Positions 1 to 64,000 of a stretch of 64,000 nt of DNA are shown in pieces (the stretch's first letter is position 1; every line of letters starts with the position of its first letter). The DNA is taken from contig OY540818.1 in the NCBI GenBank assembly GCA_961205875.1, positions 18,326,761-18,390,760 of the forward strand, given 5' to 3'. This DNA comes from Sialis fuliginosa (lineage: Eukaryota; Arthropoda; Insecta; Megaloptera; Sialidae). The notes under the pieces are model-generated. The model was given only the letters and a program-made list of their open reading frames with translations. It was not told where the DNA came from and did no database searches. Both the position numbers and the translations under genes were made by a program.

Positions 1-464
1 ATAGTCCAGCAATTTACTCTTTTTTACGATGCATGTATTCAAATGCATCTGCACATGATCATAATAATAATAATAATACACATACCTATATATGCAAGAA
101 TACAGATGTGGCTTAAGGACATTTGTAGCCCTTGGTTTATTTAAAAGAATATTTGTAAGTATAACGTAAATTAATATTAATACAATTTAAAAAATTAAAA
201 AAATGGCATAAGTAAACATCCATTTCGGGTTTAGGGATGTTTTTTTTATTTTCAATTTAATTTTTGACAAAATGGTAGCCCCTGAAAAAATAGATTTTTT
301 TTTTAATTATTAATTTTCAAAATTTTGAAAAACCGCTACGCTTAGATTTACATGGGGACCACCAGACCCTTGTCGAACCGATTTGCTTTTAAAAAATTAG
401 GGTTGTAGTAGAGGCATAGACCGATCTACAAACCAAGCAGTTTGACGAAAAATTCATAAACAAC
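1..464. other. AT-rich intergenic DNA, no gene seen
   Basis: No convincing coding frame or recognisable repeat was found here. It contains a short ATA/ATT run near 61-80 and many homopolymer A and T tracts. Confidence 0.5.
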
Positions 465-1062
465 CGAGAAAAAATTATGAAATTCCTCTGTAAATTCGCT
501 TAAACATATGTACTAATGTACAGTCACCTGCATTAATGGTCTTGCAGTTTGTATTCATTTTCGTTTATCAGAAACTTAGTAGACTCCTCCCATTTGATTA
601 TTATAATATTTAAATCATTTCTCCATGTATCAAACAAAGACAGATATTTAGAAATTCATTTGCTAGATAAAGAACTACTCTTCGTTTATAATAGATACTC
701 ATATATATTTGTGCAATTAAATTATTATGTAATCTATTGAAAATTGTATACGTAAATTTTGTGGCAATAAATATTTGATATCCCGAATTTTAGTATTTGA
801 ATATATTAAACTTGATAGAAAAAGATAACCGATGATGTTTGTCTTTAAATTTGGAATCTGTTGTAAGCGATTCTAGTCTTTAGGGTGCCAGACGAGTTCT
901 GCAGGCGACTGTACCTATACAGTTGAAAGCAAACGCAACACTAACGGTGGCTCGGTCGTTAGCGCTACGGGCTGACTACCGTGAATGGCCGTTTTTTTTA
1001 AATAAGTATATATTATATGTTTAAGCGAATTTACAGAGGAATTTCATAATTTTTTTTTCTCG
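465..1062. mobile_element. Inverted-repeat element carrying a nested MITE
   Basis: About 45 bp at 465-512 (CGAGAAAAAATTATGAAATT onward) recur as a reverse complement at about 1014-1062. This forms terminal inverted repeats of a roughly 600-bp element. A separate MITE (519-913) lies inside it. Its second copy near 31.1 kb lacks these outer repeats, so the inner element is an independent insertion. No transposase frame is present. Confidence 0.55.
519..913. mobile_element. MITE, family with TACAGTCRCCTGCA ends, copy 1
   Basis: The 395-bp element begins TACAGTCACCTGCA and ends with the complementary TGCAGGCGACTGTA. A second copy is at 31104-31494 and is nearly identical along its whole length. 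It is non-autonomous with no coding capacity; the small frame at 549-740 lies entirely in this repeat and is not a gene. Confidence 0.75.
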
Positions 1063-1877
1063 TTTTTTGCGATTACGAACATTTTCTTAAAAAAAATAAT
1101 TAAAAGTTGGAGTTTTAGTGATCGAATTTCCATTGGGCTTTTTTAAAAAAAGTTGTTTTGAGAAAAACGCGATTGAAAGTTTTTTTGGAGATATTTTTGA
1201 ATGCCAAAAAAATATGTATACATTATTATTTTTTACCCACATCACAGTTGTGTTCCCCCTTAAGGGCCTCTGCACAAATCCAGCCCTGTACATGCATTTA
1301 CGAGTGCGTGTGTATGTTATTCGTGTATTGTCGCAATAGGCCATAAAGTTTAACAAAAATTAGTACCCATAGATGGCGTTGGATAGATGAATAACCAAGA
1401 GAGTGCTGTGGACAAAGGCAGCACAACTTTTGAAGTCTTCAGGTACAAAAGTCTTTAGATTTTCACATTGCATAACTAATGGATACATGGCCTGCAATAT
1501 GAGCGTTGTTAATTCATCCTACAGTTTATATTGCTGTTCAACAAGTCTGCTTACATTTATCAATTAATTGTTGCTCTGTTGTTTAATTGTTGTTGTAGGT
1601 ACTTTCTATTGTTGATATTGAATTTGTTTTTTTTTTCTGTTTGTTTGGTGTAAATGGGATTAAAACAATTGGGAAAAATAAATTTAACGAGTTCACATTT
1701 AATTTAAAAGCAACATAAGATTAGTAGAGCTTTTTGTACTTCATATTTTTTAAATATCTATTTTCTTTTTCAATGTACCTATCGCAGTTCTAATGAAAAT
1801 TGTTATAATTATTTGAAACTTCCTAGAAATCATATATATGGTTTTGTGACGAAATCATCTGCCAAGTAAATGCACAG
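1063..1877. other. AT-rich DNA, diffuse repeat similarity only
   Basis: The stretch near 1140-1190 (GAGAAAAACGCG) resembles sequence at 29530-29560, suggesting a degraded dispersed repeat. Overlapping small frames on both strands at 1087-1356 look like chance frames. No gene is supported. Confidence 0.4.
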
Positions 1878-2407
1878 TGCTTCCTCGTGCTAAATTCACC
1901 AAAAGGTAGTTAATTATTCAACAATTTAAATAATAACCGATAATGTTGAGATAAATTGCCTGGAATTGGTTAACCATTTAATTTTTATTATTTATTATAT
2001 TATATTATTTTTCTCAAGACACACCTGATTATTTTTTCGTATATTTTTAATTTTTTGACAAATGTCAAAATGACATTTAAAACGTCAAAATGACATTTGA
2101 TATATCCAAGCAAATATCAATTTAGAAAAACAAAACACGAATTTTTAAAATAAATTTAAATAAATCTTTGTAAGGGAATATTTTACAATAAACGTTGTAG
2201 ACCCATATTATAGGAAATTTAATGCTCTACAAAAAATATTCTATAAAATTTTCACGTAACATGTGTCGTTCTTGAGATATCTTGAAAAAATAAATATTTT
2301 GGGGTGTCAGCCCTCCCCCTTACACACGATTTTGATGAGAACATTTTTTTTGTCTCAATCTGAAACGATCACAATGCTTCTCGTATCTTCGATATTGCGA
2401 GGAAGCC
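1878..2407. mobile_element. Dispersed element with TGCTTCCTCG ends, copy 1
   Basis: This element starts TGCTTCCTCG and ends with the complement CGAGGAAGC. Related copies lie at 22898-23577 and 31681-32290 (inverted), 39105-39305 (partial) and 42568-43090, with a terminal fragment near 56330-56400. Other copies carry a CCGTCCGTCCGTCTGT-type simple repeat. It is non-coding and non-autonomous. I do not recognise the superfamily. Confidence 0.6.
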
Positions 2408-3028
2408 AATTGACTTTTTGGCGGTTGGGGGGGAGGGGGTGACACTCTTGGTTTCCATCCCGGGTTGCATCCCTCCTAGCGACACCACTGAATAGATGGG
2501 CCCAATTCCTCCCCCTTGGTTTATTTTCTACGAATTAATTTAGTTTATATATTTATTTTCACTGGAAATGATCCTTATCAGGTATATCAACTCCAGCATG
2601 CGCTAATTATCTGCGCCAAACAAAAAGCACCGACCATTTTAAATTACATGCCTAATTGAATCGAGCGCATTTACGAAAAAAAAACCGAGCTAGATTTAAT
2701 TGCATATATATACATTTTGTTTATATGGAAATGGGAGCGCAAATATTCGGAGACTCTAATCCATTGTTGTCGATATCATTTAGACTTTTAGAGAATTCAG
2801 ACACAATGAATTCTCGGCATTTGTCGTTCGGTTAATTGCCGTTCTTTTGCTGTTCCGAAAACAGCTTGTGGGGTCGCCCTTTTGGATCGGTTATATCGCT
2901 AAATGAGACAGAGAGGGTCTTACAGGAATGTGCGCTGGATAGTGAGGCTCTCTTTGTTTAAGGGGGCAGTTAAAACTTGGAGTTTTTGTGGTGATATAAT
3001 TTAAGAAATTAAATAGATGTTTTCTATG
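2408..3028. other. Non-repetitive DNA with conserved-element look
   Basis: The stretch at about 2580-2880 is less AT-biased than its surroundings. It does not match any repeat family seen elsewhere in the window and has no usable coding frame. It could be a regulatory element or simply unique DNA. Confidence 0.3.
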
Positions 3029-3293
3029 TATAACGTCTATAATTATTATAATAGTAGTGACGTTAAATATAAATAAAAACAAACTTGTTTGTTTAAACGT
3101 CAAAATTTATTAAAGAAGAAGAAACCGCAAGCTTTCGATTCACATGAATTTTATTGAGATAACGACATCTTTCTCAAATTTAAATCTTTATTAATAGCCT
3201 GACGATGATTCTGTGAATCGAAAGCTTGCGGTTTCCTCTTCTTTAATAAATTTTGACGTTTAAACAAACAAGTTTGTTTTTATAACGTCTATA
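3029..3293. mobile_element. Inverted Penelope-like fragment with 13-bp TSD
   Basis: A 13-bp direct repeat, TATAACGTCTATA, flanks the insert at 3029-3041 and 3281-3293. Inside, about 72 bp at 3072-3144 recur as a near-perfect reverse complement at 3212-3283. A hammerhead-like core lies on the + strand at 3199-3223. A head-to-head retroelement end between target-site duplications resembles known inverted, 5'-truncated Penelope-like insertions. Assignment rests on structure; no reverse transcriptase is present. Confidence 0.5.
3199..3223 (+). ncRNA. Hammerhead-ribozyme-like core
   Basis: CTGACGA (3199-3205) is followed by one unpaired T, then a perfect 5-bp stem GATTC/GAATC with loop TGT, then GAAA (3220-3223). 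This matches the hammerhead core CUGANGA-stem II-GAAA, with C at the naturally variable position 7. Stems I and III are weak, so the copy may be decayed. Confidence 0.4.
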
Positions 3294-3462
3294 TATGTTG
3301 TTGTAGTGGATTAAAATTGCTTAATATGTGAAGGGGTATTTTTAGGTATGTTGATTGGAATTTTTATAATTTTTTTTATAAATGGTAATAGTTTTTTTTA
3401 TTAATATCCCTTTACAGAATCTTGCTTCCTAAAATTATATTAATTAATATATATTATACATA

Positions 3463-4073
3463 AACTAGCTATTACCCACGTGGTTTCGCATTTACACGCT
3501 AGATGTCTACGTCAAAAATGTATAACTTTAAATTTTTAGGGTTCTGTAGAAAACTAGGAATCCTTATAGTTTCGCTCTATTAATCCGGACGTAGATTGGA
3601 AAACCAAAAACAGAAATGATAAGATTTTTGAAAAAAAAAAAAATTTTGAACCCCCTTTCCATAGATTGAAAAGAATATACCTACAAAAAAAAATTTCACT
3701 TATCCCATTATCTTTAGATAGGTCTCCTGAAATGCAACAAAAATTATTATATGACTTTTTGATTTTAACCCTTCAGTCACGATATATTTGCTTTTCAATG
3801 TGGTTATCAGAGAAAATTTTTAATTAGTACTTTCAATGAAAATTATAGCAAAAATAATTTTTGGAATAACACTTTTTTATAAATCGTACTGAGAATGACT
3901 ACGGAACCCTATCATGTGCGTGTTTATTTATCTAATAAAGTAGCCTATATCCTTCTTCAGGATGCAAGTTATCTCCCTGCCAAATTTCATCAAAATCGGT
4001 TTAGCCGTGAAAAGGTAACAAACAGACAGAGAGACACACTTTTGCATTTATAATAATAGTATGGACTAATATG
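3463..4073 (+). mobile_element. Non-LTR retroelement (RTE/SINE-type) relic
   Basis: The sequence opens with CTAGCTATTACCC and a GTGGTTTCGC segment. It ends with a CATCAAAATCGGTTTAGCC segment, a run of CAGACAGAGAGACACAC and a TTATAATAATAGTATGGA tail. This is the general layout of widespread arthropod RTE or SINE 3' ends. Frames are broken throughout, so it is a dead copy. A shorter related fragment is at about 40060-40190. Confidence 0.5.
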
Positions 4074-4594
4074 GATATTTACATAGGCCTGACAGACTTG
4101 GCGCCTCTACAAGATTGCTTATATATATAAATAATTATTATTTCTATTATCTGATAATTGAAACAAATAGAGCAAGTCGAATATGCAGTTTGAAATATTT
4201 TATAAAATATATCATACATGCATTACATATTTATATAGTTAAACCTGAATTAAATGTAATTTATTTCAGTCAATAATTCTTATCACATATGTATGATATG
4301 TAGCTACATATATAAAGTTATTCATAATTAATCTTATTTACTTCTTTCCATGACGTTGAATTTACAGAACATACTGTATAACTTATCTAACAATAAGTCA
4401 TAACTAAATAAAAATATTAAAGAGGGTGTGTCATTTATAGATAGGTATGTATAAATGTTGAACTTGACGATTTAAAAAATACAATGAACAAACTCAGATT
4501 ATTTTTATTTTGGTTTCTAAAAATAATATAGGTACATACAAAAATACTTTTATGAGTCTTTCAGAAGCTAAAGCAACTAACTACATATAATATA
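4074..4594. other. AT-rich DNA, nothing recognised
   Basis: No gene or clear repeat was identified in this stretch. Confidence 0.4.
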
Positions 4595-4931
4595 ATGTCC
4601 GGTATTATAAAGGACCTAACAAAATTTGCTATCTAGCAATTACATTCAAATGGGGTATTAATTCTGTACTAGTATCTATGGATTAGTTATGGAATTTAGA
4701 GCAGTGACACTTCAACTAATTGTAACACAGTTGGCATCTTTGACCGTACAAAATAATTTTCATAACATCACCACTGTTTTAATACCGTTTGTGTTTACTT
4801 ACTACAACGCGTGCGCGAAACTTGTCAAAGTCATCAACAAACTCCAAAAGAACTGTCATATAAGTTTGATATCTCAGTTGAAAGTGCTTGCTAGCTAACA
4901 CATTTGTTAGGTCCTTTATGATACCGGACAT
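4595..4931. mobile_element. 337-bp MITE with ATGTCCGGTATTATAAAGGA ends
   Basis: The terminal inverted repeat (ATGTCCGGTATTATAAAGGA onward) is complemented at the right end (TCCTTTATGATACCGGACAT). A copy of exactly the same length lies at 19783-20119 and differs at only scattered positions. Damaged relatives are at 5096-5378, 14929-15150 and 27341-27575. The small frames at 4689-4898 (+) and 4779-4985 (-) are internal to the element and are not genes. Confidence 0.75.
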
Positions 4932-5090
4932 AAGACTATCAAATGTCCTAAGACCGTCGAAACCTCCTTCCCCTATTATTAACAAATTAAAATTGATAAA
5001 TTAACAAATAAGTTGAATAGTTAATATCTCAGCTTGGCGCGATCCTACAGACTCAAATTTTTTTTTTTTTAATATAGTTTACAATATTAA
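4932..5090. repeat. Dispersed repeat with GCGCCAAGCTGAGATATTAA motif
   Basis: The segment carries the complement of GCGCCAAGCTGAGATATTAA and a diagnostic AAGACCGTCGA stretch. Relatives are at 8330-8630 (tandem pair), 26740-26900 and 59040-59230. It sits directly against two MITE copies, suggesting preferential insertion or co-amplification. Confidence 0.55.
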
Positions 5091-5095
5091 CTTAA

Positions 5096-5378
5096 ATGTC
5101 CGGTATTATAAAGGAGCTAGCAAAATTTTCTAGCTAGCAAGCACTTTTTTTTTATTTAGAATTTAGAGCAGTGACACTTCAACTAATTGTAACACAGTTG
5201 GCATCTTTTACCGTACAAAATAATTGTCATAATATCACCACTGTTTTAATACCGTTGGTATTTACTATTTACCTACAACGCGTGCGCGAAACTTGTCAAA
5301 GTCTTCAACAAACTCCAAAAGAACTGTCATATAAGTTTGATATCTCATTTGAAAGTGCTTGCTAGCTATAGCAAATTT
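5096..5378. mobile_element. Truncated copy of the ATGTCCGG MITE
   Basis: The left end is intact. The right terminal repeat is missing after the GCTTGCTAGCTA segment. The interior matches 4595-4931, with a shortened left part and a T-run. Confidence 0.6.
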
Positions 5379-6482
5379 AAAGATCAATAATTTTTAGTGA
5401 CTCCTTTGGCCCTATTTTTCGAAAGGTTTAATAGAATTATTGTATGAGGGGGGGGGGGGAGGGGGATAAGAATTGTGATTTAAAATTGGGTCGCAAATAC
5501 TAAAAGGTTGAGAAACGCTGAGTTAAGATATAAAAATCATTTAATCCAAACGACCAAATTAAAATCTCAAAAAAAAAATTCGTGTGACTTGTATACAAAC
5601 GTTCACGTCACATTGTATATACATATGTTATTTTATTACAGTGTTACCAAAATACGACAAAAAAACAAACCACAGGCCTCGTTGAAACACGTATTTGATG
5701 TTGAGCGGCTTTGATTGTTTTCACACCAACGTGACAAAAATGACATCCTTTGTTGGAACCATTTTAAATTTCTTGTGCAAACACGATAATTATTACTGCA
5801 CTGTCTAAAGAGGCGTCAAATATTTATTAAAACTATTAGCGGCCAACCATATAGGACCAATGAACTGAAAAAAAAAACAAGTCGGGGTTTTCGGTTATTT
5901 ATGGGGGGCTTAATTTAATAATTGGTTTATCATAAACTTTTTTTTTTTTTTAATATGAGTGTGTTATAGTATAGTAGAACATCTATAATTTGAATATATA
6001 TCCAAGATAAGCATGGGGATTTCCTAAACGGTAAGAGATACAGATTCAGTTAAATGAGATGTATTATTTGTTAGGAAGGGGTATTAATAATTCTATGTGG
6101 TTTAGGCGGTATATCCAAAAATCTGAAAATTCGGATATTCTTTAAATGGCTATAACTTTTTTGTCAAAGCAGATAGGTACTTTTTGTTTGTGGTTTCTTA
6201 AAGCACTTTTTGTGTAGAATTGATTGGCGTATTTATAATTTTTATATTACTTTTAGTTTCCGAGTTACAAGCCCTAACTTTAGTTTTTGTTATGGGCCAC
6301 TAAGTTGGCTATATTTGAACGTGTTTTTTACTCTATTTTACAAGTAGAGTAAACTATTCTACGAATTAGTAAATTTGTTAGTTACACGTAAAAAAAATCA
6401 AATCGTGTCTGCACATTTAAATTTTTTTTATTACTGTAAAAATCCGGAATGAATTTATAATAATTCAAAATATCAAAATTGT
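5379..6482. other. Intergenic DNA with a poly-G tract
   Basis: A G-rich run (broken by one A) lies at about 5446-5465. The remainder is AT-rich with no supported gene. Confidence 0.4.
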
Positions 6483-7103
6483 GATGAAAACTTATTTAAT
6501 TATGATATTTAAAAAAATTACACTTTAAATGCCCCACCCTGTATGTAAAAACAAAACTAATTAAGAAATTTAGCGAAATTAATTTTTTCGAGAAATAAGA
6601 AAAACAAAAATTTACCATTTTCTCGAGAAGGAACACATACTATGAAAACATATTTAATTATGATAAAAAAATTACACTTTAAATTCCCCACCCTGTATGT
6701 AAAAACAAAATTAATTAAGAAATTTAGCGAAATTAGTTTTCTCGAGAAATAAGAAAAACAAAAATTTACCATTTTCTCGAGAAGGAACACATACTATGAA
6801 AACATATTTAATTATGATAAAAAAATTACACTTTAAATTCCCCACCCTGTATGTAAAAACAAAATTAATTAAGAAATTTAGCGAAATTAGTTTTCTCGAG
6901 AAATAAGAAAAACAAAAATTTACCATTTTCTCGAGAAGGAACACATACTATGAAAACATATTTAATTATGATAAAAAAATTACACTTTAAATTCCCCACC
7001 CTGTATGTAAAAACAAAACTAATTAAGAAATTTAGCGAAATTAATTTTCTCGATAAATAAAAAATACAAAATTTACCATTTTCTCGAGAAGAACGCATAC
7101 TAT
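6483..7103. repeat. 154-bp tandem repeat (satellite), about four units
   Basis: The anchor CCCCACCCTGTATG recurs at 6532, 6686, 6840 and 6994, exactly 154 bp apart. Units 2-4 are nearly identical and unit 1 is slightly divergent. Each unit contains paired TCTCGAGAA motifs. Three overlapping 77-84-residue minus-strand frames are by-products of the 154-bp period. Confidence 0.85.
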
Positions 7104-7606
7104 ATAGTTCTTCGTGCACATAACAATGTTAATTTGCAAACAGTATTTGCTCGATTTGCATGAATTAACGAGCCAAGAGTATTTTATATCCCATTTAAAC
7201 ATCTCGCGATGATTCTTTACGGTACATTTACAAATAATTCATACAACGAGAGTGGAATGGTATATTCGTTAATAAATAAAATTACGACACTGTTTTAATG
7301 GTTGAAATACGAGTTTTTGATGTGAAGGTAATAATGACATAATAGGCTATTACTGTAAAACAATGCTTTAGCAGAAATTACTTTCGACTTTCGAAACAAT
7401 AAAAAAAATATGTCTCCGTAGCGGTCAGCTAGAATAAATGCGTTTAATTCAGTAAATATTAGTTCCGATTATAAATTAATGTATTGTATTTGTACAACAA
7501 ATGTCATGATGTGGTTAATGTATATATATTTATAATTAACTTTTTATAATTTGGTGTGACACATACAAACAGTTTTACAAAAACTTTTATTGTTAATCAA
7601 AGATAA
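7104..7606. other. AT-rich intergenic DNA, nothing recognised
   Basis: No gene, repeat family or regulatory site could be supported. Confidence 0.4.
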
Positions 7607-7886
7607 GGGGCCATCCATAAATTACGTCACACGTTAAAGGGGGGGGGGGGGGTCGACGAAGTGTGACATTGTGTGACAAGGGGTCCTAAATTTCGTGACA
7701 TTACATTTCAAAATATAATATACTAGCTTTTTTGTAGACATTTTAATAATTTTAAGGTGTAAAATTGCAAAATATGTGACGTTACAGGTAGGGGGGTCTC
7801 ACAAATGTAACCAGCTGTGATAAGGACGGGGGGGGGGGGGGTAAAAAAATCATGAAATTCGTGTGACGTAATTTATGGATGGCCCC
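7607..7886. mobile_element. MITE with GGGGCCATCCATAAATTACG ends
   Basis: A terminal inverted repeat of about 28 bp opens at 7607 and is complemented at about 7859-7886. The interior carries two long G runs at about 7639-7652 and 7828-7840, each followed by GTGTGAC-like text. It is non-coding. Elements with similar ends are, as far as I recall, common in arthropods. Confidence 0.7.
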
Positions 7887-8329
7887 TAAGCATGATTCCA
7901 TTATTAACAATTTAATAAAACAAAAACAGTTGAAGATATCAGGTACTTATTTTCAGTAAATGTTCTGTACTACAGGGGTATCAACTTAAAAAACGTTAAA
8001 CTTTATTAGTTTTTACTGTTTAAAAAAAGTGCGTTTTCAGCCATTTTTATTTTATTTTTATTTGAAACTTTCTTTGTATAATACTTATTTAGACCGTCAA
8101 GTCAAAAAATCTGAAGAGTTTTGTAATTGAACCAAAATCGGATCAAACTTAGGGTATTATTCTAAACCACATTTGTAACAAATTCTGTAAGTAGCAAAAT
8201 TTTACCTAAAAATTCCTATTTTAGGTAGGTACTTTTTAACCTAGACAGCCTGGACTATTAACTAAAACATTTTTTTTAAATAGTGAATATTTTAGAAAAT
8301 ATGAGTTAATTATAATTTATTTTTTATTC

Positions 8330-8630
8330 TAAAATCGCGCCAAGCTGAGATATTAACTATTCAATTTACTTCTTTGTTAGTTTATGAGTTTTAATTTGTT
8401 TTTAAAAAGGGAAGGAGGTCGCGAGGGTCTTTAAGTGGATGATACTCTTAAAGATAATAGTTTATGCTACATTTTAAAAAAAAATTGAGTCTGTAGGATT
8501 GCGCCAAGCTGAGTTATTAACTATTCAATTTACTTCTTTGTTAGTTTTAATTTGTTTTTAAAAAGGGAAGAAAGTCGCGAGGGTCTTTAAGTGCGTGATA
8601 CTCTTAAAGACAATAGTGTAAGCTACATGA
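8330..8630. repeat. Tandem duplication of the GCGCCAAGCTGAG repeat
   Basis: Two copies lie about 165 bp apart, starting with GCGCCAAGCTGAG at about 8337 and 8501. Both share GGTCTTTAAGTG and ACTCTTAAAGA. It is related to 4932-5090, 26740-26900 and 59040-59230. Confidence 0.65.
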
Positions 8631-8896
8631 AAATTTTAACCCACTGTGTACAGTAGAAGATTCAACAATTGTCAATAATTGTAAAAAATTATATCATCTC
8701 CTTCAACCTCTGAATATATTCTTGGTTTCTGAATTTGTACTCCAATTCAAAATACCTTCTCATTATTCGGTTTATTTTAAAATTACTACAAATATATGCA
8801 GACACGCATCACACCTTATTTCCATTCTCCATACAATTACATAGGTACTCACACATACGCTAACATTTGTCTAAGAAGCTGCCAACAAGACAGGTA

Positions 8897-9426
8897 TAGG
8901 GTTAACTGGGGTAAAAGTGAAACAAAATACAAATCTTTCATGTTTTTTGACAGTTAACGATACAAATTCATATTTTAATTTTTTCTACTAGATGCGCTTA
9001 TGAACAACCATTTTAAATACTTACGTCATTTGAACTGTACGATACAACACGGACTTTAAAAATCAAAAAAGTGTGTTTCATTTTTAACCTCTAATTTGGA
9101 AAAAGTGAAACAGACCTCTAATGGAAAATATTTATCGAAAAATTAAAAGAAAAGCTACTTTGATTTATCTTCTTTGTGGCATATCAATGTGAAATTGTTA
9201 ATATCTGAGCTATACAGAAAGTTCTGTGCAAAGAATTAAAATTTAATTCACACGTTTTGACATCTGTAGGGGTGACACATCACTTATTAGAAGATTCATA
9301 TTTTCAGGTCGCTTTAACAAACCTTTAATGATGATGTCAGTTTTTATAATTCTCCTATTTTAGTTGCAAGCTTGTTTCACTTTTACCCCATTTTTTGGTG
9401 TTTGATATTTACCCCGCTCGACCCTA
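8897..9426. mobile_element. MITE with TAGGGTYRASYGGGGTAAA ends, copy 1
   Basis: It opens TAGGGTTAACTGGGGTAAAA and closes with the complement of TAGGGTCGAGCGGGGTAAA. An inverted copy is at 16881-17420. A fragment of one end is at about 21425-21460. The element lies between two direct copies of a CTAACATTTGTCTAAGAAGC segment (about 8861 and 9481). The minus-strand frame at 9360-9674 spans its end and is not a gene. Confidence 0.65.
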
Positions 9427-10422
9427 CATATAGTCATTGTCTTTCTGGCAATTTGCATACATACATACGCACACACACGCGCTAACATTTGTCTAAGAAG
9501 CTGCCAACAAGAAAGGCATACACATTGTCTTTCTGATAATTTGCATACATTCACACAGATATCGTCGGGAGCATTTCCCAGATGGTCCTGTTGAAATAAT
9601 AACTCACCTAAATGAACGTATTTGCAGTGACGCGTGAGACACACCTCCGCAATCTCCCCCCCCCCCCCCCCCATCGAATTCCCATAGCGTGTAGTAAAAT
9701 GACGTGGTGCAGTCGTATCCTATGTGAAACTTTGTCAATGTTTGATGGGGAAACAGTGGTGCCGATTTGAAAAAAGTGTGGGTAAAATTTTGTATGTAGA
9801 AGAAATTTATTTAGATGAGAATAATTAGTTTTTAAAATAGTTAAAATTAAATTCTTCAAAAAAAAGGTTTTATACATGATTTTTCGTTAGTTTTATATAT
9901 AACCGAGGAATTTATTAAAATTATTATTACTGTCTTTTCATTCAGATGGTTTTCCTTAGTAAAATACGAATCTAACGAAAATATATTTTGTAAAGAATTC
10001 AAGCCTAAAATTTTTAACTATTTTTGACGTAAAGTTGAAAATAATCTATAAAATCGGTGTAAACTAATTTTCCCTTCTTCACCCTCAAAGGGGAGGACGC
10101 CAACCTCGTAGGAGAGGAGAGACTTCAGAATTTCTTAATGACACTAAAAAACCATAGTCAGAATTATTTCTGATTTTTGTATATTCTTTATCCTTAATAA
10201 TAAATGGAAAAAGTGAGTGTCTACTTATGTACGCGCATTAGAAGTTATACTTCCTTCGCGTAGTGACATCTAGCGTGCAAATGCAAAACTAAAAACCTGG
10301 TTTTCCAACTATTATAATAGAAATCTGTAAATTTCACCCTAAAGAAGTATAAATATTTTAGAAATTGTCTCTATCCTACAGAATAATATTCAACAATTAT
10401 CTCATTTATTCTACCTTTTCTG
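9427..10422. other. Simple-repeat and AT-rich DNA
   Basis: This stretch holds direct repeats of CATTGTCTTTCTG and CACACAC tracts at 9435-9560, and a C run at about 9657-9672. No supported gene. A short CATCTAGCGTGC motif occurs near 10267. Confidence 0.4.
10415..10422. repeat. Left 8-bp target-site duplication of hAT element
   Basis: CTTTTCTG directly precedes the CAGAGGCGG terminus. An identical CTTTTCTG follows the other end at 11219-11226. Confidence 0.85.
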
Positions 10423-11218
10423 CAGAGGCGGATTATCCATAAGGCAAACTAGGCACGTGCCTAGGGCGCGAAATTTTTGAAAAATAACAAAAAAATAATT
10501 GTGTCAGTAAGTACCTATACACTAGGCTGACCATTTTTTTGAGAAGGTAATGCGGGACTGTTTTTTTTCGGGGGGGGGGGGGGGGGGTGACAATGAAAGA
10601 CCTTTTTTTAAATTATTATTAATAAAGAATAACAAATGTTATATTGCAAATTCATAACGAGAACTTATATTTTATTTATAATTCACGATTGTCATTTAAG
10701 TTATTTTTAAATTCGCTACCATAGATGACGTATAATTTTTAAATAAAATTTGCAACAATTACTTTTTTTTAATCTGCTATGTTAATTTTATGTGAATTTT
10801 ATTATATTACCTACATTTACTGAATTAATAGAGTTTTTTTAATTGTTAACATACCTATTTCAATTTTATTAAAATTCGCGACACCAAATTGATTACATTG
10901 AACAGTAGTAAAAATGTAAAAAAACTGGACAAGTATTCAAAATGCGGGACATTAATGATGCGGGACAATGGGTCAAAATGCGGGACTGTCCCGCAAAATG
11001 CGGGACGAATGGTCACCCTACTATACACCTATTCTTGTGTGCACAAAAAGATGATGTGATAATTTTTAACAAACAAAATATAGACGCAACAATAAGAAAA
11101 TATTTGAATTTCGGAAATTTCATTGTTATATTTAATATGAAAAGTTACGTAACAGTGAAAGGGAGGGGCGCCGATGAGGTGTTTGCCTAGGGCGCTCTCG
11201 ATATTTAATCCGCCTCTG
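10423..11218. mobile_element. Non-autonomous hAT element with 8-bp TSD
   Basis: The element begins CAGAGGCGGATTAT and ends with the complement of CAGAGGCGGATTAA. It is flanked by the perfect 8-bp duplication CTTTTCTG. CAG...CTG termini and an 8-bp TSD are hallmarks of the hAT superfamily. No transposase frame is present, and a second hAT-type insertion (10523-11020) disrupts it. A separate inverted fragment of its right half lies at about 47690-47870 in DUF229 intron 1. Confidence 0.85.
10523..11020. mobile_element. Nested hAT-type element with 8-bp TSD
   Basis: This 498-bp element lies inside the 10423-11218 hAT. Ends are TAGGCTGACCATT and the complement of TAGGGTGACCATTCGTCCCG. The 8-bp duplication CTATACAC is found at 10515-10522 and 11021-11028. 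The right part repeats TGCGGGAC several times and the left part has a long G run (about 10571-10587). It is non-coding. Confidence 0.8.
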
Positions 11219-11226
11219 CTTTTCTG

Positions 11227-11655
11227 CATTAAATTAAATGAATGTCACATCGCCCCACTATTATCGGCGCCACTGTATGACAGGTGTCACCCCGTTGGCG
11301 GTGGGAGTACCAATAATAATGCATATACGTATTTCGCCATGTACATTTATTGTCAACTAGCTCACGTCCGAGGGACCGTGAGAATACCATCATTGGTATT
11401 CGATTTGCTTGACGGATGGGCAACGGTTTCCAGGAATTGACAAGGACGCAACCAAATATTTGTCACACTACCGATATACTGTCATATGTCTACGTGCGTG
11501 GAGTGGGAGATGGGAGGGGGGATAGTGTGATTTATCTATTCATTTCAAAATTATGTATGTCTGCATTTTGTGTATAATTAATGTTAAAAGTGTAGATGGT
11601 TATTTTTTTAGCGATTTCGATGCTAGATAAAGATGCAAACTTTTTTTGTATGAAA
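11227..11655. other. Mixed-composition intergenic DNA
   Basis: This stretch is somewhat richer in G+C than its flanks. Frames at 11174-11440 (+) and 11229-11423 (-) overlap and show no family resemblance. A TACAGGGTGTCTCAC stretch at about 11658 just beyond it may be an eroded transposon end. Confidence 0.35.
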
Positions 11656-11689
11656 TACAGGGTGTCTCACAGGAAAGTGTTGAAACTAA

Positions 11690-12365
11690 TCAGCTGTTAT
11701 TTTATTGAAAAAGCAAAATTACCCCTATTGAAAAAATTCCAAAAAATTAAAAAATCAAAAATACCACTTATATTATAAAATCATTTATCATTGTATTTTT
11801 TCTATAAAATAAACCTTAAAAAATGTAATCACGTATTTTCTTGATCGATGAGGGTTTATGTGGGTTAAAAAATCACCCCAAAGGGGTTAAATCATCCCCA
11901 AAATATTAAGATGAAATTATCTTTCTGAAATTCCGAAAAAATATTTTATAAGTCATGGAAAATGTAGAATAACTATATTATATTAGTCCCGATGAGAAAA
12001 CAACCCCTACGAGGGGTAAAAACACCCTTAATCAGAAGGAGATAATGAAAAATCTTAAAAATTATAAATAAATGATTTTATAATTAGTGGTATTTTCGAT
12101 TTTTTAATATTTTGAGTTTTTTTTCAACCCCTAAATAAAAATCGGTCATTTTTTTAGTCATGGAAAATGTAGAATAACTATATTATATTAGTCCCGATGA
12201 GAAAACAACCCCTACGAGGGGTAAAACCACCCCTAATTAGAAGGAGATAATGAAAAATCTTAAAAATTATAAATAAACGATTTTATAATTAGTGGTATTT
12301 TCGATTTTTTAATATTTTGGAGTTTTTTTCAACCCCTAAATAAAAATTGGTAATTTCTTGAAATT
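11690..12365. repeat. ~205-bp tandem duplication with inverted flank
   Basis: Two near-identical units start AGTCATGGAAAATG at 11951 and 12156. Each contains CCCCTACGAGGGG, which is itself palindromic, and an AATTAGTGGTATTTTCG segment. The last segment also occurs inverted at about 11750-11785, so the block is part direct, part inverted. Confidence 0.65.
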
Positions 12366-14480
12366 TTCAAAAAATGAAATGGTTTTCAATGGCGTGTAGT
12401 TTGGTAACTGTAACATATTTTTATATTTTTATAAAAATTGGGCTAACTTTGCGGTCACTCTTTGTCATAATCATCTGAATTTAGTGCCCCGACATCAACA
12501 ACATTATCAATATTACACAATCTACATTTCTCAGTTCACAAGTTCATAACGAAAGCCGAGATCGCTCTCATGAGTTCGGTCAACAAAAGAACAATAAGTA
12601 ATGTATAGCATAACTCCGCGAGAATACAAAGATATCTTTTGAGAAGACATTAGAACGTTGCAGACCACATAGAAGAAGAATAAGAAAAAACGGCACGAAC
12701 TGTCACAGCGTATTACAATGTAAATTATATAACGAATAATCGCAGATCGTCAAATATACCTATATCATTTAATCAAATCAATTATATTGTTACATTGCTA
12801 TACAAGCTGTATCATTTACAATACATTAATTCTAGTTAGTCGAGGAATGTTCGACGTGACTAAGCAAATATTGTATATCGTTGCGTAAATGATGAATCTT
12901 ATTTAGAATAGAATAACGATAATGATTCTTAAATAGATTTGGCATTTTAAAATGTATTATTGAATTTCTATATGTGTGTATAATACATATATGCATGTAT
13001 GTGTGTGTGGAGGGGGGGGGGGGGGCAAGAAAGACAACAATAGTTGTTGAAATTCAATGGTACCCTATTGAAAAATTGTAATCGGGAAACTGAAAATTGT
13101 ATTGTGAAATATAATACATGCCTTTTAGTAATTTTGATGCTATTAGGTTGTCAAAAGAAAGAGATGGAAACAGATTTGGAATATACTTGTCCTTTTTTTA
13201 TTCTTGGCCCCGAACATTAATGTATATAAAGAGGTTAAAAAACAAAAAAATAATTAACGTTATAAAAAAATTTTATTTAAAAAAAAAACAATTATTGATT
13301 TCTAAATAATATATGTAAGTTTCGAATTTTTTGACCCGATTTTAATATCTTGTTCTTCCTTTTTCGTAGCTTCGTAATGTAACCTAATATCAAAAAAAAT
13401 TGTTAAGTAAATCTTGTATGTGCTGTTTGTAAGTGCAATCCAGCTCATCATTTTGTAGCAACCGCATGGGAATTGATTTAAAACTATTTTTTATATATAT
13501 ATACTTAATATTTTTGGTAGCAAAGATGTTATTTTCCCGGAATATCCGTGCATAATTTTGCAAATTTCTATCAGATCAATTGATGTTTTTTTTTTTAAAT
13601 TTCCTCGATGAAATATGAACCATTATAGTATGTTTATTGTTTATATTATTTACTTTTCTAATAAAAAACTTATTGCACAAAAATCACAAGATAGATATAC
13701 AAAAATATATCGGATAGAAATACTACCCTGAACTATAATAAGCTACCAATCAGATTCTTAAAAAAAGAGATAGATATATTCCAAACTACACTGCATCTCT
13801 CTCTCACTTTTTGAACAGATGTTACACCATTGTGTTAATACAGAATGCACTGTCCATTCTCTATGTCTATGATACAGACGAATTGAATTTTTGAAGTCGG
13901 TTAAAATGTATTGAGTTATTAAATTTGTTAAAATTGTAGATATGATATTTGAAATATCATTTATATAGCTTTCATATATTATAAATGAATAATATTTCTA
14001 TAAATACCAACTACCTACGAACACAAAAGATTTACCTGTATATTTTTTATTGTTATTGTTGTTTTTATTAAAATTCCAAAAAATAATATGCATGTAATAA
14101 ATATTTGTGCTGAAGCTGAAGGTTACACATTAAACAAACAAATTACAAAATTTAAATATTGGATAAAACATTTGTTTTTATGTTAAAAAACAGGTAGCCG
14201 AGGCTTTTTATTATCACAAATGTCGTGGCATAAGTTAATGGTCCAGTTGATTTATTGTTTACTTTTGTCAAATATTTGGTTATTTATATCCGTGAATACA
14301 TTCACCATGTTTTCAATTTTTTAAATGTTGTTAAAATTATTAATACGTTTATATAAATCATATAAATATTTTGCTGAAAAATCGAGTAAACATTTCTTAA
14401 TATGAAAATAGCATGTTTCAAATTATAATATTAAATCATTTTTTTTTGCAGTTTATTTCTAGGGAAAATAAAATAGTAAA
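12366..14480. other. AT-rich DNA, mostly featureless
   Basis: No supported gene. A G run is present at about 13012-13024. The segment at about 12530-12720 is less AT-rich and matches no repeat in this window. Confidence 0.35.
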
Positions 14481-14928
14481 TAAGGTACTGGCACCAGTTA
14501 TGGCCGCTATAAGAGCAAGGTTTCTTTTTTGTAATTCTCGTGAACCCATGCTACTAATAAAACAAGTAACTCTTTATTTAATCAATTTAATTACCAAAGT
14601 CCGTAAATATAATTTGTTTTTTAAATTATAACCTTTTATTTTGTTAAGTAATGGATAATGTAAAACCAGTAATGAGCACGCAGTGATGGACACTTGCTAA
14701 TGATAAGTACTACGACACAAAAGATATAAAAGAAAGAATCGTCAAATTTGAAACAATGTAAAGCAGTTTCTATGATAATATAATAATTAATATTTATTAA
14801 TTAGTTTAAATGTCCACCATTGTGATACCTATTGGCCGATTTTCATCAAATCACGCTGTAAGACAGTTAAATGTATATAGATTAATATTATATATAAATA
14901 TATCAACAAATATTTCTAATTCAGTACA
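14481..14928. mobile_element. TAAGGTACTGGCACCAGT element, truncated copy
   Basis: This matches the complete copy at 41720-42195 (TAAGGTACTGG...CCAGTACCTTA) but loses its right terminus where a fragment of the ATGTCCGG MITE begins. Partial relatives are at 22303-22505, 29095-29370 and 47935-47990. The frame at 14413-14631 is partly inside the repeat. Confidence 0.6.
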
Positions 14929-15150
14929 CTTCAACTAATTGTAACACAGTTGGTATCTTTCACCGTACAAAATAATTTTCATAATATCACCACTGTTTTA
15001 ATACCGTTGGTATTTACTTACTACAACGCGTGCGCGAAACTTGTCAAAGTCTTCAACAAACTCCAAAAGAACTGTCATATAAGTTTGATATCTCATTTGA
15101 AAGTGCTTGCTAGCTAGCAAATTTTCTAGCTCTTTTATAATACCGGACAT
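14929..15150. mobile_element. 3' fragment of the ATGTCCGG MITE
   Basis: The right half and terminal repeat match 4595-4931 and the left half is absent. It is fused directly to the truncated element to its left, indicating a rearranged or nested insertion. Confidence 0.6.
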
Positions 15151-16027
15151 AAGAAAAACATTATTTTAAATTAGGGGCCCCTAGGCCGAAGCCTTTTTAG
15201 CCTAATGGTAAATCCGGTACTGGATTTAGAAATATTGTTTATGAGTTTTATACACTTATAAATATATTATGTCTGGTAAAATTAATTGCAAGAAAAAAAT
15301 TTTCTTACATTTTTTTAAACATTATGTTGAATATAAGCATATAATTTATGGTACTGATATTTTTGTAATTGTAATTTCCTATGATGCAATGTATAGAAAG
15401 GCGATAAATAATTTTAAATTATCGTATAGCAATAAAATATAAAATACCATAATATTTTATATATGACGAAATACAAAAAATATGTTGATTTTAAATCAAA
15501 TATACCGTCTTCTATGGCCTATTGATCAGTCTATGATTATATTTTATGGTATGATAATGAAATATAACCACCATTGTTCTTACAGCTTTAATTATATGTA
15601 TAATATCTACATAAATGCATTTAAAACATTTTGATTTGTATATACAATCATATTATACATATTCCCAATATTTTTACGATTTGAATAATTTTATCAATAA
15701 CATATTTAAATTCCTTGAATTGTCAGCTTTCATTTGATACCCTTCAATAAGAAAAAAAATTGCCCCCTCAAAAAGTGCAAAAAAAATCAAATTTGGCCCA
15801 TACTATTCTATACTTATGTATGTCAAATTTCAGCTTTCTAGGCCAAACGGTTCAGTTGTTATAAGTCTGTAATTCCATTTTTTCGATTTCGGTAAAGAAC
15901 ACCAAAAATCAATAAAAAGGTATTTAAAAAATAAAAACAAATTAAATCATTTATTCCAATACCTGGAACAATAATTTTTATGCATAATGACAACACAACA
16001 CTAATTTGAATATTCTGAGTAAATATT
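15151..16027. other. AT-rich DNA, nothing recognised
   Basis: No gene or clear repeat family was identified. Confidence 0.4.
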
Positions 16028-16190
16028 TTAGTTAAAACGTTTATTTTTGTTTTTGTCTGTAGGTGCAATGGGGTCCTCTTCAAAATGTACGTATAATAAT
16101 TTGTATGTTGCGTCCAATATTATATCTACCTCACCAGCGGGAAGTCTAAGACATTTTTCAGGACAAGAATAAAAAAAAGAAATGCAAGGT
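16028..16190 (-). CDS. Possible coding fragment, unrecognised
   Basis: A minus-strand frame ends with a stop at 16028-16030 and reads, at its C-terminal side, RLPAGEVDIILDATYKLLYV then HFEEDPIAPTDKN. Its amino-acid mix is more protein-like than neighbouring chance frames. A pyrimidine-rich tract ending in AG lies upstream on the minus strand near 16157. It could be an exon or a decayed transposase piece. No family was recognised. Confidence 0.25.
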
Positions 16191-16503
16191 TTTCGATAAA
16201 GTCGATGGTTGTTGTTTTTTTTTCGGCTGTAAATTACAAAAAAAACATACAACATGCCACTCGTGTGTAAAAAATACTGTACACTTTGTTTACATGCTGG
16301 TTATTGTTTTAATTTATTGTACTACATCAGTGGCGTCTTCGTTAAATTTTACGCGGGTTTTTTTAAATGGCATTCATAAATAAACTTATTTAAAATTTAA
16401 TTTTAAAATGTTTTAAAAAGTATAACAAACAACAGACAAAAACTATGGTTATGACTTATCAAATACAAATCCCCTAACCATAAAAATTGTAAGAGTTTAG
16501 ACT

Positions 16504-16538
16504 TACACGTGTTTCAATAGCAATGCTATCATCATCAG
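16504..16538 (-). ncRNA. Hammerhead-ribozyme-like core, minus strand
   Basis: On the minus strand CTGATGA (16538-16532) is followed by one T, then a stem GATAGC/GCTATT around loop ATT, then GAAAC. A perfect palindrome ACACGTGT and an A form a GUA-type cleavage triplet. Palindromic stem III is a feature of dimer-acting hammerheads in retroelements. Stem I pairing is poor, so activity is doubtful. Confidence 0.4.
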
Positions 16539-16880
16539 AAAAAAAAAGTATACTAACGTGCTTAGAAGTAAAGGGCTGTAAGGTGCAAAAGTGAAAACGA
16601 AGAAAAATGAACTCGAAATTTTTGATTTTTTTTAAACTGAATTATTAATATATTTTTTTATAAAATTTATTTAGCGACCAATGATAGGTTACATGACTTC
16701 ATGAAAATGACTAAATGTGAGTGACTTACTGTTTATTTCTGAAAAACAGTAAGACACAGTAAACACTGTTTTATTTATTTAGATAGTTTTTTGTCAAAGG
16801 AAAAACGCAGTACTGCAGAAACTTTTAATGCCGTGCCCCTCCACCACCCTTCTTTTTTTATTAAAATACAAACATACATA

Positions 16881-17420
16881 TAGGGTCGAGCGGGGTAAAT
16901 ATGAAACACCAAAAAAATGGGATAAAAGTGAAACAAGCTTGCAACTAAAAAACTAATTTGTTTATAGGAGAATTATAAAAACTGACATCATCATTAAAGG
17001 TTTGTTAAAGCGACCTGAAAATATGAATCGCCTAATAAGTGATGTGTCACCCCTACAGATTTCCCTGTAAGTCGATGTCAAAACGTGTCAATTAAATTTT
17101 AATTCTTTGCACATAACTTTCTGTATAGCTCAGATATTAATTAAAGTTACAATTTCACATTGATATGCCACAAAGAAGATAAATCAAAGTTGCTTTTGTA
17201 GCTTTTCTTTTAATTTTTCGAGAAATATTTTCCATTAGAGGTCTGATTCACTTTTTCTCAAATTTTTAAAGTCCGTGTTGTATCGTACAGTTCTAGTATT
17301 TAAAATGGTTATTCATAAGCGCATCTAGTAGAAAAAAATTAAGGTATGAATTTGTATCGTTAACTGTCAAAAAACATGAAAGATTTGTATTTTGTTTCAC
17401 TTTTACCCCAGTTGCCCCTA
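16881..17420. mobile_element. MITE with TAGGGTCGAGCGGGGTAAA end, copy 2
   Basis: This copy is inverted relative to 8897-9426. Both terminal repeats are present and length is similar (540 versus 530 bp). Confidence 0.7.
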
Positions 17421-18020
17421 CAACAATACATTAACAAAAGCTTTGATATTTAAGGATAGGAAGGGAAAGGGAGGGGGGTAAATAAAATTGCAACGAAATC
17501 GTTATCATGAGAGACTATGTTGACGTGAAATGATAATTTAATTTAATTGAGTAGGGGGGTGGGGGGTATACATATAGTAAATTTTCTCTTATTAACCAGT
17601 CAAGATACGTCACTGTATTGCTTGTATGTAAGTACTTATGCATGTAACTTGTATCGGCAAAATTATTTGTGTTAATAGTTTTTAACGCAGTTAATGAACT
17701 ATAGTTTTTCCACATGATATATTTTATATTATTTGTTTATTTAAAATTTGTTGTTCTTAAGTGTTTCATAAATTATATTTCTTATTTTCTACGGTTTATT
17801 ATAGAAGGTATTATAAACTATAACAATTTAATACTGCTATTGGAATTTTTATAAACGCTGCATTCCGAGGCAATGATGATTATTTTTAAAACCAAAAAAA
17901 TTTTAGCTCTAAAAATATTTTTAGTCTAATTCTACTTTTTGAAAATATTTTAGGAGATAAAATTCGGCACTCATTGACAAAAAAACAAAAACAAAAACAA
18001 AAATTAGGGATTCTCGTAGG
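17421..18020. other. AT-rich DNA with a short G-rich tract
   Basis: A G-rich stretch occurs around 17553-17568. The minus-strand frame at 17515-17715 is not convincing. Nothing else was recognised. Confidence 0.35.
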
Positions 18021-18430
18021 TTGCGTCCATTACAACTTTTGATCAGCTGTGTGTCTGTCTGTCTGGATGTAGAATTATTATTCGTTCACGATAACTACTG
18101 TAAAAATGCACCGATCTGAATTATTTTTGGGGAAAATGTTTGTCTCAGTGAATACTCCAGACCTATTGATTTTGGTGCTAATCGGATTAGGGGTTTTAGA
18201 AATATTCGAAATTTTTTAACTATTTTCGTCTAAAAAGTGAATATTGCGAGTATTATCTCACTAATTTTGATAAAACTTGGTACATTTGTAGTTCAATTGA
18301 ACCTTAGGGAGATTTACTATTTGTACGTGCCTAAACAGCTATTGTAGGGGTAAAAACTACCCTCAAAATATGTATATTAATATGTCATTAATTTATGTTG
18401 CCTTGGAAACAAATGCAACTGAATTCAAAT
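18020..18430. repeat. Dispersed repeat shared with 30230-30500
   Basis: The region contains TTCACGATAACTACTGTAAA and downstream text found as a reverse complement at about 30230-30480 (including the AGTAGTTATCGTGAACG segment). No terminal inverted repeats were located. It is likely an old retroelement fragment. Confidence 0.5.
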
Positions 18431-18794
18431 TTTCAAATTAGTTATTCTACGAATGTGTATTATGTTTTTGCCATTAGGACATTATTTGTACAAAGGTGAG
18501 TTTTATTTCTGAAAAATCCCGTTGAAATTTCTCACATATTAAAAATTATTTAAAAATATATTAAAGAACATGGAAGTCATGTATGGTTCTCCATACCGAT
18601 ATTTTATCCTCGGGTTGCATTAAGCAAAATTAATCACGTTGTTTTAAAACCATCATTACGTTAATTCTAAAAAACAATCACAGTTATGATAAATTATATA
18701 AAATAAAAAATGATCATATTTAGTGAATTGTTCATTTACAAATCGAAAATAAGTTTAGAATTAACATTAATATCATGGTTTGAAAACAACTGAT

Positions 18795-19053
18795 TAACTA
18801 ATCATTATACAAGTCTTGAGGCTTCCGCGGTGGTCTTGATATAGATCTTGGCTTCTGGGTGTAAGCCGCGTCAGTTTGGTCGTGTTATCGGCCAACGTTT
18901 CGTCACACATTGCAGTGGACATCTTCAGGGCTCTTCTAAAAGTGCACTTTGATGATGAAGATGTCCACTGCAATGTGTGACGAAACGTTGGCCGATAACA
19001 CGACCAAACTGACGCGGCTTACACCCAGAAGCCAAGATCTATAACTAATCATT
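18795..19053. mobile_element. Head-to-head Penelope-like ends with 12-bp TSD
   Basis: Two perfect 87-bp inverted arms (18841-18927 and 18956-19042) are separated by 28 bp. The insert is bracketed by a 12-bp direct repeat TAACTAATCATT at 18795-18806 and 19042-19053. Each arm carries a hammerhead-like core (left arm on the minus strand). A short related fragment (GTGGCTTACACC) is at about 46172-46198. This matches the layout at 3029-3293. Confidence 0.6.
18896..18928 (-). ncRNA. Hammerhead-ribozyme-like core in left arm
   Basis: On the minus strand CTGAAGA is followed by one T, then paired GTCCAC and GTGTGAC (one bulged T) around a TGCAAT loop, then GAAAC. Position 7 is A instead of U, which the hammerhead tolerates. 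The mirror copy in the right arm reads ATGAAGA and so has lost the invariant first C. Confidence 0.45.
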
Positions 19054-19782
19054 GTTAATTTTTCTTTATGCAATCCAAGGTAAAACTTACTATCAAATTT
19101 GCAACAATTAGTTCAAAATTCCCGCGAAAACATATGAAGCAGGGACACACGCGTATAATTATCATAATTGGGCGCTATGTTAACAAGCGGTGTAAACACG
19201 AAAGTCGGCGCAGTGTAGCCAATGTAAACGTGGCAAGTAGCGCGCCTGCTCGATCAAGATTACAGACATTAAACATGGTTCAACTGTCCTAAGAGCCGCC
19301 CTCAATTCTTTGTCATCTAGCTGCTGTCGTATACCTACACTCAATCTTGTGTGTGTGTGTGTATCAAATAGATATCTGTCTAATCGCATATATATGTACA
19401 TATGTATTGCAGGGTTGGTATCCTTGTTTGATAGATTGAACAAGAAGATTTTTGTAGAGTTACAGTCGGGACTCGTTTATTGTAATTCTCGTGTATCGTA
19501 AATGCCGACTTTCGTTTATTGTAAATTTTTTCTCCTCCTTCACCTCCCACCATTCTCGAGTCATGGCGTAAACGAACATATTTTTGAAATTTTTGTAGAA
19601 TTAATTAGAGACACTTATCACCGTCGTCACTCATATTCGAAATTAAAAGTAAAGTAAAATTATTTCACTATCACGATTAACTATTAACGATAAATATTAA
19701 ATACCAAGGTTTACATACATACATAGTCTCTATAGCTACTTGACCAATCAGCGTTGACATCACAGAACGTATTGCCAACTTA
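19054..19782. other. Mixed DNA with a (GT)n tract, no gene
   Basis: The part at about 19130-19330 is unusually G+C-rich for this window, with open but unconvincing frames on both strands. A short GTGTGTGTGT tract lies near 19350. Confidence 0.35.
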
Positions 19783-20119
19783 ATGCCCGGTATTATAAAA
19801 GACCTAACAAAATTTGTTAGCTAGCAATTACATTCAAATGGGGTATTAATTCTGTACTAGTATCTATGGATTAGTTATGGAATTTAGAGCAGTGACACTT
19901 CAACTAATTGTAACACAGTTGGCATCTTTGACCGTACAAAATAATTTTCATAACATCATCACTGTTTTAATACCGTTTGTATTTACTTACTACAACGCGT
20001 GCGCGAAACTTGTCAAAGTCATCAACAAACTCCAAAAGAACTGTCATATAAGTTTGATATCTCAGTTGAAAGCGTTTGTTAGCTAACAAATTTGTTAGGT
20101 CCTTTATGATACCGGGCAT
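19783..20119. mobile_element. 337-bp ATGCCCGG/ATGTCCGG MITE, copy 4
   Basis: It has exactly the same length as 4595-4931 with only scattered differences, including a matching C/G change in both terminal repeats (ATGCCCGG...CCGGGCAT). The compensating change at both ends suggests a distinct sub-lineage rather than random decay. Confidence 0.75.
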
Positions 20120-20449
20120 AAGAATAGTAAAAATGACACTTCCCGAATAGACAAAATTGTCTGTGATAGCTTTTTCATGATTTTGCAATGTCGAATTTGT
20201 ACTTCTTTGATTGTATATGTTGTTAAAATATCAAAAAATATGAAGACAAGAATAAATAAAGGATTTCTTGTATTTGATATTCTATTATACATTTATAACA
20301 TTTGAATACATCTTCGTGTAGATGTCAATTCCCGCGCAGTCGCTGATTGGTCAAAGATCTACACACACTACTCGACTTAAAATAAATGAGTCCCGACTGT
20401 ATTTTCTTCTTATAAGCGAATTTCTGATTGTGAAAATTGATTGTATTTC
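20120..20449. other. AT-rich DNA, nothing recognised
   Basis: Small frames here are not supported as genes. Confidence 0.35.
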
Positions 20450-20760
20450 GCAGGGCTTCGAACCGGAACTGAACCGAAAACCGGAAAAACCGTTATTTTT
20501 TACCGGAACAGAAACGAAATAAAAATATCGGTTTTTACGGTTCAGTACATGTTAAAATACTCGCGTTAACATGATCTTATTTCCCACTTCAATTGTCGTT
20601 CTAAATTATGGTAGAAATTTTTTTTTTAATTAATCACTCGGAGCTGAACCGAAAACCGTTCTTTTTTGCGGAACGAAAACCGGAACCGAACCGAAATATA
20701 TTTTTTACTCGAACCGGAACGAAAACCGAAACTAAAAAAATGTACGACAATTTTCGATGT
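20450..20760. repeat. Degenerate ACCGGAA/AACCGAA-rich repeat
   Basis: It begins CAGGGCTTCGAACCGG. GAACCGAAAACCGG-like words recur in both orientations. A similar composition and a CAGGGACTTGAAC end occur at 52381-53059, so these may be distant members of one transposon group. Confidence 0.5.
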
Positions 20761-22302
20761 TAACGTATTAATATATTAAAATAAATAAATAACCTTTCTC
20801 TCTTTTTGGTAACTTTTTTATACCTTATACTGTTATAATTAAGATCTAGAGTGTTATTATTAATTATTAATTTAGCTTAGGTAAATAATAATTATCACAC
20901 AAAACTTTGAGACACTAAAATCAAAATGAGAGTTGAAAAAACATAATTTTATATTTATGAACTGTTTAACAAAACCACAGATAAAAAAACATTAAACTGA
21001 TTTAAATGTTAACGACAGTGTTCGAAGAAAATGTTTTATGTCAAAACCGACACAAATAAAAAAATAAGAAACATTAAAATATTGTAAAATATGCTCCCCG
21101 AAATAAATTTGTATTCTAATGTCGGCATAGCTCTTAAAATATTTCTGTCAAACAAAACAATAAAACATCTGAATTATTCGGTGTTTCAAACACATATTTT
21201 TTTCAACCAATTCTTTCTATATTTTTATATATCTGTTTTATTCACGCAAAAAATATATTAATCGTAAACACAGCGAGTTTCAAAATTTTCAATAAAAAAA
21301 AAAACTTTTTGAAAAAAAATAAATAAAAATATTGAAAAATATTGAAGTCGGTTTTCTTTTTTTCTTTGTAATTTTTTATTGACTTGGCATCGACTTCAAA
21401 AATTGTTAAATTTAAGTATTAGGTAGGGTCAACTGAAGTAAAAGTGAAACAAAATACAAATATTCGAAAGCTTCGAAAGACCAATTAAAATTAGTTTAAT
21501 TTCATATAAAATTATAATGGAAGTTGAATAACTCTCGTGAGGGAAGTGTATTTGCGATTATTATAATATGATCTAGCAAAATTAATGTTACTGAATATTT
21601 TTTTCTTCGATCTTTGTATTTTTTAAATCGCCTAAAACCGGTTTACGATTAAAATTTTGAGAGACTCTGGTTCAACGCGTATGTGTGTATAAATCCCATA
21701 AACAGATTAGAACAAGTTTGAAATGTTTATGTGTGGTATCGGCAATAATAAACTTGTATTAATATTAAATATGAATTATTTTTCTTATTTATTCTAACCG
21801 CGAAATAAGTTGATATCTTTTTTATTTTTTTGTAAAGTATTATTGACAGATTCTGAGAAAGAATCTATATGAATAATACAGTATTTTAAACTAGAATTGG
21901 TAGTTTCTACCACAAAAGTATCAACTGTTTTGCAATAAGAGATAAATTTAATAAAAAATAGTCAACTAGAAAATAATTTATTAACTAATTCTATTGTTTG
22001 TTTCGGAATTCGATATTTTTAATAAAATTATTGATTCATAAAAATATGAATATTATTAAAGGTATTAATTTTTTATAAATAGAATTCAAGTTTGATGCTT
22101 TACCAGTCATTGGAGTCACCAGATTTAAATCGTTTAGAAAAAATTAGGGCAAGATTTTAATCCATATCTGTAATAAAATGATATGTTTTATTCAAGAGTT
22201 ACTAAGACAAGACTTATGTCCAAAAGCCTTTATTAAATAATACGACTATGTTGCTATGATAATATATTAATTAATAAATAAATTATAATAATAATTAATT
22301 TA
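20761..22302. other. Long AT-rich stretch
   Basis: Only a fragment of the TAGGGTYRAC MITE end (about 21424-21460) was recognised. No gene is supported. Confidence 0.4.
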
Positions 22303-22505
22303 AATGTCCACCATTTTGACACCTATTGGCCGATTGTCATCAAATCACGCTGTAAGACAGTTAAATGTATATAGATTAATATTCAGAAATGGTAGTAGTC
22401 AAATATCAACACATATTATTAAAATAAAAAATTGCCATTACTGGGGTCCTTGCCAAGACTGGTGCCACTACCTTAGCTCCAACATGGGATTTATTAACAT
22501 ATTGT
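22303..22505. mobile_element. 3' half of the TAAGGTACTGGCACCAGT element
   Basis: This matches the right part of 41720-42195 (GTCCACCATTTTGACACC through the GGTGCCACTACCTTA end). The left half is absent. Confidence 0.6.
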
Positions 22506-22570
22506 GTTAGCAACTATATATTGTTAACTATAACCAAATCTCGTTCTTTATAAAAAATATTTTTCTCAAT

Positions 22571-22861
22571 GTGTTAATTATTTTTTCATTCGTTGTAAAT
22601 CTTCCTTTATATTATGGTTTATTAGAAATTTTGCAAAATATCAAACACAGCGTTTGGTGTGAACTCCAAATGTCGTCGTTACAGTCGTCACGTTATGGAC
22701 ACATCTGTAGGAATTCCAAACATCTGTATAGATTTCAATTAAAATATGAATTTATACACAAACCATTGAAATTCCTGAAGGCCATAAACTGGCGACGAGA
22801 AATTAAACTCAGCGAGTACCGAACACTAGCAAGCTGTGTCTTTAAAACAAATTCAACGTAA
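22571..22861 (+). CDS. Possible 96-codon frame, unrecognised
   Basis: The frame from 22571 ends at a stop at 22859-22861. Its second half (for example KPLKFLKAINWRREIKLSEY) has a protein-like mix including W, R and K that stands out from the surrounding AT-rich frames. No domain was recognised and no splice signals decide its limits. It could be a transposon relic. Confidence 0.2.
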   Translation: MLIIFSFVVNLPLYYGLLEILQNIKHSVWCELQMSSLQSSRYGHICRNSKHLYRFQLKYEFIHKPLKFLKAINWRREIKLSEYRTLASCVFKTNST

Positions 22862-22897
22862 TTGGTACATAACCTCCTCTCTATTATACTTGTCAAT

Positions 22898-23577
22898 TGC
22901 TTCCTCGCAATATCGAAGATACGAGAAGCTTTGTGATCGTTTCAGATTCAGACAAAAAAAATGTTCTCCGAATTCAAAATTTTAAATTGATTTATCCGTT
23001 TCACGTCAAGGCAAACACTTTTCGTTCCGTGTCTGTTTGTCCGTCCGTCCGTCTGTCCCCTTAATCCTTGTCACACGCATAACTCATGAACCACTGAACC
23101 GATATTAATGAAACTTGGTTGGATGGTTAGGTCTGTCTTGAGGACGGTCCCATTTCAAAATCATCAAAATTGTGTGTAAGGGGGAAGGGCGACATCCCAA
23201 AATATTTATTTTTTCAAGATATCTCAAGAACGACACATTTTACGTGAAAATTTTATAGAATCTTTTTTGTAGAGCATTAAATTTTCTATAATATAGATCT
23301 ACAACGTTTGTTGTAAAATATTCCTTTACAAATATTTATCTCATGTTTAATGTCATTTTGGCGTTTTAAATGTAATTTTGATGTTTGCTTAAATTTAGAT
23401 TTAGATTGAAATTGTCAAGAAATTAAAAATATACGAAAACATAATCAGGTGCGTTTTAAGAAAAATTTTCTAACTAATATTTTTTAGTAAAATTGTATAA
23501 AAATTAAATGGTTAACCAATTCCAGGCAATTTATCTAAACACTATCGGTTTTTATTTAAATTGTTCAATAATTAACG
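22898..23577. mobile_element. Dispersed element with TGCTTCCTCG end, inverted
   Basis: This is a reverse-complement relative of 1878-2407, opening TGCTTCCTCGCAATATCG and carrying CCGTCCGTCCGTCTGTCC. The other terminus is less clear. The + frame at 23508-23699 overlaps its end. Confidence 0.6.
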
Positions 23578-24432
23578 TAGTTTATAGACGTTCCCTATCA
23601 GTTTCGACCTATACCCAGAAGCGAATAAATATTATTATAAACTTTCTAATACCTACCGTTATTTTAATCTATATATTCAGGAAGTTGAAAAGTGTCTGAA
23701 GGATTAAATAAACAGAAATATAGATAAAAATGACACTGCATATATGTGCAGATTTAATTGGCCCTAATTTGCATATTTATCTCTACTCAATGGGGCTTTG
23801 TGGAATGCAGAAATATGTTTTTTTATTATTATTATTTCGCTGTTTATATTGTCCAATTATTTCACGACCACTGTAACATTTGTATCCATTTTTGTATTTT
23901 AATTATTGTTATTTGTTTTTTAATAATAAGATTTCGACTTGTTCATTTATATTTTCAAATTATTATGGAGATATTGTATTTTAATACTTACTTTGTTTTA
24001 GCCGGTGTTTATAAATAAGACGTCATGTATGTATTTTTAGAAATTACTAATATTTTTGTGTAAAATATTTTTAGGGCTTTTTTCTGAAAAATTTTTCGAA
24101 AAATTTAATCATTTTTGACGGTTAAATATAATTGTTTTTGGGCTTATACATGGTGAAAAATAAAGGAAATGTATCTTCTTTTAGAATTAAAGGGTATGTT
24201 TTTATTATTGAACATTTTTTATAACCACACCGCAATTGAATAAAAATCTAATGTATGATTTTTATTCCAAATTTCAAAATAACCTTTTTTAGAAAATTGT
24301 CAGATTAGTTATTCTAAAAATGTGTATTATATTATTTACATTAAGTTATTAGAAAACTGATATTTATAATACAAAGGTGAGTTTTATTTCTGACAAATTC
24401 CATTAAATTTTTTTATAAAATAATATAATTTA
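23578..24432. other. AT-rich DNA, nothing recognised
   Basis: The frame at 23758-24018 is low-complexity and hydrophobic and is not supported as a gene. Confidence 0.4.
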
Positions 24433-24822
24433 TACAGTGTATTCCAAGTTGATTAAGACATAGGAAATTTAACATGGGGGCAATCAGAAGTGTTGTAGTA
24501 ACCTTTGGTCTTTAACGATGTGTGATTGGTGCATTTTAAAATGCCGCCACAAAATATTATAAAATTGTGATTAGTATTTTGTTTTCAAATTTATATCTAC
24601 CAAAAAATATTATTATAATTTTATCTAAGACGCTTAAATTAATGAAATTAAAGTTGAGAACAAAATACTGTTGATTAATTTAAAATTTATCAGTTAGTTT
24701 CGAGGCGGCATTTCAAAATGCACCAATCACACATCGTTAAATTTAACCAAAGGTTACTACAGCATTTCTAATTGTCTCCATGTTAAATTTCCTATGTCTT
24801 AATCAACTTGGAATACACTGTA
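24433..24822. mobile_element. MITE with TACAGTGTATTCCAAGTTG ends, copy 1
   Basis: Inverted repeats of more than 100 bp begin TACAGTGTATTCCAAGTTGA and are complemented at the right end. A TA dinucleotide flanks each side, consistent with a TA target as in Tc1/mariner-type MITEs. A second copy is at 55321-55721. Confidence 0.8.
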
Positions 24823-24974
24823 TAATAAATAATAATCAGTATTCAAGTATTTATAGTCATACCATGTTGGGAAGTTGGTTGTGTGGACCTCAACGTTCGG
24901 ACCTCCTGCTTGTTTATTTTAAAAATGATGATAGATAAAAAAAAATTTAACTCCCCCCCAATTTTTTTTTGTAG

Positions 24975-25125
24975 GTGCGCCGCTGAGCACAGGCAGAACG
25001 CGCGACCCCCGCACAAGCTGAAGAATTTACGTGAGAACGGGTTACCGCACGGGGAACTAGATGAAGACAACATCAGCAAGCGCGGGCCCCGGTGTTCGCC
25101 ATGTGCGATCAGTCATTCAGAATAA
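24975..25125 (+). CDS. Candidate 3'-terminal coding exon, unknown gene
   Basis: A long T tract ending TTTTGTAG marks a strong acceptor. After one phase base, 49 codons run to TAA at 25123-25125. The peptide includes HRQNARPPHKLKNLRENGLP and ends in RGPRCSPCAISHSE. The stretch is sharply richer in G+C than both flanks, as expected of constrained coding DNA, and neither minus-strand frame is equally open. The exons upstream would have to lie to the left, across repeat-filled introns, and none was found. The protein family is not recognised. A shadow minus-strand frame overlaps it. Confidence 0.4.
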
Positions 25126-25476
25126 TATCAACGGACAGTTTACATGTCTTAAGTTTGGTTAACACTAAATGTATCCCAAACACGGTATGTGTATTCTTAT
25201 TAATTGACAACGTACAAAAAATGTGTTGTTGTTGGGAGGAGAGACAGAGAGAGATATAGTCGAGTCGCCGTGCTCGTGGGTGTTTAAACGGTAGCCCGCG
25301 GGCGATTCTCTTTGTCTCTGTGTGTTTTGTGTGTGTAACGTGAAACTTCTTGTTTTTAGGTAAAAAGAGATAGGATTCATAGCACACTACGTAAAAATGT
25401 TACCGTTTAGCTCCGAAATGATTCGCTCCGAACGGCAGTGACGTATCATTAGGGTGTTGAAAAAAAATGTCTTAAT
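25126..25476 (+). other. Possible 3' UTR of the exon at 24975
   Basis: This moderately G+C-rich stretch follows the stop codon and has purine-rich and GT-rich tracts. No AATAAA was found close by, so the transcript end is undefined. Confidence 0.25.
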
Positions 25477-25922
25477 TAAGTGCAGAAACGGGGCAAGTGC
25501 ATTAACGGGTTCTTTTTATTATAATACGAGTGAAATTGTAATAGCTAATATGTAGTGAACTACTAAAAGTTAATACCAACTTGTTTAAAAAGTTCACTAC
25601 TCCAAAACTATGATGCGGTAAAAAACATTTTATACTAGGCGTATTCACAATTCTAGCATATGAAATAATGCTTCAAAACGTTTTTAACTACCGGTAATGC
25701 ACTTGCCCCGAAAATGGAGCAAATGCACTGTAGTTGTCATTTTTTACAATTTCCTATCATAATGCAAATATACAAAGAAAATTGGCATCCTATTCAATTT
25801 AAACTAGTCAGTAATAACTGCACAATCATTTGATACTGAAAATATATATAACAGATTGAAAATATATGGGTTCAAAGTCCAACTATGCAAAAACCGGTCT
25901 GCACTTACCCCACTGCATCTTA
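25477..25922. mobile_element. MITE with TAAGTGCAG/GTGGGGTAAG ends, copy 1
   Basis: The ends are TAAGTGCAGAAACGGGGCAA and the complement of TAAGATGCAGTGGGGTAAGT. An inverted copy is at 28285-28733. Confidence 0.65.
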
Positions 25923-26178
25923 ATATAATGAATTATTAAAACGTGTATTTGTAATCATCTTTTATAATATAAATTTACAACGGACGTCTATGGTATATCG
26001 AAATTTTCCGACCCCCCCCCTCACCTTTCTGTAAAGATCTGTATGTATTAGGTGATCCCTCCACTAATTCTTTTCCTTACATTGAAAATTTTGAATTATA
26101 TGAAAAAGTAATTTCCAATAAATTGTATTTTATTTTTTTAATATAATTAATTAGAAAAAACATTACATAAGTAACGTT
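25923..26178. other. AT-rich DNA with a C run
   Basis: A run of C lies at about 26013-26021. Nothing else was recognised. Confidence 0.35.
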
Positions 26179-26421
26179 TTGGATCTCCCGCGTAACATTT
26201 GTAAGGTTTTACGAACCTTTATTGGCTACTATACAATCAATCATAAATCGATTCTAGCTGCCATAACTCTTACTATAGGTATCTCTACCGTTGCTAGTTA
26301 CGCTTATGATAAGAAATACCAGCAATTTGCTATCCCTGTGTTATTTCTATACATAAAAACACATTTATCTGTATGTTATCTACTATTATACTTCCGACAC
26401 AGTGCGGTTATTGTTCTTTAA
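26179..26421 (+). CDS. Possible membrane-protein-like frame, unrecognised
   Basis: The frame from TTG at 26179 to the stop at 26419-26421 contains LAAITLTIGISTVASYAYDK, a plausible hydrophobic segment, then KYQQFAIPVLFLY. Codon third positions use C more than nearby DNA up to about 26340. There is no ATG start and no clear splice site. It could be an isolated exon, transferred or organelle-like DNA, or chance. Confidence 0.2.
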   Translation: MDLPRNICKVLRTFIGYYTINHKSILAAITLTIGISTVASYAYDKKYQQFAIPVLFLYIKTHLSVCYLLLYFRHSAVIVL

Positions 26422-26599
26422 TGCTATTATAATTATTAATCATCTGTTTAATCAGGAATATTCAATTGTTCTATTTATTTATTTATTATTTATTTAATTT
26501 CCTATAAAACAATATTTATTAATGGTAATTTGTGAATTGGTCACAGAATGACATAAGATATTGAATTCCTTTATATTGCTCATCTTGGTATTTTCTCAA

Positions 26600-26900
26600 A
26601 GCAGGCCTGGATTTGAAATTTAGGGGATATATCGAAACTATCCGAATTTAGCAAGTCTGGTGCCCTGGGCGAGATTTATTTTTTCGCCCTCTTTCCCCCT
26701 AAAAAAATCACCGAAAATGTAAATTAAAATTGATAAATTAACAGATATGTTGAATAGTTGATATCTCAGCTTGGTGCGATCCTACAGACTCCAACTTTTT
26801 TTTAAATATAGCTTACATCATTAACTTTAAGACTATCAAATTCCTTAAGACCGTCGAGACCCCCTCCCCTATTATTTACAAATTAAAATTAATAAATTAA
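26600..26900. repeat. Composite of two dispersed repeats
   Basis: The AGTCTGGTGCCCTGGGCGAG segment (about 26650-26700) and the TATCTCAGCTTGG segment (about 26760) both recur inverted at 59040-59250, in the same relative arrangement. This is therefore one composite repeat with two copies in the window. Confidence 0.55.
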
Positions 26901-27340
26901 CATTACACATTTTTTAACGATACTAATGAAAAAAAATCACCAAATGAACAATATAAATAAAAACCAATAGTGTTCAGATAAATTGCCATACTATTTTTTG
27001 ATAAATAATTTGTTTCTGAACAGAATAATATAGACACCCCTCTTACTGCCACAACCTTCTTAAGTATAAAAAAAATCGAATTGCAATTATTTTTGATTGC
27101 ACAAAATCGAAATAACTATGACCAGCCCACCCCTGTATTATTAAGAATTTCTTCCATTCTCTATGGATATAAATATCTACGGATACAAACAATAAAGACT
27201 GCACAAGTGGAAACTGAACTTAAATCGTTTGTAATTGATTTTGTATAACTTACATATTATTGTGTACATTTACCCTATAGCTTATAACAGGGGCGTACTT
27301 ACAAACAACATTTATATATTTTGATGTCACCAGAATTTCG

Positions 27341-27575
27341 GTAATGTACCCGCTAACAAGCACTTTCAACGGGGTATTAATTATGGATTTGTTTTAAAAT
27401 TTAAACTGATCTAAAGTCTTTTATTATAACATGTATTTACTTACCGCGCGTGCGAGAAACTTACCAAATACTTCATAAAACTTCAAGGAAATTGCCATAT
27501 AAACTCATATACATAAATTTGATACCCCATTATTAGCTAACAAATTTTGTTAGCTTCTTTATAAATACCGGACAT
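27341..27575. mobile_element. Degraded ATGTCCGG MITE
   Basis: The right terminus (AAATACCGGACAT) is present. The left terminus and internal parts are diverged or deleted relative to 4595-4931. Confidence 0.5.
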
Positions 27576-28284
27576 TAAAATAACTAAAAATATTATGTCT
27601 TTTATCACAAACGACCTCTAAAGAGAACTTACAGTGCTGTGGAAGAGTGGGGGGGGGGTGAGGGGGGGGGGGTATAATATCTGTATGACCACTGAAAGGA
27701 CGCATATATTTCATTTATTGTTTCCTTTGTATAAAATCATAAATACAAAGCGAGAGTTCCATCATGAACGATAAATAAAATAATTTAACATAGTTTATAT
27801 TCAGAAAACAGTATACACCTGCCAGATTAGATTAAATATGACTATATATCAACTTTTAGATTGTATCTGTGCTCAGTTCCCCGTACTGTTTCTTGTACAC
27901 AGTTTTATTTTATATTCGATAAACAATTTATTGAGTGTGCAAATGTATTAATATTGTACAGTGAATATAATTACAAATATATGTAATATGTAAATATGTT
28001 TTTGTTTTTTTTATTATATATAGTTAATAAACTGTAGTTAGTCTACTCTTTATTACTAAAAAAAAGGTCATTCAATTGAAAATTAACCTTTACTCTTAAT
28101 TTATGTGGTATTAGGTTAAAAAAAAGTTCAACCAAAATACGGGCTCCTTTCTTTTGCTGTACTGCTAAAACGGATCATTTGCGGACATAAGTTTATTAAC
28201 AAAAAGCAATTGTTTCAATGTCCTCGACAACTCCTGAACGTTTGTCGGTATGTTTACGGGACATCCTGTATACATATAAATACA
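27576..28284. other. AT-rich DNA with G-rich tract
   Basis: A nearly pure G stretch lies at about 27648-27672. No gene is supported. Confidence 0.4.
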
Positions 28285-28733
28285 TAAGGTGAAGTGGGGT
28301 AAGTGCAGACCGGTTTTTGCATAGTTGGACTTTGAACCCATATATTTTCAATCTGTTATATAAATACTTAATATTTTCAGTATCAAATGATTGTGCAGTT
28401 ATTACTGACTAGTTTAAATTGAATAGGACGCCAATTTTCTTTGTATATTTGCATTATGATAGGGAATTGTAAAAAATGTCAACTACAGTGCACTTGCCCC
28501 ATTTTCGGGTAGTTAAAAACACTTTGAAGCATTATTTCATATGCTAGAATTGTGAATACACCTAGTATAAAATGCTTTTTACCGCATCAAGATACGTTGT
28601 TTAGTTTTGGAGTAGTGAACTTTTTAAACAAGTTGGTATTAACTTTTAGTAGTTCACTACATTTTAGCTAATACAATTTCACTCGTATTATAATAAAAAG
28701 AACCCGTTAATGCACTTACCCCACTGCACCTTA
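28285..28733. mobile_element. MITE with TAAGGTGAAGTGGGGTAAG ends, copy 2
   Basis: The ends are TAAGGTGAAGTGGGGTAAGT and the complement of TAAGGTGCAGTGGGGTAAGT. It is inverted relative to 25477-25922 and of almost the same length (449 versus 446 bp). Confidence 0.75.
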
Positions 28734-28799
28734 CATACAATGAAAGATAAATATACACGTACAACGACATATGTATTTAGGTACATACTATACAAGTAA

Positions 28800-28985
28800 G
28801 ACGTTAACTAATTTGTCGAGTGCACAATCTGAAGTTGTCATCGGAGGTAGCGGCGGCAGCGGGTGCGCGATGGAGAAAGGTGGATGCGTGTCCATTGACT
28901 GGGAGGTCCGCCGATGCTTTATATGCAAAGCTCCCAAAACAGATAAATGCTTCCAATGTCACTTGTAACGTGCACATAAAACACT
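28800..28985. other. G+C-rich island open on both strands
   Basis: This short island (GGTAGCGGCGGCAGCGGG, then GGAGGTCCGCCGATGC) stands out from the AT-rich background. A + frame from 28820 reads LSSEVAAAAGARWRKVDACP. A minus frame through the same bases is also open and ends before 28805. No clear splice sites were found. It could be an exon on either strand or a conserved non-coding element. Confidence 0.3.
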
Positions 28986-29094
28986 CGGTAGCATCTTGTT
29001 AATGCTCTCATGCAGTTACTTACATACAATGTATGTGTAATTGATTATTATACAGTGTTTCTTAAAATGTTTGTTCTCGGGATCGATTTTGTAA

Positions 29095-29400
29095 TAGTAT
29101 GGTATTGACACCAGTCTGGGCCACTTTAAGGGCAAAGTATACATAGGATTGATGGACTTCTTTTTTTGTAATTCTCATGAAATGTTACTTATAAAACAAG
29201 TAAGGTACTGGCACCAGTTATCGCCGCTATAAGAGCAAGGTTTACTGTTTTTGTGATTGACGGGTTTTTTTTTGTAATTCTTATGAATTCATGTTACTAA
29301 TAAAACAAGTAACTCGTTATTTAATCAATTTAATTACCAAAGTCCGCAAATATCGTTTTTTTTTAATTATAGCCGTCAAAGTTCTTTATTCGACTAAAAT
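29095..29400. mobile_element. Duplicated left part of TAAGGTACTGGCACCAGT element
   Basis: Two partial copies lie back to back, with the second beginning TAAGGTACTGGCACCAGTTA at about 29200. Both include TTTGTAATTCTCATGAA or a close variant. The 107-residue frame at 29291-29614 runs through repeat DNA and is rejected as a gene. Confidence 0.6.
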
Positions 29401-30229
29401 TTCACTCGCATTTTCGGCTATAATAAAAAATCATTCATCTATCCGGAGGACAATTATGTATAGAGTAAGTGAGAAAATTTCAAACCGATCGGCAAAGCCG
29501 TTCTCAAGTTACAGTGATCACCGACTTCGAAAACATGGTTTCGAGAAAAACGCGTTTAAAGTTTTGAGTACGATTTGCATGCAGATAAAAAATTTATTTT
29601 GGAACTTACACTGAATCGTCTATGGACAGGATATTTGTCTGAAATTTTCAGAGAATACTTTTGAAATATTCTACTTTGAGAAAATGCAAAAAAAAATATA
29701 GATTTTTTCAAAATTCTAATTGGGTCTGCCCCCTCAATGTTCTCTACGCTACCTCACTGATTTAAATCAAACTAAATAAAGATTAAGAACCCCAAAATAC
29801 CGGATGTTGTACGTTACACAGTTTAAATAGCTCTCAATGTTTTTTTTTTTCAAACGATATATTTTATCTTGACATTTTAGTACCGAATTAGCATATAATA
29901 TAGCTATGCTGTTAAAAAAAACCTTTGTTTCCGAAATTCCATTCTAATGTTATGTAAACTACTTAACTATAAAATATATACATTACCAGGACCGAATTAC
30001 AGTATTTAAATACAAAATCTCAGTGCTCTAGTTTGACAAAATCTGCAATTTTAGATTATCGGTTGATTTTTTTTCTCACTCTAATGCTCGGTATTTTAAA
30101 GAATTTACTTGATAGCTTCCAGCTGTTATAGCCATTTTTATATATGTAAATATAATCTAATTTCCTAATGTCCAAAATATAATACACATTCGTAGAACAA
30201 CTAATTTGACAATCTGAATTTAGTTGCAT
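29401..30229. other. AT-rich DNA with dispersed-repeat fragments
   Basis: About 29480-29600 carries GAGAAAAACGCG-type text shared with about 1150-1180. Nothing else was recognised. Confidence 0.35.
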
Positions 30230-30500
30230 TTGTTTCCATGGCAACATGAATTAATGACATATTAATTAGTATTTAAAATTCAAATTTTGAGGGTGTTTTT
30301 CACCCCTTCAGGCACGTACAAATAATAAATGTCCCTAAGGTTCAATTGAACTACAAATGTACCAAAATTAGTGAGATAATACTCGCAATGTTCGCTTTTT
30401 AGACGAAAAAAGTTACAAAATTTCAAATATTTCCCAAAAATAATTCAGATCGGTGTATTTTTACAGTAGTTATCGTGAACGAAAAAAAATTCTACATCCT
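30230..30500. repeat. Inverted copy of the repeat at 18020-18430
   Basis: It includes the complement of TTCACGATAACTACTGTAAA and of the CACGTACAAATAATAAAT stretch. No terminal repeats were located. Confidence 0.5.
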
Positions 30501-31103
30501 AACACACAGACACACGCACAGCCGCCATGCGGAAATAAACTTTTCTTTACGTTTTGAAGTTAGTACAATCAGAATTTGTCATTTTCTCGGACACGATTTT
30601 TCGATTGTATTACAATTCTTTCAGTACATGGAAGTAAAAATACTTTTCAAATTTTTTTGCATACTTATATTATTTTCGCCTGGTTTCAAATTTTACTGTA
30701 GGTAGGTATATTTTAAAAAAACACAAAAATTGTAAACCACTCGTTTTTTATTTCTTAAAAATAATAAAAAATATTCAAGGATGTTAAATCACTATTCCAG
30801 TGAATGGTTATGGTACAATATATTATAAATTAAATAATTTAATTCTATGACAATGATTAAACGCGACATCGCTACATCGGGTTTTAATAGATTATAAAAA
30901 AAACTATAATTTGTTTGTGTTTTCTTGATTTATTTGCAGGTATAAATATTCTAAAACTTATCTTGATTTCACATTATTTCTGCTTAACATTATTGCTGCC
31001 ACTTCTAAATTTAAATGAATTATTAAATTGTCGGTTTTACATTTGAATAACTTTTACCAATATTGTATAAATATAAAATACAAGTGAAACTTATGTATGG
31101 AAG
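30501..31103. other. AT-rich DNA, nothing recognised
   Basis: No supported gene or repeat. Confidence 0.35.
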
Positions 31104-31494
31104 TACAGTCGCCTGCATTAATGGTCTTGCAGTTTGTATTCATTTTCGTTTATCACAAACTTAGTAGGCTCCTCCCATTTGATTATTATAATATTTAAAT
31201 CATTTCTCCATGTATCAAACAAAGACAGATATTTTGAAATTCATTTGCTAGATAAAGAACTACTCTTTGTTTATAGTACTCATATATATTTGTGCAAATA
31301 AATTATTATGTAATCTATTGAAAATTGTATAGGCAAATTTTGTGGCAATAAATATTTGATATTCCGAATTTTAGTATTTAAATATATTAAACTTGATAGA
31401 AAAAGATAACCGATGATGTTTGTCTTTAAATTTAGAATCTGTTGTAAGCGATTCTAGCCTTTAAGGTGCCAGACGAGTTCTGCAGGCGACTGTA
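31104..31494. mobile_element. MITE, TACAGTCRCCTGCA family, copy 2
   Basis: Both termini are intact and perfectly complementary here (TACAGTCGCCTGCA...TGCAGGCGACTGTA). It is nearly identical to 519-913. Confidence 0.8.
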
Positions 31495-31680
31495 CATACT
31501 TACTCATCTCGAGATCATGCGTTATTCCAGTGGCGGGTTATTTGTGATACAATGAAAAAATTATTTTAGTTAAAATACGTTTACTTGAAAATATTTGATA
31601 CGAATTTTAATTTTTTTTTTAAACTTTCAGAATTTGGTCGGAAGGAACACGTCCAAGGAATCCGATGATCATTTTTATTT

Positions 31681-32290
31681 TGCTTCCTCGCAATATCGAA
31701 GATACGAGAAGCTTTGTGATCGTTTCAGGTTGAGACAAAAAAAATGTTCTCCGATTTCTAAATTTTAAATCGTTTTATCCGTTTCACGTCAAGGCAAACA
31801 CTTTTCGTTCTGTGTCTGTCTGTCCGTCCGTCCGTCTGTACACTGAATTCTTGTCACACGCACAACTCATGAACCACTGAACCGATATTGTTGAAGTTGA
31901 AACTTGGTCGGATGGTTGAATTTAGCTTGAGGACAGTGCCATTTAAAAATCGTATGTAAAGAGGAGGGATGACACCCCAAAATATTTATTTTTTCAAGAT
32001 ATCTCAAGAGCGACACATGTTACGTGAAAATTTTATAGAATATTTTTTGTAGAGCATTAAATTTCCTATAATATGGGTCTACTACGTTTGTTGTAAAATA
32101 TTCCCTTACAAAGATTTATCTCAATTTATTTTTAAAAATCGTGTTTTTTTTTAAGTTAATAATTTTTTTGTTATATTAAATGTCATTTTGACATTTGCAT
32201 AAATTTAGATTTAGATTGAAATTTCCAAAAAATAAAAAATATATGAAAAAATATTCAGGTGCGTTTTAAGAAAAATTTCGAATATTTTTT
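31681..32290. mobile_element. Dispersed element with TGCTTCCTCG end, copy 3
   Basis: It has the same orientation as 22898-23577 and carries CCGTCCGTCCGTCTGT. The far end is not sharply defined. Confidence 0.6.
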
Positions 32291-32759
32291 AGTAAGTTTA
32301 AGAAGTTTATTTTTGTTGTTATTATTATTAAGTTTCCTAACCTATATATTGTGAAGCTTTTTTCCAAAAGGCCTCTTGTCAAATCACTTCCGGTAAATCA
32401 AGAAAAACATTTTAAATGTTAGTAATCACAAATTTTTTAATGTATATATTTTTTAATACTTTCTACCAAAAAAATGTTTTTTATGATAGTTAATTGAATT
32501 CTATACACGATATGTATGGATAAGATACCTTTTGGAAATAAACTCGACATAGGTATGTTGTTTAAGTACGTTGTATAATAACTGAATATAAATAAATATA
32601 ATATAAATAAAATAAAACTGTCACATTATATTCCATGCGTTTTATTAACAATATATACAAAAAATAAATCTATGTAGATAAATAGATGTTATTAATTCAA
32701 TTTACGAACATTTATATATAAATATCTGTGTAAATAAACAGGTATAATTAATTAAATAA
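32291..32759. other. AT-rich DNA, nothing recognised
   Basis: No supported gene or repeat. Confidence 0.4.
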
Positions 32760-33149
32760 ATGTCATTAATTTATTTAAAAAACTGATGTAGGCTGCGCAA
32801 TCTAGCGGCAAAACTCAGAACTTTTATCAATGAAATCTAATAAAATTTGTATCTTAGTTGGAAAAAATAAATACGTACATGTTGCGCCATCTAGCGGGAA
32901 AAGCTTGAACTAACAATATTATTCAAAGGCGATTCCTACTAAGTTTTTTTATAGTTCGGCCTTTCGCCACTAGATGTCGCAACATGAATATTTTAAATTT
33001 GTATTTTTTTTCAGAAGCCATTCTGATTAAGTCGGAATCTCTATAGTATGTATTTGATTATTTAGGCATATTAGCGTGTTCTTTTATTCAAAGTAGTAGT
33101 GTGTCCTTTTACATATGATGGCGTATATAATACTTTCAAATTCAAAATT
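32760..33149. repeat. Left flank with CGCCATCTAGCGG motifs
   Basis: GCGCAATCTAGCGGCAAAA (about 32795), TTGCGCCATCTAGCGGGAAA (about 32881) and TCGCCACTAGATGTCGCAAC (about 32966) recur. Related motifs lie at about 34945, 36760, 36820 and 36905. The AAGCTTGAACTAACAAT segment near 32903 is inverted at about 36800. Confidence 0.55.
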
Positions 33150-34925
33150 TTTCAGATGCCATTTCGACTAAGTCAATTTTTTTTTGTCGACTTAGAGACG
33201 CTATCGTATGTATAAGGCTACCCTGATTCCAAAAATGCACATTAAAAGTTTCGCTCGGATCGATAAAACTGTGTTTTATCAATATTCGTCAAAAAAATTA
33301 GCTTGAAATTTTTAACAAACGAAGGTATTTTAATCTGGTGTAATATATGATATCAGCGTGTCCTTTTACATATGATGACGTGTATAATACTTTCAAATTA
33401 ATAAAGGGTGTATCAATTACCGTACTGAAAAACATATTCTTATTGAATTAGAAAATAATTGACACGCCATCGTATGTTATAGGACGCGCTGATATCAGAA
33501 ATGATAATAGATTTTAATTCAATTCACTGGTTCAAATTTTGATGAAATTTTTTAAGACAAAACTTTATAAAAAACCGTGTTATCGATCCAAGCGCAACTT
33601 TTGATGGGCATATTTGGAATCAGGGTGCCCTAATACATACGATAGCGTCTCTAACTCGCCAAAAAAATTTTTTTCCAAAAAAGAAGCAAGGCTATAGTAT
33701 GGCTTAAAAAACACCCGAAAAACACTTTTTTCGATTTTCAAATAATTAGATACGTTATCGCATGTAAAGGGATATGCTAATTCGACAATTTTTATCTGTT
33801 GTGAAATTCATCAAAGGGTTCAAAAGTTACAGCCATTTTACGACGAAAAATTGATAAAAAACAGTGGTAGCGGTCCGAGCGGAACTTTTTATCAACATTT
33901 TTGGAATCACCATGTTGTTATACATACAATAGCGTGCCTAACTCGACAAAAAAAAATTTGTAGCGATGACGTAACATGACGGCGCCTTCACCATTTATAA
34001 AAATATACAAAAATAATATATATTTGGTATTTTTGAATAAGGAATACAAAAAAATCAAAAAATATTTTATTCTGTATATATGGTGGAGATGCCGTCATGT
34101 TACGTCATAGCATCAAAATTTTTTTTGTCGAGTTAGGCACGCTATTGTATGTATAACAGCATGGTGATTCCAAAAATGTTGATAAAAAGTTCCGCTCGGA
34201 CCCCTATCACCGTTTTTTATCAATTTTTCGTCTTAAAATGGCTGTAACTTTTGAACCCTTTGATGAATTTCACAACAGATAAAAATTGTCGAATTAGCAT
34301 ATCCCTTTACATGCGATAACGTATCTAATTATTTGAAAATCGAAAAAAGTGTTTTTCGGGTGTTTTTTAAGCCATACTATAGCCTTGCTTCTTTTTTGGA
34401 AAAAAATTTTTTTGGCGAGTTAGAGACGCTATCGTATGTATTAGGGCACCCTGATTCCAAATATGCCCATCAAAAGTTGCGCTTGGATCGATAACACGGT
34501 TTTTTATAAAGTTTTGTCTTAAAAAATTTCATCAAAATTTGAACCAGTGAATTGAATTAAAATCTATTATCATTTCTGATATCAGCGCGTCCTATAACAT
34601 ACGATGGCGTGTTAATTATTTTCAAATTCAATAAGGATGAGTTTTTCAGTACGGTAATTGATACACCCTTTATTAACTTGAAAGTATTATACACGCCATC
34701 GTATGTAAAAGGACACGCTGTTATCATATATTACACCAGATTAAAATTCCTTCATTGGTTAAAAATTTCAAGCAATTTTTTTAGACAAATGTTGATAAAA
34801 AACAGTTTTATCGATCCGAGCGAAACTTTTAATGTGCATTTTTGGAATCAGGGTAGCCTTATACATACAATAGCGTCTCTAGCTCAAAAAAAAATTGACT
34901 TAGTCGAAATGGCATCTGAAAAAAA
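33150..34925. repeat. Giant foldback unit 1 (two ~850-bp arms)
   Basis: The left arm (about 33150-33980) reappears as a reverse complement at about 34090-34925, around a spacer of about 110 bp bounded by TGACGTAACATGACGGC and GCCGTCATGTTACGTCA. Each arm contains three diverged sub-modules with the theme of a TACATACGATAGCG-like word, GGAATCA, then GATCCGAGCG or GGTCCGAGCG. The open frame at 34609-34968 is a by-product. Confidence 0.8.
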
Positions 34926-35049
34926 TATTGAAATTGTTCATGGACGCCATATGGCAGAAATAGCTTAAGCTAACAATATAATTCAGCTAGTTTTTTGATA
35001 GTTTAAGTTTTAGATTTTAATACATGTACTTTTAAAATTTCAAACAATT
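34926..35049. other. Junction between the two foldback units
   Basis: This is the symmetry centre (near 34990) of the whole 33.15-36.75 kb structure. It carries a GACGCCATATGGCAGAAA motif and AGCTAACAATAT related to the outer flanks. Confidence 0.6.
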
Positions 35050-36750
35050 TTTCAGATGCCATTTCGACTAAGTCAATTTTTTTTTTTGAGCTAGAGACGC
35101 TATCGTATGTATAAGGCTACGTTAGAGACGTTATCGTTTGTATTAGGACATCCTGAGTCCAAAAATGTATATAAAAAGTTTCGCTCGGATCGATGAAACT
35201 GTTTTTTATCAACATTTGTCTAAAAAATTTGCTTGAAATTTTTAACAAACAAAGGTATTTTAATCTGGTGTTATATATGATATCAGCGTGTCCTTTTACA
35301 TATGATGGCGTGCATAATATTTTCAAATTCAAAATGGATGTATCAAATAAAGTACTGAAAAACACATCCTTATTGAATTTGAAAATAATTAACACGCCAT
35401 CGTATGTTATATGACTCGCTGATTACATAAAAGATAATAGATTTTAAATCAATTCACTGGTTCAAATTTTGATGAAATTTTTGAAAACAAAAGTTGATAA
35501 AAAACCGTGTTATCGATCCGAGCGCAACTTTTTATGGGCATATTTGGAATCAGGGTGCCCTAATACATACGATAGCGTCTCTAACTCGCCAAAAAAAATT
35601 TTTTCCAAAAAAGAAGCAAGGCTATAGTATGGCTTAAAAAACACCCGAAAAACACTTTTTTCGATTTTCAAATAATTAGATACGTTATCGCATGTAAAGG
35701 GATATGCTAATTCGACAATTTTTATCTGTTGTGAAATTCATCAAAGGGTTCAAAAGTTACAGCCATTTTAAGACGAAAAATTGATAAAAAACGGTGATAG
35801 GGGTCCGAGCGGAACTTTTTATCAACATTTTTGGAATCACCATGCTGTTATACATACAATAGCGTGCCTAACTCGACAAAAAAAATTTTGATGCTATGAC
35901 GTAACATGACGGCATCTCCACCATATATACAGAATAAAATATTTTTTGATTTTTTTGTATTCCTTATTCAAAAATACCAAATATATATTATTTTTGTATA
36001 TTTTTATAAATGGTGAAGGCGCCGTCATGTTACGTCATCGCTACAAATTTTATTTTGTCGAGTTAGGCACGCTATTGTATGTATAACAACATGGTGATTC
36101 CAAAAATGTTGATAAAAAGTTCCGCTCGGACCGCTACCACTGTTTTTTATCAATTTTTCGTCGTAAAATGGCTGTAACTTTTGAACCCTTTGATGAATTT
36201 CACAACAGATAAAAATTGTCGAATTAGCATATCCCTTTACATGCGATAACGTATCTAATTATTTGAAAATCGGAAAAAGTGTTTTTCGGGAGTTTTTTAA
36301 GCCATACTATAGCCTTGCTTCTTTTTTGGAAAAAATTTTTTTTGGCGAGTTAGAGACGCTATCGTATGTATTAGGGCACCCTGATTCCAAATATGCCCAT
36401 CAAAAGTTGCGCTCGGATCGATAACACGGTTTTTTATCAACTTTTGTCTTAAAAAATTTCATCAAATTTTGAACCAGTGAATTGATTTAAAATCTATTAT
36501 CATTTCTGATATCAGCGCGTCATATAACATACAATGGTGTGTTAATTATTTTCAAATTCAATAAGGATGAGTTTTTCAGTACGGTAATTGATACACCCAT
36601 TTCGAATTTGAAAGTATTATGCACGTCGTCATATGTAAAACGACACGCTGATAACATAAATTGTATCAGATTTTAAATACATTCATTGGTTTAATATTTC
36701 AAGAAATTTTTTAAGACAAAAGTTGATAAAAAACAGTTTTATCAAAATAC
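35050..36750. repeat. Giant foldback unit 2, inverted to unit 1
   Basis: The left arm (about 35050-35890) and right arm (about 36020-36750) are reverse complements. The central spacer (about 35905-36015) is the reverse complement of the unit 1 spacer, so unit 2 is unit 1 turned round. The four arms alternate + - + -. Frames at 35117-35395 and 35193-35414 are by-products. Confidence 0.8.
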
Positions 36751-36995
36751 GTATGTACTGCCATCTAGCAGAAACAGCTTGAACTGACTGAATTGTATTG
36801 TTAGTTCAAGCTTTCTCTGCCAGATGGCGGCACATACGCATTTTAAATTTAAATATTTTTGCAGAAACCATTCCAAATAGGTTTGCGGTAGTTTATGCTC
36901 TTCCCGATAGATGGCACCACATGTACCTTTTTAAATATGAATATTTTTTAGAAGCCATTCTGACAAATTCTGTAGAGAATTTGCTGCATTGATTA
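36751..36995. repeat. Right flank with CCATCTAGC/AGATGGC motifs
   Basis: TGCCATCTAGCAGAAAC, GCCAGATGGCGGCAC and ATAGATGGCACCAC occur within 160 bp. TTGTTAGTTCAAGCTT is the complement of the left-flank segment at about 32903. Confidence 0.6.
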
Positions 36996-37535
36996 CATCT
37001 ATTTATCTACATAGATGCTCTTATTTAATTGTATGTTACTTGTTTATCTACACAAGTACAAAGTATTATATTATTGAACTTTCACTTACCTTTTTTATAT
37101 AAAAAATGCATGTCTACTACAAATACACAATGTTTGAGACAGACGTAATATTTTTTTTTTACGTATAGTATTCCGGTAATGTAGAAATCTGTAACTATCA
37201 ATGCCATTTTTGAATAATATATGGCGCCAATTGCATTTTTTAAATTAAATATTATAAAATTAAATTTGCTATTTAATTTTATAATATACCTGTTTATCTA
37301 CACAGGTATAATATACGTTTGTACATTGAATTTTTAACATCAATTTATCTACTTTATTATATTATAATTATAAATAATATACGTTACCTGTTTATCTCCA
37401 GAAGAAGCCAGTCACTAAATCCTCGTTAAACTATTCTACCTTTATTTTCCAGTTCAAAAATTACTCATGAAAGTCAAAAAATATATTTATTTTTTGAAAT
37501 TGTTAAATTAATTTTTGTTTGTAAGTACTACTCTG
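36996..37535. other. AT-rich DNA, nothing recognised
   Basis: Repeated short CTGTTTATCTACA words occur at about 37040, 37290 and 37388. No gene is supported. Confidence 0.35.
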
Positions 37536-37680
37536 AAGGAAGTTTTTAAACATCCTGTAGCTCAGAGGGTGTTGAAGATAGACCCCACATTCCCGTACAA
37601 TTTTATACATACAATGAGCCAATGAATCAGCTCTTAAAATATCTGTATCCCAAACCGGATCACCCTGTATAATGAGAACA
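37536..37680. repeat. Dispersed repeat, inverted copy at 43745-43875
   Basis: CTGAAGGAAGTTTTTAAACA and CAGAGGGTGTTGAAGATAGA match the complement of the 43.8-kb copy. Both have a GGGTGTT core. Confidence 0.55.
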
Positions 37681-39104
37681 CTTTTAGCAATGAATATTCA
37701 TAAATTTCAATAATCTAAAAAAAAAACTTAGGATATTAAAATTATCTACGAAAAAAACATTTATGATTGAAAGAACTTATTACTATCATTAAATATATTG
37801 ATAACATTCATCATTCATTTAAACAGTGGCTTATCCTAGATTATTAAGGGGAAAATCTAAAATAAATAAACTTTAATTCTAAAAAAATAATTAATAATTC
37901 AGTGACTATATTTTATTTAATATTTTCTTGGTTTTAAAACTAAAATAAAATTCTCAAAGAGGGGATGGATACCTATTTAAATTTACTTTTTTATAATGGT
38001 TACACCTTGCCCCAATCCGAACAACAAAAAACATCAGATAAATTAAATAGATTATAAAAATTCACATTAATAAATTTTTTTAAATTGTAATAAAACAGTT
38101 TATCTATTTTTATCTTATATTTTACACAAATCTATCAACTTCCCTCCGTCCCCCTCTTTAGTCACGCCATTGTTTATCATATCAGTAACAGTTGGGAACA
38201 TTTCCGTTTAATATTTTAATATAGTATTATAATTTCTACATAATTAGTTAAAAAAAACATTGCAGTATTGTAGTTTATTAAATATCGTAATAAAAAAATG
38301 TATAATAAAGTTTACATTTATATTTAAGGTTAAAGTTAAAAAATACTAATTAAATAAATATAAAAATATAAAGTAATTTTTTAATAATTTTGTAAATTAG
38401 TGTTAAAGAAATCCTTGACAGATTAGAACTAATTAATAAATAAAGCAGGTAAGTAATTGTAATAAATATTATTATATTTTATTTATTTAATATTGAATGT
38501 ATTTATGGTTAGAATTCAATTGTACAAATTTCTGAATTTTAATTTTAATTTGAAGGTTATTCATAAAAAAAAATTTTTTTCTCTTAATTTCTTGATCTTT
38601 ACCACAACTTATTTGTTATAATAATAAATACAATTTATAAATTTTCCTAATTATAATAATAATAAAAATACCCATAAAATAATCTATGTACCCCTTCTGA
38701 TATAAATATAATTATCTTTTAAATTTTCAACTTCCTGATTGATAAAATTTAATATAGTTACCATTTTTATAAAAATATTTAATATAATTTCAATATTACG
38801 TATATTTTTTTCTAAAACGATGGAACTCAATTTTAAATCGGATAAAAATGGACTCAATTTTTTGTAGCATTTTTATATTGTAGCATTTTTTTTCTGAAAT
38901 GGAAAATCTTAAGGCAGTAGACGATATTTTTTATTTTACCATACATAGGAGGGGGAGGGGTTCTAAAATCAACGAAAATTTGCTTAATATATTAATATTT
39001 AATGTATATAATATAATACTACATAAAATAATACACTTTCTTTGGTATAAAAAAAAATTGCAATATTATTAAATGTGCAAAAAATAAATCAAGTAAATGC
39101 ATAG
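37681..39104. other. Very AT-rich DNA, no gene seen
   Basis: This long stretch is dominated by A and T and has no usable frames. Confidence 0.45.
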
Positions 39105-39305
39105 TGCTTCCTCAAAAGATAATTAATCATTAAACAATTTAAATAAAAACCGATGCTCAGATAAATTGCTTAGAATTGGTTACATAATTTTTATACAATT
39201 TTACTAAAAAATATTAGTTCGAAATTTTTCTTAAGACGCACCTGATTATTTTTTCGTATATTTTTTATGCAAACGTCAAAATTACATTTAAAATGTCAAA
39301 GTAGG
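39105..39305. mobile_element. Fragment of the TGCTTCCTCG element
   Basis: It matches the left part of 1878-2407 and 42568-43090. The right end is missing. Confidence 0.5.
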
Positions 39306-39329
39306 CATATTAAGTGACCAAAATCTTAA

Positions 39330-39620
39330 ACTGCATAAACAGTTATTCACATCGTCTTCCGAATCGGCCCCCATTCATTACCCCCAACGTTTTTATACGC
39401 ATGCGCTATCACACATCAATATCTCCGTTAGCGTCTGCATTACCGGAGTGACAAACGCGGTTATGCTCCGGTGTAACAACTACAGAGTTCCGGGTAATAG
39501 TTATAAACAATAACATCGTCACAGTGTGACGCTTTATATAAAACTATGGGATGAACATAATATCTAAGTGCGGAAAAATTAGTGAAAATTACTTTGATTG
39601 CATGTGACAGAAATTAATGT
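39330..39620 (+). promoter_or_regulatory. G+C-rich, promoter-like segment
   Basis: This non-repetitive stretch is richer in G+C than its surroundings. It holds a TATA-like CTTTATATAAAA at about 39532 and, about 80 bp later, a good donor (AATGTAAGT at about 39616). It could be a promoter with an untranslated first exon. DUF229, whose first coding exon starts at 47498 on the same strand, would be the nearest candidate target. This is inference only. Confidence 0.25.
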
Positions 39621-40200
39621 AAGTATATCTGATTATATTAAAGACGATATAAAAGACGAATTAATGCGTATTTAGTTGTTATGGGAACATGCAAAACAAC
39701 TAACTTGTGTTTTTGTATATTTTATAAAGAATAATTAATTATTATTCAGATTTAGAAAATTTATATACAAAATTATGTAAGTATAAATAAAATTACCTAC
39801 ATGAGAAAATTTAGCTTTTAAATACGTATGTTTTTAAATTAATTTATACAAGTACCTACTTTAATTTCCCCGCACTTTCGAAATGAAATTTTTATTTTTA
39901 TTTTTATATATAATGATTGTTATTTTTAATACCTATAAACATAAATTTCAAATTATAACCGTATGGTGCCATTTATGGCACCATACGGTTTGTTAAAACT
40001 GTTTCAAATTGTGCGTTTGCTATAAAATTAAAATTTTATGTTTCAAGATTAATTAAACAAAGAATTGTTTTGAAAACCTGCGCGATCTGATGGATAGCGT
40101 GATGATATATAACGGTCAATGTTCCATCAAAATCGGTTCAGTAGGTTTTGAGCTTTTTTAAAATGAACAAAAAAATTTGCCTCTAAAATATATCTATAGA
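39621..40200. other. AT-rich DNA with a perfect hairpin and a retroelement relic
   Basis: A hairpin lies at 39957-39990. About 40060-40190 resembles the CATCAAAATCGGTTCAG part of RTE/SINE-type relics such as 3463-4073. No gene is supported. Confidence 0.4.
39957..39990. repeat. Perfect 16-bp-arm hairpin
   Basis: AACCGTATGGTGCCAT and ATGGCACCATACGGTT are exact complements separated by TT. It is too short for a canonical microRNA precursor. Confidence 0.8.
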
Positions 40201-40605
40201 TTTATATATTGTGATGAAAATAATATAAAAATTTAGTTTATAATTAATATTTGGTTCTATGAAGTTTACCCCCCCCTTGCCCACCTTCAAAAACTGCAAC
40301 TATATAAATTCAATTACTGTTTAATTATACAGAATATTTACTTTTTTACCAAAAAACAATAGACTTGTGTCAGCTATAACGAATCTTAAAACGTTAAATT
40401 AAGAAATTAATCAACATAAAAATAACAATAGCATGAATTTTAATTAAAGGTATATTACTTTCTAGTTATTGATTAAAAGAGTTAATGTATTGGAAAAATT
40501 AAAGAAAATCTTTTATAAATGCTATATTTCTTTTATTTTATATAATAAGAGTTTTCCAAGAAATTTTATTGAAACTATTCATATTAAAAATGGGTTTACT
40601 TACCG
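40201..40605. other. AT-rich DNA downstream of a candidate exon
   Basis: No gene was seen. A minus-strand AATAAA lies at 40570-40565. Confidence 0.35.
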
Positions 40606-40696
40606 TTATTTCATAGCTGCTGGTTGATCAAATTCGGCCATTATTTTTCTAGCATCTACTTGTTGCATTAAATACAGGGAGAAGTTGGCTCTGTGC
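40606..40696 (-). CDS. Candidate 3'-terminal coding exon, unknown gene
   Basis: On the minus strand a pyrimidine-rich tract ends CTGATAG, giving an acceptor with the exon starting at 40696. After one phase base, 29 codons run to TAA (40608-40606). The peptide is HRANFSLYLMQQVDARKIMA then EFDQPAAMK. AATAAA follows the stop by about 36 bases, as expected of a last exon. A donor-like GGTAAGT just after the stop leaves open an untranslated or alternative exon. Upstream exons would lie to the right and were not found. The family is unrecognised. Confidence 0.35.
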
Positions 40697-41719
40697 CTAT
40701 CAGAGAAGGAATTTACAAACTAAATCATTATATAGTATTAAATACCTTAAAAATTATAAAATATAATAAAACTAGGGTCCCCCTCCTGAAAAATAGTTAT
40801 CTACGCATATTTCAGAGGTTAATTTATCAAATATGTGTAGAAATTTTGAATTGCAGAACCATTTTATCGATTTATTAACATTCCTCAGGAGGGTAATAAT
40901 TCTAATTATCCCAAGTTTAATTATTAAATTATTAGGCTATTCTCTTAGGAATGGAGTAATAATCACCCCCTCCCTTCCGCCTCCACACACATTTCCGTTA
41001 ATTGTAACTGACGTTAATAAAAATTCGTATGAATTAAAATATTTGTTTTTGCATATTTTCTAAGTAATATCTCAAAATATATATTTATATAACCTTCCCC
41101 CCACTAATTTACATTTATTAGTTAATTTTTTTGATTTTCAATGAAATATAATGTGACGTTACATATTATAATATCCCCCCCCACTCTTGTTAAAATTTGT
41201 CACGATAAGAACTATCCCCCCTGCCTCCCTTCCCCTCTGACATGCGTTCGTTGTTAATGTATATCCTATAATGAACTATAATCTTATATTATAGTAGATT
41301 AAATTTTTTTTATACATCTAATTATATTTGCCTTCTATAAATTTTTAAAATAATGTTTCATAAAATTAAAAAATCTTAAACACATAATATATCCAAAAAA
41401 TTATGCTATAAAATACTAAAAAAAAAAAAATATGTAATACTTTTATCAACTCCATTTTAAGGTCAATTGTTATATTATAGTCAAAAAAAGTATATATAAT
41501 TTATATATATGTATATATACTTATACTACTTAAACTGGTACTATTTTTTTTTATTGTTAGTATTATTTGTCAGAAAATATTTACATTGAAAAATAAATAA
41601 GTAATAAAACAATTAACTAACTATTATTTATTAAATCACACGGATCTTAAATTATGTTTATACAGCAGTGGGGCACCCAGAAAAAAAAAAAAGGGGTTTT
41701 CATTTTTTGTTTGTATGTA
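40697..41719. other. AT-rich DNA with C-rich patches
   Basis: C-rich patches at about 40966-40990, 41175-41190 and 41215-41235 punctuate AT-rich DNA. Frames at 40693-41063 are not supported. Confidence 0.35.
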
Positions 41720-42195
41720 TAAGGTACTGGTACCAGTTATGGCCGCTATAAGAGCAAGGTTTACTGTTTTTGTGATTGATTGATTTCTTTTTTGTAATTC
41801 TCATGAACTCATGTTACTAATAAAACAAGTTTTTAATCAATTTAATAACCAAAGTCCGCAAATTTTGTTTTTTTAAATTATAGCGTTTTATTTTATTTAT
41901 GTTTTTTCTCCAGTAATGGATAACGTAAAACCAGTAATGAACACGCAGTGATGGACACTTGCTAATGATAAGTACTACGACACAAAAGATATAAAAATTT
42001 GAAACAAAGTAAAGCAGTTGCTATAATATAATAATTAATAAATAAATTATACTAATAATTAGTTTAAATGTCCACCATTTTGACACCTATTGACCGATTG
42101 TCATCAAATCACGTTGTAAGACAGTTAAATTCAGTACATTTAATTTAAAAAAAACCATTACAGGGGTCATATCCAAGACTAGTGCCAGTACCTTA
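41720..42195. mobile_element. TAAGGTACTGGYACCAGT element, complete copy
   Basis: It opens TAAGGTACTGGTACCAGTTA and closes ACTAGTGCCAGTACCTTA, imperfect terminal inverted repeats of about 18 bp. It is the reference copy for fragments at 14481, 22303, 29095 and 47935. No coding capacity. Confidence 0.75.
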
Positions 42196-42567
42196 TATTC
42201 TAATTGTTAAAATAAATAATGTTTATTGACAAATTCGGAGGGGGAGGATACTATAACTCCTAAACCCCTCTTATAATTTAGGTGCGCCACTGTTATACAG
42301 TCATTTACAAGTTATTCTGATTACTTATTATATATTGAAAGTAATATTAGACGTGAAATAATCATGTATTATTGGTAGATAAGGATTACTTCATAGATTC
42401 GAGGTAATTCCCATGATATTGGTCAAGGATTATTAACTATATTATTGTATTTCTAACAAAATAAACAATATTAATTCAAATTAACCAACTTGTAATGTAA
42501 ACATTGTGAGAAACTATAATCAACTATAAATGAATGATATAAATACATCTACTAAGTAAATGCACAG
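42196..42567. other. AT-rich DNA, nothing recognised
   Basis: No supported gene or repeat. Confidence 0.4.
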
Positions 42568-43090
42568 TGCTTCCTCGTGCTAAATTCACCAAAGGTAGTT
42601 AATTATTCAACAATTTAAAGTGTTCAGATAAATTGCCTGGAATTGGTTAACCATTTAATTTTTATACAATTTTACTAAAAAATATTAGTTCGAAATTTAT
42701 TTTAAGATCGTATATTTTTAAGTAAATATCAATTAAAAAAAAAAAAAAAACACGATTTTTAAAAATAAATTGAGATAAATCTTTGTAAGGGAATATTTTA
42801 CAATAAACGTTGTAGACCTATATTATAGGCAATTTAATGCTCTACAAAAAATATTCTATAAAATTTTCACGTAACATGTGTCGTTCTTGAGATATCTTAA
42901 AAAAATAAATATTTTGGGATGTCATCCCTCCCTCTTACACACGATTTTGATGATTTTAAAAATGGACCGTCTTCAAGCCAGTCCCAACAATCCAACCAAG
43001 TTTCATTAATATCGGTTCAGTAGTTCATGAGTTATTTGTGTGACAAGGATTTAAAATTTTGAAATCGGAGAACAATTTTGCGAGGAAGCA
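42568..43090. mobile_element. Dispersed element with TGCTTCCTCG ends, copy 5
   Basis: Both short terminal repeats are present (TGCTTCCTCG...CGAGGAAGCA). It matches 1878-2407 in the same orientation with internal deletions. Confidence 0.65.
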
Positions 43091-43744
43091 AAAACATCTT
43101 CAAAGGGATATACATATATACATATATCTTTTTAAGGGGGTAAGTTACTACACAAATTGTAAGGTCTTTCTTATAGAAAAATTAATACTCTACAAAAAAT
43201 ATTCTATAAAATTTTTACGTAACATGCGTCATTTTTGAGATATTTTGAAGAAAAAAATCATCCTCAAGATGTAATTGTAAGAATTCTTATTAAATGTTTT
43301 TAAAAGCATTTTATTTCTTAACTAAGTAGTTTAGACATACATTTTTTGTTTGCATATTCAAGGTTTAAAGTACCTACTAATTCTTGCCAAGAAAAAAAAT
43401 CGGCATGCTATTGTATCATCGCAATTTATTACATACTACAGTGATTAGTGTTAACTTAAAAACAATAAAAAGAAGTCAAGATTCCCATCGCTATACCATC
43501 ACATACAAGGCCGACATGTTTTAGATTTTAGATAATGAACACATAGAAAAAAATGCATATGACTCACATTAAAATTCATTAAAACAATTTGCAAATTAAA
43601 TGTACCTACTTCAATTGCATATTTTTACATACACTATAAAGGCCTCTACACACCACCCAATCTGCACTACCCCCAACTCTACGAAGTCATTACGATTAAA
43701 ATAATAAACAATAAAAAATATTTTTTTTAATTTAATCTAACAGA
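43091..43744. other. AT-rich DNA, nothing recognised
   Basis: The segment at about 43160-43260 repeats the AAAATATTCTATAAAATTTT text of the preceding element, suggesting a partial duplication. No gene is supported. Confidence 0.35.
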
Positions 43745-43875
43745 GTGGTCAAGTTTGGGATACAGATTCCTTGGCTCATTGTGAGTAAAAAATTGTACGA
43801 AAATGGGGGGTCTATCTTTAACACCCTCTGAGTTACAGGGTGTTTAAAAACTTCCTTCAGGGTAGTACTTACAAA
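43745..43875. repeat. Dispersed repeat, inverted copy of 37536-37680
   Basis: It contains CTATCTTTAACACCCTCTGA and AAAAACTTCCTTCAG, the complement of the copy near 37.6 kb. Confidence 0.55.
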
Positions 43876-44559
43876 CAAAGATTATCTCATAACTTCCAAA
43901 GTAACGTAACTAGAGCAACCACAATGAGTCAGTTTCATAGGTAATTAACTAACGTATTTTTCAGTATTAGCGTTATTGCTAATCGTGTTTCCAGTTCAAA
44001 GTTATTGCTCATCAAAGTCAAAAAATATATTAATTTTTTTTGAAAATTTTATGAAAATGACATTTTTCTCCAAAAGTACTTACAATATGTGGTATTTTTT
44101 ATCATTATTTTGGTGTATCATAATATTACCTATAAATTCACCATACAACGTTTTTCCAGTTATAAATTTATCTAAATAATCCCTAAATTGACTATTTTGC
44201 TACTGTCATACAATAATTTTCGAGTAAAAAATATGGAACATCCAGAAATTTCTCTTTGGTTTGCTCCTTATAATAAAAATTGGCATTTTCAGAAAAATCT
44301 GCAACAAAAAATATAGGTTTAGATTTAAAAAAGAAATGTTGAACCTAAAAACCTCTTCAAAGTGACCTTTCTAATGCCACCCCATAATGTTAATATTTAG
44401 CCCCTTCAAAACAATGAAAATTTTATCTGAAACATTTTTGAAAATAATTTGCTGGAAAGTCTTTAAAAAAACATCCGATATTTACCTTTCGTAATATTAT
44501 AAATCAATAAGTCGGGGAATATTATTTTTAATTTATAATATTATGAATTTTCACCAAAG
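43876..44559. other. AT-rich DNA, nothing recognised
   Basis: The hydrophobic frame at 43976-44179 is not supported as a gene. Confidence 0.35.
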
Positions 44560-44640
44560 TCTTCGCGGGCCGCAAAGTAGGTACTGGCGGGCCGCATGTT
44601 GCCCGCGGGCCGTATGTTGTGCAGGCCTGCTATAGGTAAT
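44560..44640. mobile_element. hAT-type terminal fragment
   Basis: GCGGGCCGCATGTTGCCCGC followed by GGGCCGTATGTTGTG and a CAGGCCTG end resembles the G+C-rich terminus common to many animal hAT elements. The matching left end was not found, so it is a fragment. Confidence 0.45.
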
Positions 44641-45668
44641 ATAGGCAGGGGCAAAAACAATAATTAAATATTGTTTTTCGAGAAAATTATTGTAGATATA
44701 GTTTCTGTGATATTGGTTAAAAAAAACACTAGGTCACGGAAAAAAAACATAATTAGAACTATTCAAGAGAGCCACGCATCCGAATCTTCACTTTCACTAT
44801 TGTACAGACACACACACACACACAGACAGATATTAAATTTAGCATCATAAATTCATTCAATTACATAATTGGACTGCTGTTGTCCGTTTTGCATTCAGAA
44901 TTTTTATCTTTGTTATGATGAAAATCAATTTCTCTTGACGAGAATATTGTACTACTCAGTCATACGACTCATACCTCGTTTAACGTACTTTCGGAAAGGC
45001 CTCCATATACCCCATACTGTTTAAAACTAGAGTATATGGGGTAAAACCAATCAAAAATTTTCTTGGACTTGATTTTACTTTTTTAATTTTTGTTGTCTTT
45101 TTATTTATCCCAGTCTCTCGGTTTTAAGTTTTAACCCCCCCCCCCCACCCACAGTTTTCCCAGTACTGATCTAAAACAATGTTTTTCAAAAAAATTTAAA
45201 AGTTATTTTTTGCATTTTGAACGAATGTATTTAAATTAAATATCTTTCCGGTCACGACCTGCAAACTAAAAAATATAATAACCTTATTGATAATATTATC
45301 AACTAAAGTTGACCTCTGTAATAGTTTACGTAACGTTGGATGAAAGTCGGAGGTACAACTAATAAATAGAATCAAAACAATATTTTGCAAAAGTATAAAA
45401 AAAATATTTGTTTAAAAAAAATGTATTTAAAAAAAAGATTTTTGTGATCCTAGATATTATTTATATTTTCACGCTATAAGTGCGGCCCTGTGCCATCAAA
45501 TCGCGCAATTATAGAGTGAGATATAGAAAAACAAGATACGGTCTAAGACGAAATTATTTTGCAAGGTTACAGAGTTCAGTGAGATTGAAAATTTATGTAG
45601 GTATTGTCAGCATTTGGTCACGGAACAGAACCAGTACTGAATCTAGTCAGTTTCCGCCTTATTTTAAT
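44641..45668. other. AT-rich DNA with a (CA)n tract
   Basis: An (AC)n microsatellite is at about 44809-44824 and a C run at about 45137-45147. A short palindrome around ATATACCCCATAC (about 45006-45055) is also present. No gene is supported. Confidence 0.35.
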
Positions 45669-46170
45669 AGGGGCGAGGGTAAAACTTGGGCTAAAATCAC
45701 ACTTATTTATAAATATGTCGAAAATATAAAAAAAAATGGGCTTTTTAATTTTTACTGAACCGATTTTGATGAGATTTTTGCTGTTAGAAAGCCTTAGATG
45801 GGCTAGATATCACGACGTTACGGTAGAGAGAGAGGTGGAGTATGACATTAATTTTTAAGTACTTCAAAATAAAACAAAAATTCGTGAGAAATAAAAATTT
45901 AGGGGCGAGAGTAAAACTTAGTTAAAATCAAACTTATGTATAAATATGTCGAAAATGTAAAAAATAGGCTTTTTAAGTCGATGAATCGCTTTACAAGCAA
46001 TTTAATAAATTTTTATAATTTTTACTGAACCGATTTTGATGAGATTTTTGCTGTTAGAAAGCCTTAGATGGGCTAGATATCACGACGTTACGGTAGAGAG
46101 AGAGATGAAGTATGAAATTTATTTTTAAGTACTTGAAAATGAAACAAAAATTCGCGAGAAATAAATAAAA
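45669..46170. repeat. ~270-bp tandem duplication
   Basis: Two units share GGGGCGAGxGTAAAACTT-type starts and the block CGATTTTGATGAGATTTTTG (45761 and 46031), followed by CACGACGTTACGGTAGAGAG. The second unit has a short extra segment. The frame at 45480-45758 overlaps the first unit. Confidence 0.7.
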
Positions 46171-46198
46171 ACGTGGCTTACACCTAGAAACCAAGAAT

Positions 46199-47497
46199 AT
46201 ATACATTAGTTGAACTTTTTATAACTGAATATTAAACTGCCTTCTTCTATGGAAATTATATTTCTACCTAATTAATATAATACAATATAAATGTAGTTAA
46301 TTAAAATTGTTAATATGCCCCTAAAATTTACTGCTCCAGGGACTCTAGGCCCGGGCCTATTATTAGATATATAAATACTCCTATAACATAAACAACTTTT
46401 TATTATACGTATAATTAAAATTAATTGTGAACCACAACTAAACTATTTACAACAAAAAATAAAGTATATTAGCCCTATTAGATTCCTTTTTTATCTATTT
46501 AAGTACACCTCTGTATACTTCAGCGTGTAACAATTAAGATTGTGCGCAGACTACAGACTTGCTACTCACTTCAGACTTCAGTAGTATCAGTTCTTCAGCA
46601 TAGGGAAGATATGTGTTTTAAAATACTATTATAAAGATTTATGAATAAATTAAAAAAATATCGTTTAACTTTTTACAAGCATTTAGTTTTATTAGGTATA
46701 ATTCAAAAGATATTTGTTGTAAAGTTTGTGTTAATGTGTTTTGTTTATAATTAATTGTTATATTTTAAATTCAAATGTGCAACAATTAAAATTTAAATAA
46801 TAATATTATGTATTAAGGTAATAAAATAATAGTTTTGAATGAAAAACTATTTTCGTTATAAATTAATCTAGCTAGTATATTTTCTAGATATTGCATTGTA
46901 TAATATTTTTAAATTAATCTCATATACATTATTATTTATATTAAAAACTGATCTGTCTATCTAAAAGCAATATTTATAAATTCATATAATAATCATAACA
47001 TGACAAATATTTGTAAGAAAAATAAATGAAAATAATCTAATATTAAACATAATTATAGATTCGAAATTCTTACAATTAAGGGGGAGGGGGGGGGGGGGTA
47101 AAAATAAAAAATAAAATGACGTATATTAATTAGGTAGTGTATCGAGAGGGAGGCAAAGGGGAATTTGCCTCGGACGGCAGTTTGTTAGGGGCGGAAAAAA
47201 AGTTCCCAGATTCAAAAAAAGATCTTCAATTTTCATATTTAGTTAGTATTTCAAGGGGGGGGATTTGCAATTTGCAGTAGTCAAGAATTTTTTAAATTAA
47301 ATTAGATATTTATAAATCAATAAAATTAATATTGAAAAATTTTATTTCAGATAATAAAAATGCAGTTAAAATTTCATCTGAAACCGTCCATAAGTAACTA
47401 TCGCAGAAAAATAATTTTAGCAAAACCATAATAAAATAATTGTTGTATAATATGATAAAGAAGATAATATTTTTTATAAACATTTAAATGGTATAAC
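46199..47497. other. Upstream DNA of the DUF229 gene
   Basis: A less AT-rich patch at about 46520-46620 (with CACTTCAGACTTCAGTAGTA and TCAGT initiator-like words) could mark a transcription start for the + strand gene beginning at 47498. A G run is at about 47083-47097. There is no direct proof of a promoter. Confidence 0.25.
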
Positions 47498-50400
47498 ATG
47501 AATACACCTACGTTTCAACGTTCGTATGTCCGTGCTTTCACGTATTTAGGAATTGCTAGCTTCATTACGATGGTACTATACTCTAACTACCTATCTAGGG
47601 AGTACGAGGGTGAAACTGGTATTGTTAAAGAAGATGAAGAAGAACCAGGTAAATATATTATTTAAATTATTAACTACCTATAAACCATAAAAGAGAACGC
47701 CCTAGGCAAGCACCTCATCGGTGCCCCTCCTTTCCACTGTTACGTAACTTTTCATATTAAATATAACAATGAAATTTCCGAAATTCAAATATTTTCTTAT
47801 TGTTGCGTCTATATTTTGTTTGTTAAAAATTATCACATCTTTTTGTGCACACAAGAATCTTTTTATATTGTGTAAGTAGGTGCATAGGTACTTACTACTT
47901 ACTGACAGTTAAGTTTACAAATATTTCTAATTTAGTAAATTTAATTAAACAAGGGGTATGATCCAAGACTGGTGCCACTACCTAATATTATTTGTTTTCA
48001 TAAACTCTGAAGTAATAATTTTTTAACAGTCTTAAATAGGGGTAGTTACCCCCAAATGTATAAACACGTAAAAATAACCCTTAGCTATTTTCATGATCTC
48101 TAATTAAACTAATAATTATTAACTTAGGGGTAATTCTCCTAAATATACAGGGTAGTTCAATAGTGCGTCCGGCTTTCCTAGCGCACTTCCTGTAGGAGAT
48201 AGAAAAAAAAGTTTGGTACATAATATTATTGGTTTGAAAAGATCAACGTCGTAAAATTATTTTCAACAATACAGGGTGTCCCATTTTTGCGCTATAACAA
48301 AAACAAAGATTTTTTTAAATGGAATACCCTATAACGTTTTATGTCGTCCGATGTAATTTTTTAACCTCTACATTAACGTCTGTTCATTTTTTAATTTAGT
48401 GACAGTGTTGCCAAATTAAATTTTTTTTTCCGAAAAATTATCCATATTCAGGTTCAACTATAAAAAATCGTAGCGACCTCGTTTTTTTTAAAGTGATGAA
48501 TTTTTTTAGCAATAATGTTAGTCCAGGTAAAGAGTAACATTTTGGTAATAAACAATTTTAATTTAGTTCTACAGGGTGTTAATAAAAAAATGCCAAAGTT
48601 TGCAATCTTCAAAATGATAAAACTCATTTTTTTCAAATGTGACTACCCTTTTTTTATTTCACTATTTGATGGGGTTTTTTCTTCTTTTCAATTTGTATAG
48701 GAAATATCTTAGCCAAAACCCCATACTTTCTGAGATATTCAATAATTTTCACAAAAGTAACCATTTCACCATGTTTTTATGCACCGAAGTAGGCCAAACA
48801 AATGCAAAACAAATGTGAAACAATTACAAAACAAATGCCCGTGAATTGATTTGTGCTTAGATCAAAATGGAAGACATTTCGAACATTTATTGTAGTCTTT
48901 TATCTTTTATATGTATTTTCAATTTTGTTACTTGTCATAGTTTTTTGAATAAAATAAATAATTTTATTACACAAGTATTATCCGTTTTAATTATAAAATT
49001 TAATCAAATGTTACATTGATACTTAAGTACTTACATTTTTGCATTTCTTTTACATCAGCACAGCCTACTTCGGTGCATAAAACGTGGTGAAATGGTTACT
49101 TTTGTGAAAATTATTGAATATCTCAGAAAGTATGGGGTTTAGACATAAGATATTGCCTATACAAATTGAAAAGGAGAAAAAAACCCATCGAATAGTGAAA
49201 TAAAAAAAGGGTAGTCACATTTGAAAAAAATGAGTTTTATCATTTTGAAGATTGCAAACTTTGGCATTTTTTTTATTAACACCCTGTAGAACTAAATTAA
49301 AATTGTTTATTACCAAAATGTTACTCTTTACCTGGACTAACATTATTGCTAAAAAAATTCATCACTTTAAAAAAAACGAGGTCGCTACGATTTTTTATAG
49401 TTGAACCTGAATATGGATAATTTTTCGGAAAAAAATTTTTAATTTGGCAACACTGTCACTAAATTAAAAAATGAACAGACGTTAATGTAGAGGTTAAAAA
49501 ATTACATCGGACGACATAAAACGTTATAGGGTATTCCATTTAAAAAAATCTTTGTTTTTGTTATAGCGCAAAAATGGGACACCCTGTATTGTTGAAAATA
49601 ATTTTACGACGTTGGTCTTTTCAGACCAATAATATTATGTACCAAACTTTTTTTTCTATCTCCTGCAGGAAGTGCGCTAGGAAAGCCGGACGCACTATTG
49701 AACTACCCTGTATAATGGTCAAATTCAATGTTTTTCTTAATTTCAACAAAATATTGATAATGTTCAATTGTAAAGAATAGTTACAATTATTGTTAATATA
49801 AAATTATAACAAAATTTACATTTCAGTGAACAGTGGATTTCTTGTATGGAACCCGAACTGTCAGATACCTGATTTAGACGTGATGACAGGCGATGTAGTA
49901 AAACTACTAAAACCTGTGAAGTACAAATCTTGTTCTAAGCATGATCCCTTAACTTACGTCGATGTCAGCGATATGAACCCAGTCCTATTCATTGACAATG
50001 TCATGATCAATACATATGCAAATAAAAAGAAGTTATCATGTTGCTATCAGGTCGTCGGGCGAGATTGGACTGTGAAAAACGATAACAACTTTACGTAAGT
50101 TAATTAATAATAATAAAACTACTTGCCCCTGGACGCGTTGAGTCCCAACCCCTAATCGCGCCATATTTACATAGATACTCAAATGTAACCTATATAGTAT
50201 ATAAACTGACAAGATTTTACCTTTTTTCTTTTTGTCGTCATAATTATTACAAAACCCGAAGAAATTATAACAGAATCCGAAGCCCGGAGAAACGATATAT
50301 ATTATATACGTATTATTTTTATAAATTTTAAATATTTTTATTACTCCCCTGACGTATTTATTAAATAAAAATGTATGGGACTCATTACTTCGTAAGTAAT

Positions 50401-52271
50401 ATATAAGAAATACCAACATTTTTATTTTTATCTAAATCTAAGTATACAATTTAATTTTAAATAAATTCTAAATTTCTTTGATACGGTCCTGATTTTATTA
50501 TTATTTTCATATATTTCTGAAATTTTTTAGTTTTTCAAAAATTACAAAATAAAAACCACGCCCATTTCAAACATCAAAAAAAAAATACTACTTATTAAAT
50601 TTCATAACTCTTCCGTTGCAAACTTCATGCGTTACGCCACACACTTACGGCTTCTATACATTTTGTATAGAGGGTACTGCAGATTGGATGGTGCATAGAA
50701 GCCTTTAGCTTATTACATGTCAATAATAATAATAAATAAACGATTTTTTTTTAATTTCCAGTATAACAAAATGTACAAATTTCAATTCTTCAGTCACACT
50801 CGACAAAAGCACAGAATTCGTGATCACAAAATGCTACAGAGGTACCGAAAAGAAACCAATTTACAGTAACGGACATACTATAATCCTCCCGAAACCGGAA
50901 GTGACCGAACGTTTAGAAACGTTCAAAGAAAAGGACATAGAAAAACCTCTCAGCGTATTAATGATCGGTATAGACAGCATATCAAGACTAAACCTATACC
51001 GTATAATGCCTAACACTGCGGCGTACCTGAACGCTATGAACTGGATAGAGCTCAAAGGATACAACAAGATCGACGACAATACGTTCCCTAACTTGATGGC
51101 GATCCTTACAGGGCATAACCTAGCCAGAAGTCAGCACATATGCAACTCGAAAACGGGCGAACTCGAGAAATGTGATTTCATGTGGTACAAATACAGAAAG
51201 TACGGGTACGTAACAGCTTACGCGGAAGATGAAACAATCCTATCGACGTTCAACTACGAGAAGAAAGGGTTTTATAACTCCCCTACCGATTATTACTACA
51301 GGCCATTTGCTCTTGCGACCGAAAAACATTTAGAGCTACAGAAACAAAACGGTTTAACATACTGCGTCGGTCCGGTTTCCGCCGGAGAAAGGATTCTAGA
51401 TTACGCACATCAGTTCGTCGACACGTACAAAAACGAACCGTTCTTTGGGCTATTCTGGATGAACAGTTTCAGCCACAATGACTTAAATACTGCATCGGGA
51501 ATGGACTTGAAAATGAAGAAGTGGTTAGATAAATTAGAATACACTGGAGTGTTAAATTCTTCTATGGTTATATTCTTGAGCGATCACGGATTACGATTCG
51601 GAAAAATCAGAGAAACTATAACCGGATGGTTAGAAGAACGATTGCCATTTATTTATATCTGGTTACCTCCGTGGTTTATAAACAAATACCCGCATATCTA
51701 CCGGAACATTTTATTGAATAGAAACCGTCTGACGAATCCATACGATCTCCACATGACTCTACAAGATGTAATGGTCCTATCGGGACGTTTAAAAGAACCG
51801 GTGCAAAGTTCCGCTTGTTCTAAATGTTCAAGTTTGTTTAAACTCGCGAGCAATAAGCGGTCTTGCAATGAAGCAGCGATAAACCCACATTGGTGCACTT
51901 GTTACGGTTTTATCAAAACGAACAAGAAGGACAATATTGTTAGTGCTAGTGCTGCTTCAATAATAACGGAAATGGAGAGGTTATTGGGCAGTAACAGTAC
52001 TATTAGACCTCTGTGTTCGACGTTACACTTGAAGCAGATAATTGACGCGAGGGTTTCGTCTTCGAAGTCTAATTTGAATGAGACGCATTACTTGCTAGTG
52101 ATAGAAACGTCGCCTGGGAATGCTAAGTTCGAGGCGACGGTGGCTTATACGTATTTAAACTCGCATCAGTTTCAGATCAAGGGTTCTATAAGTAGGATTA
52201 ACGCTTACGGGAAGCAGAGCAATTGTATTCACGATTCGGAACTGAGGAAGTATTGTTACTGTTTAAAATAA
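47498..52271 (+). CDS. DUF229 family type II membrane protein (3 exons)
   Basis: Exons are 47498-47648, 49827-50094 and 50762-52271. The joined frame is 1929 bases, encoding 642 residues, and all junctions are GT-AG with matching phase. Residues 14-29 form a signal-anchor helix, so the rest should be lumenal or extracellular. The catalytic-like domain contains MIGIDSISR (D about 211), DNTFPN (T about 247, where phosphodiesterase relatives carry their nucleophile), SFSHND (about 375-380) and LSDHGLRFG (D about 414), then GWLEERLP. A Cys-rich stretch (CSKCSSLF...CTCYGF) follows. These are features of the alkaline-phosphatase/sulfatase-like DUF229 family, expanded in insects and nematodes. Substrate is unknown. 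Length is normal for the family. Intron 1 holds a 1.57-kb foldback element and the coding sequence is intact. Confidence 0.93.
47690..47870. mobile_element. Inverted fragment of the 10423-11218 hAT element
   Basis: It runs from GCCCTAGGCAAGCACCTCAT to TTTTTGTGCACACAAGAAT, the reverse complement of about 11032-11200. It lies in intron 1 of the DUF229 gene. Terminal CAGAGGCGG ends are missing. Confidence 0.65.
48146..49712. mobile_element. 1.57-kb foldback element in DUF229 intron 1
   Basis: Arms of about 648 bp (48146-48793 and 49063-49712) are near-perfect reverse complements around a 269-bp AT-rich spacer. Termini are TACAGGGTAGTTCAATAGTG and its complement, with TA on both sides, consistent with a TA target. 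Each arm also carries internal ACAGGGTGT words typical of compound MITEs. The frames at 48454-48700 are by-products. Confidence 0.85.
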
Positions 52272-52295
52272 TAATTATATTAGAGAGAATGTTAT

Positions 52296-52301
52296 AATAA
52301 A
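52296..52301 (+). terminator. Polyadenylation signal of the DUF229 gene
   Basis: AATAAA lies 25 bases after the TAA stop at 52269-52271. Confidence 0.7.
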
Positions 52302-52380
52302 TGCCAATAACGATTTTGTGATACTTATATAGTAGGTAGGTTTAATTTTAATAGATCTGTAATTATCGGATAGTTCTAAG

Positions 52381-53059
52381 CAGGGACTTGAACTCAGTGG
52401 CGTAGCAAATGTAATTGGCGCAAAATTTAAAAAAATAATAATAATTCTGAATTGAAATTGACAACTAAAAAAAAAGTCTTCAATTTGTGTTTTACCTAAC
52501 CTTATTTATTAAATAAAATTATAAATTCAAATTGCCACGACCAAAAAAAAACAAAAAAGGTCTTCGGTTGCCTATTCTGGCCTTTGGTCCTTAGTAAATT
52601 GGGTCCAAAAGGTTGGTCTTCAGGATCATTTGGCGCCCGGGGCATAATAGACCGCCTTGCCCCCCACCCCCTCGCTACGCCACTGCTTGAACCTGAATCC
52701 GAAAAAAAACTTATTTTTCATTAACCTGAACCCGAATTGAACCGCTATATTTTAAAGTCAACGAACCCGAACCTTTTCATGGATAATCGGTAACCATATA
52801 TTTTTAAAAGGTTCAATAAATTTTTTTTTTATATTTTAATATTTTTCTCCAATAATTTTTACGAGATTTAAAAATTTTGAAAAATAATAAAATGAATTTT
52901 ATTTTTTGCCTTTTTTCTAGCAATATTTTAATGTTTTTTCCTTCTTCAGAAAGTGTTTCATTTGTTAATTAAAATTTTTTTTCCAAAAAAAATTTTCTTT
53001 CAATTAAAAACTTGAACCCAAACAAAATAACGATAAATAAATTCCGGTTCAAGTCCCTG
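52381..53059. mobile_element. CAGGGACTTGAAC inverted-repeat element with insertion
   Basis: CAGGGACTTGAAC at the left is complemented by GTTCAAGTCCCTG at the right. The interior repeats GAACCCGAA-type words. A second element (52395-52685) is inserted just inside the left terminus. A related composition is found at 20450-20760. Confidence 0.6.
52395..52685. mobile_element. Nested hAT-type MITE, CAGTGGCGTAGC ends
   Basis: It begins CAGTGGCGTAGC and ends GCTACGCCACTG. The flanking 8-mers are CTTGAACT (52387-52394) and CTTGAACC (52686-52693), an 8-bp TSD with one mismatch. CAG/CTG ends with an 8-bp TSD indicate hAT. Confidence 0.75.
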
Positions 53060-53924
53060 GCTTACGAGTTATGTATTTTTTATTTCAAACGTACAAATTA
53101 TTTAGTAAAGTGTTTTTCAAATTGCGACCAATTCTTTAATGTTCTATTTAATTACTGTATTAGTAAAAAAATTAACAAATACATTTTTTTTTGCTGAATT
53201 TTGTTTTAGAACCACTGCACATGGAAAAATATCTATAAGACTATATTTATTTTTAATAAGCATACCTAAAATCTTCAAAACCAAAAAAATAGTGCAGTGC
53301 TGAAAACATTTTGAAAAACACTGATTTAATAATATATTTTTAATGATACATAGGAACCATAAATTATTAAAACAGTATTTAAATACAATTTGTGATAATT
53401 TAATTTCTTTATTTATATAAATAATAAACGTTTTTAAGGCACTTATAAAAATTTAAATAATTAAATAAATTTAGATTTTTATCAGGATGTCATGAGTAGA
53501 AAATATTTCAAAGTTTATAATGTTAACGTCTGTAGTAACTTTTTTACTTATTTAGTCAAAATTCTGCTAATACATATCTTTAAAAAAGGAAGCAGTACCC
53601 TTTATATGTACATATTAATTTAATTCTCATTAGGAAAGTACATATAATTTTATATACATATAATATTAATAAGTATATTGATTTTATTTTGTTAAAAAGT
53701 TTATAATACTAATTAGAAATAATTATTGAAGACTAGACGTATATATATATATATATATTACCTGATTAACATATATCGTCCCTTACAAGCAGAACTGTCA
53801 CAATTAATATACAAGTACCAAGTACTTGGTGAAAGTACTTTACATTCGTTAAAATCTAATATTAAATTTAAGTATATACATAATATGAAAATTTTAAATG
53901 TTAAGTACCTATTTTAAGTACTTT
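53060..53924. other. AT-rich DNA between convergent genes
   Basis: An (AT)n microsatellite is at about 53740-53759. Frames here are chance. Confidence 0.4.
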
Positions 53925-54520
53925 ACTTGTACAAATTAAGTATTACATTCAAAAAGTAGTTGAAGTAATAAGTACTTTTTACTATTTTTTAAATGTACTT
54001 GACGTAAAGTATACTTTAATATCAAAAAATACTTGAAATAACTTTTCAAATATAAAAATGTACTTGTAGTATATTTTCAAGTATCAAAATGCACTTGAAG
54101 TACTTTTTTAAGTATAAGAATATACTTGAAGTACTTTTTCAAGTATCAAAATGCACTTGAAGTACTTTTTTAAGTATCAAAAAGTACTTGTATTTTTTTT
54201 CAAGTATCAAAATGTACTTGAAGTACTTTTTAAGTATCAAATGCACTTGAAGTACTTTTTCAAGTATCAAAAAATACTTGAAGTACTTTTTCAAGTATCA
54301 AAATGTACTTGAAGTATTTTTTCAAATATCAAAATGTACTTGAAGTACTTTTTCAAGTATCAAAATGTACTTGAAGTACTTTTTCAAGTATAAAAATGCA
54401 CTTGAAGTACTTTTTTAAGTATCAAAAAGTACTTGAATTTTTTTTTCAAATATCTAAAAGTACTTGAAGTACTTTATAAATATTAAAAATTACTTAAAGT
54501 ACTTTTTCAAGTATTCTACT
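53925..54520. repeat. ~31-bp minisatellite of AAGTACTT palindromes
   Basis: About 15 imperfect units of the form TCAAGTATCAAAATGTACTT then GAAGTACTTTT are present. Each unit contains the self-complementary AAGTACTT or CAAGTACTTG, so the array is both tandem and palindromic. Units are best ordered in the middle and decay at both ends. Confidence 0.8.
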
Positions 54521-55320
54521 TGAAATATTGGCAATTCTGCATACAAGGCAGAGTATCATAAGCGTTATTACGATATTTTGTAGGGGACGATATGAACTAT
54601 TAAAATACCAGAGCTACATTTTGTCGATTTTTGTGGAGTTGATGATTTTTGCTTCTGAACAGATTTTACTTATACGAAAATAAAGAAAAATTTAATCCTT
54701 GATTTAAAACATTTCTTTTTGCGAAGAATTAAATTTTTTATCGGACAAAATTTTACTTATTTGGTTTCAGTTTTCCATCGTTGCAAATATTAAATTAATA
54801 AATTACAAATCGAGGGTTAAAAAAATAAGCTTCAGCTATTAAAAATACTCGTATAATTAAATCATGTTTCGTATATGTATTACTTATTAATTGACCCCTT
54901 ACACTGTGATAAACTATTACCCCCTCCCCTAATTTTTCAATCAAAATAAAATTTTTGTTCCCCTCTGCAAAGTGAATTAAAAATTAAAATGTATATACCT
55001 ATATATTTGGTTATTAATAATTTACACCCTAACCTGCTCTAATTGTTTTATGCAGGAGCACCCGCAGAAAATTTTTCAAGGGGGGGACGCTTGTAGACAA
55101 ATAATTTTATATTATTTACAAGAATTTCTTAATAATTATTTCAGTGTAAAGGGTTTACCGTTTTCTTTTTAAATTTGATTATAGTATTTAGGTGTTTACT
55201 TACATTTTACATTGTCGTAATATAGAACTATTGTTAATTGTTATAATTTGGAACAAATTGTTTTTTTCATTGTATAGTATTTTTAGAAATTTTATATACA
55301 CGTAATGTTCGAACTATATA
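54521..55320. other. AT-rich DNA, nothing recognised
   Basis: No gene or repeat was supported. Confidence 0.4.
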
Positions 55321-55721
55321 TACAGTGTATTCCAAGTTGATTAAGCCATAGGAAATTTAACATGGGGACAATTAGAAATGCTGTAGTAACCTTTGATCGA
55401 ATTTAATGATGTGTGATTGGTGCATTTTGAAATGCCGCCACAAAATTTAGTAAAATTGTCATTAGTATTTTGTTTTCAATTTTATATCTGCCAAAAAATA
55501 TTATTATAATTTTATCTAGGATGCTTACTTTAATTTCATTAATGTATTTTATTCTTTATTAAAGTTGAAAACAAAATACTGTTGATTAATTTAAAATTTA
55601 TCAGTTAGTTTCGAGGCGGCATTTCAAAATGCACCAATCACACATTGTTAAATTTGACCAACATTTCTAATTGTCCCCATGTTAAATTTCCTATGGTTTA
55701 ATCAACTTGGAATACACTGTA
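55321..55721. mobile_element. MITE with TACAGTGTATTCCAAGTTG ends, copy 2
   Basis: It has the same termini and flanking TA as 24433-24822, and is 401 bp long because of small internal insertions. Confidence 0.8.
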
Positions 55722-57060
55722 TAAGCTATATACATATTATAATTATTATGGATATAACAAAATATTTTATTATTAAATAATACAAATATACATTTTTATA
55801 TAAAAATTATGCCCAACCTAATATGTTCGTCAATGTAGTTCTCTATTTAATTTAATGTTTCATAAAATGCAGTAGATATTGGCATAGTATTAGACAATTT
55901 TAATGCCTGATTTTACAAACGATAGTTACCGTATTCATAGTTATCACTGACTTGAAGATAGTAACAAATATAGGCACCGACCATATCTAATCTATGGCGG
56001 TATTTTGATAAGAGAGGGGGGGGGGGGTATTTAAAAAAAAACGACGATTTTAGCTTAAAATTTCAGTAACAAAAAAAACAGCTTGGAGCTGAGAGTCTAA
56101 ACTTTTTAATATTTGAATATTTCACATTTTTGGGGAGAAATAATTTTTTTCTTTTTTATTTAAAATTATAAAATGGCTATCATTTATGAAACTGGGCATA
56201 AAATTCTTAAGCACAATAATTATAAACAAAATATACAACGGCAAATGCGTATCTATACATTTAAGATGGGACCCTCTAAAAAAATAAGGTGGTGACTAAA
56301 AAAATCAATTTAAAATTTTGAAATCGGAGAATATTTTTTTTGTCTCAATCTGAAACGATCACAAAGCTTTTCGTATCTTCGATATTGCGAGGAAGCAAAA
56401 ATGTTTACCTTGACGCCACTGTCTTCGCAGATGATAACATGATCGATTGTATTCCAAAAAACTGTATACTACAATTAATAAAAAGAAAAAACAACTGAAA
56501 ATAAAAAGTAATAATAATAATTCATATTTTCAAAACAAATATACATAGATATATACATACATTATAATATATTAAAATATACAATATTTTTTCAAATAGT
56601 TTACACAGTATTAAATGTCTAAATATATATAAAAAAATATAGGTGCTATTATAGCATATATTTATTTTTAAATATAATTTCAAAATGCAATAAATATTTT
56701 TTTACATCTTATAAAAAATATTCATTTTCACTAATGACTGGATTTATTTTCTTCATATATATCTGACGAAAAATACGTATAGAACATTTTTTATAAACAA
56801 TTTAACTAGCTTTAATTTAATATACAACTATTTTTTCTGTAACGTTGAAAGAAAGGCTAGAAATCGGCAAAAACTGTTTTTTGTTCTTTACTCCATTCCA
56901 GTGGGGGTAAACTTCAGGATTTATTTTTTCAGACGAAAAATATGTACAGAACATTTTTTGTAGAGAATTGAATTATAATTATTTTAGTTGAAAAATCTTT
57001 TTTTTGTCCTCTACCCCACTCCGGATTTCTTACAAAAAAAAATCCAGTCAAAACTATTTC
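55722..57060. other. AT-rich DNA with a repeat fragment
   Basis: A G run is at about 56013-56022. About 56320-56400 matches the TGCTTCCTCG element end (CTTCGATATTGCGAGGAAGC). No gene is supported. Confidence 0.4.
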
Positions 57061-57095
57061 GTAAATTTTTCGAACTTTGCGTCTGGCCTATAAAG

Positions 57096-57139
57096 ACTCC
57101 TGATGAGGACTTCTTGTAAAGTCGAAACACATGTCGAGT
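57096..57139 (+). ncRNA. Hammerhead ribozyme motif, unit 1
   Basis: Stem I ACTC (57096-57099) pairs with GAGT (57136-57139). CTGATGA lies at 57100-57106. Stem II GACTT (57108-57112) pairs with AAGTC (57119-57123), after one unpaired G. GAAAC follows (57124-57128), then ACATGTC, giving a GUC triplet with predicted cleavage after C57135. Stem III is very short, as reported for Penelope-type hammerheads that act as dimers. Confidence 0.65.
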
Positions 57140-57251
57140 TTTACTACAGTTTCTCATTTTCCTTACTACTTTCTACCCAAATTTACGTTATCTATGGATT
57201 AATCCACAGATAACGTAAATTTTTCCAACTTTGCGTCTGGCCTATAAAGAC

Positions 57252-57291
57252 TCCTGATGAGGACTTCTTGTAAAGTCGAAACACGTCGATT
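57252..57291 (+). ncRNA. Hammerhead ribozyme motif, unit 2
   Basis: CTGATGA (57254-57260), stem II GACTT/AAGTC (57262-57266, 57273-57277) and GAAAC (57278-57282) match unit 1. The stem III/cleavage region is ACGTC, two bases shorter, with the predicted site after C57287. Stem I (CTC against GAT) has weaker pairing than in unit 1. Confidence 0.55.
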
Positions 57292-57441
57292 TTTACATTC
57301 ATTTTCCTTACTACTTTCTACCCGATTATCTATGGATTAATCCAGTAATGAGCAAGTCATATATGCTATCGTAGCACCAAAAAATAAATATAAAAGTGAT
57401 ATATCCTAACAAAAAAAAAATTCAACCGTCATAAAATTTCA

Positions 57442-60400
57442 TCAAGTGCTTTCTGTAGATCTACTATTTCTAATAAGGGTTAAATAAACTGCATTCTTAT
57501 GACTCCTTGCTTCATTTATTTTCCCTTTTCTTCCCCCACTTTTACTCAATAGATCTCTACGAGTCTCGTCAATAATCATTAAAGTTTCTTCAGACGTTGG
57601 TTCCGAATGGCGTAACCCATTAATATTATCGTAAAAACAGCTACAAGCGCCTGTACAATCGCATTCGACTGATTGCTTTCTATAATTGATCCGTGGATAC
57701 TTCGCCTTTACGAATAAATTGTCGAAGAACAATCTCATACTTTTATAATCTTTGAAAGACCGGTCGAACATTTTTAAATCTCCGTCAGATAAGTAAACGT
57801 GGGAAGATTCGTTATTATTTTGATATGTGATGTTAGGTGATGGGGTTTTTTCGGTGGGGTTGAGAATATCGTCTTCTGATCGGCAACGACGTAAGTTTTT
57901 ACTCGTGAGTGAATCGTTGTTAAGCGATATCCAGGTATTAGGGGTACGGCTATGTTCTTCTAAATTTACTGGAAAACAATATTTATAATTGTCGTTTTCG
58001 TATGAAATTCAAATGTAGGTATATCTAAATTAATACTGAATGGCACTATTTGTTGTATGTTTTTTTTTTTTTTGTATAGGATCTAACCCTCTGTCACTTT
58101 GAAAGAATAATATTTTTTTTTTTTTTTTTTTAAACCGAGGTGAGCCGACTAAAATATAAAAATCAGTGTTGAATCCAGGGTAGATGAATTTAATTCATAA
58201 ATGAATTTTTCAAAAATTCAATTTCTCGATATCTTGAAAAATGAGAAAAACAAAATTTGCCTTTTTCTCGATAAAAAGTTTATAAGAAGGGGCACTATTT
58301 AAACCATATTTACATTTTACGTGTTACACATCTTTATTCAACCTTTTCAAAATTTAAAAACCGTATTTTTCTTCAAAATTTTGTCAAAAAAAATCGAAAA
58401 CACAAAATTTTGGGGTAATATTTCATGCATCAAACTTCAAACTTAAAGATCAGAAAATAAGAAGGGAAATATTAAAATATCCTCTATTAATACCAGAATA
58501 AATTTTATTATTTTTTGCCCGGCCCTGACTTCAACAACATATCAATGAAAAATGCTCTGTAGGTAACAAAGAGTTAAATTATCTTTATTAATTTCATAAA
58601 TATACGTAACTTTAGTTTATACTGTACGATAAGTCAATTATTATTATTACAATCACTGATGTTTTTAATAATTTATATGAGATTGTTGAAGGTTCCTTCT
58701 GAATCCCGTGTTGTTATATTTTCATCAGTTGTCAATTCTGCCAGCAACAAAAATAATATCATTTATTAGTTTTCAAAATAATCAAAGTTGACCGATTTCA
58801 GGGCGTTTTATCTCAATAACAGCAAAATATATTTAAATGAGGTTAAGTTTAAATTATAGTGCAGTTAATGAGCTTTAAAATGATATATAACACTTCAAGA
58901 TTCATATTGTTAATATATATAAAATTACCTGTCGAAGTTAGTTTGGTAAAAAGTTTCAAAAGATAATACCAAAGATGGGCGGAGCTACAGTTCAACTGTC
59001 ATTTTAACCCGCCAGTGGTGGCGTGAAAAATTCTCACGTCAAAATTTGTTAATTTATCAATTTTTATACGGACGGTCTTAGGGCATTTGATAGTCTTAAA
59101 ATTAATGATGTAAGCTATATTTAAAAAAAAGTTGGAGTCTGTAGGATCGCGCCAAGTTGAGATATTAACTATTAATTTTTTTAGAGGAAGAGAGGGCGGA
59201 AAAATAAATCTCGCCCAGGACACCAGACTTGCTAAGGCCGGCTCTGTATACAACACAAAAATTATGAACATAGTAGAGGGTTTGAATAATTAATTAATTC
59301 AATATCTAAGATAAGAGATAATACACCACGTTTCTGTGATAAACTCAAACTAATTAATGTCAGCTGTTTAACATGATTCAATTTGAAGGTAGACTGGCGT
59401 ATAAGAAATAAATTCATTGTTGGGTCAGATTGACCACAAATCTCCACTGGCAGGTTAAATAATAATCATTTTCTGAAAATCAAATTGCTAAACGAAATTT
59501 TAATTGTGTATATTAATACATATTTTTATATCAAGTTTTTTAATTTAATTAAAATTCGTTTGTTGTAATTTTCATAACCTACAATTAAAACGTCAAATAT
59601 GGAATCAGAATATATAGAGAAAAAGCAATTTTAAATTATGTTAACTGTATTTGTTATAGATTTCTCTGCTTCCTTTTTTTACATTTACTTTTACTTTCCT
59701 AAAATGAATTAATAAAAAAAAAATAACATCATAAACATATTGAATTCAAAAAGTACTCACCGTACGACGAAGTATTTGATTCAGACAATGAAAATGCAAC
59801 CATGAGTTTATTTTCACTGTATCCTTCTGAATTGTATACATCCGAGTCCGGGGTAGACGCATTAAGGTAAGGAGGTGGCGGTGACTCTGGAATCGACGCA
59901 GTCTGACACCCACGACTCGTGCTAGCTTGGACGATATTAATTACCGGCCGTAACATACCAGAATCTGTCTCGATGGTTAGATTTGGCACTGATGGTTTTG
60001 ATCTTTTGCATAATGAATTTCTGAAATTAAAAATAAATTAGGGATATACACATTTCTCAACTATATATTATATTACCTCGTGGGTACAGATTTACTTCTG
60101 CTTCGTGTAGATGTCCTTTTCTTACTGCGTCTTTGTCCGATACTCTCGTCAAAGCCTATTTTAATTATTTCATCATATTCTGGTGGTGCTTCATATACAG
60201 GAGGTTCGTCTACGTTGTCGTCATTATTCATTGACCCATCTACAAAAGTATAAAGTACTGTTAGCGAATTAATTAAAATATTATAGATCCGAATGTTACC
60301 TAAGAAATTACTAATTGTTTGAATTTGGTTTTGTAATTCTTGCTGTTCCCTGGCTCTTGCTCCCAGACGATATAAGAGTATTATTAGAACTGATATAAGG

Positions 60401-63382
60401 GCGATTAAACCTGTGAAATAAAATTATTTTATTATAATTTATAATCCAGTTGTACTTAATGTTTAGTTTGTCCTATATAAAATTTATCGCAATCTGAACA
60501 GTTGATTTAATATTAAAAGTTGATTTTTTTTTAATTCAATTTTATTTTAGGGGGAGATTTTTAACTTACCTAAGCTACAAAAAATGAATACTAATGTAGC
60601 CGTTCTTAAATCAGGGTAATCCTCCATTTTTGGGAAATAGTAGTTTGGAATATGAGAATGGGAGTACCAATGGACATCTTCATGTTCCATTTTCCAATCT
60701 ATAATCAAAACATAATAAATAAATAAATATTTAAACGTTTTATTCCACGACTCAATTACCTGTATTGCATGAATCAGGTTCATCGCTGCTATCTCCGCAA
60801 TTGTCAAATCCATCGCACTGGAGTTGCATAGATACACATCGATGGTTCCGGCATAAGTAATTTGAATCAGTGAAACAATCTGGAAAGGAAATTGAAGACT
60901 TTAGCTTCAGGACAAAAATCGTAGTGGTTTTTAATTTACAAACCTTTATAAGTAAAAGAAGCATATACGATTGCTAAACGTGATTTTATATTGAACGTTC
61001 CTTTTAATGATACATAAAACCCAACGTTTATAGGAACAACGTGCTCAATTTTGTTTGCTTCGTTTATTTGTGTTTTAGAACTTTGCAACGTTTCTAAAGC
61101 AGTTTTATCAGATGTTATTCCTTTGTGGATTTTTAGTTTAGCGTTTCCTGTAAATATAAATAAAGTGTCATTGAAATTGTTAGGTTATGTTTACATCATA
61201 ATGAAAAATTTTACATAAAAAAACATGCATCAAGTTTTAACTTACAAAATATTCATTTAATAACAAAAATCTTCAAACAATCAAAACAAATGAAGAACAT
61301 ATTTAAATATTTGTACATTAATGTTAAAATCTCCATACTCTGTATATTAAAATAATATATACGTATATACTTCAACTCATTATTGATTATACAGAAGCAA
61401 CAACTGTTATTACTCAAATTACTGTTGATTTTTATTTAATTATTTATAAAAAGCAAAATAGCATAAATCGCACCTATTTCTTCGAATGTTGCAACTTTAA
61501 GATACAAATGTGTTTTTAAAAGATAATTTTTTGGTGGACGAATTATCCAGATGCAATCGTAAACCCGAGTCCCTTGATCTATCATATTCATCATTGTTAT
61601 TGCTCCCCCTAAATTTTCTACAAGTCCACCGCAATCTGTTGTAGGTGGCTTTGTATTATTATTTGACAGATATAAATAGTTTGCTTTATATCCAAATCCA
61701 GTTCCTCCGTTTGCGTAGAAACGTATAAGTAAAGATGGCCCAGAACTAGTTATTATTCGTGGTCTGAATATCGCTCCATTTGTTATGTCTAATCTGTCCC
61801 CATTCCAATCGTAAAACTATGAATTAAAATAAGAGTTAGGTTAAATTATATTTACATTTATTTTAAACATTTTACGTACTTCTATAACTGATATCGTACT
61901 GATTTGAAAATCAGTAAAAATAACACGTATTTGACAATTGGTGTTTTTATCGACGTCACAAATTATTATATGTTCAATTGTCAAATCTCTTGGGTACAAT
62001 GCAGGGAAAAAAGGGGAATGTAAAACCTCACCAGAAATATTTTGTGGTATTCCACTCGGTTGACCTTTGTAAAATTCACGATTACCTAAAATTAAAAATT
62101 AAATAATAAACCAGGAAAAAATGAATCCAAGTAGATTTGGATATATGTATAAATCCAATTTGATCTAATCAGATCCAGTCAGATCTACATAGATCTGATG
62201 TCATACTCGACCAAGTATGTCTAGATCTGATTAGATCCAATTTGATCTAATTAGATCTGAATACATCAAACTTCGTATCCAGTCAGATCTGCTTGGATCA
62301 GATTAGATCAACTTAATCTGATGTCACACTAGATTAAGTATATCTAGATCTGATTAGATCCAATTTGATCTAATTAGATCTGAATAGATCAAACTTTGTA
62401 TCCAGTTAGATCTGCTTGCATTAGATTAGATCTACTTAGATCTGATGTCATATGAAATATGTTTAGATCTGATTGGATCCAATTTTTGGCTTAATTTGAT
62501 CTAATTAGATCTGAATAGATCAAGCTTTGTATCCAATCAGATCTGCTTGGATCAGATTAGATCTACTTTGGTCCAATTTGATCTAATGTTTGTAATTATG
62601 TAATTATTATAAAGTCTTACGTTCTGTTGTATATTCTAGAGTAAATGCCCCTGTATGATTCTGGCTGTACAAAAACGATATAATAATATTTCGAGTCTGG
62701 CTACGATACGTCATGCTTGGGAACTCTGAAATTCCACAGAAAAGATCTTCGGAATCATTTTCAAAAGCTGGTTCCGATATCCATATATAGTCACATTCAC
62801 ATGTATTGTTTTTATTTGGGATGATTTGATCACACTGTTTAGGTATTTTGATTTTTCTAAAAATTGAATTTTAATGTATTGTAAATGATATATATATATA
62901 TATAATTAACGGCTGATTAATTATAATACCTAAATATGACAGATATAATACAAGAAGGGCATGTTACAAGTTCTAAAGTGCAGTGCGAATGCACTGTAAT
63001 ATTAGTTTTTGAGTAGCGTCTTCCTTTTATAGTGTATCTATCAATGAATTGTGTAACATTAGAACTGATGAAACCTTTTTCTCCGGGTTCGATATACAAA
63101 CGACGATCATTGAGGCCATTGCAGACATCGATTTGTTTTATATTATTACGGTTATGGAGTTTTATTGATGTTGAGATTGTTATTAATATTGTAATAACAA
63201 TTAAAGTATACTTTATATCTGAAATTAATTAATTTTAACTATTAAATTAATTAAAGTGGGGGGTTTTCAAGGTCTAATAATATGACTTAAATATCAGCTT
63301 AGAGAAATTATATAATTATAACAACAATTAAAATTTGAATTTAGTAAAAATATTAACACTTACCTAAATATTGTAAACTCAT
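57442..63382 (-). CDS. Culd: CUB/LDLa single-pass membrane protein, Culd-like (12 exons)
   Basis: Exons (transcript order) are 63382-63364, 63218-62930, 62856-62621, 62085-61880, 61816-61474, 61147-60944, 60879-60760, 60698-60570, 60410-60300, 60239-60077, 60020-59761 and 57968-57442. All splices are GT-AG with closing phase, giving 2607 bases and 868 residues. Residues 12-21 are a signal-peptide core. Divergent CUB modules span about 40-432 (CDYIWISEP; SPFFPALYPRDL...YDWNGDRLDI; DCGGLVENLGG...YDCIWIIRPP). An LDLa module follows at 433-472 (CDGFDNCGDSSDE), then a helix at about 507-529 and a 339-residue tail. The tail has PPVY (565-568), PPEY (571-574), PPPY (655-658) and a basic RRSKKR patch. 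Drosophila Culd is known for rhodopsin/TRPL endocytic traffic. Neto shares the CUB-LDLa-TM order, but these CUBs are much more divergent. Confidence 0.8.
59040..59250. repeat. Composite dispersed repeat in the last intron
   Basis: An inverted copy of the 26600-26900 composite (GATCGCGCCAAGTTGAGATA; CTCGCCCAGGACACCAGACT) lies within the 1.8-kb intron between exons 11 and 12 of the CUB/LDLa gene. Confidence 0.6.
62120..62590. repeat. ~121-bp AGATCTGATTAGATC tandem array in intron 3
   Basis: About 3.8 units share TAGATCTGATTAGATCCAAT (starting near 62221, 62343 and 62464) and GATCTGATGTCATA. Each unit is itself built from shorter GATCTGATTAGATC-like words, so it is a two-level repeat. It lies wholly between exons 3 and 4. 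Confidence 0.8.
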
Positions 63383-63655
63383 TTTGAACTTGGCACTTAC
63401 TGTCTTATTTGACAAATGTCAGATAAAATACTGCTACCACAAGTTATTTAGCTAATCACATTAACTCAAATCGTATGGCTTCATTACACTAAACGAACTA
63501 CGTTATATAAATTAAATCAATAAAATATATCGTCTGAATTGATTTTAGATTTTAAATTGACACGTGTTTAAAAATAATTGTTTGACTGACGTTAAATAAA
63601 ACCTGTCACTATTTAATAGTTCTTGTATATGTTAACTGTGTTTGCCCTGATTATT
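63383..63655 (-). promoter_or_regulatory. Short intergenic/promoter interval
   Basis: Only 273 bp separate the start codon of the CUB/LDLa gene from the stop codon of the upstream gene on the same strand. The promoter and 5' UTR must lie here or inside the upstream gene. A minus-strand ATTAAA (63617-63612), about 40 bases after the upstream stop, is a possible poly(A) signal. Confidence 0.4.
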
Positions 63656-64000
63656 CTAAGGCAATTTGTATTCTTTCCGGTAATCTGTATTGTTGGAAAA
63701 AATAAATCTGTACTGTTAAATATATAATATTTTTAATTAAAATTATAATACAAGTATAAAAATAAATTTTTGGCTTTTTTTGATAATAAAATATTAATAT
63801 CTCCGTTTGAATGACTTTTCTGGAAAAAATATTTAGTTTAAATGAAATAAAATTTATATTATAAATTGCATTGTAATTACCATCGGCTTCACGTTTTAAT
63901 TTAGCGACAAATTCTTCAAAAACCCGCAACGATTTTAATAAATCTGTTTTTCTGGCATTTTTGAACGAGGACTTTCTGAAATCGGGTAATGATGGATCCA
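63656..64000 (-). CDS. 3' end of an unidentified gene (partial)
   Basis: An exon enters from the right edge (64000-63881) and splices through ATG-GTAATT to a last exon at 63684-63656, whose acceptor ends CCAACAATACAG. The joined C-terminus is DPSLPDFRKSSFKNARKTDL, LKSLRVFEEFVAKLKREAD, then DYRKEYKLP and TAG at 63658-63656. The FEEFVAKLKREADDYRKEYK part is a charged helix. Without the splice the frame runs on into AT-rich, low-complexity codons to 63651, which is less likely. The family is not recognised, and most of the gene is outside the window. Confidence 0.6.

Follow-up and report, generated by a model that had tools for sequence, protein, structure and literature searches.

A tandem pair of hammerhead motifs in Sialis fuliginosa and its relatives in two families of Penelope-like elements

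In the 64,000-nucleotide stretch of Sialis fuliginosa DNA analysed here (the window), two direct units with a spacing of 154 bp can be read off the plus strand at 57064-57371, each with the letters of a hammerhead ribozyme core. To judge from its sequence the pair is a hammerhead by descent, because the core has 1,965 matches in the genome, against none for a reversed control, and larger copies carry an upstream frame with reverse transcriptase (RT) and GIY-YIG domains. The window pair is real in ancestry and ordinary in kind. Its relatives matter more: they form two families of Penelope-like elements (PLEs) in which the catalytic letters are kept and both stems have been rewritten compensatorily, and the double-hammerhead dimer is the minimum-energy (MFE) fold in family 2 and nearly so in family 1. 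A review describes the role of the hammerhead in PLEs as unknown (PMC7761336), and the two natural sequence sets provided by families 1 and 2 make it testable. The count of one tail per insertion is moreover a quantitative constraint on PLE insertion, a process whose later steps are described as yet to be validated (PMC11167929).

The paired units of the window

Alignment of the units with each other places unit 1 at 57061..57214 (plus strand, 154 bp) and unit 2 at 57215..57345 (plus strand), the latter shortened relative to unit 1 by deletions that affect stem III, the stretch following stem I and the spacer. An earlier note on this DNA, made from the letters alone, had assigned CTGATGA, a 5-bp stem II, GAAAC and GTC to each unit, and reading confirms the positions. 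The unit 1 hammerhead (57093..57142, plus strand), delimited by sequence and folding, has CTGATGA at 57100-57106, GACTT at 57108-57112, AAGTC at 57119-57123, GAAAC at 57124-57128 and GTC at 57133-57135; its stem I is AAGACTC/GAGTTTT, its stem II GACTT/AAGTC and its stem III loop ACAT. Stem I abuts the cleavage site with four Watson-Crick pairs (ACTC/GAGT), as had been stated, and comes to seven pairs when the outer A-U, A-U and G-U are counted; an extra G between CTGATGA and stem II was absent from that earlier account. In unit 2 the same elements start at 57254 (CTGATGA), 57262 (GACTT), 57273 (AAGTC) and 57278 (GAAAC), with GTC at 57285-57287. They belong to a hammerhead remnant (57247..57294, plus strand), again delimited by sequence and folding, in which the catalytic letters are kept, the stem III loop is 2 nt, two stem III bases being gone, and stem I is mismatched with the loss of one pair. 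The GTC triplets end at C57135 and C57287, and the predicted cut sites lie after C57135 in unit 1 and, nominally, after C57287 in unit 2; the 5' ends 57136 and 57288 had thus been correctly predicted.

In neither unit is the hammerhead the MFE fold. It reaches -5.8 kcal/mol against -10.1 in unit 1 and -1.9 against -11.5 in unit 2, and the transcript of 57064-57345, folded as a whole, shows no hammerhead at its MFE. For this reason, and because unit 2 is damaged, the phrase 'two intact cores' used by the earlier note is overdrawn: unit 1 can indeed form stem I, but stems I and III of unit 2 are impaired. Rfam, which had been proposed as a check, gave no match at the gathering cut-off in the whole window. 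When 601 bases were searched, RF00163 found unit 1 at 22.1 bits, below the cut-off of 34 (E 0.0086), and no match to unit 2 was listed. The model was absent at E<=1 from all six family-1 loci searched; at E<=10 it matched one of five further loci (L003, 23.2 bits) and none of three family-2 loci. The hammerheads of PLEs are characterised in the literature as minimal forms of type I (PMC7761336, PMC6155905), and the features of type I (CUGANGA, GAAA, NUH, and stems I and II) are present in unit 1, in family 1 and in family 2. A loose hammerhead pattern run over the whole window had two matches, at unit 1 and at 16500-16538, against 0.13 expected from shuffles, and did not match unit 2.

A CACGTG palindrome common in the relatives reads CACATG in unit 1 and is deleted in unit 2. 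Because of these changes unit 1 would be at most a weak monomer cutter and unit 2 is probably dead, and we infer that the units of the window are inactive at present. CACATG is found in 5 of 60 family-1 sequences too, and is therefore no speciality of the window.

Other tandem repeats in the window lie at 6484-7103 (154 bp, four copies), 8337-8628 (156 bp) and 11943-12356 (205 bp). These 154-, 156- and 205-bp repeats were set aside as retrozyme candidates, no CTGATGA..GAAAC being seen by eye in the portions of their consensus units that were read. On the plus strand a DUF229 frame (50736-52271, E 1.7e-137), with a weak sulfatase match, ends 4.8 kb upstream of the hammerheads.

Two families of Penelope-like elements

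With up to three mismatches allowed, the 29-letter core of family 1 has 982 + 983 = 1,965 matches in the 392-Mb genome, the window pair counted in, and the reversed pattern, used as control, has none. A 29-letter flank of family 1 has 2,069 matches, so the core is no better kept than its flank. In a DNA search in which 40 of 271 candidates were scored, the best core match elsewhere had an E value of 1.2e-13 over 46 nt, and matches to the window pair, itself aside, were limited to the core and its immediate edges. Larger family-1 copies have an open frame directly upstream of the core, and among such frames two matched RVT_1 (E 1.2e-12 and 2.6e-12) and two GIY-YIG, at E values of 0.0039 and 0.0058, which are below Pfam's cut-off. 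RT and GIY-YIG stand in one frame, as is typical of PLEs: at L090 a 462-aa open frame matches both PF00078 (E 1.2e-12) and PF01541 (E 0.0039, the latter below Pfam's cut-off). The family-1 core starts 68-78 nt past a fixed point near the frame end (17 rows, 14 distinct places), and so some 50 nt beyond the stop of the RT/GIY-YIG frame. By the domains of its frames, family 1 is a PLE, and the link to Penelope drawn by the earlier note is borne out by the occurrence of the same core about 50 nt 3' of an RT and GIY-YIG frame elsewhere in the genome.

The window itself holds a copy of a second family. A pattern scan and genome matches identify a 5'-truncated PLE family 2 copy at 16421..16538 (minus strand), in which the arm and tail of family 2 follow the core at 16500-16538. 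By eye, the word TATACTTTTT flanks this minus-strand copy on both sides and overlaps the end of the tail. The family-2 core has 464 + 505 = 969 matches in the genome and none in the control, and at two junctions that were fetched and read it is found on the 3' side of a second PLE frame, whose amino-acid identity to that of family 1 is 53-55% at these two junctions and about 53-56% over the C-terminus.

The catalytic letters are identical in families 1 and 2, CTGATGA is separated from stem II by one extra base in each, and GAAACACGTGT is present in the common form of both. The stems were compared in 60 distinct family-1 and 15 distinct family-2 sequences, picked by similarity to each core, a choice that leaves the contrast between families unbiased. 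In this single contrast of two families, the commonest pairs of stems I and II differ on both sides at six of ten positions, on one side at two, and are unchanged at two. Conservation within a family is biased by the gathering of sequences by core similarity, and is to be read accordingly: at the sixth pair of stem II, family 1 has C-G in 41 of 60 sequences and C-A in 19; each of the three inner pairs of stem I is present in 38-47 of 60 family-1 and 11-12 of 15 family-2 sequences; and an unchanged CACGTG is seen in 43 of 60 and in 10 of 15, respectively. As a comparative argument, the compensated stems between the families speak strongly for the minimal type I hammerhead being genuine.

Cofolding of a pair of family-2 copies gave an MFE structure identical to the double hammerhead, its stem III having 8 pairs, and a family-1 pair gave the double hammerhead with two extra pairs inside each core; the cofold of window unit 1 did not have the double hammerhead as its MFE structure. 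The monomer hammerhead was not the MFE fold in the single arm folded for each family. The energy gained on dimerization was reached by 54 of 200 shuffles for family 1, 32 of 200 for family 2 and 105 of 200 for unit 1; it is unexceptional, and the shape of the fold alone is therefore used as evidence. The parent hammerhead would cut best as a dimer, two copies sharing the CACGTG palindrome as an 8-pair stem III, and on these models both families would be catalytic and would make use of the dimer. The transcript of a palindromic copy folds into one long hairpin (-172 and -174 kcal/mol, one copy per family), which would hide its hammerhead. For a PLE of Anolis, it has been reported that the hammerhead does not cut without protein and that insertion is possible without the hammerhead (PMC11167929).

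A canonical stem II pattern found six places, all family 1 by eye. A relaxed pattern had 120 matches, against five in the control, and about nine-tenths of the 100 listed were by eye family 1 with a changed stem II; this pattern is incapable of finding family 2. Five PLE stretches examined by eye as candidates for a third family (L105-L109) all resembled family 1 or family 2. Neither viral contigs, scanned for exact matches, nor the PDB, searched by sequence with the PLE frame, gave any hit, NCBIfam returned distant RT families alone, far below cut-off, and no publication was found that joins hammerhead ribozyme, Penelope and Lepidoptera.

Origin of the tandem pair

We consider it likely that the window pair is a decayed family-1 PLE fragment with a minimal type I hammerhead, duplicated head-to-tail with unique DNA. 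A PLE fragment would have decayed and suffered internal deletion at the window site, and would later have been duplicated head-to-tail together with adjacent unique DNA to give the two 154-bp units. The local duplication is suggested by a single-copy spacer and by a second locus, L096, that has been duplicated together with its unique flank. The 107 nt between the window cores match this locus alone in 392 Mb (very common words skipped), as does, in a DNA search, a 44-bp near-perfect palindrome within the spacer (57179..57222); a 31-letter pattern from the upstream part of the unit matches the two units alone in the genome. At L096 (contig 2, 3067900-3069000) a family-1 copy is repeated head-to-tail at 153 bp with its neighbouring flank, a 28-letter word of which occurs twice in the genome, both times at this locus; it is the sole same-strand pair among L001-L096, the window aside. 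Since no target-site duplication was found at the window element, where the longest shared word is a run-of-A 11-mer, the local origin of the duplication is something that we infer.

On the 3' side of the unit 1 core, ACTACAGTTTCTCATTTTCC at 57143..57162 (plus strand) is weakly similar to the family-1 PLE tail. Its score of 13.5 was reached by 9 of 500 shuffles, or by 17 of 1000 when a single reference arm was used, and among up to 400 75-mers drawn at random from the window 27 scored at least 12; the resemblance is suggestive only. The upstream part of the window unit could not be aligned to family 1 above chance (493 of 500 shuffles reach the score). Visual inspection of the open frames of 44000-62000, eight of which were run against Pfam, revealed no RT frame. 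On these results the window copy itself lacks the RT/GIY-YIG frame, the target-site duplication and the multicopy pLTR of a PLE, and is classed as a PLE-derived fragment, not as a PLE.

The earlier note had seen in the pair a solo end in tandem terminal repeats. In such a reading the whole 154-bp unit is the pLTR and the pair a lone tandem end of a separate low-copy PLE family, which would accord with the tandem minimal hammerheads known in PLEs (PMC7761336) and with a GTCTGG block that lies upstream of the core in the same register as in family 1, albeit with an upstream score not above chance. We regard it as unlikely: the spacer and the upstream part are confined to a single locus, with no second spacer locus in 392 Mb (very common words skipped), L096 was duplicated with a unique flank, and both detected PLE families have different flanks. 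The period of 154 bp, the two copies and the type I motif also recall the metazoan non-LTR retrozymes, in which a tandem repeat of 150-450 bp yields a transcript that is cut by its hammerheads to give circular RNA, and whose monomers are described as 150-450 bp in length, with dimers upward and a low GC content (PMC7229834). Retrozyme repeats are, however, described as multicopy (PMC7229834) and the window sequence is found at a single locus, its motif has hardly any stem III, as in the minimal PLE kind (PMC7761336, PMC6155905), and unit 2 is damaged; a retrozyme origin is accordingly a good deal less probable still. That the repeat resembles a hammerhead by chance, with no ribozyme ancestry, might be argued from the score below Rfam's cut-off and from the hammerhead not being the MFE fold, but is strongly disfavoured and has only a very slight probability in view of the 1,965 related cores against none in the control, the linkage to PLE frames and the compensated stems in a second PLE family.

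The hammerheads lie some 150 bp past the point where the nearest long frame (57442..58008, minus strand; no Pfam match) stops, a position that could suggest a domesticated ribozyme that processes transcripts of a neighbouring gene. The earlier note took this frame, which ends in a stop at 57442, as the last exon of a 'CUB/LDLa gene'. Pfam supports the LDLa part of that name through a frame at 60752..60973 (minus strand; PF00057, E 1.3e-6), the sole match among seven minus-strand frames, and CUB domains were not found in these seven; that the LDLa frame and the frame ending at 57442 make up one gene is the assumption of that note. Its suggestion that transcripts reading through from this gene could be cut is ruled out, because the gene frames read along the minus strand and the hammerheads along the plus strand. 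Cutting would be limited to antisense RNA or some other transcript of the plus strand, the window units look decayed, and we find domestication barely credible.

Insertion pattern and likeness to known elements

Family-1 loci are mostly palindromic, with two inverted arms, the hammerheads facing outward, and a tail of about 36 bp that is not always present. In a sample of 73 loci, comprising 40 contig-1 places from the core-match list and 33 others, two arms were recognisable in 49. The tail was present at exactly one end in 45 of these 49 and at neither end in four; none had it at both. Under independent ends 24.3 one-tailed copies of 49 would be expected (binomial p 3e-10). Flanking repeats of at least 9 bp were present in 34 of the 49, against 7 of 295 in a mismatched-flank control, and their commonest length was 12. 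Family 1 thus shows the short target-site duplications, inverted or tandem pLTRs and optional tail of a PLE. Two arms were seen in 12 of 16 family-2 loci, all 12 with one tail, and 11 of the 12 had flanking repeats of 8-17 bp, the control being for family 1 only. Over both families, 57 of the 61 two-armed copies examined have the tail at exactly one end and none at both ends.

In Anolis, the tail is bounded by the two sites at which the PLE enzyme starts, and both strands are extended (PMC11167929). From these two start sites and the one-tail-per-copy count we suppose that each cut end of one insertion uses a different start site. We tentatively propose, as a possibility that we hold to be less than even, that in both families a palindromic insertion consists of two converging reverse transcripts, one per start site and cut DNA end, and that the hammerhead serves as a dimer of template RNAs. 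In a two-subunit enzyme the use of the two start sites would be asymmetric, one per cut end, and the subunits would together hold the two template RNAs of the hammerhead dimer. Against asymmetric use, the two strands did not differ in start site with the Anolis enzyme in vitro (PMC11167929). The palindromes may also come from self-priming, which has been discussed for other PLEs (PMC3846280), or their centres may have been lost after insertion.

The nearest known relatives are the PLE minimal type I hammerheads (Cervera & de la Pena 2014; Lunse et al. 2017; via PMC7761336 and PMC6155905). The window pair and both families share with these the catalytic letters and a near-absent helix III, and families 1 and 2 likewise have a place beside an RT/GIY-YIG frame and the dimer-forming palindrome; the window copy differs in being a decayed, single-locus, 154-bp tandem with a unique spacer. 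The one extra base before stem II in families 1 and 2 may be a further difference. The Poseidon/PAc element of Anolis (Frangieh et al. 2024, PMC11167929) also has an RT and GIY-YIG frame, a hammerhead, and an optional tail between two RT start sites. Its hammerhead spans the start of the ORF, whereas here the hammerhead was seen 3' of the ORF end, and, unlike PAc, many copies here are short palindromes with inverted arms. The Penelope families of Adineta vaga (PMC3846280) share inverted pLTRs and short target-site duplications (8-10 bp in A. vaga), together with a 31-bp tail optionally present at one inverted pLTR, which resembles the optional tail described here; a structure of this kind is therefore already known. 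In contrast to A. vaga, many copies in Sialis are short and palindromic and the commonest flanking repeat is 12 bp, and the word 'hammerhead' is absent from the main text of that report. Metazoan non-LTR retrozymes (PMC7229834) have in common with the window pair short tandem units, a type I hammerhead and AT-rich sequence, but are multicopy, with canonical hammerheads and circular RNAs, whereas the window locus is lone and its motif minimal.

Elsewhere in the genome, five PLE matches of equal score lie about 7.4 kb apart on contig 10 (3223624-3253527), and this series is perhaps a tandem array that holds a broken PLE piece.
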